Assembly: GCA_022592445.1 (NCBI GenBank)
Contig: JABYQR010000097.1
Span: forward strand, 62,001-126,000
Direction of reading: 5' to 3'
DNA length: 64,000 bases
From: Cytidiella melzeri
Lineage: Eukaryota > Basidiomycota > Agaricomycetes > Polyporales > Irpicaceae
Below the pieces are notes generated by a model that saw only the letters and a list, made by a program, of their open reading frames with translations, made no database searches and was not told where the DNA came from. Positions 1 to 64,000 of the stretch are shown in pieces; within the stretch, counting starts at the first letter, position 1; each line of letters opens with the position of its first letter. A program made the position numbers and the translations under genes.

Positions 1-640
1 ATATCTGGTCTCCTTTGCCACCTCAGCTGAGACACATCAGTACTTAGGCACATCCTTACCCACCATACAACAGATACGTAGCAGTCAGCGCAGGTTATCG
101 TAACTTTGCGCCAGTTTGGCCACATCAACGTATCAAGTCCCAGAGCTACGAGCTCTTGTTTGGCCCCACGATCTGTCAAGGGTTCATTTGAGTCTGTGCG
201 ACGTATGCCATGTACTGTACATTGCTCTTTCAAGCTCACGAAGCATGAACTTGAACTTTTCTTTTCCGAGCGTCGACAGTTCCCACCAGTCATCAACATC
301 CACCCCGTTAGGAAGAACAGACATCTGTTCAGCAATGGCGCATGTATGTATCTAGCCCCGACCGAGTTCGTGGGTTCGAGCGAGCTTTGCATATAGCATT
401 CGGTATGGCAAGTTTACTATCCGTTTGGGTACAGGAAAGCTGATATCTATCGGTCGCAGCTTGACTGCGGACGCACTCCTTTCCGAGTATCACTGACGAT
501 GTCTTGTGTTAGATGCAATAGATGTAAAGCCGCTTCGATGAATGGCAAGCACATCTAACGGCCGTATGCTGGAATGGTCCTATCTATGCGCAACACAGCA
601 AAGTAGCGTGTCATAGATCTGACTACGTGCCATTGTTGGA
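1..640. other. Leading stretch without an assigned gene
   Basis: No reading frame here has recognisable domains or a convincing exon chain. It may hold upstream exons of the candidate gene that follows on the plus strand. I see no tRNA, repeat or transposon signature. Confidence 0.4.
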
Positions 641-659
641 TGGAGATTTCTAGATATGA

Positions 660-1442
660 GTGTGCGAAGGTCAGCCTCGCAGTTCCATTCGTTGTTGCGA
701 TCATATTGTGTCGTCCCACTCCTCGCAGCTTCCGTACGCCTTCATTCTTACAGAAATCGAGAAGGAGACGTTTGACACAGGTTGCGAAAATCCTATCCGG
801 ATATCCAGAAAGCTAAGTATACGGGTAGTTGTGCGACCGGATGTTTCATCAAACGCGATAACTGATCAGCCCCGCATGCTGTAAGTTTTGATCGCTCACT
901 ACTGTTGCCGCCTCGGATAGAAGACACTACTGACAAAATTCCAGCGCCTCAGCAGAGACTCAATTCTCTTCCAGAGTCACCAACAGCTTCGCTGAAGGAT
1001 ATCAAGACATCTGGACGGACGAGAGGGCGCTGACGAATGCTACATATACCTGTATCCAACATCATGGCCATCGTTACATCCCTCTGAATGTTCAAGCCTT
1101 CAGGGAAGGCCGCAGTATGGCCATCATGCCCGGCTGCTACTACAACCGACAATGGAGGTCCATGCATGGCGACGTGCTCCGGACAATACGACAGTGGCGT
1201 CACCACCGGAGAACCGAGGAATGGGCTGGTTCCAATGATATTGTGGCCAACCGGGTCGATGCAAGGTGGGGATTGTATGACTGCAACAGACAAAGGCATA
1301 TACCAGAGCGTATTACACGAGTCAAAGGTGTGTGCAGCTAAAGTTGAAGCTTGATTCATTTCCACGAGGCATCGCCTTTGTGTGCCACATCGGGACACGG
1401 ATCGTGCTTGTATTCATGTATCACTCGAGGCGGAGGCTCTAG
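660..1442 (+). CDS. Possible hypothetical gene, 5' end not resolved
   Basis: I do not recognise this protein. The main support is a good intron at 881-944 (GTAAGT donor, CTGAC branch-like site, TTCCAG acceptor). It joins two open frames in phase: roughly 660-880 and 945-1327. A weaker 41-base intron (1328-1368) would lead to a short last exon ending at TAG 1440-1442. No good in-frame ATG lies in the first block, so the start must be in an upstream exon I could not find. The same stretch also has a 149-codon open frame on the minus strand (949-1398), so the coding strand is not certain. There are no domains, signal peptide or membrane segment. Confidence 0.3.
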
Positions 1443-1728
1443 CACTGGAGTAGCGTGTTGAGCTTCTGCATCAATGCTGTCCATTGTCTGTCCCCTCTTT
1501 GAGCGTTGATATGCACAGATCTAGCCCTAGTTTGTGTGCTGACGCGCTGTGCAGGCTGACAGAAATCACGACCATCTCTATCCGCCCTGTCTATCTCGAT
1601 CATTGCAATCTGCGGCTGGCTTTTTCGATGATTTCCCTGACGCCACTTCTCAACGCGACCAGCCTACTTATACAGTACGAGTGACTCCCCCCTCCATACT
1701 CTCTCCCCCTCCCTCACCCGCCCCAAAC

Positions 1729-2916
1729 ATGAACTATCCAACTATCGGTCAGCAATACCATCCCACACAGGAAGACGAGACGTATGTAACGTCGTGCGAC
1801 TTTCTCTACCCTTGTAAGAAACGCTTGTCATGACTTTTTCCACACCACTGCTCACGCTTGATTCCAGTTGTAGATTTACAGCTCGCCTCCAAGGAATCGT
1901 GGGTATTGCACTACGGGCCCGACACACCGTACACCGCCTTCAGTGGCGAGGAGGGGCGGCCGTCGACAGGCTGCAGCTCCATGTCCACGCCCCAGCTCTC
2001 TGCTTCTTCGGCAAGAGAAGCCTCATGTTCCCCGCTATCCACATACGACGAAACCCCGAGTCCCATGGACGAATCCATCAATGATTCTGCTATCGCCGGT
2101 ACAGGAGTCTATGCGGCGCCTACTGCAGCAATGCACAGCTGGGAATACCCAGCCGCTCACGATACGCTGTACGGGACCGCCACCCAAAATTCTGTAACAT
2201 ATTCGGGGTATCCCACTCCCCTTGCGCAGTATTGGGATTACCAAGGAGCTGCGCTGCAGGGTTATCCGCAGAGTTCTCTGGCGCCTACCTGGCACCAAGC
2301 ATCTTGCAGCGCTCAAATACCAGGGACCGAATTGTTCCCATATTGGTCACAGTCATCGGAATACGCCCAGCCACTTGAAATGGTCGTTGAGCCGTCGCTA
2401 TTTGCCTCCGATGTGCAGGCCCCGCAGGCCGCGGTTATTACTCCCACAGTGACCACCGAGCTGCAACATCCTCGACCTCAACGTAACTACGTCAATACGA
2501 CATGGCAAAACGAGGAATTCGACGCGGAACAGTTCCTTGCGGGCCTGTCGCGACCCTTTTCTCCTTCTTCGACAACGTTGGTCCAGTCGCTGGTAGCAGA
2601 GAGCGATGGGTACGAAGTTGTGTATCCAGATTACGGCACCGGGAATGAGGTGGAAGCAAATTGGGAGACGGGAGGGATCGCAAACCCTTGTCATATCGAT
2701 CAAGTGGGACTCGACGCCTACTCGGGACCCACAGCGGCACCAGCTGACATCGAAATTGGTCAAGGTATCGGTCTGGGGTCTTCCACAAGAACGCTAGGCT
2801 CAAACTCGATATTATACAAGTCGGTGGCGCTGCCTTTGCGGTGTCTTGACGAGTCAGATTTCTTGTTGGCTCCTATACCAGCGGAGCCACATGAATTCGC
2901 CACTACGTTCACCTGA
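1729..2916 (+). CDS. Hypothetical low-complexity protein
   Basis: Two exons are supported: 1729-1813 and 1868-2916, split by a 54-base intron (GTAAGA...TTCCAG) that keeps phase. The product is about 377 residues, rich in Ser, Pro, Tyr, Gln and Ala, with no transmembrane segment and no domain I recognise. The composition (many Tyr-Pro and Gln pairs, acidic patches in the C-terminal half) resembles disordered activation regions of fungal transcription factors, but no DNA-binding domain is present, so no function is assigned. The frame stays open upstream to about 1549, and a plausible acceptor (TGTGCAG) lies just before 1554. The true start could therefore be in an earlier exon; ATG 1729 is the first Met that fits. 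Confidence 0.6.
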
Positions 2917-3394
2917 TCGTTTTCCAAGGAGATTTTTCAGGGTTTGCGCCGTTCGTTGCAGCTTCTACGTCCAACTTGTCTATTCAACCACCGGCATTTA
3001 CATCCTTTCGCACTTTTCAAGTTTTGACATAATTTATCCTGTTTGCATTGTACATAGCACTACACACTCCCTTAGCAGAGCTGTGCGCCCGAGTCAGTTC
3101 CGTCTGCCCTTGGTCTGCCCCGTGGGGTCCATTGAAATTAATCTACAATATCACATGATGAAGGAGAGAGTGCGCTACGCCGTGTATGGGAAGGGGCGGC
3201 CGGAAGCTGAGGAAGCCGGACCCAGCTCAACAGGGCGTCTCTGACTTAACAACCTCCCCCAAAAGGATGTCCTCCTCTTGCTCTTTCATCCACTTGCCCC
3301 GGGTCCTTCGTTACATGCATCGTGTTACTGCACTCAGTGCTCATTCACAACCTCGGTCAGCAGGGTCCTAACCACATCCCGGAGATTCAGCACG
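2917..3394. other. Intergenic, probable 3' and 5' untranslated sequence
   Basis: There is no gene I can support. Pyrimidine-rich sequence precedes the next start codon, as is common upstream of basidiomycete genes. Confidence 0.5.
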
Positions 3395-4365
3395 ATGCTG
3401 GCGCTGCTCAAGTCTGCCGCTGTACAACTTCTTGTGGCCAATTCTGACGCTGTGGAAGGGGACGATTATTCGGGATGGGATGCTGAAACAACTGTGGTGC
3501 GTCTGTTTGTTTCTGCAGATGTTATTCATCTGACGAACCTGCTCAGTCTTTGAACGTTGACGACATACGTCAACTACTTCCCGCTCTTCCTTCTTGGAAC
3601 GGTGTAGCAGAGGTTTGCTCAAGAGCTGCAAGTCCGGTGTATCACGCTGTAAAAAGGTCTTTCTACGACGATATTGACAACCTCGCACATCTTTTGGCGA
3701 AATTGGAACCTTTGTCCCCGGACGGACACAACCTCCAGGAATCAGTAGCAGCGGTAAGCTTACATGCATCACTTCGCGTTGTGGCCTAAGAGGGTTCATC
3801 TTTTTGTTTCGTAGACCGCAGTAGAGGAGTCAGTTCATCACCTTGATCTGGCTGTACCAGAGCAACCGCTGGCATGGAAGGCTGACACTGCGTCACATGC
3901 GTTTTCAAGACGGCGGATAGCGGATCCCGTTAGTTGCATCGTGTTCATTCGTCGTGCTCTATTACTTATTCCAGGCCTCAGGAACTCGACAATGTCCTCG
4001 TCATACCCAGCTCCGACCCATCGATACCGACCATTATTGTGACACCTTGCCCAAACGCCCCGCGAGATCGCTCATGCCTAGTTCCCTACCAAGATGTTTC
4101 TTTCGGAAACAGACTGGCTGTGCCTATGCATCCCGTCGTTAATGGCGTACACCCACCCCTTCTCCCAAAGTCGCTTCCATATGTTGATCATTGGTGCTTC
4201 AAGGACGGACATTGGTGGGCTGTTCTACCGACTGTGGAAGAACAGATGAAGAGGAACATGTTCTCTCGCCCCATCTCACGACGAAGACGCTCACATGGCG
4301 AAGCCTACACTCGTCCCTTCCGCATCCGCCATTCACATCATCCTCACATGGCCGCTAGAACATAG
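3395..4365 (+). CDS. Hypothetical protein, four exons
   Basis: The exon chain is 3395-3496, 3547-3753, 3815-3928 and 3982-4365. Every junction is phase 0, the introns are 50, 61 and 53 bases, and donors are GTGCGT, GTAAGC and GTTAGT. The product is about 268 residues. The N-terminal part looks helical (Leu-rich, with acidic residues). The C-terminal exon has a compact aromatic patch (WCFKDGHWWAVLP) followed by an Arg/His-rich basic tail. I do not recognise the family; it is probably restricted to mushroom-forming fungi. The clean phase-0 chain over four exons is the main evidence that it is real. Confidence 0.65.
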
Positions 4366-4762
4366 TCGAGGTTACTCGCTAGCTCCATGTCTTGTACTGA
4401 TCTATGTTCTCATTTGGCTTTCTAGACGGACCATCATAGTTGTATCATCTATCACCATTTCACTCATTGCGTATGTTACAAGAATACACTTCTGGATACA
4501 TTACTTGCCTTGGATAGCTGCATATATAGTTACATACATACCATTACCTCATTGACATTACTTTGCACAATGCAATCCGAGAAAACAATACCAATTGCAA
4601 AGTCCCTCGGATCAAACGCCAGACAAATGCACGTGGGTCGCGTCACTGCAGGCAGACACGGCTTGGTGACGGTGGCCGCCACAATCAACCTCCAACACTA
4701 AGCTTGACTTTTCACCTAAATTACCGGGCTCACGACATTCATTTGTCTGAGGACTGTGGGTG
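4366..4762. other. Intergenic region upstream of the NVJ2-type gene
   Basis: No coding signal. It probably holds the 3' end of the preceding gene and the promoter of the next; a CACGTG palindrome lies near 4629. Confidence 0.4.
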
Positions 4763-7700
4763 ATGTCCTTGAAGGCACTCTTCTACGCGTACGTCCTTGG
4801 AGGCCTCACATTCATCCCGCTTTTGATACTCGCTGCCTTCTTCTACACCATCTACACGTCGGTGCCCGTCGGAGATCCCAACTTCGACAAATTAGCCAAA
4901 GCTAACCTCGAGCAGAAATCTCAGGATGAAGAACAGGAGAATGAAAAGGTGGAAGCTACGTCGCTGTCTGAACTGAACGATCAGCCCAAGCCTCGGAAGG
5001 GCTGGTTGACTGTGCGGAGAACATTTGAGGAGCTGCCCTCAGATGGAGGGTATGTTGGTTTGGTGAAGGGCTTTTTGGATGCCAGGTCCAAGGATCCAAA
5101 GCGGTCTCGGCCGAAGGACATGTGGTATGTCGTGCTCAAGGCCAAGGTGCTCTACCTGTACGAGGACGAGAGTATGACGGAGTGCGAGGCGGTGATCGAG
5201 CTCGGTGGACACGACGTTCTTATTTACCCGGAAGATCTCCCGGACGGCGAGCTCTTCGCGAAACGAAATGCGATATGTCTCAAGCCCAAGCTATTCAAGG
5301 AGCTGCCGAGCTTGACGAAGGAGATGTTGCCCGTGCCAGACTATGTCGGCAATGCGCTGGAAAAAGGCGGTTCGGAGAAGCAGAAACAGAAGGAAAAGGT
5401 GAAGGCGCAGGAAGCGGAGAAGAAACTCGAGGACGCGAAGCAGGAGGCTCTGGATCCGTCGACTCCGTGGTTCATATTCGTCAAGTCAAATGTGGAGATG
5501 GAAGACTGGTATCTGTCTCTCATTCACGCGTCGGATAACCCACCGAACAGCTCGACGCTCAGCCCTCTTTATCCTGTCTTCCGGCCAGCTGATATGCTGC
5601 ACTTGGTAGAAACATTGGACTCACAGCCGGACGTCATTCCGATGCGATGGTTAAACGCTTTACTTGGGCGTATCTTCTTCAGCTACTACCGGACCCACAG
5701 ACTGGAAGCGTACATTATTCGTCGGTTGATGCATAAACTATCGAAAATCAAACGGCCCACGTTCCTCACAGACTTGTCGGTCAGGGAGGTTTCCGTAGGA
5801 GATAAGGCCCCGACTTTGAGCAAGCCAATGCTCAAGGAGCTCACAAAGGAAGGAGACGCGTCGTTGGAAGTGCACCTTCACTATAAGGGCGAGATCCGTA
5901 TCATTGTTGGCGCTACTGCGACGATTAACCTTGGTTCGAGATTCAAGCCATACGAAGTCAAAGTCGTGCTTGCGGCCGTGCTTCGCGAGATTGAGGGCAA
6001 CCTACTCATCAAGGTGAAGCGTCCGCCCAGCAGCCGCATTTGGTACGCGTTCACGCAGGTGCCCAAGATGGTTTTAGATGTGGAACCCATCGTCAGCGAG
6101 CGGCAGATCACATGGAGCATGATTTTGAGCAACATCGAGTCACGCCTTAGGGAAGTGGTAAGTGTGGCTCACTTTCTGCGTTAAAGCTATGTAATGAATA
6201 TCACTAGATCCTCGAGTCCGTGGTGCTTCCCAACATGGACGACATATCGTTCTTCGACAGCTTTGAGTACGGTCATCGCGGCGGTATCTGGCAGGACGCG
6301 TCCCGACGCGAAGGCTCTTCCGAGCTTTATCCCTCCGCTTCCTCCGGCGTGCCTGCTGATGAGGCACCAACCCCCGCATCCGCACCTGCTCTGGATATTC
6401 CATCATCATTGGGCAACGAGCCAGAGCTTGTCACTATGGAGCGCTCCAGCTCTGCACCGGCTGAATCACTCGTCGAGGATGAGAGCGCGAAGGACCCTCT
6501 GGTCCCTACGGGTCTCCCTCGAGCTCAGACCGTCTCCGGATTATCTGCAACATCTGTCACCGCTCCGCGCCGTCGTACATGGTTTAGCGGCGTTGCGCAA
6601 GGCGACGAATCAACTGTAACAGAAACGGGTACCGAGGAGACGTCCGAGGCGGTTCTCAGAGGAAGGCCTACTGAGAGTCTGCGGCAAGTGAGCACCAGCG
6701 GAACAGCAGTACCTCAGCAATCCGATAGTGTCTCACATGGGCTCTTACCCGAAGAGGCGTCCGACTCGGGTGCCAAACGATCTGTATCTCAGCACTCGCA
6801 GGCGTCGTCGCGGGCATCACAGAGTAGCACCACGCCGCCCCCTTCAGAACCAGGATCCTCCGTTGGTCAGCCGGACTCTCTGTTCGCGGGTTTCAGATCT
6901 AAAAGTCCAGCATCGTCAACGCAGAGAAACAGCTCTGCAGCCAATCCTACAAACAACTTTTTCCAGACGCTAAAGTCGCGTGATAAGCAGGCTATCAGTA
7001 ACACTGCGAAGGAAGCGATAAAGAAGTGGGGCGTCAGCTGGGGAAGTCTGAGGAAGGACAACAACAGCCCTTCTGTGAATACCGACGATGCTTCATCTGA
7101 CGGCGAAGCACAGAGGGAGACGGAGGATCAGGTTCACAAACCTAAGCCAAGTTATGCTGACGTCCGTGCGGCGGTGGCACAGAGGCGAGGCACCAGTGGC
7201 TCTGTCAGCCTGCTTCGACCAGATTACATACCTTCCGACCCTGTCACGATCTCAGAGGCTCAAGGAAAGCAACGCTCTGTCAGTATATCATCTTCGACAA
7301 ACTCTCAGCATGACAATCCGTCTCCTTCAAGTTCACTACAGTTGGATCATCTTGTAACAGACCGTGTTCCCCGATCCCGCTCTATCTCTCCTGGGCCGTC
7401 GGTTCTATCTCCACCACAGCTGCCACCGCGGAAACAGAGCATGTCACATCAGTCCCAAACAGGTTCGGAGAATCTTGTCACGCCTCCGTCAGAAGAAGAC
7501 GGTCAGCCAGCACGGGTGATTCAAGCCCAGCCGTCTGCGCCGAAAGCGATGACTATTCCTGGTATTCATGCCAAGCATAAGGGAGAAGTGATGTCTATGG
7601 GCTACGCTCCTCCACCTGCACCGTCTGAGCCGAAGAAGCAGGCTGCACTTCCGAGTGTGTATCGTCTGTGGAAGACACCATCCAACCAGACCGCCACGTC

Positions 7701-8199
7701 AACGGAGTCACAGCCAGAAATACAGGCAGGGTTCGCTGGAATTGATCAAGATGCTCCTGTCTCTTCGATTGCGAGTGGTCCACCAGGATCGTCCTCGCCC
7801 TTGTCGACACCAGGGCCCGCCTTACCCCCGCGCCCTGTGCCTCCACCGTTGCCACCGCGTTCTACATCCACGAATGCGGTGCTCACTACATCGATAGCTC
7901 CCAGGCATCCACCTGAGGCGAACAAGACTTCACCCCCGGCCAGTGCGACGTTGATAGATATCGTCTCTAGAGATTCTACGAAGCGTAGTTCGGTAGACAT
8001 GTCGAAGCTGTCCAGCTCTCCCGCTCTCCCAACGGCTTCTCACAAGAGTGACGCGGTTGTCGATGGACCGACGCCGAGTAGTGCGGTTAACAGCCAGTAT
8101 GTCGACACAAGTCCCGGGCAAGAAGCCGTTCCAACGCCAAAGCCAGGACCGCCTGCTCTACCGCCTCGACGTTCACAGGCCGCCGCCACACAACCATGA
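4763..8199 (+). CDS. NVJ2: NVJ2/TEX2-type SMP-domain lipid-transfer tether
   Basis: Two exons, 4763-6157 and 6208-8199 (phase-0 intron, GTAAGT...CACTAG), give about 1128 residues. Order: an N-terminal membrane helix (about 8-30), a short charged linker, a PH-like domain (about 93-255) interrupted by a Lys/Glu-rich coiled insert, then an SMP lipid-transfer domain (about 290-480) starting at [19 protein letters not shown] and crossing the intron. The remaining 640 residues are disordered and Ser/Pro-rich. The helix-PH-SMP order is that of yeast Nvj2 and animal TEX2, ER-anchored proteins that move lipids at ER-vacuole and ER-Golgi contacts. The tail is much longer than in yeast and has several Pro-rich LPPR motifs (near 7430, 7850 and 8160) suited to SH3 partners. 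Start: ATG 4763 places the membrane helix at the very N-terminus. Confidence 0.88.
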
Positions 8200-10107
8200 T
8201 TGCGTCGTCTACTACTTTTTGCTGTGCTCTCCTCTATTTGCAAGCTCATCAAAACCCCTCACTTTTGCATCTGATGTATCATATATCGCATTGTTTGTAC
8301 ACTGTCCTACACCCCCTCACGCAACTCATTGCCTCGTTTTATCGTTTGTTCCCCTCCACTCCCTGTTGACGACCTGCGCATATACATGTTTGAATACTTG
8401 TTATTTTCAGGGTGAACTATATCAACGTCATGTTATGTTCGTGTTGAAGATGTGCGAGCGAGGACGCACTTTTTTTGTATGCATCGGGTATGTTTTCCAA
8501 CTACATATATGTCTTGATGGCGAAGTCCTGCAATGTGTTTTGGTCTTTTTTTGTTGTTGTGGGTCAGAACTCACTGACGCATACGTTTTTATTGTTTTGT
8601 TTGGTGATACATTTTTTGTGAGCATGCGACGTACACCCCCTAAACGTACGTAGCTTGTGGTTCGGGGTACAGCAGAGATTGACACTCGCGAACAGGCGGT
8701 GTACTGTTGTAATATGTAGTAAGTATTACTGTGTGTTCTTGGCAAGTCGAGATCATTAGAGATCTCGACACTGGTTTCGCCCTTGTCTCTCGACGGACAT
8801 TGCGGGGTTGCCCGACTACACAGCCCTTCACTTAGGGAGGGGGGAGGGGGACAGAATTCAAGTTATAATTATGAAAAGGTTTGGCATATTATTATGCGCA
8901 TTTCTTCCACGGTTGCGGCAGTGTTTGATAATTATACTGATTCACTCTGTCAACGGTACCTCGTGACAAGACGAACCTTGCTCGAAGGCCTCAAGGCTTG
9001 GAGGATGCCATCGTGCCTTTTTTCATTGTTCCCACCGAGGGAGGGTTCCTTCCGGTGTCGGACCTTGGATGATGGGTTGGCGGGTTTTTTCGTGTGTTTT
9101 CCGTGTGGAGGGCTGACTGTGAGCGCTGCGTTGAACGCAGTGTCGAATTCATGACATGTCCTGGTACTCTGAACCCCTTTCTCCTACGATGGACCGATGA
9201 TGCCGTGACGTCCCTCCCGCGAACAGACAGCTAGCGGGATATTGTCAAGGCACATCAGCTTAAAGTAACACGTTCAGAGGCTTCACCGCTTACAATCTCG
9301 CGATAGGCTCTCGACGAGTTTTTTCAGTTGTCGGTTTCATGCCAACACAGCGAATGCGCAACGTGTATCAAGGGGAGGAAAGATTTTTAAGACGACAGAC
9401 AAATTTTTCGAGACATTCTCGAACACAAAAACACGCACCCTGGGCTCTATCCCCACCGCAATGTTTGTGGGTACAGTGTTTTATGTGGCGGGTGGCGTTG
9501 ATAAAGTGCTGTGTCGAGCTCGCTGTGAGAGGTGGTGTTGAGACTCGGGAAAGATTTTGTGTTCCACATGCTGGCTACTATCCCCTAATAAATTCAAAGG
9601 GTAAGGACGCAGTAACGGCGATGTTTTTTTCTGGTTTGTGTTGACTGATCCTGAACGTTCAACGACTGGACGATCAAGGTGAGCTCGGTGAGGACCGAGG
9701 GGAGGATCGTGTTGACGGTTATCAAACGGCTGGATCTGTAGAGTCCCAGGGCGGTGATTGCAGTCAGTTTGAACTGCACAATCGATTGCGAAGCAGACCC
9801 TGGGTAACAGCACTCAATAAACTGAGAGATGGACGCCGCAGACTCGTCGCCATTGCATGCATGTTTGTTTTGTTTCGAAGAGAATGATTCGTACAGGCGA
9901 AAGCCTCGAGGTGCCGTTGAGGGATCATTACCATGGGCGCTCAGTGGTCGCCATGGGCAACAGCGTCAAGCTCTCGTTTCATTTACAGTGTTATATCTCC
10001 TCTCAGTCTCTTGGGAGAAACATCCCTTGCAGCTGCCGTCACGGTACTACATGGTATCTACCACTCAATCATATACTCACTGACAACACACGACCTTTCA
10101 CGCCAAA
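8200..10107. other. 1.9-kb intergenic region without a gene
   Basis: T-rich stretches after 8200 suit a 3' untranslated region. Beyond that I see only short, incompatible open frames on both strands, no splice chain, no tRNA and no transposon domain. The pyrimidine-rich sequence before 10108 is probably the promoter of the next gene. Confidence 0.5.
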
Positions 10108-13100
10108 ATGTCCGCGACCGTAGCTTCTGCACGAGACATGACACACGCACCTGTCTTCAACGACAACACCCAACAACTTCCCCGTACCATCACCCGGCCA
10201 ATGCTCATCTCGCCCAACCTCACCGCCGCACTCGAATACGACGAACAAAACAGAAACACAATCAACGCAGGCCCAAGTCGCCGGTCGCTCGATGCCACCG
10301 CCCCCTTGGCTGGCCTCCCTCCGCCTCCGAGACCAAAGAGCAGAACCACAAACCTCCGCAGCACACGCTCAACCTCCACCTCGTCCTCTCATTCCGACAA
10401 CGCTGCCACAGAACCCCACACGCTTCCACCGCCACCGATATCACCTCCCGTCCAGTCGTCTTTTCCACCACCACCACCATCATTGGGATCTCCCAACCCT
10501 TTCGTGAACCCTCCACCTCGACTGCCGCATCTCGTCACGTTAGACAATCCACCAACGCCCGCGTACCAGACAGATCACAAGTCCATAAGGGGGCCCTCAC
10601 CTCGGTCTTCGCTCGACTCGCGGGTGGGCGACTCCCCTCGGAGTGAGACCCGGACATCCCACTCACCCCTCACCTCCTCGCCCGAAAGTGCGGCGCTGGC
10701 CGACCCGAGGCCTGCTTTCCAACGACATATGCGCTACCTGTCCTCGCTCTCCAAGGTGGACAAGCTGCTCGTGATCGGCAAGTCGCTTGCGTCTGGCAAG
10801 AACAGCACCAGCAAGAGTCGAGAGAGCGGGAGACGTGGCAGCGACGCGAGTAGTCTCGCAGACGGAGAGCCTCTCGGCAAATTGAGCAGGGACCGCAGAC
10901 GACTGGAGATGAGCCGGTGTAGTTCGAGAGAGAGTGGGAGTGCACCGAGCTCGCCTATGGTATATTCTCAAGAGATGCGCAACGGTGAGTGTAGTATGTT
11001 GTCAGTTGCACGTCGTCGGTTGCTGAGACTTGGCCGTGTCACTACAGCGACGGAGGGCATGACAGGCGAGAACCACCGGGCTTCCCGCCGATCTGTGGGA
11101 TCTCCTCCGGCCGCCGGTCCAGCGTCGGCCTCCCTAGCCCTCGCAACGCGTCCGCTGATTTCCCACGGTCGCACACACTCCGCCGCGTCGACTTTTAGGT
11201 CCACCGCCAGCTCAGAGTCGAGCCACGACCCTCCCTCGACCCCCAACGACACAACCAGGATATCCATCTCCTCTACCTTATACCAAGACTCTCACTATTC
11301 CATACCATTCGACCCTCCTTATTCTGCACCATTGCCAACAGGCACTTCAAACCTTATCATGCATTCCTCCAACAGTGACCGCGAATCCTTCATCGACCTC
11401 GCCTCCCCTCGTTCTCCTGCATTTCGTTCCTCAGACCTCAGCATCAACGACACCAAATACGCGTACCGTAAAGACCTCGCTAATCTTGCAGACCTCTCCT
11501 CACGACCTCCACCACCCGTGGCCCGCGCGACCGCTCCCGCCAAGCCTCCCTTGCCCACCTCGCCCAAGCCCGCCTTTTCCTCCAGACGCTCGCACTCTGC
11601 CCAACCGCCGCGCAACCGTCCTCCTGGCCTACCCGAAAGCATCCCACCATTGCTGCCATCAACCACAAACTTGCTCGATCCGAAGGAACGCGCGGACCGC
11701 CTGCGCCAAAACCGAAAGCTTGCACAAATGCTTGGCCAGACTCCAGGCGCTATGGAAGCACTCGCTGCGGCTCAGGTGCCCGCGGATGTCGGTGTGCCCA
11801 GTGGCCTCCTCTGCGCTCCTGGTCCCGGTTCGGGTGGAAAGCGCAAACAACAGCACCAGAGGGGCGCTCTCTCCATGGCTGTGAACACCACCAGTGCAAA
11901 CAGAGTCCATCTCCCACGCGCCATCTGGCCACCACCAGAGGGTACGAAACACATGACCCTCGGTGGCGCTCGCAGGCATTCTAGCCCACTCTCACCCGAC
12001 GTGGCAAGCTTCCTTGACGACGCTGACCGCTACGAGGACGGCGACGGGCCCGACCCTCGCAGTACATCCAGCGTTATCGTCATTGGCTCTCCTTCCATCG
12101 ACGACGACTTTAGCAGGCCTTTGCACCGCAAGCGGACAAGCAGCCTGGTCACTTCCCCGACATCTTTCATTGATCTGTCGGAAGAGGACGTACCCGGTGA
12201 CTTCTCATCTCTCATCAGCCTCGAGACGCCGACGGCAGCTAGAAGAACCCACGTCGCGACATCCCCCTCCTCCGCCTCCATCTACAGCTTCACCTCTGAC
12301 CAGCTAGCAGAGGAGGACCGCAGACGCAAGCGAGAGAAAGTGGCGAAACTGCATCGCTTCCTGGGCTCTCGTGTGCCTTCTGATTTGGTCCTCGGACAAC
12401 TCAGTATTGACACCACGTTTGACCTGCCTCCGCCAGCTTCGTCCACTGTCTCGGCCATTGAGCGACACAAGCAGATGGACTTTGATTCCCGCAAGGTGTG
12501 GGTGCGAAGGAGGAGAAGTAGCTCTGCCGCAGAGTTTGGTGGCAAGTGGTCGGACGACATTGATCGGCTGAAGGAGGAGTTGAACGACAAGGAAAAGGCG
12601 CAGAACGTGAAGAGGGCAATCAAGATGGAAAAGGTGTGTTTGACTCCCTCGTTGCCCATCTTATGAAAAATAACACTACCTCTTCTCGCAGATGTTTGGT
12701 GTAGCTCCACCCCAAACGTTGTACCACACACGCGCCGCCCCGAGCTCGGCAGGTGCCTCGGCAGCAAGTTCACCTTCATTGGCCAAGCAGCCTCGCTCCT
12801 CTTCCTACACCTCAAACAACCCCATCGAATCACCTCGTAATAGCAGCCAGACTGCGTACATCAGAGTCAAGGTCAAGAGGAAGAGCAGCCGTCCTGGCAG
12901 CGCGGATTCGAACGAGCCCTTGATCAATGACTTTGGCGAGGACGGCCGACACCGGTTCGGCTTGTCTGAGGTCTACCAACATTACAGGCATTCGTTGAAC
13001 TCACTGAACGACATTATTGATCGGGTATGTGGCCGTGGTCTTCATTCAGTGGGATCTTCGCTTATCTCATGGGGATATTTCTAGGATGACAAGGCATCCC

Positions 13101-13585
13101 TCGAACGCCTGCATGATCTAATTCACGGCGAAGGGCACGAACATCATTTGCAGCCTTTCACTCGTTCAGAAGACTCGCCGGTCGATGACCTTCCCACGCC
13201 TAAAGCCGAGCGTCGCCGTTCTCTGCCTTCTCGAACTTCGATAACTTCGCTCTCTTCCGAGTTTAGCATATCGACCAGCATTGCCTCCCCTGACCCAGAG
13301 GAGACCGTGTTCCAGACACGCCGGAGAAGAGCTGCGAAGCTGACGCAGTTCTTTGGAGTCGACTACCGTGAGGTTATGAGCGAGATTCTGGAAAGCCTCG
13401 AGAAGGGGTTGGAGGAAGAAGGAGGTCGTGGCACCCTGAAGCCCGACGAGGTTCAGGTAAGTTTCTTCATTTTCATGCAAGGCCTTCGTCGTTTATTTGG
13501 AAATCCTCACCACTCCTATGTCTTGCAGGAACTTCTCACAAAACTGCGTAAACTCAGAACAAAACGAAACGCGTTTCTCGGTTGA
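10108..13585 (+). CDS. Large disordered hypothetical protein, five exons
   Basis: Exons are 10108-10984, 11048-12633, 12692-13024, 13085-13456 and 13529-13585, about 1074 residues. The introns at 10985-11047 (63 bases) and 13457-13528 (72 bases) are multiples of three without stops, but have good signals (GTGAGT...CTACAG; GTAAGT...TTGCAG). I call them introns rather than coding. Most of the protein is Ser/Pro/Arg-rich and disordered, with polyproline runs near residues 110-130. Structured parts are a short basic block near 525-545 (DRLRQNRKLAQMLGQTPGA) and a C-terminal helical region (FFGVDYREVMSEILESLEKG and onward, last ~70 residues). I do not recognise the family. A cytoskeletal or polarity adaptor would fit the composition, but that is a guess. 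Confidence 0.75.
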
Positions 13586-14069
13586 ATCCGGCGCATGACT
13601 TTCATGACTTTTTTCTTTTCTTTTCTTTTCTTTTCTTTCTCATGATTCGTACAGGGGGCAAGCCTCTTGTGTGAGGAGCTTCGCCAGGTCGCCGGACATT
13701 ATCTATTCTAGACATCGTATAATACATCCCATTCCCCACCCACCCACCACCACCACCATCTTTACGCACAGCTCGAGCCACGCTGTACATTGTTATCCAT
13801 CCATCCCTCATGGCCATCTTTTCTCCATCTGTACATCATCATCACCTTCCTCCCTTTATTGACGATCACATGCGCATATATCTCCTTTATATATCCCACC
13901 TGTGTTAATCCAGTGACTGCAGTTCCCACCTGGGGGAAAAATATCCAAGCGTGATATGCATTGTCAATGAGCCGGCATAAAAGACCGATCCCCCAAATCA
14001 AAGAGAGTAGACAAGTCAATAAAAAAAGAACGCAGACGGTGTGAACAAACAAAGCTATGAACGGCTTGG
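13586..14069. other. Convergent intergenic region with a TTTTC repeat
   Basis: It lies between two convergent genes. A short (TTTTC)n tract at about 13609-13639 follows the upstream stop codon, probably within its 3' untranslated region. No gene seen. Confidence 0.6.
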
Positions 14070-17000
14070 CTACAATATGACAAGGTCGCCTTTACACGAG
14101 TGACACCAGAACACGTGGGAGTCGTCCAAGTATACAGTTGTCCGCTTGGGAGAGAAGGCTGTCGACGAGGGGGGCGGCAGTTCCACCACGGTGGGCAACC
14201 CCGGATGATGCTTTTGCACCGGGGACGACGTTCTCCACGACTGTGCAGCAGCTGCGGCTGCTGCTGCTTCGCTGTCGATTCGCGCCTTTAGCATACCGAG
14301 GCTCACCCGACGCTTGTGCCGGGTCTCGGCCGAGAGACCCTCAAAGGCAGAGGGCGGCGACGTGGACCTAGTGGGATGAACGTGGTGGTTCGCGTTTGCG
14401 TTTCTGACGGAGCTAAAGGAGGCGCGACGGAGGTCGTCCGAGGGGTGGCGGTGGTAGTGGTTGTCGACAATGGTGGTGTTGATGCGGTTAGAGGAGAACC
14501 GGGCTGGTGGGATGGAAGGCCGTTGTTGATGCGACGTCCTCGAGTTGGGTCGGCTGAGCTGGGTTTCCAACGCAGCGACTTGGCGTTGCATCGCCAGTGC
14601 GTGAGACTCGGCTTCGTAGACGGCTGTTTCCAATGAACGAATTTCGGATTGCGCTTCTGATAGCTCGAGCTCGTGTTGCTGCCTCATGGCGGACAGAATC
14701 TCGTCGCCGAGAGCATTCGCAGCTCCGGCGGCTGTGGGGGTGGGCTTGGTAGCGAACTCGTGCAGACGTTCGATGTGCTCCTCCTTGGTAGATAGTTCCG
14801 CCCGAAGCATTTCAAGCTCTCCTCGAGCGCGTTCCAAGACCTCCTGAGCTTCCTCCTGAGCCTGCTTGCGCTCCTCTACTTCGCTGCGTAATGACGAGAG
14901 TTGGTCGGCGGTGGTCTGAACAGACGCGGTCAACTTCTGGACCTCCTGCATATGTTGACTGGCCATCTGCCGGTATTCCGATCTCTCCTCTTCGAGAGTG
15001 TGCGACGCAGCGCGTAACCGCTCGAGTTCCTTTGTCAACTCCGAGTGGCTCTGGTGCAACTCCGAGGTGCTCGCTTGAGACAACGTCCGCTCTTTCTCCA
15101 GGGCGCTGTCCAACGCGCGTCGCATAGCTTCACCATTCGCGTGTTGATCGCGTAGTTCGTCGAGCTCTGATTCCAGCTGCGCGATAGTGTCATCCCGTGC
15201 CCTCAGGCTGCGGGTAAGACCCTCGACTTTCTCTCCCAAATCCAACTTGGCGTCCGTCAGCTCCACAATCTTTGGACGCATCTCCTCCAACGAGCGCATC
15301 AGCGCAATGCCTTCCGCTTGAAGGTTGGACTGGGCTTTCTCTGCCTCGTCAGCGCGGCGTTGCGCGGTCTTGAGTTCTGCTTGGGTCTGCTGCAGCACTC
15401 GCACGCTCACGTTCAGCTCCGAAACAGACTGTGCAAGCTTTTGCTGGAGTTCTCCTAGAGTCGTCTGGCCTGTTGCCACCTCTTTCTCTAAAGATGACTT
15501 TTCCTGCCGGAGAGTATCTCGTTGAGCTGAGGCTGCAAGGATTTGGTCCTGCGCGGCCTGGTACATGCGGTCGAGTTCGGCATGTTGATCTTTCCAGTGT
15601 CCTTCTGACTCGGCCAGAATACGCAGCTGAGAATCCAATTGTTCGCGCTCGGACCTGACGGTGCTTTGCGCCTGGTAATAATCTAGTCAGCCGCTGAAAC
15701 TTCGCATGCAATCCAGAGTAATGATATTGTTCACCTGCTGCAGCTTTGAAACCTGGAACTCAAGCTCGTCTGCACGGTTCTGCGTATTGCGGAGCGTCTC
15801 CTCAAGGCGTTCGGCTCGATCGTCACTGTCGATTTGCTCTTCCAGTTCGCGAATCCTGCGTTGGTATTTGGCAGACTGTGTCCGCAGCTCACCAACTGTG
15901 GTGTTGAGGGCGTGTAACTCTCTTTCCTGTGAATACGTATTAAACTGAAGAAACCTTTCAAAGTCAATGTTGTACACACCAAATCGCGCGTCTTGTCGGT
16001 AAGGGCCTTCTCGGACGCAGCCAATTCGGACACGCGATGCCCAGCGTCGTGATTTTTGACAGTCAAGTCGTTAACTGTCGTTTGTAGTCTGTCAGCCCTA
16101 CTACGCTCGGCTTGGAGGAGAGTTGTAGTATCATCAAGCTCTGTCATAATGCATTGCTCAGCTCACGCAAAATCAAGATTAGCAAATAGAGCACGTACTC
16201 GACTCGGCATCTTGTAGCCGTTCAACTGACGAACTCAGAGCATTCTTCTCCGACACCAATACCGAGATAGTCTTCTGTTGTTGGTCCGTCTGATTAGTCA
16301 ATTCTTTGACCATCGGCTCGAGTTCTGCAAGCCGATTTTCCTTGATTTGAACTTTCGTCCTCTCGTCCTTGAGCGCTGCCAGGGTTTCTTGGAATTCTAC
16401 GTAGCGGGTCAGAAATGTCACAATGCTTCCGGCCGGCTCAGGTATATGCACGTACTGGCTTCAGAACCTTTCAGCCGTTCGACAGATGCAGAAAGGTTGG
16501 CTTTCTCAAACTGTAATGACGATATGGACTTGTCCTTGAGCAGGAGTTCATTCTCCAGACGGCGAAGATCTTCCTCCATGTTTTGAATCACGTCTTGCAA
16601 TTCGGTAACCTTGCCCCGTTCTTCTTGCAATAGGTCCTTGCTGCGTTGTGCATCTGTTGTGATGTACAGTCAAGGGCCTGCGACTCCCGGGAGCAATCCG
16701 ACACGAACCTGTCCTTGCACCAGCCAATTGCCGCAATAGAGTCCCTTTCTCCTGCTCAAGAGTGGAAACAAGGTCCTTCTGCTCATCGAGCAAATTCGTC
16801 ATCTGCTCAACTTCTTGTTCTGCGTGCTCCAAGAAACCTTGCAGCTTCTCCGTCTTGCTCTGCTCAGACCCTAATAGATCGTTGGCCTGTTGAAGTCCTG
16901 TGGTACAGAGATGAACGCATACAGGCAATTAGTTATAGAGTCTATAGCTTACTAGACTCTAGCTGCTTCAGTTGTTCGGCAGAAGCAGCAAGTGTATTTC

Positions 17001-17637
17001 TCTCGGCTTCCAGACTTGCTATAACACGCGCTTGATCTTGAATCAATGACCGCAGATCGTCGTGTTCCTTGTCGTCTGAGATGGGAGACGTAACAGGTTG
17101 AGACATACGTCCCGGGACTATGGGTTTAGGCGCATGGATTCCTGCGGACGACGGTGGTACCGCTTGAGCGCGAGGTGGAGGAGATGTTGTTGGCGGGGCA
17201 CCAGAAGCAAAAGAGGGAGAAGACGGTGTCTCGACACGGTCCAAGGAAGACAGCCAGTGCGAGTCTGTATGTCCATTGCCGTTCGTGAATCTTTCCTCAG
17301 CAAAGTCTTAGGGCCTCTACCAATTGTGCAACGACTGAGATCTACACTTACAAGTCGTTTACGCTAGTCCCATTACTACCATGGTCAGATGCTGTAGCGA
17401 GTGGCGGGTGTACCTCAGCTATTGCAGGAGTGGACGGCCGAGAATGCGCTGGACTGGGTGACGCGACGCGGGAATCTCCTGTGGCCGCAGGGCCGGTAGC
17501 TTTGGCTTGCTGCCTCTTCTTCAGCTGTGTAACATGATGTTCTCTCGTCTGAGTACATGCTGAGGGTATCCAGTCTTTGAAGTACACACCAAGGCTCGCG
17601 CACGGGCTGCTTTCGCGGCACGATCATGTTCTGACAT
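14070..17637 (-). CDS. GM130/Bug1-like golgin, nine exons
   Basis: Exons (in transcription order): 17637-17590, 17524-17352, 17290-16953, 16897-16709, 16653-16456, 16396-16199, 16140-15980, 15926-15735, 15671-14070; total 1032 residues. The first residues (KAARARALLKKRQQAK across intron 1) match the basic N-terminal motif of fungal GM130-type golgins, which binds the p115/Uso1 class. After a Pro-rich linker and an SHWLSSL motif, about 700 residues form coiled coil. Then come a poly-Ala run, a basic linker and a hydrophobic C-terminus ending DLVIL. In GM130 and yeast Bug1 such a C-terminus is a PDZ ligand for GRASP (Grh1). Role inferred: cis-Golgi tethering. Exons 4-6 encode repeats of one another. 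Another coiled-coil golgin family is possible. Confidence 0.7.
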
Positions 17638-18224
17638 TGCCGCACCAGAGTGAGACTGGTCAGTTGGCTGAGATGAGAACAAGACGTCCACCCGTGTCCT
17701 TGGTCGAAGAGTGAAGAATAGACAATTGACTACCCGACCAGCGAGAGGTCGGCCAGTGGTTAAGTCGTGGCTTGTGGCGGAAGGAAGGACCCGGTGCAAG
17801 CGCTCGAGTCAATGCCACACACTCAACGGTTAAATAGCTCCCGAGCATCTCGACCGAAACACCGCAGGTTGAAACCTATGTAGAAACAGATGTATTCGTA
17901 TCCTTGAAGCTATGAGTGCACTGCGGCATAACGGAGAGGGTAGCAGAAAACAAACAATAAGAAAGAGCAGCAACGGCCAGTGATGTAGGTCACAAGAAAG
18001 AAAACCACATTCCAGAGGGATACGTTTAGAATAAACAGAGAGATGCAAAGGATGTTCGTAAAGACAGACTCTAGGGCGACTGTCCGCAACAGCGGGTACG
18101 CAGGCCAATTGACGGTGTTGCCACCAATGTACGCTAGCAGAGATGGATAGAAAAGTAACCGAAAGCGAGGTGAAGTACACAGCCGAAAGAAGGAGCAAGG
18201 GTATGTAACGAAATACAAATGATC
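17638..18224. other. Intergenic region between golgin and G-beta genes
   Basis: It holds the 3' flank of the G-beta gene and the promoter of the golgin gene, both on the minus strand. The 208-codon minus frame at 17830-18456 is read-through of G-beta past its last intron and is not a separate gene. Confidence 0.6.
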
Positions 18225-19484
18225 TTATGCCCAAACCTACCAAGTAGGAACAAATCAGTAATTTGAATGTAATGACAGATATGCAAGTAATTACCCTCAG
18301 GGTGCTATCCCAGCTTCCGGTACAGAGAGCCATGCCATCAGCACTGACACCTAGGCAGCTGACCCGGTTCTCGTGTCCAGTGAGCACTCCGACACGCTCG
18401 CCCTTGAGAGTATCCCAAACGTTGCAGGTCCAGTCGTCGTATCCGCCAAACAACACGCGGCCAGAGATAGAGAATGCAACCGATGTAATACCACAGAGGA
18501 TATTGTCATGTGTGAACGAGTTCAGCTCTCTGTCGGCTCGAATGTCGAAAAGCCGGCAGGAAGCATCGTCGGAACCGGTAGCGAAAGCATCGCCGTTAGG
18601 GAAAAAACTGCACCAGAAATGAGCCAGATTGGGCGGTGATGCACGAAGCCTACTTACGAGACGGCGTTGATGTCCGATTCATGGCCAGTGAAGGTTTGGA
18701 CGGCCTTGCCACTGCGAATATCCCAAAGCTTTGCAGTAGCATCGCAAGCACCAGAGACAAAGACATTTTGATTGGGACCAAGTGAGAGACTGCATTTACA
18801 GCAATGAGCTTGGCTGCAATTTCCGGTAGGAGGTTAACTAACCTCATAACGTCGCCCGTATGGTCACTAAATTCAACCACGCGAACTCCCGCTTCGATGT
18901 CCCATAACATGCAGGTCATATCTCCAGAGCTTGTCACAATTTGCCTGTCGTTGATGAAGCGACAACAGCTGAGGTAACCAGAGTGGGCGCTTAATTCACG
19001 GGCGCCCTTGTTACCCGTTCCCTCCTTCACGTTGAGATTGTATATCGAACAAATATTGTCGAGACCACCGCATGCGACGAAGTTGCCAGAAGGCGAGTAT
19101 GCGCAAGTCATGACCCAGCTTGATCGAAGTGGAATGGCGTGAACCTTGTTAGTAGTGTACGCGTCCCAGACAATTAGTTTCCCGTCTTGTGAAGCGGAGA
19201 CAAGGTGCCGACGGTCGTTCGCCCAGTGCATAGCGTAAATTTTGGCAAGATGTCCACGAAGGCCTCGTCGTGGCCTCATTACGATACGTGGAAGAGAGTC
19301 CACCTCATTAGCCATTGCCCGCACTATGTCGCAGTGAGCATAGTAGAAACCCTGCAGATGGAAATGACATACAGCTTGTGTCTGCGGAGGACTCTCTTTT
19401 CGCTCGAATCTTCTCCTTCAAGCTCTCAGCCTCTCTCCGTGCGGCTGCGATCCTTTCCTGGATATCTCCCTGAGCTTGCGACAT
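18225..19484 (-). CDS. GPB1: Heterotrimeric G-protein beta subunit
   Basis: Exons 19484-19373, 19323-18843, 18789-18658, 18607-18295 and 18236-18225 give 349 residues, the usual fungal G-beta length. The N-terminal helix (about 1-40) that pairs with G-gamma is followed by seven WD40 blades; repeats with closing WD dipeptides are clear ([35 protein letters not shown], and SWDSTLR at the end). The last exon has only 12 bases: it encodes Val-Trp-Ala-stop and completes the seventh blade as [10 protein letters not shown], matching the invariant G-beta ending. The protein transmits pheromone and nutrient signals with G-alpha and G-gamma at the plasma membrane. All introns are 49-58 bases. The start ATG 19484 gives the canonical N-terminus. 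Confidence 0.95.
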
Positions 19485-21559
19485 GTTGGTGAGGATAACT
19501 ATGTATGTAGAACTGCCTAGTCTGTAATGAAAACATGCTTAGATATTCCAATCCTACCTGATTAAGACTGTACATACCGTTTGGAAGAGAGTCCGTATTT
19601 GTTTAAAGCAGATTGAACGAGGGCTTGATGGTTTGCGTGGGAAGTCGCGCCGATGAATGTCTACGCTGTAACCCCTTGCTTGTAGCCCAGCGACCACCAG
19701 TGATAAGCTGTTGAGGGTGTTTGGTTGAATGGAATAAAGAGAAATATGCTTGTGTAGAGCACAGAGGATGGGGAAGGAGGGAAAGATGGGTGAGACGGAG
19801 GACAAGAGGAACAGGCTGGCGTTCACGACTGCCACCATTCTGATGCTCGTCGCCAGCAGCCCGAGACCTCGGCTACATTTTAATCTCCGCTCCGGCTGTA
19901 AGGCACCAGGTCCGCCGGACGTCTCACATCGGCCGGCAGCCGCCCGTCAGAGCAATGTCAAACAGGTTCGTCAGCAACCACCCTGGCAATGTCCTCCGTC
20001 GGTTTCCGACATATCGACATAGGCGGAGTAGTGTGTGGTCAGATTTCCAAATATATCTTGTTGTGGTTCCTAGCCTCACTTTTGACCATCACAGTTCGCA
20101 GAATCAATTGGCCGAAAAACACAACGCGCCTCGAGCCTGAGAGGCGTCGTCGCAAGGTGAGCTCGGTGTGGACAAAACAATAGTTCTACTTCAGAGTTTG
20201 CAATAGAGACAGAAACAATCAGAGGTCCAGGTGCTCTGCTGAGATGCAGAAACTCTGGAATCGTCGCTATCCTCGGCCCCGCAAACGGGACTCCCATATA
20301 TAAAGAATGAACCTGTTAACTATCAAAGTCGCCCTTGCATGGTTCGGCAGCGGCGAAGCGTACTATTGCTGCGTTGTTCTGTCAACTTTACCACCATCCT
20401 GCAAGTATCTGGTCGTCTATCTAGCCATCGCAATGAATCCAATTCACAGTGGCGCACAGAGCTCTATCAATCGATTTGCGCAGACGCGCCTTACTCCTTG
20501 GAACAGCGCAGGTTGACACAGTGAGCCGCTCTGTAACACCTATGCAACTGGAATGTGTAAGTCTGTTGCACCGCTGGGTGGTTACTGAGACATATACGTC
20601 ACAGCCGATGGCATAATGCGCGGACCGTCGACGATGGCTGTGAGAGCGATCCCAGCAATTCCTACTAACCATTAGATCCCGCGGCGATGCCAACCTCATC
20701 TATACCGTATACAACGGACCGCGCACAAGACTACGAAGCGTACTTTGGTATAGCGCTGCTTGCTCTTTGACTGAACCCGCCACTCTGTGCCCATTAGACA
20801 CTCGAGATGGCCTTCTCAAACGCCCTCATGCTGGTACGGGACCATCTGCTATCCGCGGAGCCGTCTTCGATATCACAAAGGAATCCCGTTCCACCGTTCA
20901 ATCGATTTGCATTGCCGGTGAGTCACCGTATTCTTTCTAGAAATACTTGCAAGTATCCAGATCAGGCATTGTCATCTTTGCTAGCTATGCCATGTTGGAT
21001 GTGGCGAATTGCGTCCAAAAATGCAGAGTTCATATGACAACAGACAATTGTATCCCTGCCTCCATAATACCTGTGCCACATCTCCATGCCAGATGCGTCA
21101 GGAAAACTCGCGCCCGACTTTGGAGGGAGCCAACTGGACAATCAGTACTGTATCCCAAAACTGCAGTCAAAGTCTATCAGGTGCGACTCAATCAATCCTT
21201 TGCTGTTTATGGGACTTACTCTATCACCATTCCAAGACAACCCTCTGTTCTCTTGCCCACAAATTTGCGGCAATTTGTGCGCAGCCTCCCGCAATGACTC
21301 CAGCCACATACACGTAGGTACGGGCGCCGCTCAGGTATCTCGCTGTATCGCACAGAGAGTTAGGTTCTAGTGCAACTCCTGGCATTCCGAAGACGGAACA
21401 TGCCTTGGAGGCATCATCGCGCAGAACTCTGACCCTCCTCTGGTCAGGTATAAAACTATGGCTGCCGTTTCTCAAATCCGCTATCCGCTGACAACTCCCT
21501 CACCGTGCTCACTTGCCTCTGCATACTCTCCCGCACCAAACAGCTAGAACACGCCTACT
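19485..21559. other. Gene-poor stretch left of the dsRBD family
   Basis: The first ~350 bases are the G-beta promoter. Beyond that, no open frame carries a domain and no exon chain convinces. A short frame at 20807-20919 (plus) followed by GTGAGT might be an exon of an unrecognised gene, but I could not extend it. A TATA box for the next gene lies at 21449. Confidence 0.45.
21449..21456 (+). promoter_or_regulatory. TATA box of dsRBD gene copy A
   Basis: TATAAAAC lies 111 bases before the ATG at 21560. That distance suits a fungal TATA promoter with a leader of several tens of bases. Confidence 0.5.
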
Positions 21560-21909
21560 ATGGAGCGTACGTTGACTTTTGTATATTTCTATTGGTGCCG
21601 TAGTACTCATACCCATTGACAGACGCTAGAATGCAGCTCAACAACCTCCTGCAACAGTCGTATGGTCTCGGCGCCCTACGCTACGAAAATTATCAGACAG
21701 GACCTCAGCATGTAGCACCGTGGGTAGTCATTGCATACAGTAAGGGATTTCTACCTTTTCTTCTGAAGAATCATGCGATGATATTTGCTGTTTATCAAGT
21801 CAGAGAGGTTGAATATGGTCGCGGCCAAGCGCGTACTCTCGCTGAAGCTCGGGAGCGAGCTGCCGCGAATGCTTTCCAGCAACTATATGCTGAATTGAGC
21901 CGCAGGTGA
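21560..21909 (+). CDS. Single-domain dsRNA-binding mini-protein, copy A
   Basis: Exons 21560-21566, 21623-21739 and 21800-21909 encode 77 residues, essentially one double-stranded RNA-binding domain. The first exon is a 7-base micro-exon (Met-Glu plus one base). Seen: helix 1 with QLNNLLQQSYG; a strand region containing TGPQHVAPWVVIAY, which matches the GPxHxPxF loop that enters the RNA minor groove; strand 3 with EYGRGQAR; and helix 2 with AREAA-like ARERAAANAFQQLYAEL. The lysine pair that normally starts helix 2 (KKxAK) is replaced by LAEAR, so phosphate contacts may be weaker. Both introns are phase 1. The second exon (117 bases) equals the sum of exons 2 and 3 in copy B (24+93), so one intron was lost here or gained there. 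Confidence 0.75.
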
Positions 21910-23180
21910 TGGGCGAGTGAGTGTGTTGCTATGTGCGGATATGTTATCATGGTCTGACAGTATATATCGCTCCTACACAGATATGTCACTCTTCGCAGCA
22001 TCCAATCTTCGTAGCATCCAATATCGGGAGAGAATCGCTCTGACTGTAGGAATAGGTTATTTGTCGAACTGTAGCTTTATGTTTCTCTTTGTCTACTACA
22101 ACGTAGGAGCCAGTAATCACGATGTGCTTCATCTCTTTATAGCCGATGATTGCTCTGAGTCTTTCTGCTGTTAACAAGCGCTGACGCCACGAGGATGGTT
22201 TCTGACGGGCGATACCATATATGGTGCCGCGTTGCTAGCTGCAGCCTGTGGTAACGTGGTGGCCGCCCAGATGCATTGCTCACTTTACCGTGGACAAAGA
22301 GAGAGACGGCGACCCTAATATTGTGTTAGGCTCATCTTTCGTCGAGGATCCGCTCAAAGTGGTACGCAGTGTCATCTTTCGGCTATTAAATCTCCGAGGC
22401 GTTGACTGGGGGCGGGCAGTGGTTCTAGCTAGAACAAACACTCCAGGCGGACCCACGGTACGAATCTCTTGAAATAACATGTTTTGACACAGCTTTCTTG
22501 TTTATTAGCTACCCCTGAGAACATGAAAGTCTCGCGGGAAGGACATGCGTTCTCATATCGGCGCCATCAACATGACCTCACCTGAGCACAACATACGCGT
22601 GTACCGGCTTTCACCTGCAAGCCTGCCGCTCCCTTTTAGCTCTATGGAAACAGATCTGTGGTGAGGCTAGAAGGGGGCTTCCTCCTGTGCTCGGTGACTG
22701 TTTGCCTTGCTCCTCCACCTTCATGAATAACATTCGCCATACCCCTGCAAAGAGTCTCTTCGAGCCCGCTTCAAGCGGCGGGTCGGACCAATGGCTACGG
22801 AGACTCGTTATTGCGGGTTATAGATGCAGCCGACTCGTTCGTGGAGACTCCCCGCTTCCGTTCGCGAGGCCTCAAACTGCCCCAAGCTACAAATTGCCTG
22901 CAGTAACCTCACATAGTTCCGCTTTCACTGTGTCTTGCTCACCCCTATGACAACAAAGCTCCTCCCTCAAATCCCTGTCGCACCGCTTCAACGCTTGCAT
23001 GATCTGCAACATCGTCACAGTAGTCTCGAAGCCGAACATGCCAATGAGATCGGTGTCCACGACACGCTTCAGTCAAAGTAGAACAACCCTGCCCGTGTAC
23101 GACGCGCACGTCTAGCAATCCAGTCGTTATAAAAGAGAGGTCGTCTGCTTGAGATGTAGAAGTCACTCAGGAAACACGCA
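21910..23180. other. Spacer between dsRBD copies A and B
   Basis: No supported gene. Short open frames on both strands lack domains and splice logic. The last 60 bases carry the TATA box of copy B. Confidence 0.5.
23128..23135 (+). promoter_or_regulatory. TATA box of dsRBD gene copy B
   Basis: TATAAAAG lies 53 bases upstream of the ATG at 23181. Confidence 0.5.
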
Positions 23181-23578
23181 ATGAACAACGGTAGGTACAT
23201 CTCTCCTCTCTAAACGTCCAGTGTCTTTGAGACTAATAAAGCTCATGTTATAGAAGGAACTGTCGCCCTCAACAACCGTACGGCTTCCAAAGTTTCGTTG
23301 CTCTTGACCATATTGACGAATTCCATTAGATTTGCAAGCCACCGATCAGGTGGCTGCTCTTAGCTGGTCTGACTCGAAATCAGGCCCCGACCACGCACCT
23401 GTCTGGACATCCATCTGCAAACGTGAGGGTCGAGCGGCTCCCGGTTGCACTAAGCTGATGCTGACAAACGTTGACAGTGGATGGCGTTGAGGTGGGCAGA
23501 GGAACAGGGCCCTTGAAACATGCGGCCAGAGACGCAGCCGCACGTCAAGCCCTCCAGACGCTCGGTGTCGCAACCTGA
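23181..23578 (+). CDS. Single-domain dsRNA-binding mini-protein, copy B
   Basis: Exons 23181-23190, 23254-23277, 23330-23422 and 23478-23578 encode 75 residues, and all three introns are phase 1. This is the most canonical copy. Helix 1 contains ALNNHLQ; the loop is KSGPDHAPVWTSICKLDG, a good match to the GPxHxPxF RNA-contact motif. Strand 3 has VEVGRGTGPLKHAARD, and helix 2 DAAARQALQTLG ends the domain. Nothing follows except three residues, so the protein is a free-standing dsRBD without catalytic or dimerisation modules. By family knowledge it should bind A-form RNA duplexes, in the cytoplasm or nucleus; there is no secretion signal. It has paralogues on both sides, about 1.3 and 1.9 kb away. 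Its cellular role is unknown. Confidence 0.82.
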
Positions 23579-25497
23579 AACAGTGTTGCGTCAATGGTGT
23601 CGTCTGCTAGGTCCGTCAGCCAGTCCTGTCACAAGTTGTTACACTCCTCAACCGCGACAAGCAAAGGAGACACGCTTTTGGAACATGGACGGCTGGGGAG
23701 AGCCTAGTCGTCTGCGATTGTACGTGGAAACCTGCATTCGTTTTAAAAGTATTGCCGCCGCGAGGTGCTGGCTTCCCGCATGCGCTTTTTAATCTATTAC
23801 ATTTGTCTTTGTTCTTCTCCTTCCTGATTTTGCTGTATCGATCTCCGACCATATGCCCCGCATAGGGCCTGATCAGATTTGATTCACGATTTTGCTTTCC
23901 GAAGAGTTTTCGCCTTTTATGTCCGAGCTGGGGGTGCCGCTGCTTCCGGGGCGAAAGCTACAGTCTCTGAGCACACCATTGGCTTTCGCACTTAACCTCC
24001 CGACGCGCAGACGCTGATGCGGCACTGACTGCGTAATTTATGTCATGAATTCTCCGCTCATCATTGTGATGATGTTATTCATAACCGTACTGATGTCCAT
24101 AATAGTGTGTTTGTACTCTGCAAAATTCGGAAGAGTCCGCGAAGAGTGATAAGTGAACGTTGGATAACGAGAGGTGCAAACACGGTGCAATCAGGCGATG
24201 GAGAGCAAATTCAGAACCATGTAAGGACTCAACATACCTCACTACACTATCGTGCTCGTCAGTACGTGTGGTGGATATTTGGGAGTACACGTTACTCATT
24301 TTAGGCCACACAGGATCTCTGGTTATGCAGAAAATTACCCGTTGCCGGCATAGCTGGCCTACGCCTCCGGTCAATCGTCGCCAAACGTCACACAGAGCTT
24401 TCTATACATTATACATTCCAACGCTGTCAGAAGAAGTCATCAGTATTTCCGGCAGATGCTCCCACGATCATCATACACTGGCAGAACACTATGCGCTCTA
24501 CGGCACCTCCATCATAGCGGACGCGGAGAGCATCAGAGTCTCGCAGAGGCGAGGACGAAGTACTTTTGGCCTGGCGTACGTTATACATGCTGTCCATCTG
24601 TTCTCGGTATGCTGTATCACGAACCTTGTCAGTATTGTCACATGGAGGACTCTCAACATCTTGAAGCCGCCGTTGTTCAATCTAGGAATGTTCAATAGAC
24701 CGAACGAATGTTCGGCCCTCATCACCAGACAGACGACGAATACGGCGCTGTCATGAACATGATGATCCGGTATCGGGAACCGTTATTGGTAATATGACCC
24801 TGTCGCGTCCTGCTCTCAAGTGCGCAATCATGGCGCGTAAACCTGCACCTCAACTACCTGTGCCAACTGTTCGGATAAGGTCACATCGTACGACGTGCGC
24901 GCGCAATACAGAGCTGTGCTAGTCAAGCATGAGAGCTACTCATCGGCATCCTCAATATACCGAAGGACGTGAGTATTCTTTGAACAATGCCTGTCTCCGC
25001 AACGCTAACAAAATCTCAACGTCACGTCTTGCGCAGTGCATGCACATTGCTTACTCTGCAGCGTTTTCTTTCTAAACGAGGCGTATTGACAGACGCCAGG
25101 GGGTGTCCGTCAGTTGTGCGGCAGCACCTTCAAGCCTACGGACGCTCCGCTGCAGGAGTTGGAATTGATATCTCGGAAGTGAAGGTATGTGAGTACCCCA
25201 AAGAGAGGCGTTACCTACACGATAGCTGACGTGACTAGGAGGGGGGCTCTGATCAGGCAGAGACAAATGCACCTCGCAATCACGGAGTTTGCTCATACAA
25301 GCAAGTGCCATAAAACGCATTGCATCGGTTTCACGCTATGGTAAATTCAGAATTGGCCGGGCTCGTATCAAATAACTCTTCGTCTGAATAAATAGGCCCA
25401 AGCGGGCTGCCTAGATGAAACAGAGCTACATATCCCCTCTTCCTCATATCCTGCTACCTAAACCTCTTCACTTCTTCAGCCTCAAATATTCGCTATC
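23579..25497. other. Spacer between dsRBD copies B and C
   Basis: No intact gene. It contains a decayed Ty3/gypsy integrase fragment (24504-24638). Around 25090-25150, sequence reading DARGCPSVVRQHLQAYG loosely resembles a dsRBD helix 2 and could be the remnant of a fourth copy, but the rest of the domain is not visible. Confidence 0.45.
24504..24638 (+). pseudogene. Decayed Ty3/gypsy integrase zinc-binding fragment
   Basis: One frame reads HLHHSGRGEHQSLAEARTKY, then FWPGV, and ends EPCQYC. This reproduces the retroviral-type integrase H2C2 finger: two His, about 31 residues, then Cys-x2-Cys, with the typical R/K-x-(Y/F)-WPG(M/V) signature between them. Reverse transcriptase and the integrase core are not found nearby, and there are stops on both sides. 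I read it as a relic of a Ty3/gypsy element. The match is by eye only. Confidence 0.45.
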
Positions 25498-25875
25498 ATG
25501 TCGAACAGATGTAAGTCAAAGCATGCTGGATCTCTAGCGTAACGACACTGATGTCTTCCTCAGCTTACGCAGTCAGTCTCAACAACCGTACGTCTCCACC
25601 ATACTCCAGACTCGTTCGAGCGCGCTCATCCCGCGGACAGACTTCCAGAATAAGCAGCAAGGATATGCCCTGAGTATGCATGAGGATCGCAACTCTGCGG
25701 GCGAGTGGGTCATCTCGTACAAAGGCATGCGTTCTCCGCTTTCACTGAGTGACCGCGCTGATTGTTTGCACCAGTGAATAACGAGGTCAAGGGGCAGGCC
25801 ACAGCTGTGAAGAAACACGACGCAAAAGAAGCTGCGGCTCAAAGGGCTCTTCAGGCGCTCGGCGTCGACGTGTAA
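25498..25875 (+). CDS. Single-domain dsRNA-binding mini-protein, copy C
   Basis: Exons 25498-25510, 25564-25587, 25641-25724 and 25775-25875 encode 73 residues. Exon 2 (24 bases) and exon 4 (101 bases) have exactly the same lengths as in copy B, and all introns are phase 1. Intron 3 must start with GC (AAAG|GCATGC...CACCAG), a GC-AG intron. Helix 1 has SLNNHFQNKQQGYALS. The GPxHxP loop is replaced by NSAGEWVISYK, so the minor-groove contact is changed. Helix 2 starts with a classic VKKHDAKEAAAQRALQALG, so the Lys cluster that binds phosphates is intact. It thus complements copy A, which keeps the loop but not the lysines. Function beyond RNA-duplex binding is unknown. Confidence 0.75.
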
Positions 25876-26512
25876 AGATAATTACGATGTGTGATGTCGG
25901 CGACTTGTTCTCTTAATTGTAGCCTGATGCCTTTTGGGGCCGCTCGGCTGGCACTTTAGCCTCACAACGACACCTGCCATTTTTGTTGATTGTACACTGT
26001 TAAATCCAAGTTCCGATTCAATCCCCGAATTTGTAAACTCCTGTTGTTCGACACTTGCTTCTGCCCTTCACCATACCGCAGTGAAAATGTCCAGACGGTC
26101 CATCTTTCCGCTGCTCGTGGCAGGTACCACCGGTGAGACGCTTCAAGAGATAACACGTCGATTGTCGACTGATGGTCTATGTGAAGGTATACTGTCTGGT
26201 GTCTACATTTTCAAGCCTCTCCTCGACAACGAGTCATCGAGGTGTGGGCAACGACCAAAGATCCCACATAGTATGATCCTGACAACAACTCATTTCACAG
26301 CGTTAATCAGCCTATTGTTCGGAGCAATGCAAGTACTCCGTTCTCAGAATTGTCTCAATCTTCGGATGTCACTATGCCCGCGCAGCCAGCCAATTCAGAA
26401 AATAAAAGTAGCTGAGGTTGAGAACATTGTATACACATGTTGCTGCAAGCCTTCAACTTTGCTCGATATCCGCGGGTAAAAACTGATAGATAGCTATATT
26501 TACGCATATACA
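25876..26512. other. Convergent spacer between dsRBD copy C and SAD1
   Basis: Probably the 3' flanks of both genes. A 181-codon plus frame at 25934-26479 has no recognisable features and lies in AT-rich sequence; I do not call it. Confidence 0.5.
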
Positions 26513-28502
26513 TCACAACCTATCAACGCCCATAACAGCAGACGCAGTGCCCCCATTCGACGGACCTGAGTTTGCCCGACGTTCCCAGATCTGCGTGAAC
26601 GTTGTCAGGTTCGTATATATCAGTATGACACCGAACAGCCTCACTTGAAGGACCGTCTCTCCGAGGAATATCATCTCCTTTCGGATTTCCTCGACAAGGA
26701 GGTCTTGGATTTGGAACCAACGCTCCGTTTCACCGCCCCCAGCACCGGCGCGCAGATGAACTTTGTACACAGTATTTTCTTTGTCCCTAGTGGTGCCCGC
26801 TACACTTTCGTGTGTAACATTAGCGATTAAATCGTACATGGTGGAACTGCGTGATTCAGGAGCATCCAAGTCTACCTCGTTGAACCAAGTCAATACCAGG
26901 GTGCCATCGACAGTATTCTAGCTTACATTCTCGAAAGTCTAGTCCCCTTAGCGGGAAATTGACAATGGTGGGATTCTTTTCTTCGACGAAGATGTTTTTC
27001 GTGAAACGTTTGAAATGGAGAATGATGTATGAAGGTAAACGTTGCAGTTTATACCGGCGCAGCTGACCAGCGGACTCCTGCATGAGATGATTGTCAGCGC
27101 GAAGCACATGGCGAGATGCTAAGTACACAAACCTGTGTTGTACGGCCGTCATATTTAGCCAGGATCGATTGAATGCTGACTTGTGGGATGATGTTTTTTT
27201 CTACTGCGTCTTGGAACAACGGCGGTGGTGGGAGATCGACCGCCAGGAACAAGAATGGAGACTTGGTCGTCTTGGTCTCTATTATCCAAAATCAATCGTC
27301 AGGAACACGTTCGACATGGAATAGCATAACACACCTCTATCAATGTCAAAGAAAGGTTTTTCGCTCTCTCGCGCGTTGGAGCGTACGAGAACCTGCTGCG
27401 TTTCCATCCTCAGTTCGCCCTGGAAAGTAGAGAAGATGACACCTAGAACAATGACATTATGAATACCGTTGCTAGGCACAACAAATACTAACTCGAGTCT
27501 CTCCGTTTTGTACCGCCGAGATCTTTGTGAAGCGAGTTGAGAAGCCACGACAGAAAATCTGCTGGATCTCCTTGTTGCTCTAAACGGAACTTTCCTGCGC
27601 TAGCCCTGCCCACTTCCTGCAAAAATTCATGCGGACTGACCTGGCTTTTGAAAAGCCTGGGGTTCCATACTTTTTTTGCGAGAGCGGCGAACCGCTTCAA
27701 GAGCTCAGACTCTTTTCCGCGAAAGTTGGAGAGCAGCAGATAGTCGCGTAGTGGAGGGATATGCAGCAGCGAGTGAATGATGACATTCATGTGGTCATTC
27801 CGCTTGATGTTGTTGAGGCCGATGTAACCGGAGGTATACGGCTGATGCGACAGGTCATAGGAGGGCTTGTTGAGATGTGCAGACGTGGAGAGGCTGGAAA
27901 CAGATGTCTTTGTGAACGACGGAGCTAGCACGAATGAAATGTCTTCTAGCGATGGGTCAGATACAAGATAGCCATCAGGTAACACGTACACCTAATGATA
28001 TGTCAGAAGGTATAGCAAGCGCGTAAAATCAAGTCGCTCTCACCTTGGTAGTCTCAAGGTTGATAAAGACGTGGTGGTCGTCGTGAATCGCGTGGGCGTA
28101 CGCGTATGAGCTTCGCCCCCTGCCTTGGAAGTATTTCCCACATACAAGGCAGCCATAGATATTGATGTTGGACAGCGACACAGAGCACACTTTCTCGAAG
28201 TCAAAGTCGAGTGCAGCTCGATTGATCTACATAGGACAGTTGAATAGCTGGCGAAATATGAAGTTCATGATCGTACGTACCGTGTCAAGGTATAAGTCGG
28301 ACGCACGAGATGGATCTGACTGCTCTTCAGGACTGCCGTCGTCGTCGGCATCATCCACCTCACTTCCAGTGCTGTCGAGGGATGACTTTGTTATCCTTCC
28401 GTCCGGTGCATCGTCTTCGTCTTCGCCTACTACACGTGCTCTTTTCAGAGGTCGGTCATCGAGCTCGTCGCGTCTGCCATTGTCTGCAGTGCTACTGGCC
28501 AT
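26513..28502 (-). CDS. SAD1: U4/U6.U5 tri-snRNP factor SAD1/USP39
   Basis: Eight exons: 28502-28281, 28226-28044, 27991-27493, 27442-27335, 27278-27133, 27077-26927, 26871-26645, 26590-26513; 537 residues. An acidic N-terminus (1-75) is followed by a ZnF-UBP finger (about 80-150) containing INIYGCLVCGKYFQGRGRSS and HHVFINLETTKVYVLPDGY. A USP-type fold then runs to the end. The catalytic Cys box is degenerate: GLNNIKRNDHMN has Asp where active deubiquitinases have Cys, as in other SAD1/USP39 proteins. It is therefore a structural, non-catalytic USP that helps the tri-snRNP join the spliceosome. The C-terminus includes YDLIANVTHES and a final IWERR segment typical of the family. It is divergent from RSM22 and shares a 269-base promoter with it. 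Confidence 0.93.
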
Positions 28503-28771
28503 AGCTCTTCTTAGAAATGTATTTTGTGGCGTAGACGAGCAGTTTACTGCAGTCAGCTGGGAGTTCTAGCAGAATGTAGGCGCAGAGTGTGGCCAGGTTT
28601 AAGTTTAATGGGCGCCTGTGTCAGAGAGCTAACCGCGTCCTCGACATTGTTATCCTCGACTGTCTTCAACCTCGACACTTGCTATAGACCCGACCTCAAC
28701 CATCTGTGGAATACCATAGCTACGTATGCTGTAGACCTCTGGAGCCTCCCTAAAACATCCCATTTAACACT
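28503..28771. promoter_or_regulatory. Shared divergent promoter SAD1/RSM22
   Basis: Only 269 bases separate the two start codons, so regulatory sequence is necessarily shared or overlapping. I see no clear TATA box. Confidence 0.55.
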
Positions 28772-31027
28772 ATGCTTCGCTCTCTTTCGCGTAGCCACGC
28801 TGTTGCTGTTCATCAGACACGCAAGCTCTCTACCTCTAAAGTTCTGCGATCACAGGTTCCCAATGCTCGACTGGAAGTCGGCCCCTCATTTGAGGAGTTT
28901 ATGAAGAATGCGAGCGACATGGGGAGCTGGAAAGCCCACTCTGAGACTCCCCGCCGCGCTGCTCGCGAGTTGGAGGTCTACCCGGATGATCCTCTGGCAA
29001 CACAAGACTATCTGTCCTTTGAAGAACTTGACTTGATGGACACCGCGGAAGATAAACATACCAGAAAATCTCCTGCTGCACGCTTTGGGAGTCAACGACA
29101 CGGGACTATATTGCTGCCGCTTGAATTGCAAGGGGCCGTTACAAAACTGATTTCAGGTATGGGTGCCCAACTCGTTGTTTTGGTGTGCTGAAAGTCACTG
29201 AATAGGATCTGACAAGCCCATGTTGCACGTCGACGCGAAGCGTTTATTCTTGGACGACAGCAACGATGAAGCACAATGGAATCCATCTTACGACGTAAGG
29301 TACAAGTCCAGGAGACAAGCCCACCAGCACGCGGAACGTGATGGCACAGCATTTGCTTCAGTTGCTCTGCCATCCCACTACGCTGCCATTTTTGCAGTCT
29401 TGGACCATGTCAAGCAGAGGCTAGGACCGAATTGGACTGCTCAGCATGTCATAGACTGGGGTTCAGGAACAGGAAGCGGCCTGTGGTTAGTGTTATGATA
29501 TTGAAACCATGACAGTGAGTCTCTACTCATATTCCTCAGGGCAGCTACACAGGTGTTCCAGAACCCCAGCACCACGGAGACGTTGGGGTTGGGAGGTGAC
29601 GTCCAGATTGCTAATTCTACTATCAAAACATATCTGGGATTGGACAAGCGGGAAGGGCTTGTCAGCATTGGCCGGCGATTGCTGAAAGGTACATCGATAC
29701 TTTGTTGAAGCGTGAGTGCAGCTGACCGAGTTATGGAAGATGTCAATCTCGGAGAACTGGAGGTAACATGGAAACAGGCATTCAAGGAGTCGAACAAAGT
29801 TCCGTACACAGAAGGCAATGGCGTGCTCGCGATATCTGCTTTCATGTTGTCTTCTCTACAGACTCCTTTGGCTCGCAAGACCCTTGTGACACAAATGTGG
29901 GAGAGCGGCGCAGACACTATTGTAAACCTATCGATATCTCACTATTATGCGCACCTGATATATCCACTTCTGAATAGGTTATCATTGACCATAGCACCTC
30001 TGCTGGATTTGAATCTATAGCAGAAGCACGGGCGAACATTCTCCGCATGGGCACGAAACAGATCGAAGATCCCGAGACGGACTGCAAGTCTACGACAGGG
30101 TGTCATGTACTGGCACCGGTGCGTAATCATTTCCGTTCTTCTGGCGTCATTCTGAACCCACGTCGTAGTGCCCTCATGATCATGCTTGCCCACTTCATCA
30201 CCCAGGGTCTAAGCGTCTGCTTTGCGGGTTTTCGCAGCGACTACAGAGACCCGAGTTTCTGCGCAAAACAAAACATTCTGGTCAAGGCCACGAGGATACA
30301 GGATACTCGTACGTAGTCATCCGCAGAGGGCCGCGACCTTCACCCGCAGATCAGCAAGTTGGCCGGGTTGGAGACGTTGGCAAGAGGGAGTTGCAGAAGT
30401 TTATCGCACAGAACAAGCCCGTGGTGGAGTTAACAATCGATGGCGAGCATCACTTGGAAACTCCTCCTACATCTATTGCTGCCAATGCTGACTCGTTCAA
30501 TGCGTTGCATCAAGCAAACGCTGTCGAACAAAATGCTCTCCAAATGTCGCATTCCTCCCGCGAGATGGACGAGGCTCTCCGGTCCGAAGCATATCATTGG
30601 CCAAGGCTCGTCTTCCCACCTTTGAAGAAAAGCGGGCATATTATTCTCGATGGATGCACGGCAGAAGGTTTTTGCATAATGTCCGCAGGCCTGCTTTAGA
30701 CTTATGCGCATTACAGGAAAAATCATGCGGATGACTATTCCCAAGTCGCAAGGGAAACAACCGTTCTATGATGCACGAAAATCAGGCTGGGGTGATATTT
30801 TCCCTCACGCGCCTAAGAATCGACCCCAGGAGAAACACCTACCCCCAGGACCCAAGTTCGCCAGCGAGACTACGTTGACGAAAGCATCTGACCGCGGCAA
30901 GCGAATTCAGCATGACGATCGCAAGCATAAAAGCTATTCGAGACTCGCAGAAGAGCTGAATGAGCACAAGAAGAAGGTTCGACAGCAAAAACAATTCACT
31001 GCCAGGAACGGGCGCGCTGAGTTTTGA
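28772..31027 (+). CDS. RSM22: RSM22/METTL17 mitochondrial ribosome assembly factor
   Basis: Seven exons: 28772-29156, 29206-29485, 29540-29688, 29740-29921, 29978-30118, 30169-30667, 30717-31027; 648 residues. The N-terminus is Arg/Ser-rich without acidic residues, a typical mitochondrial targeting peptide. A methyltransferase-like fold follows, with the SAM motif VIDWGSGTGSGLW (near residue 215). Four Cys match the Fe-S site described for METTL17: CPHDHACPL (380 and 386), RLLC (398) and DGCTAEG (542). After that comes the conserved PKSQGKQPFYDARKSGWGD block. The family binds the mitochondrial small subunit rRNA during assembly. The C-terminal ~60 residues are basic and helical. It is divergent from SAD1 and convergent with the uL1m gene, 131 bases away. 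Confidence 0.93.
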
Positions 31028-31158
31028 TGGCTACGCTATGGACGACGTCGAACATCTTGATTTCAATGATAAACCCCTCTCATTTTCTCAAGCATTTGTC
31101 GAAAAGCCAGCCACCGCTCAGCATCGTGATTAGTCGCAGTAGATTAATGTACTAAATA

Positions 31159-32261
31159 CTAGTAGTCAGATATCCGAATGCCAGGCCCTTGTCGAGTGCT
31201 CAAAACCACCTTTGTGATAGCATTCACTAAGGAGCCGAAGATTAGTCGCGAAGTGGGACAGCACAGAAAGTACACACCTGGTTTTGGCCCTGCTTTGCCC
31301 TGTTGGGGAGTCGTGTCTCGCACGTTACCAGTCGCTCGTTTCACCAAGCCGAGAAAATATCTGAAGTTTTTCTCTACATCCTCAACAGGAAAGTGCATCT
31401 GAAAATTGGAACTCGGCATGAATCGTGTGCAGAGTCGCTGTATAGCGTACCTTAGCTATGGGCTGGCGAATCGTTCCTTGCTTATCGCCTGTCCATTCAC
31501 TAGTACCTTTTAAGCGACGAATGTAGCCTGCGATATCTTCTGTCACTGTTCCTCTACGTTCCGACGGCATTAATCCGCGAGGACCCAGGACGCGACCCAG
31601 CCTTGGTGTAATCGCACGAACTAAGTCTGGCGTGCATAAGAACATAGTTGCTTTATGTGTACCGTTTATGACCTGACAAGAGAACATGAGTAGAGTTCAA
31701 AGACGTAGGAGAATAAATACACTCACACCGTCGATCAGCTCTGGACCCCCCACTATATCGGCACCGGCAGCTTTCGCGTCCTCAGCGATTTGTCCTTCTG
31801 CGAACACCAGTATACGGTCCTCGGACTTGGATTTTGCCTCCCGTGGAAGTGTGTAGCGACCCTTTGGGACTGTGATCCCTTTTCCCATGGCGGTTTTTAT
31901 GGTCAGCTCATAGGTAGCGTTCGAAGATGCAACCTCCACTGACTGAAATAGACTATGAGCCAAACGCATGGAGAATAATGCTTTGTCATATACTGACGCG
32001 TAAAACGTTGATAGCCTCCGCGAGGCTCAACTTCTCGCTATCATACCAGTCCTTACGTTTCTGTGCCGACGCAGTACGTTGAGCTTTCGTAGCCGGCTGC
32101 TTGGTGCGTGCACTGAGTACAGCGGCGACACGGAACTGGCGTGCTGAGGTAGATGCCTGAGAAGAATGAGAAATAATACTGTGCAACAACAGAAGACTTA
32201 CCAGTGAGCTCAGAGGGCTACTCGACGGTCGACATCGCGCCGACAGCAATGCCAGCGACAT
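31159..32261 (-). CDS. MRPL1: Mitochondrial large-subunit ribosomal protein uL1m
   Basis: Six exons: 32261-32202, 32156-31998, 31942-31727, 31672-31451, 31398-31278, 31226-31159; 281 residues. An Arg/Ser-rich N-terminal presequence (about 1-45) precedes the L1 fold. Recognisable L1 features are YELTIKTAMGKG, VFAEGQIAEDAKAAGAD, and the signature LGRVLGPRGLMPSERRGT, followed by a later MHFPVEDVEKNF helix and VKRATGN. uL1 forms the mobile L1 stalk that handles the exiting tRNA. The last exon (VNAITKVVLSTRQGPGIRI) closes the domain as in other family members. It sits between RSM22 and mL40, both also mitoribosomal. Confidence 0.92.
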
Positions 32262-34649
32262 GGTGGACTTGCAACTCGACCTACTGTACGAGCGCTCGGG
32301 TTCAGCGTTTTCGGCATAAGCCGTTCATCCACATATGGTAATTCGTACTACCAGCCGGCGCTCTGCACGGTGGAGCGAGTGTGTTATCGACCCCAGGCAC
32401 GATGCACGACCGTCTAACCGAGTGGGAAGATAGGCGACTTTCCCGCTGAATTCGAGCGCATGAGTGTCAAGTGATCATCTCTGGCCTCCACGGTAGCGCA
32501 ACAGTCAGATTTTTTATGGCCGCCTGCTTCCCATGTTCAAGCTGTGCTGTCGTACAGGGCTTGTATTTAAACTACCGTGACTACCGCCAAGGTAAGCAAT
32601 GAATATAACTTGCTGTTATAGCCTATAAACTCCGCACAAGTCGCCTTTAGGGTATGCGTGGGACTTACATTCAAATTGCACTCACGGCTCGTAATATCCG
32701 CAAACATGAGTGGTTGAAGACAAATGAATATTAGCACGGCGCAATACGTTTAGTGACCCGCGGGAACCATGCCGCTGAAGGCTCTTATGGTATGTTGACA
32801 TAGCAGCCGTATTTCGACGTACCTATAAACAACAAACCGTTGCCTTTGGCAAATTCTCTGTAGCATTGCAGTGAGGTCACTGTACGTGCCCACGCGCCCA
32901 AGCAACACGCTCACAAGTTTCCAAACAAGGCGGCAACACGTTACTGGAGCACTTATGATAATAGCTCATATCTGGCTCATGAGTACGTCCTTCGTGAACG
33001 AATGCTCTACCAGAGTAACGATAACCCCATAGAGGTGATAGTTCCGGCTAAGGGTGACATTTCTAAAACAAGCAAGCCGCCTTCGCCCCCTGTTTTGCTG
33101 GTATCAGAAGAACAGTCTAAGCTCCCATTGTATCCGGGTGATGAGAATGCAAGGGTCCTTCCCGCTGAATTGGTCGTTTCGACGCAAATTGACAAGAATA
33201 GAAGGACGACACGCTTCAGTAGGAAAGTTCGCCGGATTGTTCAATGTACTGGTCAAACACATGCTCTGATACGCCCTTGGCGATGCAGAAGCTTTCCGGT
33301 GCAAGAGAGTCAATTCCAGGCCTGAGGACCATCGCTCACAGGTGAGTGAGACCCTGTACAAGTGTTCCACCACGGCCAGGCGTATAGATGTCCGAACACG
33401 AGAACCAAGGGTTCTAAAGGCGTTATGTGTATCATTAAGGGCTAGTTGAATTTCCGCACCATGCATGCTCCCATAGATCCATATCACGAACTGCCAGTTT
33501 CTAGGGTGCAGTCATTCCGCCGTCAGAGGACTACTGTCTTCCACACAACATTCACGTACAGCTTGGTTTTGACGTGCATGTTTCCGGCGGTAGGGCAATG
33601 GGAATTTGCGCTAGCAACATGTCGGAGGATCAGACGTGTACTCCGGCAGAATTTCATGGGGGCACCTGCACAGTTGATGGTGAGCACAATATTAGTGAGC
33701 GGGTCCAATCGCAAGGCGAGATACACCGAAATGAACGAGCACATCGTGGGATGTTGGCCACGCCCAATCAATCCATGTCCGTCCAGTTGCACCGTTGTAG
33801 CTGCCACAATTCTCAGTGCATCTGAGAATATGTGGCACTAAACCGTTCCATCTTCATTCGCTGCAGAGTCACGGCTGCGGCTAGTTCTGAGCGAATGTGT
33901 CCCGGACGGGTCCCTCGTGACCTCAGGTATGAGCAAATGTTTGCCGCACGGGGGAAGTAAGCAATTATAGAATTCTGGTATCAAAGAAGTATGACGTTAC
34001 CCTGTGTGAGATGGGTAGGAAAGAAAAGAACAATTTCGCTCTTGAGCACCTATGGAACAGGTTTCACGCCTCTCCTACGACCATATATGAGTCAGCTGAG
34101 CATTCAGGCTGCCTGAGCGATATCACTTCACAATGCCGGCGGGTACAGCTTCCTGGGACGTTGTCCGACGGGTGTCCTATGTCATTGACTATTAGGAGAT
34201 AGATAGATGTATTATATGTGCTAGAACCGCTTACCAAATGGTAGGTATAACGAGAGCTCTGTTTCTGATGGCAATCGTTTCTGCCCGACTTGCATACGAT
34301 GGACGATATCATCGTAACACCACGACTGTGATCACGAAACGCCGCGCTGCGGCACGCAGCCGCTGGCATGTTGGTGCGTGAACCTCATCGACTCCTCAAA
34401 ACTGCGACCGCAAAGTCTCTCGCTTAATTATCCGTTACCATATGCTCTCCGAGTAGGACGTGCCACCCGAACCGTGACTGCGCGAGTAGATGATGTTGTT
34501 GGTGGATGATTGCCCTCGTTTACCCATGTCCCGGGCGCTGAGCAAGCGAGTGCAAAAGGCGCTCAAGAGTTCGCCGCGGCGCCGCCTTCGGAGTGTCAAA
34601 CGACCGACTCTGTTCCTGACCTCAACCACCTCTCTCGCTAGCTATTGTC
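32262..34649. other. 2.4-kb gene-poor stretch between uL1m and mL40
   Basis: The first few hundred bases are the uL1m promoter. The rest has only short frames on both strands (for example 33002-33325 and 33446-33841, plus) without domains or splice chains. It could be decayed mobile DNA, but I found no reverse transcriptase, integrase, transposase or terminal repeat. Confidence 0.45.
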
Positions 34650-35240
34650 ATGGCCTCCCTCCAATTGGCATGGCAAGCAACGAAACCAAGAGCGCCCTTG
34701 CGCATCGCGCAGACGTCTGTCCGATGGATGGCCGCTGGCGGTGACCCCCGATTAGCGGACGCCGCCACGATGGCAGACCCAAGGGTAGACACCATCCGCC
34801 GCACGCTTTATCCTGCAAACGTGCGAAGCAGAGAGTCGCCGACGGGGACGTGGAGGTCAAACGTCGGTCGGCGCCTGCAACGCGCCATTCCCTCCGTTCA
34901 AGCCCACGAAACCATCGAGCGTGCGTGGCGTTTACACCAGCGTCACCTCCGGAAAGGGAGGCAGGCAGAGTTGGAGAGAAAGTTTGCGTGCATGAAGGAG
35001 GCGATGGATGTCCTGTACGAGCTCGACCCGAAGTTGCATGCGGAGGCTAACAAGGTGGAGGATCCACGCGTGCGAACTCCGGAAGAGGTCCAGTTGCTCA
35101 AGACTCTGAAAGGGCAAGAGAAAAAGGCCATCGAGTCACGCATCCGTGGTTTGTTCCCTCGCGAACTTCGTATTCCTGCCGATACTCCGTCGCGCGATGG
35201 ATGGCGGTATGAATGGGACCCGCTGATAGCTCCCTTGTAG
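34650..35240 (+). CDS. MRPL28: Mitochondrial large-subunit ribosomal protein mL40
   Basis: A single exon of 196 residues. The N-terminus is basic with few acidic residues (presequence). Next come DPRVDTIRRTLYPANVR, then AHETIERAWRLHQR, a helical ELERKFACMKEAMDVL block, and the ending LFPRELRIPADTPSRDGW. This order (IR-x2-LY, a His-x-Thr-Ile-x-Arg-Ala-Trp helix, then FPRE-x-R-x-P-x-DTP) is that of the fungal mL40 family (yeast Mrpl28, MRP-L28 domain). No intron is needed. It is convergent with CSN2, 193 bases away. The short diverged family and lack of a search are the main uncertainty. Confidence 0.8.
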   Translation: MASLQLAWQATKPRAPLRIAQTSVRWMAAGGDPRLADAATMADPRVDTIRRTLYPANVRSRESPTGTWRSNVGRRLQRAIPSVQAHETIERAWRLHQRHLRKGRQAELERKFACMKEAMDVLYELDPKLHAEANKVEDPRVRTPEEVQLLKTLKGQEKKAIESRIRGLFPRELRIPADTPSRDGWRYEWDPLIAPL

Positions 35241-35433
35241 ACAACGTGAGTAACCGTACTCACCATACGCTTTGCTTCTACTGATGTCTCTGTCAGTGTG
35301 TTCGACCTAATCTATAATTTCAGCTACATATAGTTTTCGTTCGTTGCAGCATTTTAGAGCATTCAGAAGAGTTACATGCGATGCATATGGTACAGAATGA
35401 TGTCGATACAAAGTACGCGTTCCCGCCTCCCCC

Positions 35434-37462
35434 TCACCATTGGCGTGTCACGCGGTTGTCCATGTCATATCCACCCGAGCTGAAGCCTTCCATGGGGTTG
35501 CTCATTGGGTGGTCCCCTGGCCCTCTGGCCGTTCCAGGGGCCTTGTTGATGACAGCCGCATGTACACCTTCCAGCGCCTCTGTCCATTTCTCTAAAGCAC
35601 TGTATCGTTTCTTCTCCAATGCTTGCCTGATAATAAACGTAAGCATCTAGGAAACGTCCGTAAAATCGTAGGACTAACTTTCGATCAAGCTCAAGCCTCA
35701 TGGCCACTTGGTCGATGCGACCCTCTACCTTGCCTTCCAGAATAAGACCAATGAGCAGCTCCTCAACATCGTCGATCTCGACGTTCAATTGCTGCAATCG
35801 GCAAAGTCAGTAAAGGACGTATACAAGTGTCGAATTGCCGGACCTTGGCCAAGAAAGAGAGCTCCAGCCTCGTGTACGGCTTGATGAGGTCAATGAGGTA
35901 CTGTGTACGCAAGCTGCGAAGCAGCTCGTCAATGTACAGTCGGATGAATGGGTCGTCCATTATGGTCGAGCGGTTATCTAAAGGACATAAGCTTGATACT
36001 TGCCTAGCTAGCAAAAGTGCACGAACCTCGCAGGATCTTTTCGGCAGAATGTACTTCTCGCCGTTGGTAGGCTTCGACGAGGTCAGTCATGGCTGTAATT
36101 TGAGGGTCGCTCTTGTACCTAAATAACACATAAGCACCACTGGTCCAAGCGGTATACTATCCAACACTGACGGTTTTGTCTCCTGACTGTCAAACGGGTT
36201 AACCTCACTGCCCATGAGCATGTTCGCCAGCACGAGATACTTCAAAACTTGGATACGCTGCGGAGAGCCAGCTTCATCGTAATTTCTGAAAGATTCGAAA
36301 AAATCCTCGCCCGCACGGTGCCAATTACCTTCGAGAAATGATCAACGCACGACGTAAGGCACGCGATGCATGAACGTACGTTCTCCCATCCACATTTTTC
36401 CACCACATTCTTTGATGACGCCCATAATACGTGGGTGTGGGATGGCCGAACGGACAGAGTTTGAAGCGTTGTATATTTCCTATGACCAGTCAGCGGGATG
36501 ACTTCGTGAAGAAAACATAATGATCCTACTTTCAACTTCTTGAAGTTCTTCGTTTCGTTGTACATCTGGATTTCTAGAGCGTATATCTCTAGTAGCTGAG
36601 TTCCCTTCTGAGCTTGATCCTCACCCTCCGCTATAGTTGACTGATGAAGGTCACGAATCAACTGGAAAGAAGTTAGGATACCACTTCCAACACTCCGATC
36701 TATACCTCACTTTGGCTAATCGCTGATACTCTTTACGGTCAAGCCAGAGCTTCGCCAATTTCAGGTTTGTTTTGACGGACAGACGCTAGAGAGCCCGCAG
36801 AGCACCGTTGAACGCCACATGCATAAAATGAGAGCCGGTGCCACTGACCTCGTTCTTGGCTTCCACCAGAGCTTTCTTAGTGGCCTGATAGAAATTCTCC
36901 AGCGTGTCTACATCCACGGGGCCACTCTTCCCGCCACCAACATAATCAAGGATGTTGTTGATACTCTTTTCAGAGTAATTCCGAGTTACCGCAGACTTGG
37001 TGTACGTGAGCAGTTCTATGTACGTCTTAAGGGCGTCTTGTGGTCGTCTGAGGCCTAGGAACAATAGCTTAGTTGACTGCTTCAAGGCTTTGAATCCCCT
37101 AGACACGAGCAAAATGAGCCCAATCTTCAGCAGAAACAAATAAGCGCACCAGTCGCCTTTCTCCTCTTCCCGATCCACTATAGCACGGAATTCCTTCAAC
37201 GCTTGTTCTGGTTCGTCTTCTCGTTTCGCTACAATGCAGCATATGTTTGATCAAAATCCAGAACATACTGATTGCTACGTACACTTAGCGGTGTAGTACA
37301 TGTTCTCTACATCCGCGCTCCCACTATCGTTACCCTCGCCGTCGTCAGAGTAGTCAAAGCCATAGTCCTACGAGACTAGTGAGGGGAAAGAAGATGTCTA
37401 TTGATGTCAACTCGTACCTCGTCGTCACTACCTTGCATGTAATCAGCATCGTCGTCATCCAT
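35434..37462 (-). CDS. CSN2: COP9 signalosome subunit 2
   Basis: Twelve exons: 37462-37418, 37367-37283, 37228-37150, 37098-36849, 36785-36711, 36661-36530, 36479-36380, 36328-36172, 36118-36027, 35977-35844, 35791-35679, 35626-35434; 484 residues. The acidic Asp/Tyr-rich N-terminus ends in [20 protein letters not shown], a CSN2 hallmark. It is followed by TPR-like helical repeats ([16 protein letters not shown], then [18 protein letters not shown]), the conserved [18 protein letters not shown], and a PCI/winged-helix domain in the last four exons ([19 protein letters not shown], then [10 protein letters not shown]). CSN2 is a scaffold of the complex that removes NEDD8 from cullins. The C-terminal ~45 residues are Gly/Pro-rich and disordered. 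All junctions keep phase. Confidence 0.95.
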
Positions 37463-37915
37463 AGCGAGGTCGATAGCACTCTAGCGAAGTATTTCGTTGC
37501 CGTAAGTACTTTCGATGGTTTCACATGGCACACTAAAAATTCGTCGCACCTATGACAATTAGCTGCTGTAGATGATGCTCTTGGGGTAACAAGTGGCTGT
37601 CGCTGGTGCAGGTGAAGCTCAAGACGCACACGCCTCTTGGACTTGGACGCGATCACTTAGCGCCCATATATGGGAGTTCACTTGCAGTCTGAAGCGAACT
37701 GATCCGGCGGTACTACGGTCTACCAGAATGACGTCCACCGGACCGGGGCGCGTCTGTGGCAACTGGAAAACGTTCAGGACCCAGGTCGACTCCGAGTCTT
37801 CGAGCACTGAGCAGACTCAGCTACCACCTTGTTATCTCACGTCTTTCTGGCCACTGCACACATCCCGCCATGCGCTGAAAACAACCAGAGAACTCGATAC
37901 GACCCTTGGACGACC
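37463..37915. promoter_or_regulatory. Divergent promoter region CSN2/FAB1
   Basis: 453 bases separate the two start codons. A GTG-initiated frame upstream of FAB1 runs into its coding frame, but the first in-frame ATG is 37916. No strong element is recognised. Confidence 0.45.
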
Positions 37916-40900
37916 ATGATGACCGAATCGCCCCAGCTGATGACACCCTATAATCCCATTAGCACGACTCCCTCTTCCAGGTCTCGGAGCAGCAGCAAGT
38001 TAGACGATGTTGCTGGACTAACATCATTCAATCCGTTCTCTGAAGAGGATGAACATGACCAATCTTCATACGCGTTGGTTACGTCCCTCTTTTCGAAAGT
38101 CAGGAACACGCTCTCGGCGCCATTGACGTCTGCTACTTCAGCAGCGGCAGCACCAGTTGCAGAGAAGGCAAACACCGTGCAGAGCACCTCCACAGCAGAG
38201 GCCAGACGACCTTCGATCCACTATTCGAACTCGAATAACTCCAACAAGTCGAATACTGACAGGCCTAACCCTTTGAATGTCATCCAGGCCAATCCCGCCC
38301 CACCGCTTGTCTCCTTGACCCCAGTCACATCCGAGGTGCCTTCCTATGTGGACTTGGAGAGGACTCCGTCGCAGGGCGGCTCTTTTTATGCTCCAGAAGT
38401 ACCTGAAGGTAGTGGGTATGGAACGTATATTCCTGGATTCCCCATACAAGACAGCGATGCGCGCAGCATACGGACTGCAGGCAGCACGAACATGAGGAGG
38501 TCTGACTCAGTCTCGAAGGTAATTCGGAGAATACGAGGAGAAGGTGTGTGCACTTTCTACTTGTGATGCATCTTCACTACCTCATCGGCAATAGGATTGT
38601 CGCGAGATTATTGGATGGACGATGAATTATGCAAGGAGTGCTACGATTGTAAAAGCGTGTTCACTGCATGGAGAAGGAAACATCACTGTCGCATATGCGG
38701 TAAGTGACGCTGCTGTGCCGTTCAAAGCGTGTCTCAACATTTCGCTAGGCCAGGTCTATTGTTCCAGATGTGCGTCGAACATCATCAAAGGCTCGCGATT
38801 CGGCCACGACGGCATGATTCGTATATGCAACCTCTGCCTAGAAAAGCTTAGCAAAGTGGAAGATGACGAAGACGACAACCGGTCGGTTGTCTCCTCTGTC
38901 ACTTCTCCATTTGCAGCCCATCAGCTGGGGTCAGAGTCAAGATCATTCAATCTTTCCCATCTTTCCCAGTCTCCGTTTGCTGCTTCGCAGCTCTTTGGTC
39001 GTAACGACTCCTTCAGTCTCTTTTCTATCGCAGAAACTAGGAGGCCGAGAGCAGGCTCTGAAGATAGCGACTTCGCGTCCCGCTCCGTAACACCGGATTT
39101 CCGCGACGACAGCACCCTCCACATGAGTCACGCGCCGTTCCGTCGAGCCTTTACGGAGGAAGACAAGTTTCCTCTTTCGTTGTCAACTAACTATATGCAT
39201 GAACATTCTCCGACAGCGCAAGGCGCGAAGACCCCCATTGATTTTCCAGTAACTGTACCAGTATCTGTCGATGGATCCACCAGCTCCGTAGCATTTCCTG
39301 TGAGCTCGCCCGACCAAGGATATGGATTTGAAAGTCCTGGTGGCACGCGTTCGCGTTTCAACTCCTTAGCAGATCTTCACGGCCCACCTTTCATCCGTAG
39401 TCGTGTGCAGAGCAGACTAGACAACTTCGATATGGGCGAAGCAGGTTGGCGTACCCGACGGGAGAGTACTGCGTGTGTACACCGTTGTCAATACAGACAT
39501 GATCATACTGATTGAACTCTTAGCTATGCTCAAGAGCTGAACACAATCTCCATGTTCCACCTGCGCATCATGCTTCGCCAGATGCTGACAACGGAGAACA
39601 TACCTAATATCAAGGAATGGGAGCAGACTCTCCTTGCGCTGGCCCTCCGAATCGCGCGTGAACTGACCTTCACGGCTCATCCCCATAGGCAAGGTGCTGA
39701 TATGGACGTCAGACGATATGTCAAGATCAAGAAAATCCCTGGCGGGGCACCAAAGGATTCTGAGTACGTCGACGGCGCTGTCATCACGAAAAATGTTGCG
39801 CACAAGTCGATGTTGAAGACGCAGCGTAACCCACGTGTCATGCTGGTCACTTTCCCTCTGGAATTTCAGCGCGTCGAAGGCCAGTACGTTCACTTTGGCC
39901 AGATCATGTTACAGGAGAAGGACTATCTTGGAAACTTGGCCAGCCGTATAGCTGCCCTACGTCCACACGTCGTCCTCGTGGAGAAGTCCGTTTCTCGAAT
40001 TGCGCTTGAAGCGCTTGCCAAACGCGGCATTGCTGTGGCGAGAACAGTAAAGCCATCTGCGATCTCGTTCGTCGCTCGCATGACACAAGGGGACGTTTTC
40101 TCATCAATAGACAAGCTCGCGCTCGAACCGCGGCTGGGCCACTGTGCGAAGTTCAAGATACAAACATTCGATCATCCGCTCATTCCCGGGCGTAGAAAGG
40201 CCTATATGCGGTTTGAAGGATGTAACAGGGAGATGGGTTGTACTATAATCCTGCGTGGTGGCGATATAGAAGTTCTACGTCGCGTGAAGAAAGTGACGCG
40301 CTTTATGGCCTTCATGGTTCGGAACCTCAGACTAGAAACACATCTTTGGAAGGATTCAGTCATCACCCTTCCTGCACTCACGAAGACGGCTACTCCGGAA
40401 CCCTTCAGCTCGTTGCCTGACGGGCGGCCTGTCAATCGGCTGACTTCTGTCTCGACGCAGCTTCTCGTGACGCCTCTGAGGGGTGACCAAGAATCGACTC
40501 CAACGGAAGGGATGTTACAGTCTACGGATATTGAGGAGCTGCCCCGGGAAGAGTCAGAGCAGCGGCGGCTGTCACGTCGAATTGACGATTCTCTGGAACC
40601 ATACCGGCGGACATTTATCTCAGTATCTGCCACCTTGCGCTTTCCTCCTCCTTATCCTATCCGACGCATGAAAGAACTTGACGACGAGCTCCTGCGCATC
40701 AAACAGGAATGGGAAGACGATCTGGTCCGTCGGGAAGAGCGGCCGTTAGTGTCGCACAGCCAAGAAATCACCATCACAGAGACTCCTACTCCTGTTATTG
40801 TAGCTCCAGAGCCAGTCGACCCGGAAGACCTTGCTGCTCAGATCGAGTCACTTGCGATACCAGAGATGCCGAGGACGCCAACTCCCGGTTTATTGCCTCC

Positions 40901-43900
40901 CGAGCCACAAGACTACTTTGCCTTCCCACGCAACCAATTTACATCGGCTCCACTCTCATCTTCGGTCGCATCGTCTCCAGGGCTAGGCTTTGTTGCTATC
41001 ATGGAGGAGACTCCGATTGAGCCCAAGACGGCCGAGGATATCAGTCTCGAAAGTCGTCTGAGCTTCGTCAAGTGGCAGCATGAGGAGCAACGTCGCATTT
41101 GGGAGTGGTATCTAAGGAAAAACCGGGACGATTTCCACGTGGAGAAGTACCAGTGTATTTGCCTATGGGAGTTTACGCTCCCTATTGCGGAATATGGACT
41201 GCACCACGCTTGCTTCCCACCCCAGCTTCAGTACATCACGTTTTATGGCGATAAAGACTGTACGCTGGGCCACTTTATCGAGATGTCCGTCAGAGATGCG
41301 TTGGTGAAGTTCCTAGATCCGAGGGCCATTTGCTCCGGGAAAGGATGTGCCCAGCCGATCACTCGGCATTGCAAGGTTTTCGTACACAACGAGACCCGGT
41401 TGTTCATTGCCGTTGAACAGTGGGACGGGCAAATCACTGATCGCAGCGGGTACCACGCTCATGCCGCACCCGACAGCATTATCACCTGGAGTGCTTGTCG
41501 AGTGTGCGGATCCGCCACGCCCTTTATTCCAGTGTCCGAAGAAATGCAACGGTACTCGTTCGCCAAGTTTCTGGAGCTGCATTTCTATCCCGCTGATGTG
41601 CAGCTGGTTCAAGGCGCCGGATGTCAGCATAATATATATCGCCACCACATACGCTACTTTGCGAACATGGGCATGACGGTACGCTTCCAGGCAGACCCGA
41701 TCATCCTTCACGAAGTCATCTATCCTCCTATGCGCATTCGCGTCCGCCCAGAAAGCCAGTTAGAAATTAAGAATAGAGATTTCCAGCGACTGCATCACAG
41801 GAATAGCGTTTGGTACTCTGCTCTTGTCGACGATCTCAAGCTTATCAACATTGATGCGGCGACTGGCGAAGAAGAGGCCGATGCAATGCTGACGAGCCAC
41901 ATCAACACTCTCATCCTAAGAGCAGAGAGGGAGAAGAACGAGGTTACTAGCTTCATAAATCTCGTGTACAAGGATTCGGCCCCTACAGATACTCTGGCAC
42001 TGAACCAAGTTCGGGCCAAACGCCAGGATCTCATTGTTGCCTGGCAGCAAGACTTTGATCGCCTACCAAAGCCACGTATGTCCCAGTCTCATGTTCCGGA
42101 CAGAAACGCTGCTCGAACGTCTACCTTTGGCTCTGTTCGCATGTGGCCACGTCGGCACGACTTCGAGTTCCCGTACGCCCCATCCGCAAATATGTCGGAG
42201 GCGGAGGAGTACAGTGCGCCTTCCTCGAGACGCATGACCGCTGAATCCATCGTTTCCACGTCCTCAGCTTCGGATGCGTCGGATGGCGAAGCTCTCACAC
42301 AAACCTCACACCTATCTATGGACGCAGAGGGAGAACCCATAGTACCCTCAGCTGACTCCCCACCAGGCGATGCCAAGGGTGCCGACAGTGATTCGACGAT
42401 AGGAGCTCCCGGAGACGGCTCGCTCAAAGTCGCTGCTGTTCCACTTGACACGACGGTTAGTTTGCGCTAAGCCTACCAATGTGTATGCTGATATATCTAA
42501 GCAGGTCGATTCCGATGTCGAGCCAGAGCAAGCTGACGCTCAGCCCCAGCGCAGTACCTCACACATATCAAGGCTTCCTAGGCGAGCATCATATCAGCCA
42601 AGCGTTGCGGAACTGGTGAAAAAGTACCAAGAGTTCTTACCTCCTCAAGGAGTCGAAGAACTGGCCCGCACAGCTCTCTCTGCTGTTCCGCCGGTTTCTG
42701 AGAGTGAAGGGGAAGGCCCTCCCCCTGTCAGGGTCGTTCGAGCGCGGGTCAAAAGCAAGATACGGCAGCCTATCCTTAGCAAGAGGACTTCATTCTCCGA
42801 TTTTGAACAAAGCTACGCGGCTAATATAGCTCCGAAGTACCTGACACACAGTAAGCGACCTGTGAACCAAGTCATGAGCCGTATACCGGGTCCTGCCCTC
42901 TCCTCAGCTGAGTCACACCAGAGCTCTCGACGAACATCGCCAGACAAACGGCCTTCGTTCCTCCGCACGCACACTGAAGGAGTGGTCAGGGGAGGACGCT
43001 CATCACCTCCGCCTGGTAGAGCTGGGACGACTGGCCCTTTCAGAGGACGCGGCAAAGCTACCATCCGTGCCGTACCTAGAGAGAAACCGGCTTCATCACG
43101 ACCTACAAGTAGTTCTGGACCTAAGAACACGCTGAAAAGGGCACCTCCTCCTGGCAACAAAGTCTCTAGCATCGCCAAGCACTTCGAGAGAATCGGTCGC
43201 GACAGTGAGCGTGCAAGCCGGCGCTATGCCGTGATCCGAGGCCGAAGAGCGCGTCCTGTGGCAACTGCGCGAGCGAAAGTGGAAATCCTCGACAGCATCA
43301 AGGACGCCATCAACGACGAGGAAGAATCCGACGGCTCGGACTCCAGTGAGGCCGACGACGAGGGTGGGGATGACGATGAGATAAGTCATGCGAAGGAAAA
43401 TCAAACACACAGTCCTGGTGGGCCTGATGTACCCGCTCAGCCTTGGATTGAAGGTAGCGAGGCGACAAGACTATCGCCTGATGCTTCAGTAGCGCCCGTT
43501 GGTGAAGAACCAGAGGCTATAGTGCTTGACGCACCGCAAGACGATAAGTCACTCGAGCCTCCTAGTCGTTTGGAAACGGCACCGTTTCCGCCCGTGCCCC
43601 TACCGGCCGCAGTCACCCCCGCAGCATCGCCTCCAGAACTGGAAATTGGGTCTACCGCTGATCAGCGGCATTCCATCCTCAAGACTCTTGCGGGATTCTG
43701 GCCACAGCAGAACCAGCCCATCCGCCAAGATGGAGATGATCCTATGTCCGACCCAGAGCATATTTTCAGAGATTCGTCCATGGTTGTAAGAACGGATGAA
43801 CCCACTTCTATAATTGCGCTGGCCCTCAAGTGAGTGTTTTTGGTTATCCAAGTCCTTGATGCTGATCTTTTCGCTAGTTCTCCTCAGTATCGAGAAATGC

Positions 43901-45381
43901 TGACAAAATCTCGGGCAGAGAAGCGCCAGGCAAGGGAGGCCAAGCTGACGGATGGTGGGGAAGCTTTCATGCCCGATGACCAGTCGGTCGCTGAGTCTAC
44001 TTCGACCTGGGGAGTTGTGAACGTCGATTCCACAGATGGCGCAGACCCTACAGAAGAGTTGCGTGTGCCTTCGTCGAAGCTGCCGTGGGCAATATGTATG
44101 TCAGTCTCTCATTCCGCAACGCATTATGATTGATCACGTTTTCGACCATAGCATTTGAGAGTGGCGGACTAACAATCAGCTGTACTGTGCTTTTCGCGGA
44201 GCAGTTCGATGCTCTCCGTCGAACTTATGACTGTGAGAAGAGTATGATCGAGTCTTTAGCCCGATGTGTCAAATGGGATGCCAGCGGCGGAAAATCTGGT
44301 TCAGCTTTCCTCAAAACTCTAGGCATGCTTGATTATCTGACATGACTAATGGCCGGAAGTTGCTAACAATTCAACAGATGACCGATTCATAGCGAAAGAG
44401 CTTTCGCGGGCAGAGCTGCAAGCCATGGAAACGTTTGCTCCTGCTTACTTTGATTACATGTCTTCTGCGGTAGTTGCTCATGTGAGTGACGATGCATCGC
44501 TTGCACCTAAAACTATCTGATAAATCTGACATTTATAGCGTCCAACGCTACTAGCCAAGATCTTCGGCTGCTACAAAATCAGCTTCCGCAAAACTCACAA
44601 GGATCGAGGAAGCAAGGCTAGATCGACTCAGATGAATTTGATGGTCATGGAAAATCTATTCTATGACCGTCGATTTTCAAAGGTATGCGCGCCATTATTT
44701 TTCAGGCTGTCTGCGCAAAATTCACGAATTGGTAGATTTACGACCTGAAAGGCTCTACCCGCAATCGACATGTTCAGTCTACTGGCCGAGCGAACGAGGT
44801 TCTACTCGACGAAAACCTTGTCGAGAGTAAGCTCCTCTTCCTGTGTGCTCAATGGTCATTCCTCTTACCACCCTGTTCCAGCTGCGCATCTCAATCCGTT
44901 TTACTTTCGTGAACACTCCAAACGAATCATGCGTGGCGCTCTATTCAACGACAGTAAATTCCTTGCAGACATCAATGTCATGGACTATTCTCTTGTGGTT
45001 GGGGTGGACAGCCAGAACAACGAGCTGGTTGTTGGCATTGTTGGTACGTGCGATAGCACAAATATCGCTCTAGTACTCACTTTCATTGAAGACTATATCC
45101 GTACCTACACATGGGATAAGAAGCTAGAGAGTTGGGTAAAGGATTCCGCTTTCCTAGGAGGAGGCGCGAATAAAGGCGAACCAACTATAATAGGTCCTCG
45201 ACAGTATAGACAGCGCTTTCTGAGCGCGATGGAGCGATATTTTCCTCTTGTACGTCTTTGATCAAATTGCCATTTCCTGCCACTCACCAATCTCCAATAG
45301 GTCCCGGATCGCTGGATGAAGCAGCATGACGCCCCTGAAGAGGAAGGCAATAATCTTTTGGACTTGTGGCCGGATTGGTAG
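37916..45381 (+). CDS. FAB1: FAB1/PIKfyve phosphatidylinositol-3-phosphate 5-kinase
   Basis: Thirteen exons: 37916-38543, 38595-38699, 38749-39472, 39524-42455, 42505-43829, 43878-44095, 44152-44322, 44378-44481, 44539-44682, 44736-44826, 44882-45043, 45092-45249, 45301-45381; about 2280 residues. A disordered N-terminus precedes a FYVE finger (about 212-275: [27 protein letters not shown]), which reads PI3P on endosomes and vacuole. Next are a CCT/TCP1-like domain (about 580-770), a Cys/His-rich region (about 1010-1210) and a C-terminal PIPK kinase (about 1945-2280) with [21 protein letters not shown] and [14 protein letters not shown]. The 48-base intron 45044-45091 is in frame without stops; removing it restores the canonical GIVDYIRTY. 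Intron 44323-44377 is GC-AG. The product PI(3,5)P2 controls vacuole size and endosomal transport. Confidence 0.95.
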
Positions 45382-45538
45382 TTGTCGCCTGTAGTTTTTT
45401 CAAAACAGTCATGGTCGAGCGGATGCTGCTGCTGGTACAAGGACTTGCATTTGGAACAATTGTAATCTATACACTTGCATACTCGCACTCATGTCTTAGA
45501 CCCCCCCTTTGTACACATTTTGTCCCTGGAAAATCAAT

Positions 45539-47348
45539 TTATAATCTGCGCAGTTTCGTCTTCTCCTTGTCAGATAAACGTTTCGTCTGCGTTTTGATTT
45601 CTGATGAGAACTGTTCTTTCGTGTTCTTTTTGTCAGCACGCCGAGTTTGTCGTTCGGCTTTCACAGCCTGCTTGCGCAGCTTCTTATCCTCTTTGGACTC
45701 ATCCTTCGGCCTACTGATGGTAACACGTATAGCTGCGAATGTATGTAAGATAATCAATTCGTAGAGAGAGTACTATAACTTACGTCGTTCGGTATCCTCA
45801 GTTTCGTTTATCGGCTGGGCTTGTCGCCTAGGCGCCCTCGTTTCTCCCACTACAGGCAGACCAGTCTTGGGATCTAGCGTGATTTTCGGAGTAATCCTGG
45901 TTTGTCGTGCACGAATAAGACGAGGATGGTTCTCAAGGTTGCTATACGTAGCTAGACACAGCTTATCAGGGACATGCGAAGAGCTGTGAAGGTGCACGCA
46001 CTCAGGATGGTCTCGCAATCCCACCTGTCTTTGGCCTCGTCTATGTCCACAGGCATGAGAAAATCGCCCTCCCCGTCATCGTCTTCCTGGTCTCGGATCT
46101 GAGCCCTCCCAAGTGCCTTACGGAATGTATCTAGTTTGTCCACCGCAGATTCTCCGGAAAGTACTGGGCGCATCTTGCCACCGACAATCTCGAAGTCTTC
46201 AAGAAACTCGTTCATCATCGCGTCGAAATCTTCCCGCGATGTAATCAGCTCCGGAGCTGAGTCATAGTCAGAGCCTTCGTCCTCCTCGTCCTCATCCGTG
46301 TCGTACTCTTTTTGAATCTGTGTAATGTGCATCAATTGCCTGGCGTCGAGACATATATACCAATGCATAACTACCTGATCGAAACGTTCATCAAGGGTTG
46401 TGAGGCCTTCGTTCCTAAACATTGAAGAGCTACTCATGCTGTAACCAGAGGCATCTGAGCTGCCCTTCCGTCGCTTTTTACCGCCGATAACTGAGAATTG
46501 AGGCAGCGTCCCAACGGTATCTCCTCCTTCTGAAAGCCCATCTGTTTCGGTAAGAGTCGTTTGCTCCTTCCTCTGTTCCATCTTGAACCGCGCAAACCTG
46601 GCTTCCCATCCTTCCTCCATTCCACCGTTCACTCGTTCCTCATCTCCGTCAACGCTGTCGTCAATTTCGTCCCCTAACCCATCCTCAGCAAATTCGAACT
46701 CAACAACATCATCTGCTGCGCGCTCTCCATCTGCCACTAACTCCCCGAAAAAATCATCTTCTGACTCATCCTCCACGAAAGCATCGTCCTCAAGCGCTTC
46801 CAAGACTTGTCGAAGGTGTGGGTCCATATCTGGCTGAAATCCTGATAATGAGGTAGGAACAGCCTGCTGGGACTCATAATTTCTAGGTATCTCCGATGCC
46901 GAGGGAAGAGCCTCAGCAGGAATATCTATTAGTTCTCGTGAGTCCTTGGCTTTCCCCTTCCCCTTCGATGTAGAGGGTGCCTCGATCAGTACACTGTCGA
47001 CACCGTCCTCTTGTAGCCCCACGGGGCGCAGATGCTGCATATAGTCGTATTCTGTATCGTCGTAGTAAACACCATAAGCGGCTGCTTCTCCAATGTTTGC
47101 GCGATCCTTGTCGGACGCTGGAAGCACCTGCTCAAGATCTATCCTGGATTTCCCCTTGAGAATGTGATCAATAAATTGCAAAGCACCTGAGTATATGTTG
47201 GGAAAACCTTCTTGTCGTTAGGCCTCTCAAATTCCTTCAGGACATGCTGACTGGCTTCAGGATCGTGTATGCGAGGGTCCCTCAGGGAGCGATGCACAAG
47301 CTGAAAGTGCTTCGATCCTGGCTGCCTGAATATCGATTTCTGCGGCAT
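45539..47348 (-). CDS. LTV1: 40S ribosome assembly factor LTV1
   Basis: Five exons: 47348-47208, 47154-46375, 46317-46002, 45951-45784, 45732-45539; 532 residues. The start MPQKSIFRQPGSKHFQLVHR followed by RDPRIHDPEASQHVL is diagnostic, as are YDDTEYDYMQHLRPVG and, later, LDERFDQ|IQKEYDTDEDE. The C-terminal block WDCETILTTYSNLENHPRLI is also typical, followed by a Lys/Arg-rich tail (KKLRKQAVKAERQTRR). The 57-base intron 46374-46318 is in frame without stops but splits the conserved LDERF...KEYD motif, so I treat it as spliced. LTV1 rides on pre-40S particles and controls placement of uS3 before export. It is divergent from TAF2, and its stop lies 157 bases from the FAB1 stop. Confidence 0.94.
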
Positions 47349-47670
47349 GGTGTGTCTTGCGAGTCGACGTCGATGTCGTGGTACAAAGCTAAATGTAGAG
47401 TGACGAAGTTACTGTAATCGCAAAATTACAGTAGAGTGAGGCGCTCAACTGATCCCAATCGGGATATTGCTTACGTGATACGCTCGCGTGTGTTACGCTG
47501 GTGGTGGCAAGCTTCACTCTCAACACTATACCTGTGGGTATCGTCGTCGTGGAGGAACGGCGGATACTCACCTTCGTCTTGATCTTCACGTTGAACTGCA
47601 CTCTGACCCGCTGGATCTTGTCTCTGGACTGATTACCTGGCCGGATTCTCGCACCGGAGTTGGTTGGAAC
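47349..47670. promoter_or_regulatory. Shared divergent promoter LTV1/TAF2
   Basis: 322 bases between start codons must serve a ribosome-assembly gene and a general transcription factor gene. No obvious TATA box. Confidence 0.5.
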
Positions 47671-50600
47671 ATGCAGAAGGAGCATCTTCGCCGTGGATTC
47701 GCTATATACGTGTCTACTCTCTCAAGCTTGCCCTTCAGACGCGGCTGACACCCTTTGCTCTATACTAGTCACCAAAAGGTCGTATTGGAAGTTGACTTCT
47801 CTGGAGCTTTATGGGTCAGTATTGCATACCCTCGCAGTTACGTTGTCGTATTGCTCACGCTCAAAGCTGCGCAGGGATACACGGAGATTACTGTGCTTCC
47901 GCAGACGAAGGACTTGAGGACGATCCATTTACATTCTAGGCAATGCGGTATGTTTGATACTTCTCCAGTACTTATGGCGTGTATCGGGAACTCATTGTTC
48001 CCATGAATGCTAGCCATCCATTCCGTTACTGTGGCTTCCCAGCCAGTGGACTTCGTGCACCATGACCCCGTGGCGAATCTATCTGTTTCAAACCCGAGCG
48101 ACTGTCACACGCACGCAGAACTCAAGCGCAAGGTGTACTCCGCTCTAGCAGAAGGAGATGAGGGAGAGCTGTCCATATCTATACCGAAGGAGATGATCAT
48201 TAGACAAGCTGGGAATAGTGCAGCTGGTTTTGCTAGCGAAGGTTCGTTCGAATGCGTTAAGTAATTTACATCTCATCCAATGCGCTTTCCTTCAGCTGCC
48301 ACCCCTGAACCACAGACTCCCGGCTTCATGCTCCAATCAGCCGTCCCTGTCTTTGAATTTGCACCGATTCAGGTCGTAATTACCTACAGCTTACGCAACC
48401 CGGCCGACGGAGTTGAGTTCATCGTGCCATCCGATGCTTATCCATATGTGAGTAGATTGAAAGGCGAGCTCAGGTCAAAGTGACTCAAGAGGTTCCATAG
48501 CGAGTGCCACACGCATATACAACACCTTCTTCGCCTGATTCTGCTAGGTGTTGGGTGCCTTGCATCGATAATATCTGGGAAAAGGCGACTTGGGAGTTTG
48601 AATTCGTGGTACCAAGGTACTTGGAACAGCAAGATGGAAGTGATGATGATGACGAAGACGAAGACGCGCCACATGGCGACTACCCTACCGTAGTCATTTG
48701 CAGTGGGGAGCTATTAGAGCAGGTGTGTCAACAAAGCGGCAAAACCTAAGATTGTCTCTCATGAGAAGTCCAGATATCACATCCGCATAACTCTGCGAAG
48801 ACCATTTTTCTGTTCGCTCAGGCCACACCGACCTCCGTGCAGCATATTGCTTGGGCTGCAGGTCCATACCATGTTCATACAGTGCCGGCTGATTTGTCGT
48901 CTGCAGAGGATACTTCTGGTTCTACCCAACCTCTCATGCATGCATTCTGCCTCCCAGGACACGAATCCCAATTGACGGCGACGATATCTTTCATGCGTTC
49001 GGCCATGAGTTTCTACACGTCCGAATTTGGCTCGTACCCCTTCGGTTCGCACAAAGTCGTCTTTGTTGACGAGCTCCCAACTCAGCGATTCGACGCCGCT
49101 ACGCTATCGCTCGTCAGTGTGGATCTATTGCACGGCGAAGATGCAATAGATCAAGTATACGAAGCAAGACTATGTCTGAGTCATGCTCTGGCTTGTCAAT
49201 GGATTGGCATCAATATACAGCCGAAGATGTGGTCCGACTCGTGGCTTGTGAATGGCTTGGGGCTCTACATCACAGGCCTCTATCTGCGGAAGCTTCTGGG
49301 CAATAACGAATACCGCTACAGGCTCAAAAAGGATATGGAACGCGTCCTTCACATGGACAATGGCTCAATGCCGCCGATCTGCCAGCCACAAATCATTGAC
49401 CCACCAGACCCTAATACTTTAGCCTTCATCAACATCAAAGCTCCCCTCGTTCTGCATATTCTTGATAGACGTCTGGGAAAGTCCGGGACTTCGTTAGGTT
49501 TGTCTCGCGTCCTTCCGAAGGTGTTTCTGTCCGCCATCAGTGGCGAGATGCCTAACAATGCGTTATCGACACATTCGTTCCTACGAACCTGTCGCAAGGT
49601 TAGCGGAATAGACCCGCGTTCCTTCGCGGAGCAGTGGATTTATGGAAGTGGCTGTCCCACGTTCGGTTTCTCCGCCAGCTTTAACCGTAAAAAGATGGCT
49701 GTCGAGATACAGATGAAGCAGGAGGCGCCTGCATACCAGTATCATGAGAACAGCGAGTCGATGAAACTTCTATACAAGCCAGTGCCATTCTTCGAGGTAA
49801 TCCTGACTCAAATATATGCGATGACGTTCTGACGTGATCTCTAGGGTCAAATGACGATTCGAATCCACGAGGCTGATGGGACTCCGTACGAACACGTCTT
49901 AGACATTCGTAGTCCATTCAAGCGATACGAGGTTCCTTTCAACACGAAGTACAAGCGAGTGCGTCGCAACACAAAACGGTATTTGGCGCGTCAGGCTGCG
50001 GCTCAGGCTGCTGCGGAAGGAGACGCGGAGGCTGCAGCAGCGATGGACATGATCGACATGGGCTTCGGGCTTGAAATTTGGGAGAAGGAAAAAGAGCGCG
50101 AAAATTGGAAAGTTGCCGACTGGACTGAGGAGGACGAACAAAACATGTCGGGCCAGACCTACGAGTGGATACGGATCGATGCGGACTTCGAGTGGATAGC
50201 CAACATCAGCTTTGACCAGAAGGACTATATGTGGGTCTCCCAGCTTCAACGGGATCGTGACGTCGTAGCGCAATATGAGGTACGTATATCGATTTACCCA
50301 GAATTCCGCACATTCATTGGTGTTCGAAGGCTATCACAGTGTTGAAGAAGATGTCGCAAACTGCAGTCATCTCCAGTACATTCACGAAGACGGTTCTCGT
50401 CACAAATTACTCCTTCCGTATACGTTGCGAAGCAGCTCAAGCTCTCGTCACAGTAGGTATTGCGAATAGGCTGTCCCGAATATTGCTCATCAAGTGTGCA
50501 TAGTGTGCTACACACCGGCTGGACTGGCTTGGACTGTTTCACCTTTTCAAGCTGTTCCTACGGTACTGCTACGAGCCGGACGACCCAAATCAAGACTTGT

Positions 50601-53600
50601 TCACTCATACCTATGTTCCTCGACCCAATGATTTCAGTGAATTCGCAGAGTATTTTGTTCGGAAGGTAATTTGAAACGGAACCTCACACCAAGCTTGCTC
50701 ATAACACAACATCACAGAGCTTACTTCAGGCCATTTCACGTGTACGATTCGATAACGGCAAGACGCCACCAATTGTCCGCCAATTCCTGATCGATCAGCT
50801 TCGCTACAACGACAACACCTCCAATGCGGTGAGTTTCTTCCTTGTTAGAACGACGCTAGGTTTGCTGACGTTCCGTAGTATAATGATGCGCTATACATAT
50901 GCAACATCATCTCAGCGCTTGCATGTAGCACTGTATCCAAAAACCCTCCGGAACGAGGGGAGTTTGTTACTACCGACATGCGACCCATATTGGATACTAC
51001 GGACGCGGATCTTCTGAAACAAGCATCCATTGAAATTGATCGTTATAGGAGTATGGATAGGCTGATACCCTCCGTTCACAATGTCGTATCAATCGCAACT
51101 TTGGAGGTATGTTTTTCCTCGGGAATCATTGTGGATTGGACTCATCGTAGCCCAGTTCCACACCATACTCAGTCTCGCTAATTTGACACCCCATGACGCT
51201 CGAATACTGATTCCTCTCACTCGGTGAGCAATACGCTTGCAGCGACGCTCGTGGCCTGACAGCGTATCACTAATAGTGAAGGAAATTACACGCAAGTTCG
51301 AATGGCGGCGTTCGACTGTCTGTTTTTGACAAAGTGGTATACGCCAAGCATCATGCAATATATTCTAGCAGTCATGGCCAACGACTCTTCACGTATGATT
51401 CGCCGGCATGTCGCAAGAAATGCATGCCAGAGTTTAGCACTGCTGGTCACCATGGGAGAACTAGAGAGTGGCAAGAAGTCGAAGTCTGTGCTCGTCGAGG
51501 AGGATGGTGTCGGCCAGGATACCAAGAAGGAGGCAAAGAAGAGTGAAATAGAGCTCATGATCAAGGCTCTGAGAAAGGATCCAGAGGTGGGCAAGAACGA
51601 AGCTATCCGTCAATTTCTGATCCCAATGGCAATGTATGCATTTTATTGCTCAACATGCCCGAATACTGAATTTGTCACAGGTCTCCTGATACCGACCATG
51701 AAGTTCGCTGGTGTCTGTTCAAGCTGGGTGACCTCCTCATCAAGCCCGCAGAAGAGCTGCCACCGAAGGTGACAATACATCTCCCTCCCACGCCAGTTCT
51801 CGAAGTCCCGCCACCTTTGCCAACCCCGAAACCCGCAATAAAACCGCAGCGTTCCTTGTCAATCAAGGCCGGCGGTGCCATTGTCAAGAGCCCACTTACG
51901 CCTGTTACTATACCACCAAAGATTAAGCTTCCTCTCAATGGCACACGTATTGATGTCACCCCTCGTACTCCTGCGACACCTTCTGCATTGCCCTTCATGG
52001 AAAGGAGACGCGAATCTGGCAGCTCCTTCACAAAGCCTCCTCTGCCGAGAAAGGTCGAGTTACAACGACCGCCGAAGGCTGTACCAAAAAGTCGATCGGG
52101 CGGAATGGACTTCTACGACGAGAAAGCTTGTAAGGCTGCTGTGAAGAAGTTGCGGAACCACAAACGTTCTTATTTCTTCAGACAACCGGTAGATCCAGTG
52201 CGAGATCGTGCACCGAAGTCAGTTCAGATAACAATTCTTCTTCTATGCTCGGTCCTCATTGCTTCAATTTCTTTTAGTTACTTTGAGGTCATCAAGAACC
52301 CGATGGACCTTAGCACGATGAGTGCGAAGTTGGATCAAGGGATGTATAAGGATAGGTCGGCATTTGAGCAAGACTTCCGTCTCTTGATTAGCAATGCCAA
52401 GCAGTATAACATGCCGAAATCTGCTGCATACGGGGATGCCTTGGAGCTTGAGAAGGCTTTTGAGATTGGTAAGCTTACTCCTAGTCTATGTATCAATTTC
52501 AATCTCACTAGTATGTGACAGAATGGGCACGCATCACGAAGACGATTGAGGCCAAAATTCGCGAGACGAACCAACCCCGGCCTGGAACTCCTGGCTTGAA
52601 GATAACGGCGGTACAGCGCAAGGTTGCACCGAATACGTCTGCTCCTGCTACGCCTTCCCCTGCCCCCTCGGCCGCCACCCCTTCGCGCCCCACTATCAAG
52701 CTCAAGATGGGCGGGCTGAAGACCAATGGCACTCCTCTGCCGACTCCGTCAGCTGAGACGGCGCAGACTATCTCAAAAGTGAGGGTGAGGAAGCCAAAGG
52801 AACCGAAATTGTCAGAGGTTCCTCCACCGGAACCGAGGAGGGAATCTTATTTCGATCACGCGGACGTAGACGATGAGTTGTTGGAAGAAGTTATCGCGAT
52901 TGAAAGGGCAAAGAACGAAGAGCGCAAGCTGCATCGTGCTAGTGCCGAGAAGGATAAAGAGCAAAGAGAGAAAGAGAAGGAACTGGAGCGAGCACGAGAG
53001 AAGGAGAAGGCTCGACAGCGCGAGCAGGAGAAGTCAAAGCCGGAACAAACTATCCCTAAGCTCATCATCGGCAAAAGGAAGAAGTCAGCCCCTGCTGACG
53101 ATCCAGTGGAAGACGACGAGATACTTGCTCTTGCTACTCCTGCAAAGAAAGAGAAGTCGGCTGCATCTTCCCCTGCCCCTGCTCTCCCTATTGCCGGGCC
53201 TTCGTCAGTCAATTCTTCGGAGAGAGGAAGCGCCAAAGCTTCCCCTGCACCTACGCCCGTGCCGCAAACTAAGAACGGAACGTTCAAGGACGAGCGTGCT
53301 TCCTCATCTGCTCCTAAGGTTTCCATCAAGGGTAAAGAGAAAGAGGTCGCACGAGCATCACCCGCACCTAAGCCGAAGAAATCCGCAATCTCACAGGCAT
53401 CGTCTACACCACTCAACGAGAAGAAATGTAGAGAGATTCTCAAGGTTCTCACAAAGCCGGTAGAGGCCGCCATCTTCTTGCGACCAGTGGATACGCAGCT
53501 CGACGGGTGTCCTACGTGAGTACTAATGCTTTGTTGATCGTCTGCTGTTGTTTGAGACTGACAATCGCCGGCGCCCGCAGATACTATGACGAGATAAAAA

Positions 53601-54250
53601 ACCCGATGGACTTCGGTACCATGTCTGCGAAGCTGTCTGCAGGCGACTACAAGACCATGGAGGAGTTCGGTGTCGATGTTGATCTAGTCATTGCCAATTG
53701 TCGCCAGTTCAACCCCCCCGGCACGTATCCCGACTCGTGTGCCAAGGCTGTTGAGGCAATTTGGAAACCTCTGTGGGCAAAGACGATGGTTAAGAAGCTC
53801 TCGTACCAGGAGAAGCGTACGTTGCAGGGAGTAATCAATAAATTAGCGCAGGATCCTATGTGAGGTCAATGGTTTGATGACTTTACCACTTCACTGACCG
53901 CTATCCGCAGATCTTTTGTCTTCCTGGAGCCGGTCGATCCCGTCTTGCTAGGTATTCCGACCTATCATGATGTTATACCGAAACATAAAGCACGAGATCT
54001 TCGTACCATCCGAACCAAGCTGGATTCGGACAAGTATGATTCGATCGAAGCTCTCGTGGTCGACCTGGATCTCATGGTTGACAACGCCATATTGTTTAAC
54101 GGCGCCGACTCAGAAGTGGGACAACTCGCGATGGCGGTGAGAGATAAGTATCAGGATTTGCTGGCCCCGCTGAAGGGCTCTGCAACTGGAAAAAGGAAAG
54201 GGAGTGAAAAGGGGACTCCTCAGCCGAGCAAGAAGGCGAGACTCGGTTGA
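47671..54250 (+). CDS. TAF2: TFIID subunit TAF2 with three bromodomain-type modules
   Basis: Nineteen exons (first 47671-47711, last 53911-54250; the largest are 48822-49796 and 52522-53515), about 1853 residues. The N-terminal part is the M1-aminopeptidase-like TAF2 fold: HQKVVLEVDFSG, KDLRTIHLHSRQC, VDFVHHDPVANL, then RCWVPCIDNIWEKATWEFEF. The zinc/catalytic motif is lost (SHALACQWIGINIQ instead of HExxHQW), as in all TAF2 proteins. A HEAT-like region follows to about residue 1070. The C-terminal ~640 residues add bromodomain-type modules near 1217-1330 (NYFEVIKNPMDLSTMSAKL), 1615-1730 (YYDEIKNPMDFGTMSAKL) and 1730-1838 (YHDVIPKHKARDLRTIRTKL, degenerate), separated by a Lys/Glu/Pro-rich linker. 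TAF2 binds the initiator element; the fused modules would also read acetylated histones. Exon 1 uses a weaker GTCTAC donor, so the first 14 residues are the least certain. Confidence 0.92.
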
Positions 54251-54501
54251 GAAGGCCGTGTAATTGCTTTGTACCTGTGAAATGTATTCTGCTGTCGTTG
54301 TAGTACACTAACTGCTCGTAATAGAGTCAAGGATATTTGGGAATTTGCATCTATCCGGCGCTGTCGCTGAGGCCACGACCGGAGCGCCAAAATGGTCTAG
54401 ATGCAAGCGCTGAATCGATAGTGCTGCCAAGACCAAGCACAGACGTTATGCCCACTCACAAATATTCGCTCCAAAGACCTTTATCTTGACCACGAACCAC
54501 C

Positions 54502-57500
54502 ATGTTCAATCTATCCCTCACGACATTTCTTGTTCTTCTAGTAGCATTCGCCCATTTCACTACTGGTACATACGCATTCGGTGCAGGAGAAATCCCCGAG
54601 TTTGCATATCTACATGGTATGGTTCTGGTACCATTCTATCTCATACGACAATAATTGTTTTCTTGTTCACAGCCAAAGCGTTCAGACACGGAGATATCGA
54701 GAACGTCTTGGAAGAGCTTGCTAAGACTGTCGGCGCGGCGGCAGGTGGGGCAAGCCTTATGGGTTTCGCTCAAGCCTTGTTCAACGCAGGCTCCGGCGGT
54801 GGCAACAAGTTCAGTTCTTCAGACGTGAAACGAGTCTATTTCGTGAGCTCTTGCACACATAGGCAGGTTGATTGTCTGAGCGCACTCGCGATTTAGGGCA
54901 ACTGGCTGCGGGATTACTCCCAAGCCATGGATATTGCTGGTCTTAGCAAGCTAACCGGAGACACGATCATCCTGATCGTCTCTATTCTTGGCTTTGTGGT
55001 ATGTCACTGGAAACACAATGGTCAAGCCGAGATATGCTGAGTCCACCAAGACCTTTGGCTTTGCGACAGAGGAATACGAGGTCACGAAAGACCGCCTAGG
55101 GGTTTACCTTCCAGTTGAACACATCGACAACCCGAAGTGAGTGGTTATTCTTGTGCAGATCTCGTTTCTCATGAAATATAGGGGATATGCCCAGGTGGAG
55201 GGGGATGCAAGGCAATATGACCCAAGGTTGCGTCCACCTGTCAACCCCGAGGAGCTCGAGATCGACCGCCGAACAGGAATGAAGGTAATACTCGCACAGA
55301 GGACCATGTATTCATCAAAAGGCCGATCAACATTTGTCTAGATGTACATGGCCACAGAGAACCGTGGTTGGGACACGTCCACAGCGCACATTCGCCGTGT
55401 TTTCAGAGAATGTATTGCAAAAGGTCGTCGTGCCCAAGGGAAGGACGGTCAAGACCTATTCGAAGCATATCGCCTCCTTGGGACAGGTCTCCATACCATG
55501 GAAGATTTGCTTGCGCACAGTAACTGGTGCGAACTCGCCTTGCACAGGATGGGTTACAAGCAGGTGTTCCCCCATGTTGGAGAGAATGGTAAGGGACACC
55601 ACTTTCTTGTTCTAGAAATGATCACCATGATGTCCACACCTAGTCATTATTAATACGCCTAACGGACCTGCTCCGCCTTTGGTAACCGGCACATTCGGGG
55701 GTGCTGATTTTCTTCATTCCTTGATGGGTGAAGCGACGGAGTACGGTGATTTTAGCGTAGGATTCCAATTGAAAGGCTCATGATTTCTACTATTTTCTCA
55801 GCCACTTAAGCCAAGCCAGTGTTGTGGACCTCAGCAAGAACCTCCTCAGCGCCAATCCCAATACAGACTCTTCACTTATCCGTAGCATCTTATCCAAACT
55901 ACCTATCGGTGGGTCTGACAACAACAAAATGGACGTGGGCGACGTTATGCAAGAGAAGTCGCGAGCTTATCACTTTGACCCAAACGATGTCATGCCGCCG
56001 CACGTGCAGCAAGATATGCTGGCACTACTCAAGTGGCGCGACTCTATTTACCGCGATATACTCGAGAAGATCGAGATGATACCTGGATTGGAGTCATTGC
56101 TAAATGCATTCGTGGACGCCCTCAATGCTTGTGCGTGCACTGTATCTGCTTGGGAACTGTAATATCGTTGACTCCATCTTGCTTAACAGTCGTGTATACT
56201 ATTCTCGCACCATACCTCACAGTGAGTGACCTCGCGCTAGATTGAAAAATGACAGCTCATAACATTCTCAACAGCCTATCCTACAGCAAGTAACTGCAGT
56301 TCTCAGCGAAAGTAGTAAGGCTTTGCTCGACTCTCACTCCGACCAATATGAAGTATGACAACCTCATGACCAATGCAGTCACCGTGCTAATTCTGTGTTG
56401 CGCAGGTCTTCGACAATCCCGACGCCTCGGACCCATCGCACAGTCTTCTATCTAAAGTTAGTGTTCAATCATCACTGGTTTTGTTCTCGAGAAACGCAAC
56501 CTACTATTCCAGGATCACTTTGCACTCATACTCAACGAGCCAGCTGGAAAGACAGCTTTGGTTGTCGTTAAACACGCAGTCGGTCTGATAGTGAATGTAA
56601 GTATCCCTACGCTTTGATCGACATCTTCCTAGCTGACGGTCTTTTGCCAGGCTTGGTTCGAGCCAGGGGAGAACCCAGATCGCGTGATCGACCAGGTACG
56701 TTTCTTCCTTTTCATTAGCTCATATAACATATAACTGATAGAAATATTGCCTACCACAGATCCTAGAAGCCTTTCATCACCCGTACTACAACGTCGGACG
56801 CTCTCGCATCCAACAAGAAATGTTCAATGAGTTTGAGAGGTGGTTCCAAGGCCTCGATCAAGAAGAGGCTGCGCGTACGTTACAAGCTCTCACGAAAGTA
56901 TGTCGCATATAATAAGGCGTTTCACTTCATGACTAACCTGACGTCCAGGAGAGTATCAGGAATGGGACGAACAAGCGTCAAGGCTCAGATGACGACATGA
57001 GCTCTTCGGCACAGGTATACGGGCAGCCTGCTCATTCTCAGAGCCAACAGACCGGATACTCTTCTACTGGCGGTGGTCGGCTTCACACGGACGAGACGTA
57101 CTCTGATGCAGTCAGAGGTACATCGCACCAAGCAGGTGTTGAAGGCAGATATGGTGGTGGTGCCAGTGGCGGCTACGGGCAAATTCAGAGCACAGATGGT
57201 AGGTGTTCCCCGAGACGGCTTATGCTGGTGATGGGTATGAATTGATCATGTTTAGACACGTACTCGCGCCCCAATCGTACAGAAACCTACGGACACGGTC
57301 AATCTGAGGATGTGTATGGCGGAGGACGCCAGATGTCATCAGACTATGGACACACTGGCAGCGCCAGCTACGCTTCTTCTATGGTTCAACAGTCTACCTA
57401 CGGAGAGGAGCAAGCTTCGTACGGCCGTCAAACGAGGACAGAAGAACCCTACGGATCCTACCAGGGCGGTTACGTAGGCAAAAGGCTTGATGAGGATCCC

Positions 57501-58232
57501 TCGAGCAGATACGGACAGTCGAGCTATGGGGAAGAGCATCATTCCGGGGGTCGCGGCCACCATGGCCGCCGTCATCAGGAAGACGCCCCTGAGGTAACCG
57601 TGCAGAGCGCATATGCCCCTTCGTACGCGTCAAATACTGAGAGTGTCTCGTCTGGACGTTACGGGTACGGTGGGGACGAGTACAAAAGTCAGACAGACAG
57701 TCGACGACTGGAACAGGAGTCCTCATACGGACGAACCTCTCAGGTTACGTCTTCTTATGCGCCCAGTTACGAGAGCCGGCAGCAGGAGAGTAACGCTAGC
57801 AGGTATGGAGAGCCCGAATCGTATGGACGTCTGGGCCGGATCGAAGAGACGAGTATCGGCGGATATGGCCGCAGTGGTCGTGATGAGTACGGTCGAGGGG
57901 AGTCCGCATATGAGAGCCGGGAGTCTGCTAGCTACGGCCAAGGTGGGTCATATGGACAGCCTGTAGGATATGAACAGCCGCGGGATGACTCGTACGGGAG
58001 ACGTGGCGGGGACGATGAGGGAGAGCGACATCATGCACGGAGGTACCATCATCAGGAACCTGAGAGATATGAAGATAGAGGGCGGGGTGTGTATGGCGGA
58101 GACGAGAGCGGTGGTTATGGTGGTGGAAGTGACGATACTTTCGGTGCTGAGAGGCTTAACATCCAGGACGAAGGAGAGGAAAGGCGACCACACCATGGTC
58201 ACCACAAAAAACATGAGCACCGAGAGTGGTGA
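54502..58232 (+). CDS. het-C: HET-C family protein with Tyr/Gly-rich tail
   Basis: Sixteen exons (54502-54616, 54673-54842, 54897-54998, 55051-55136, 55182-55284, 55342-55588, 55644-55740, 55802-56130, 56190-56221, 56275-56352, 56406-56456, 56513-56596, 56651-56695, 56760-56897, 56949-57198, 57256-58232) encode 967 residues. A signal peptide (about 1-25) precedes FGAGEIPEFAYLHAKAFRHG and VYFGNWLRDYSQAMDI, then HTMEDLLAHSNWCELALHRM, all hallmarks of the HET-C domain. The last ~390 residues are a Tyr/Gly/Ser/Arg-rich repeat region with recurrent SYG, RYG and GYG triplets and a His/Lys-rich end. In Neurospora, het-c governs heterokaryon incompatibility; in other fungi the orthologue is monomorphic, so a recognition role here is unproven. 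It lies 251 bases after TAF2, at the edge of the transposon-rich region. Confidence 0.93.
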
Positions 58233-59126
58233 ATGGGACGGCGGTTGGGAAGGGGTAGCCTATTTGCGTGAGTCGAACAAACAGCGACGACACGTGATAG
58301 GATCGGTAGAGTGCGTACTATGTGACTCGTAGCTGCGATAATTCAAAATCAAGAATATCTTCAACATTGCCTCTTCCTATAAGCGAAGAGTGTGACACAT
58401 AGTCCGCGGTATACTGTACCAGATATACTGCTCTTACAAGATTCGTCGTCGAGTCTGAATGGATGGCCGTTAGATATATTGTCCTGAAGCGGATGTCTCC
58501 TCTGTTGACGAACGGAAGCACATCTGTATGATAGTACATTGGCAATGATGTCGTGCCATATTTAGCTGTCGAGCTCGGGGTCGTTCTCGATGCTCTGGCT
58601 GTGTATGAGTTTGAGGACACCCTCGCGAGTTCATACAAATGCTTGCGGCTCATCTGTGGTGTTGAAAGCTGCCAGTGAGAAGTGGAGGATGAAGCTGCTC
58701 GCTTGATGTTCTCCCAAACTTAGGGGTGGAGAGTTTAGTTGGATTGTGCCTGACCTCCATGCCAAGACTGTAGAATAGGAGGCAAAAGAGGAGGGGTGGT
58801 AACAATTGCAGACATGAAACAAGAGATCGTGAGGCATGCCAACAGCGAGTTCCGGTACAGCACTCGGAGCAAACCTATACTCATTTCCAAACCCTATATT
58901 GTCTTGGCACCAGCAGATTCTATAAAGCCCTATGCCACCATCTTTGTACCTCAGTGCTCTCCTCTCTGTCGCTCCAGGCCTGTTCATTGCTTCAGCGCTG
59001 GGTCGGTAAGTACATTGCTGTATGCATTGCACTGCACCTCGCATTACTGTACTGAAACTATTCTTACTGCTAGCTGTCTTACATCTTTCCAAACCCTTCT
59101 ATTGCCCTTCAACATCCTATACAATT
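58233..59126. other. Intergenic transition into repeat-rich DNA
   Basis: The region is het-C 3' flank followed by AT-richer sequence. Open frames on either strand (for example minus 58631-59092) carry no domains. Base composition shifts toward A/T from about 58.8 kb on. Confidence 0.45.
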
Positions 59127-59531
59127 ATGCAGTTTTTAAACTTTTTTATTCTTTTTGCTGTTGGTGTCACTGGTGGTACATCCTATACAGTGGCTGCCTT
59201 CCCATGCAGCAGTACAGACTCCCACTATTCCACTTCCTCTGCCAACTTCCATGGCTTGGAGAGATGGAGCATAGGCATGGGTGACTTTCTTCAAGTCAGC
59301 CCACATGTCCTTTATCAAGTTGATCTCACCAAACGGGCCTGGAGCTTAGAAGGTCTGGCAGCCAATGCAGCCCAGAGCATACATCAAAACACTTTGAGCA
59401 ATAATGTATACAAAAATAAGTGGCAACTTGTCATGGGGGACATAAACCGAGGGCATAAACGGCCAGCGTCTTCACAAAAGGACATGTGGGCTATAGTCAA
59501 ATGGATACAGTCCCTCCCTCCAGACCACTGA
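59127..59531 (+). CDS. Possible small secreted protein
   Basis: The frame opens upstream, but the Met at 59127 gives a good N-terminal signal peptide (MQFLNFFILFAVGVTGGTSY), then about 114 residues, for 134 in total. Only one Cys follows the signal, and the end is Lys/Arg- and Trp-containing (KDMWAIVKWIQSLPPDH). No family is recognised. The codon use is AT-rich, unlike the neighbouring genes, and it sits beside LTR elements. It could equally be a fragment of a mobile element read by chance, with the signal-like stretch arising from T-rich DNA. Confidence 0.3.
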   Translation: MQFLNFFILFAVGVTGGTSYTVAAFPCSSTDSHYSTSSANFHGLERWSIGMGDFLQVSPHVLYQVDLTKRAWSLEGLAANAAQSIHQNTLSNNVYKNKWQLVMGDINRGHKRPASSQKDMWAIVKWIQSLPPDH

Positions 59532-59955
59532 CTAGCACGAATGGTAGCAGCAGGGGGCATTCCACGATATATTCCAGATAAAGGCTGGATTAGTTAGTGG
59601 AAAATTGGGCATGTGTACCAGTCAACAAGCAACACTCAGGCTGAACAAGGTTTGTCAAATCATCTTGTGTCCATCAATGACTGAGCTGTACTAATTTGAG
59701 CTCCTGAAGGCTCATTCAAGCTGGACCTTGCACTGTATAATGAGCCTCATATATTTGAGCAAAAAAACAGCACATACATTCTTACATCTTACCTTCCTAA
59801 AATATCTAATCAACAATACTGTGTTTCTCTGTGCTTTCTCTGCTTAATTAACACTCAAATCTTTGCTCTGAAAATGTCACATTTTGGTCCTATCTTCTTT
59901 TCTGCAAGGATGTTGTAGAGATCTGTGTGCTAGATAAGGTAGCCTGCAGGGGTAA
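59532..59955. other. AT-rich spacer left of the first LTR
   Basis: No gene seen. Notably, it does not read as the upstream part of the copia reverse transcriptase that resumes on the other side of the LTR. Confidence 0.5.
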
Positions 59956-60674
59956 TGTTGTGGATGGCCCAATTAGCCCTTAATTTTGCGTTTTTACCTC
60001 TAGTTTTACTCTTTGCAACCCCTTTGCAACCCTTTGTGTGTCTGTTAAGCACCTGTATCATGTAGCTTAGATGCTCTACATGGTCACGTTACTTGCTGCT
60101 ATGTCACACTGGCACGTGACTCAGCTTATGTAGGACCACATGGCTATAACATATGTCTCAGCCCATAGCTGGGGGTTAACATCAAAGATACCACTCACAT
60201 GAACTCCTGTTGTTTTTTGGCTGTTGTTCTCTTGATGCTTAGAGTGTTCTTATGAGTGTGGAACCTGAATACAAAGACTGGTCTCCTTCCAGATAAATTC
60301 TCTCACGGGCATGGGTCTTGGCAGAGTCCAGACAATAGCTATTGTTCTGGTTTAGGTAGTTCTATTGTTCTTGCTTCCCACACAACTTCATGCCAAGCCT
60401 GGTCTGTGCACAGGCTCTGAAGTCTATATAAGCTGCTGCATGTACACTCCTAGCCTCCCCATCTCAACCTCTTGGTGTTTACTGGGCTAGGTAAGCAACC
60501 TCCTCCTGTACTACATAGCTGGTAGTACCCAATACTAGCTTGGTCTTTACTGGGCTAGACATCTGCATAAGGTTTATAGCTGGTGAAAGTATTGTGCTTC
60601 ACGCCTACCACTACCTCCTTGTTGTTTTCCACTTTGTGTACCTGTTTGTCACGTTGAGCCCCATCTCTGTGTCA
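59956..60674 (+). mobile_element. LTR, family 1, copy in plus orientation
   Basis: It starts TGTTGTGGATGG and ends CTGTGTCA, the TG...CA form of LTR ends. An internal promoter-like TCTATATAAG lies near 60422. The sequence is clearly homologous along its whole length to the inverted copy at 61736-62491 (for example a shared TTTACTGGGCTAGACATCTG block). The flanks (GGTAA left, CTTCT right) are not a target-site duplication. The right side enters copia reverse transcriptase at once, but the left side does not, so a later deletion or recombination is likely. Confidence 0.75.
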
Positions 60675-60816
60675 CTTCTGTTGTTGCTGAAAAATGTGAG
60701 ATAGCTCTGAGGCAACATGTTAAAGTGACTAACAGTGGTTCTATCTACTGGATGCTTGGCATAGGAATATCCTATGATAAATCAGGCACTGTTAAACTTC
60801 GTCAAAAGGACCATAA
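60675..60816 (+). pseudogene. Ty1/copia reverse transcriptase fragment
   Basis: The frame reads LRQHVKVTNSGSIYWMLGIG, then DKSGTVKLRQK. This matches the copia RT segment with the F-x-M-x-DLG...(F/L)LGI-x-I...G-x-I-x-LSQ pattern. It is cut on the left by the LTR ending at 60674 and on the right by the next insertion. The plus orientation agrees with the later fragments. Confidence 0.7.
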
Positions 60817-61323
60817 TGTCAGGAAAACAACCAAACTCTATGTGGAGCAAGGAAGTGAAGACAGGGGTGAAGGAACGACGAGCAAACAACGAGCAAACTT
60901 GCGTGGACAATGACAATAAGGGAAGTGATGATGAGGAGAGAGGAAGAGACAACGACGAGAGAGCAGCTGACAATGAGCTAAAGACCAGGATATATTAGTA
61001 CAGTGATGAGACTAGTACAAGATGAACGTTACCTAAAGACCAGGAGGAAGAATCTGAGGTCTTTAGGGAGCTACATGGTAGGTTTATATACATCTCAGAC
61101 AAGCACCCCTGGTACTGGGTCTGTACTCTTAACACTGTGAGAATGTATGGTGTGCTATGGTGCAATGTTCTACAATGTTCCACAATGTTCCAGCACCTTC
61201 TATGATCATGTGACCAGTATGTCACATGTACTTGATCACATGCAGGAGCCATGTGCCATCGATAAGATAAGATAAGGAAAATAAAAAGGAAAATTGAGGG
61301 AAAAAGTGCGCATGTTTGTGACA
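60817..61323 (-). mobile_element. Probable solo LTR, family 2, inside the copia RT
   Basis: This 507-base block interrupts the RT between LRQK and YIQHILQQYNF, which should be nearly adjacent. Its ends read TGTCAGGAAAAC and GTTTGTGACA, so both strands start TG and end CA. The minus strand has TATATAAAC near 61086. A GATAA micro-repeat lies near 61260. The flanks (CATAA and TATAT) share only ATA, so the target-site duplication is not clear. Orientation is inferred from the TATA box only. Confidence 0.5.
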
Positions 61324-61735
61324 TATATTCAACATATCCTTCAGCAATATAACTTTGACCATGAACACTCTTGCAGTGCAACCATTCTACACAAGCACAA
61401 CTTAGCCTCCTGTACCTTGATCAAACTGTGTCAGGATGCTAGCAATATCAAATAATATATGTCTCTAGTTGGTGGCTTATGCTATGTTGCCGACTGTACT
61501 TGACCAGATGTTGCTTACTGCACCGGTCAACTTGCGTGTTATCTATCTGATCCTGCTAAGGAGCACTTTGCTGCAGCTAAACAGTGTTACCTTGACATTA
61601 AGGAAACTTGTGACTACTGGCTTGTCCTGGGAAACCAAGCCAACACTACTTCTACTTCAATCATTGTTTATGCCAACTCTAGTGGTATGACAGATTACAG
61701 CCACAAATAAATAATGGGCTACACCTTCACATACC
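61324..61735 (+). pseudogene. Ty1/copia RT-RNase H junction fragment
   Basis: The sequence continues the copia RT: YIQHILQQYNFDHEHSCSA, then YMSLVGGLCYVADCT, a stop, PDVAYCTGQLACYLSDPAKE, DIKETCDYWLVLG and IVYANSSG. These are the copia equivalents of the Y-x-SLVGSLLYLA-x-(C/R)-T-x-RPDI...YLKGT-x-DYGL...YADAD motifs. In-frame stops show it is dead. It ends in ATACC, half of the target-site duplication of the next LTR. Confidence 0.75.
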
Positions 61736-62491
61736 TGACACAGAGACAAGGCTCGACGTGACAAACAGGGACACAAAGTGGATGACGATGAAGTGGTGGT
61801 GGTAGGCGTGAAGCACAATACTCTCACCAGCTATAAACCTTATGCAGATGTCTAGCCCAGTAAAGACCAAGTTAGCATTGGGTACTACTAGCTATGTAGT
61901 ACAGGAGGAGGTGGCTTACCTAGCCCAGTAAAGACCAAGAGGTCGAGATGGGGGGCTAGGAGCGTACATGCAGCATCTTATATAGAATTCAGGGACCTGC
62001 GCACAGACCATGTTAAGGGCAGGCTTTGCAAGAAGCCGTGTGAATGAAGAACAAAAGAACTACCTAAAGGAGAACAATAGCTATTGTCTAGACTTTGCCA
62101 AGAACTCTACTTGTGAGAGAATCTATTAAAAAGGAGACCAACTATTGTATTTCATTCCCACACCTGTGAGAACATCCTTCCATAAAGAGAACAATAGGGA
62201 GAGAACAATAAGAGTCCATGTGAACGGTATCTATGATGTCAAACCCTAGCTATGGGCAGAGCCATGTGGTTGTAGCCATGTGGTCTTACTTAAGCTAAGT
62301 CACATGCCAGTGTGACGTAGTAGCAAGTAACGTGACCATGTAGAGCGTCTAAGCCACGTGATACAGGCACTTAATAGACGTGCAAGGGGTTTGTGCAAAG
62401 AGGATTGCAACTGGGTTGTAGCCCAGAGTTTTACAGATAAAAACAAGAGGTAAATTGCAAAAAATAGGGGCTAGTCAGGCCATCCACGACA
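61736..62491 (-). mobile_element. Solo LTR, family 1, with ATACC target-site duplication
   Basis: On the minus strand it begins TGTCGTGGATGG and ends CTGTGTCA, matching the plus copy at 59956-60674. It is flanked on both sides by the 5-base direct repeat ATACC (61731-61735 and 62492-62496), the hallmark of LTR retrotransposon integration. It splits the copia RNase H region in two, with coding fragments on either side in the same frame direction. A TATATAAG promoter motif on the minus strand lies near 61977-61986. No internal region remains, so this is a solo LTR left by LTR-LTR recombination. Confidence 0.88.
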
Positions 62492-62894
62492 ATACCATGA
62501 CTCGCTTATCTCTTAGTCAAGTAAGCTTGGTTCACTAGTCACACTTTTGGTAACCAAAGCCAAACTCTATGCACTTGATGCACTAGCACATGCATCTCCT
62601 GAGGCAATATACTTCAAAACCTCATTGAAAAATTCCTTAGCTCTACTATGGATCCCGTCAAAATGTCTACTGACAATGCAACTACTATTGTGATTGTTTG
62701 TTCACCTGAACAACATTCACAGTGTACTAAAAATCTTAACATCTGCAAGAACTTCATCAGTGATTGAATAATCACAGGGCACATTACTGTACATCATGTC
62801 CTGTCTAATGATCCATGTGCTGATACACTTACTAAAGCACTTCCTCTCAAAGAACTTAAGCACTTCAATGAACTTCTTCATGTTCATGCTTGAA
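62492..62894 (+). pseudogene. Ty1/copia RNase H C-terminal fragment
   Basis: One frame reads STDNATTIVIVCSPEQHSQC, then ICKNFISD, a stop, GHITVHHVLSNDPCADTLTK and ALPLKELKHFNELL. This is the copia RNase H end (DNQSA...H-x-RTKHI...I-x-L-x-YV-x-T-x-x-Q-x-ADILTK-x-LP). At least one stop interrupts it. It ends directly before the purine tract and the LTR at 62901, exactly as in copia elements. Confidence 0.75.
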
Positions 62895-62900
62895 GGGGAG
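62891..62900 (+). other. Polypurine tract of the copia element
   Basis: TGAAGGGGAG abuts the LTR start TGTTTG. This is the expected plus-strand primer position between the RNase H end and a 3' LTR. Confidence 0.7.
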
Positions 62901-63453
62901 TGTTTGTTAAAACTATATAATATAATATAATATAACATGTAGTTTCCCACGCCTTATTACAAGGATGCTTTAAGGTAGCAGAGTTCCCACAGTCTTGATA
63001 TGGGAATTATGCAGCCGTATATGGAAACTTAAGTAGTAACCATCACATTAGCTGAGACGTACAGATATGGATTGTAGTAGTACTATACATATATGTACAC
63101 CTGTGTTCTAGTAGCATAGGAAATGACATGGAAAGCACGTATGACTCCAGAAGGATGCCTAAAGCATACATCTGAGGACAAGTACTAACATGAGTCATTT
63201 ACTCATTATGTACGCCTCTGGTACAAGTGCTGAGCCTAGTCATACAATGAGTCATGCACTCATAGCATGAGTCATGCATGAGTCATGCACTTAGTAATAC
63301 AGTAGAATAGCTGAAGTAGACATGTATAGTAGTCGCTTACATAAGTAGATACAGACATGTATATAAGCAGAGCTGCTGAAGCAGCAAGAAGAATAAGACT
63401 CATCTTCGAAGCTTAACAGCCTCTACCCCTCGCACACATATTCCACTTTGTCA
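62901..63453 (+). mobile_element. Copia LTR bordered by PPT and primer-binding site
   Basis: The 553-base LTR begins TGTTTG and ends TTTGTCA. It has a TATATAAGC promoter motif at about 63361 and four TGAGTCA motifs upstream of it. On the left it has the coding end and polypurine tract, as a 3' LTR would. On the right it has a primer-binding site, as a 5' LTR would. It therefore belongs to two elements, or to a tandem pair sharing one LTR; the rest of the second element lies beyond the window. Confidence 0.75.
63191..63285 (+). promoter_or_regulatory. Four TGAGTCA (Gcn4/AP-1-type) sites in the LTR
   Basis: Exact TGAGTCA occurs at 63191, 63248, 63268 and 63279, about 75-170 bases before the LTR TATA box. 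This is the consensus of Gcn4/Cpc1-type bZIP factors. The cluster lies in what would be U3. Confidence 0.6.
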
Positions 63454-63465
63454 GGTTATGAGCCC
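63454..63465 (+). other. Primer-binding site for half initiator-Met tRNA
   Basis: GGTTATGAGCCC starts immediately after the LTR. It is the reverse complement of GGGCTCATAACC, the anticodon arm (CAU anticodon) of eukaryotic initiator-Met tRNA. Drosophila copia and yeast Ty5 prime from a tRNA cleaved in this arm rather than from the 3' end. Confidence 0.75.
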
Positions 63466-64000
63466 CGGCTTTTAGCTTAACTACATCCACACTCTCAACG
63501 ACATCCATCAACCAGTATCCCCCAAGCTTTCTTATAAGTAAGTTTCTCTACTTTACTTTGTTTGGCCACATAGTAGTAGTAGAGTTGTACTGGTTGACTG
63601 CCTCAGCTTCGAATACAATATTCCCAACTGATCTTCTACAGCTAATTCCCTCACCTACTTGCCCCTTGCGTACGCACTCCCAACCCAGCTGAATACTTAA
63701 GCCACCCTTGGTGGTTCTCGACTTTAACGAGTCATGCATTACGCGGAATCTGCCTAACACACAGTGTAAAATCCGGTGGTGGAGGAACAAGCTCCCACTT
63801 GTACAAGTGGTAGATCGGCGGAGTAGTACAATAGGAGGGTAGTGTCAAGTGGCACTCTAAGCTCGTGACTTAGAGGCCTAGGACCTTAGTGTTGGCGCAC
63901 GTCAGTCAGTCCTGGAATTAGAAATCGCCGCTTTTTGTAGCTGTAGAATTTCTTGAGGCATGTCGTCCACTTTTACTTTTGGTATCATGGAGATTGTGGA
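63466..64000 (+). mobile_element. Leader of a second copia element, truncated by the window
   Basis: The sequence after the primer site has no long frame. An ATG at 63960 (MSSTFTFGIMEIV) runs off the window end and might start the gag-pol polyprotein, but too little is visible to say. Confidence 0.4.

Follow-up and report, generated by a model that had tools for sequence, protein, structure and literature searches.

Three free-standing single-dsRBD genes of Cytidiella melzeri belong to a family spread through Agaricomycetes

Our analysis shows that genes A, B and C of the wood-decay fungus Cytidiella melzeri are intact single-domain genes of an Agaricomycete family in which the A-type and B-type form well-separated lineages, alongside a group of proteins of the C-type. 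The three genes, each with one double-stranded RNA-binding domain (dsRBD), lie at positions 21560-25875 of the window, the whole stretch of 64,000 nucleotides that was analysed.

Gene models and domain content

The predicted gene models are as follows.

21560-21566, 21623-21739, 21800-21909, + strand: gene A, A-type mini-dsRBD of 77 aa, two phase-1 introns
23181-23190, 23254-23277, 23330-23422, 23478-23578, + strand: gene B, B-type mini-dsRBD of 75 aa, three phase-1 introns
25498-25510, 25564-25587, 25641-25724, 25775-25875, + strand: gene C, C-type mini-dsRBD of 73 aa, three phase-1 introns

Every intron of the three models is in phase 1, and B and C agree in having a 24-nt exon 2 and a 101-nt last exon, in line with the shared exon architecture described in a sequence-only reading of this DNA. 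The product of gene B is identical to the deposited hypothetical protein BC835DRAFT_1416237. The deposited BC835DRAFT_1416238 differs from our gene C model at intron 3 only, and the 13-nt exon 1 of gene C yields the N-terminus of the deposited P0003. Intron 3 of gene C is a GC-AG intron in the model of the earlier reading, whereas in the deposited model the donor is a GT lying 6 nt downstream, which adds two residues; an insertion at this place is absent from the other 57 rows of the tree described below. The product of gene A is absent among the deposited proteins returned by protein searches.

Comparison with the Pfam dsrm profile (PF00035, cut-off 23 bits) gave 34.7 bits for A and 36.5 bits for B. 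C scored 19.3 bits, and 22.1 bits against DSRM_2 (cut-off 27), so the anticipated dsRBD match of the spliced products held for A and B and fell below the cut-off for C. However, profiles of the three types, made from relatives without any Cytidiella sequence, scored 83.3 bits for A, 117.6 bits for B and 82.9 bits for C, the last indicating that C is a relative despite missing the Pfam cut-off. The highest score of these profiles among 6000 shuffled sequences, which ignore relatedness, was 13.5 bits, and a dsRBD of an unrelated lineage in the same genome (on contig C124) scored 29-36 bits. No second Pfam domain above its cut-off was found in A, B or C, nor any Pfam match to a ribonuclease III catalytic domain at E <= 1. 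Together with the gene models, this bears out the claim of three free-standing single-dsRBD genes.

AlphaFold2 models of B and of an A-type relative from Ganoderma, on which the fold evidence is based, both have the alpha-beta-beta-beta-alpha order (pLDDT 88.3 and 84.8, respectively). The best solved-structure matches listed for the two models are dsRBD-containing chains. The structure alignments comprised 35 and 20 chosen rows.

Distribution and lineages of the family

Protein searches returned relatives of the three genes from four orders, Polyporales, Agaricales, Russulales and Boletales, to which we take the named genera other than Cytidiella to belong. Deposited Agaricomycete proteins called "DRBM domain-containing" or hypothetical are members of the same family. 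The searches scored 7993 candidates and admitted only lengths of 0.55-1.75 times the query, so the free-standing status of the relatives is partly a product of the search. The same genome holds at least three further members: contig C81 carries D and E as a tandem pair, and contig C101 carries F; the N-terminus of E is uncertain. A, D, E and F are additions to the deposited proteins that the searches returned. A whole-genome Pfam search was unsuitable as a census of the mini-dsRBDs because introns split the domain; it recovered none of the six at E 0.001 and only exons of A and B at E 10.

The 63 protein-search matches contributed 52 deposited proteins to a tree of 62 rows, together with P0001 as gene B and our own gene C model in place of P0003; A, D, E and F were added from the genome, and the outgroups were P0059 and P0060. 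We left out P0053, P0056, P0057, P0058 and P0061, which we read as intron read-through or fragments, as well as P0062 and P0063 (E above 7). The 58 mini-dsRBDs were typed after a first tree as 14 A-type, 34 B-type and 10 C-type. The B-type clade (34 rows) has a support of 97/97 and the A-type clade (14 rows) a support of 100/97. The 10 C-type rows do not form one clade in the best tree, and a single clade is not rejected (p-AU 0.297, for a group named after a first tree had been seen).

A falls together with D, E and the rest of the A-type clade, whereas the partner of B is an Irpex protein (79%) and that of C a Trametopsis protein (61%). Since the partners of each of the three come from other genera or contigs, a recent local duplication was rejected as their source. 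The genes are paralogous and strongly diverged, as had been claimed. Their description as a local family fits the three genes within 4.3 kb, but the lineages are spread through Agaricomycetes and D, E and F lie on other contigs. We infer that the lineage split predates the orders sampled.

RNA-contact residues and a possible role beside Dicer

The GPxH loop and the basic start of helix 2 are the dsRNA-contact motifs. In the B-type the GPxH His is present in 29 of 34 rows, the first Lys/Arg of helix 2 in 31 of 34 and the third in all 34. A-type rows have the His in 12 of 14 and the first helix-2 Lys in 7 of 14; C-type rows lack the His throughout (0/10) and have Lys/Arg at helix 2 in 10 of 10. 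The Fisher tests on these counts ignore the relatedness of the rows. Judged by residues, the B-type mostly keeps its predicted dsRNA-contact positions, and the A- and C-types are eroded in different parts, which hints at possibly weaker dsRNA binding by A and C than by B. A, D and E have Leu-Ala at the first two helix-2 contact positions and thus may not bind dsRNA. B-type proteins have a median pI of 5.9 and are either acidic or close to neutral; two metagenomic RNase III-type dsRBDs are likewise acidic, but the C124 dsRBD is basic (pI 9.3). Protein charge was dropped as evidence on RNA binding because the pI of the outside dsRBDs compared runs from 5.2 to 9.3.

Profile matches indicate Argonaute, RdRP and Dicer genes in the C. 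melzeri genome, with Piwi matches on five contigs, RdRP matches on eight, and three loci that combine a Dicer dimerisation domain with RNase III. Neither seven ORFs of these Dicer loci nor the genome search there revealed a dsRBD. The contig of the mini-dsRBDs carries none of the RNAi genes found. According to PMC12663654, fungal Dicers seldom show a detectable dsRBD, and DUF283 is named as a binder of dsRBD cofactors in plants. The same paper describes the majority of Dicer classes in which a dsRBD is not detectable as lacking a C-terminal truncation, so a divergent dsRBD may persist in these Dicers.

Given the RNAi genes and the lack of a detected dsRBD at the three Dicer loci, our tentative guess is that the mini-dsRBDs bind dsRNA as small cofactors that work in trans with enzymes of the RNase III type, Dicers being the likeliest. 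The B-type would grip dsRNA and help to present or stabilise it for the enzyme, and the A- and C-types, whose losses from the contact surface differ, might tune that activity as partners of the B-type or of the enzyme. Such cofactors would act somewhat like TRBP, Loqs, R2D2 or HYL1 cut down to one domain. A bolder version, which we regard as a long shot, has the dsRBD of a Dicer or RNase III moved, in mushroom-forming fungi, into a free one-domain set, in which B would carry the whole surface, A the loop (minor-groove) and C the helix (major-groove), and combinatorial hetero-oligomers of A, B and C would form a modular trans RNA-binding subunit of dsRBD-less Dicers.

The main idea of the sequence-only reading was that the mini-dsRBDs could compete with Dicer or RdRP for dsRNA. 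As decoys, they would sequester dsRNA and dampen Dicer or RdRP, a self-made brake on silencing. The lack of any Pfam domain above cut-off beside the single dsRBD, the contact residues mostly kept in the B-type and the RNAi machinery of the genome agree with decoys. However, the eroded contact surfaces of the A- and C-types argue against them, and a lone dsRBD usually binds weakly and hence makes a poor sponge; we consider decoys unlikely.

A shared intron and the origin of the family

An intron between beta2 and beta3, whose codon lies six residues downstream of the invariant Trp (Trp+6), is common to the three genes.

21740-21799, + strand: gene A intron 2, beta2/beta3 site, phase 1
23423-23477, + strand: gene B intron 3, beta2/beta3 site, phase 1
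25725-25774, + strand: gene C intron 3, beta2/beta3 site, phase 1, GC-AG

The phase-1 intron at Trp+6 is present in all six Cytidiella mini-dsRBDs (A-F) and in a longer gene of contig C60 that also encodes a dsRBD; in the C124 and C67 dsRBDs one open frame spans the site. C60 was rejected as a seventh mini-dsRBD since its frame extends upstream into a longer protein. Among five outside dsRBDs, that of C60 scored highest with the B- and C-type profiles (41.7 and 45.0 bits). With the A-type profile, a metagenomic RNase III-type dsRBD scored 35.1 bits against 32.1 bits for C60.

At C60, a neighbouring frame has a partial Ribonucleas_3_3 match of 19.9 bits (cut-off 35), and C124 has a partial Ribonuclease_3 match of 15.6 bits, also below cut-off. 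TIGR02191 gave 13-14 bits for C60 and 35.9 bits for C124 over the dsRBD, both below cut-off. The genome search returned no RNase III match at C60 or C124, and the longest C60 frame found nothing useful among solved structures. Both C60 and C124 were first read from the letters as RNase III genes; because the matches are partial and below curated cut-offs, they are termed RNase III-like here. Evidence from one intron site and some 70 columns suggests that the family goes back to the C-terminal dsRBD exons of a larger gene, probably of the RNase III type, which came to stand alone.

These relationships also bear on a role outside RNAi, in which the mini-dsRBDs would be accessory subunits adding a dsRBD to RNase III on pre-rRNA or snoRNA. 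The intron site common to the mini-dsRBDs and C60, with its weak RNase III-like matches, and the B- and C-type scores of C60 point in this direction, but those matches stay below cut-off, the A-type profile favours the metagenomic domain, and descent tells little of present partners. We hold such subunits to be rather unlikely.

Selection and genomic neighbourhood

The dN/dS of the A-type paralogues is 0.28 for A-E and 0.24 for D-E, the pairs measurable near dS 1, with Fisher p for purifying selection of 1e-5 and 4e-6, respectively, when the synonymous-site share is taken as a quarter. The E-F pair gave 0.19 at dS 3.6, and synonymous sites are saturated in A-D, A-F and D-F.

The stretches between the genes were searched against the genome at the DNA level.

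21910-23180, no strand: A-B intergenic stretch; search of 21920-23160, self match only
23579-25497, no strand: B-C intergenic stretch; search of 23600-25450, one extra match, on contig C158, 93 nt at 80%

The search of 30500-36000 likewise returned the self match only. The nearby decayed transposons of the earlier reading thus found no support in 21920-23160, 23600-25450 or 30500-36000, in a search that strongly decayed elements would escape. A high-copy repeat lies at 62905-64000, 37 kb from the cluster.

Antiviral or antitransposon sensors, evolving in conflict with dsRNA mycoviruses, would account for the high divergence of the sequences and for duplications within single lineages, of which the D/E tandem is an example. 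However, B is 56-60% identical to the Taiwanofungus, Mycena and Auriscalpium rows, dN/dS is below 0.3 in both A-type pairs measurable near dS 1, and a transposon beside the cluster was not found in the intergenic stretches searched, which makes sensors improbable. That the genes are functionless, decaying dsRBD fragments shed by larger genes is hardly credible: small size, the absence of A from the deposited proteins returned and the uncertain N-terminus of E would suit it, but the frames are intact, intron sites are shared, conservation extends across the family, and the A-type paralogues show purifying selection.

Comparison with known dsRNA-binding proteins

To our knowledge, single dsRBDs nearly always belong to larger proteins. 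The Dicer partners TRBP, PACT, Loquacious, R2D2, HYL1 and DRB4 have two or three dsRBDs each, and A, B and C differ from such tandem proteins in having one. The C-terminal dsRBDs of RNase III-type proteins (P0059 and P0060, with C60 and C124 as weak candidates) have the same fold as the mini-dsRBDs, and GPxH occurs in P0059 and P0060 as it does in most rows of the A- and B-types. In contrast to A, B and C, RNase III-type proteins have an RNase III domain. The Trp is present in 58 of 58 mini-dsRBDs, and in C60 and C124, whereas P0059 and P0060 have Phe; a nearly invariant LNN..Q in helix 1 also sets the mini-dsRBDs apart from RNase III-type dsRBDs. The dsRBDs of PKR and ADAR1 (9b83, 1qu6) are the best solved-structure sequence matches by profile, but these lie within multi-domain effectors with a kinase or deaminase, whereas the mini-dsRBDs are single-domain.

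Among the names listed, those of deposited relatives carry neither a role nor a lineage scheme, and no title or abstract start on this family appeared among the matches listed from open-licence PMC, where several queries were loose. The mini-dsRBDs represent a conserved fungal family of little more than one dsRBD, in a kingdom whose Dicers, according to PMC12663654, mostly have no detectable dsRBD. The family offers a concrete, testable answer to how fungal Dicers without a detectable dsRBD may hold their substrate.

Gene models of the cluster

The cluster lies on contig C729 of the 49.7 Mb genome of Cytidiella melzeri, a polypore of the Irpicaceae. Genes A, B and C, each encoding a single free-standing double-stranded RNA-binding domain (dsRBD), have a common orientation with spacings of 1.3 and 1.9 kb. 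By long-ORF scans, the neighbour on the left is a G-protein beta subunit gene (17.8-19.4 kb), and that on the right is ubiquitin hydrolase-like (27.5-28.0 kb). The sequence-only reading had described three such genes here; that observation is right, and its splicing models match ours, with every intron in phase 1:

Gene A: three exons of 7, 117 and 110 nt, introns all phase 1
Gene B: four exons of 10, 24, 93 and 101 nt, introns all phase 1
Gene C: four exons of 13, 24, 84 and 101 nt, introns all phase 1

The deposited Cytidiella melzeri protein BC835DRAFT_1416237 is the gene B product with no letter different. The gene C intron at 25725-25774 is GC-AG; the deposited protein instead agrees with a GT donor lying 6 nt farther downstream and thereby gains two residues.

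Size and spread of the family

The genome contains three further mini-dsRBD genes. D and E, A-type relatives of A (74% and 60% to A), stand in tandem on C81 (region L016, contig C81 81500-91429), and F stands alone on C101. The first exon of E is uncertain, and the E reading frame continues open for a long way 5' of the dsRBD. The total of six is a lower bound because introns split the dsRBD. A protein search with ten query sequences, carrying a length limit that would hide longer relatives, returned 63 proteins at E ≤10 (7993 scored); A, D, E and F were not among them. The relatives come from polypores, Agaricales (Mycena, Roridomyces, Cyathus and Moniliophthora), Russulales (Russula, Auriscalpium and Amylostereum) and Boletales (Suillus, Serpula, Rhizopogon and Hydnomerulius), and the fungal records, where names were shown, read 'hypothetical', 'uncharacterized' or 'DRBM domain-containing'. 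The mini-dsRBD family is real and widespread, and it is undescribed within the literature searched.

Sequence comparisons showed constraint on the proteins. Between A and E and between D and E, 55-59% of the synonymous and 23-24% of the nonsynonymous sites differ, giving dN/dS values of 0.28 and 0.24, respectively (p 1e-5 and 4e-6 by Fisher test, the synonymous share being approximated). B aligns gap-free with its Irpex relative at 79% identity.

Lineages and RNA-contact surface

A tree of 62 rows and 83 columns, comprising 58 minis and four other dsRBDs, resolved a B-type of 34 rows (support 97/97) and an A-type of 14 rows (100/97), with many other forks unsettled owing to the few columns. 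The ten C-type rows, grouped after a first tree had been looked at, form no single clade in the best tree, and a single clade is not rejected (p-AU 0.297). The branch parting the minis from the other dsRBDs is not decisive (92/85). We infer that the A- and B-types parted before the four orders did, because the A-type occurs in polypores and Boletales and the B-type in all four. Ganoderma leucocontextum carries both (P0019 and P0007). Russula aff. rugulosa carries B-type P0034 and C-type P0039, and for each of them the longest contig listed is 323051 bases long; they are therefore probably on one contig, a coincidence expected by chance at ~0.8% given an assumed 40 Mb genome. Thus the B-C linkage seen in Cytidiella may be old, with Russula as the one example.

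A dsRBD contacts the minor groove through its loop and the major groove through its helix. The GPxH histidine is present in 29/34 B-type, 12/14 A-type and 0/10 C-type proteins. Lys/Arg occupies helix-2 positions 1 and 3 in 31 and 34 of the 34 B-type proteins, in 7 and 8 of the 14 A-type proteins (positions 1-2 are Leu-Ala in A, D and E) and at both positions in all ten C-type proteins. The contrasts between types have Fisher p values of 4e-7, 9e-4 and 7e-5 with relatedness ignored. From these counts, B is expected to bind dsRNA; binding by A and C may be weak or of a different kind. In six relatives (P0036, P0041, P0042, P0044, P0048 and P0052), which are A-type proteins from Suillus plus a single metagenomic relative, the LNN helix is preceded by 49-72 residues that look, on visual inspection, rich in Arg, Gly, Ser and His.

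Introns and origin

All six Cytidiella minis share, in codon and phase, an intron that separates strands 2 and 3 and lies six residues past the invariant Trp. The first intron of A, B, C and F lies five residues ahead of the invariant Leu, with D differing, and an additional intron after LeuAsnAsn is found only in B and C. The LeuAsnAsn intron looks to have been read through in the deposited Lentinus P0040, as does the strand 2/3 intron in P0053, P0056 and P0057. The C60 dsRBD gene has the strand 2/3 intron with the same codon and phase as the minis; its dsRBD (region L025, 4003-4968) sits behind a proline-rich stretch within a longer protein. The dsRBDs of C124 and C67, the latter a DExH helicase gene, span this site in a single open frame. 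The RNase III matches of C60 and C124 are partial and below cut-offs, though their letters read like RNase III C-termini, and the RNase III domain search of the genome listed neither. Profile scores of the outside dsRBDs are near one another. The common strand 2/3 intron, one site in short domains, hints that the minis might descend from a C60-like gene with RNase III-like matches.

Silencing genes, repeats and possible role

Genome matches to Piwi, RdRP and RNase III lie on five, eight and five contigs, respectively. Three loci (C14, C346 and C268) combine a Dicer dimerisation domain with RNase III domains, and the C445 RNase III match is mL44-like. C668 54701-56656 carries a pair of RNase III matches, one of them interrupted by two stops, and may represent a fourth Dicer-like gene that has split or decayed. 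Neither the seven ORFs at the three Dicer loci nor the genome search there showed a dsRBD, although a split or divergent one could escape. In a survey of 2911 fungal Dicers, dsRBDs were seldom detected and the largest class (62.7%) had neither PAZ nor dsRBD, with the caution that divergent dsRBDs could still be present; 'standalone', 'stand-alone' and 'partner' are absent from its main text (PMC12663654).

Decayed transposons near the cluster had been taken to fit a role in silencing, an argument unsupported for the stretches tested around it. The four stretches tested showed a single high-copy repeat, at 62905-64000, with at least 39 matches of ~1.1 kb elsewhere in the genome at 96-98% identity among the matches listed (40 of 2319 candidates scored). 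Cut by the query end and the window end, it looks like a young mobile element. Nearby, 59951-60674 and 61736-62496 (~0.75 kb each) are inverted and 79% identical, and more copies adjoin the repeat on C209, C554 and C75 (shorter on C75).

Two candidate readings of the role come first. That the minis act as a decoy brake is the second choice and rather unlikely. The first choice, a tentative one, is that the minis would serve as a cofactor of Dicer or RNase III.
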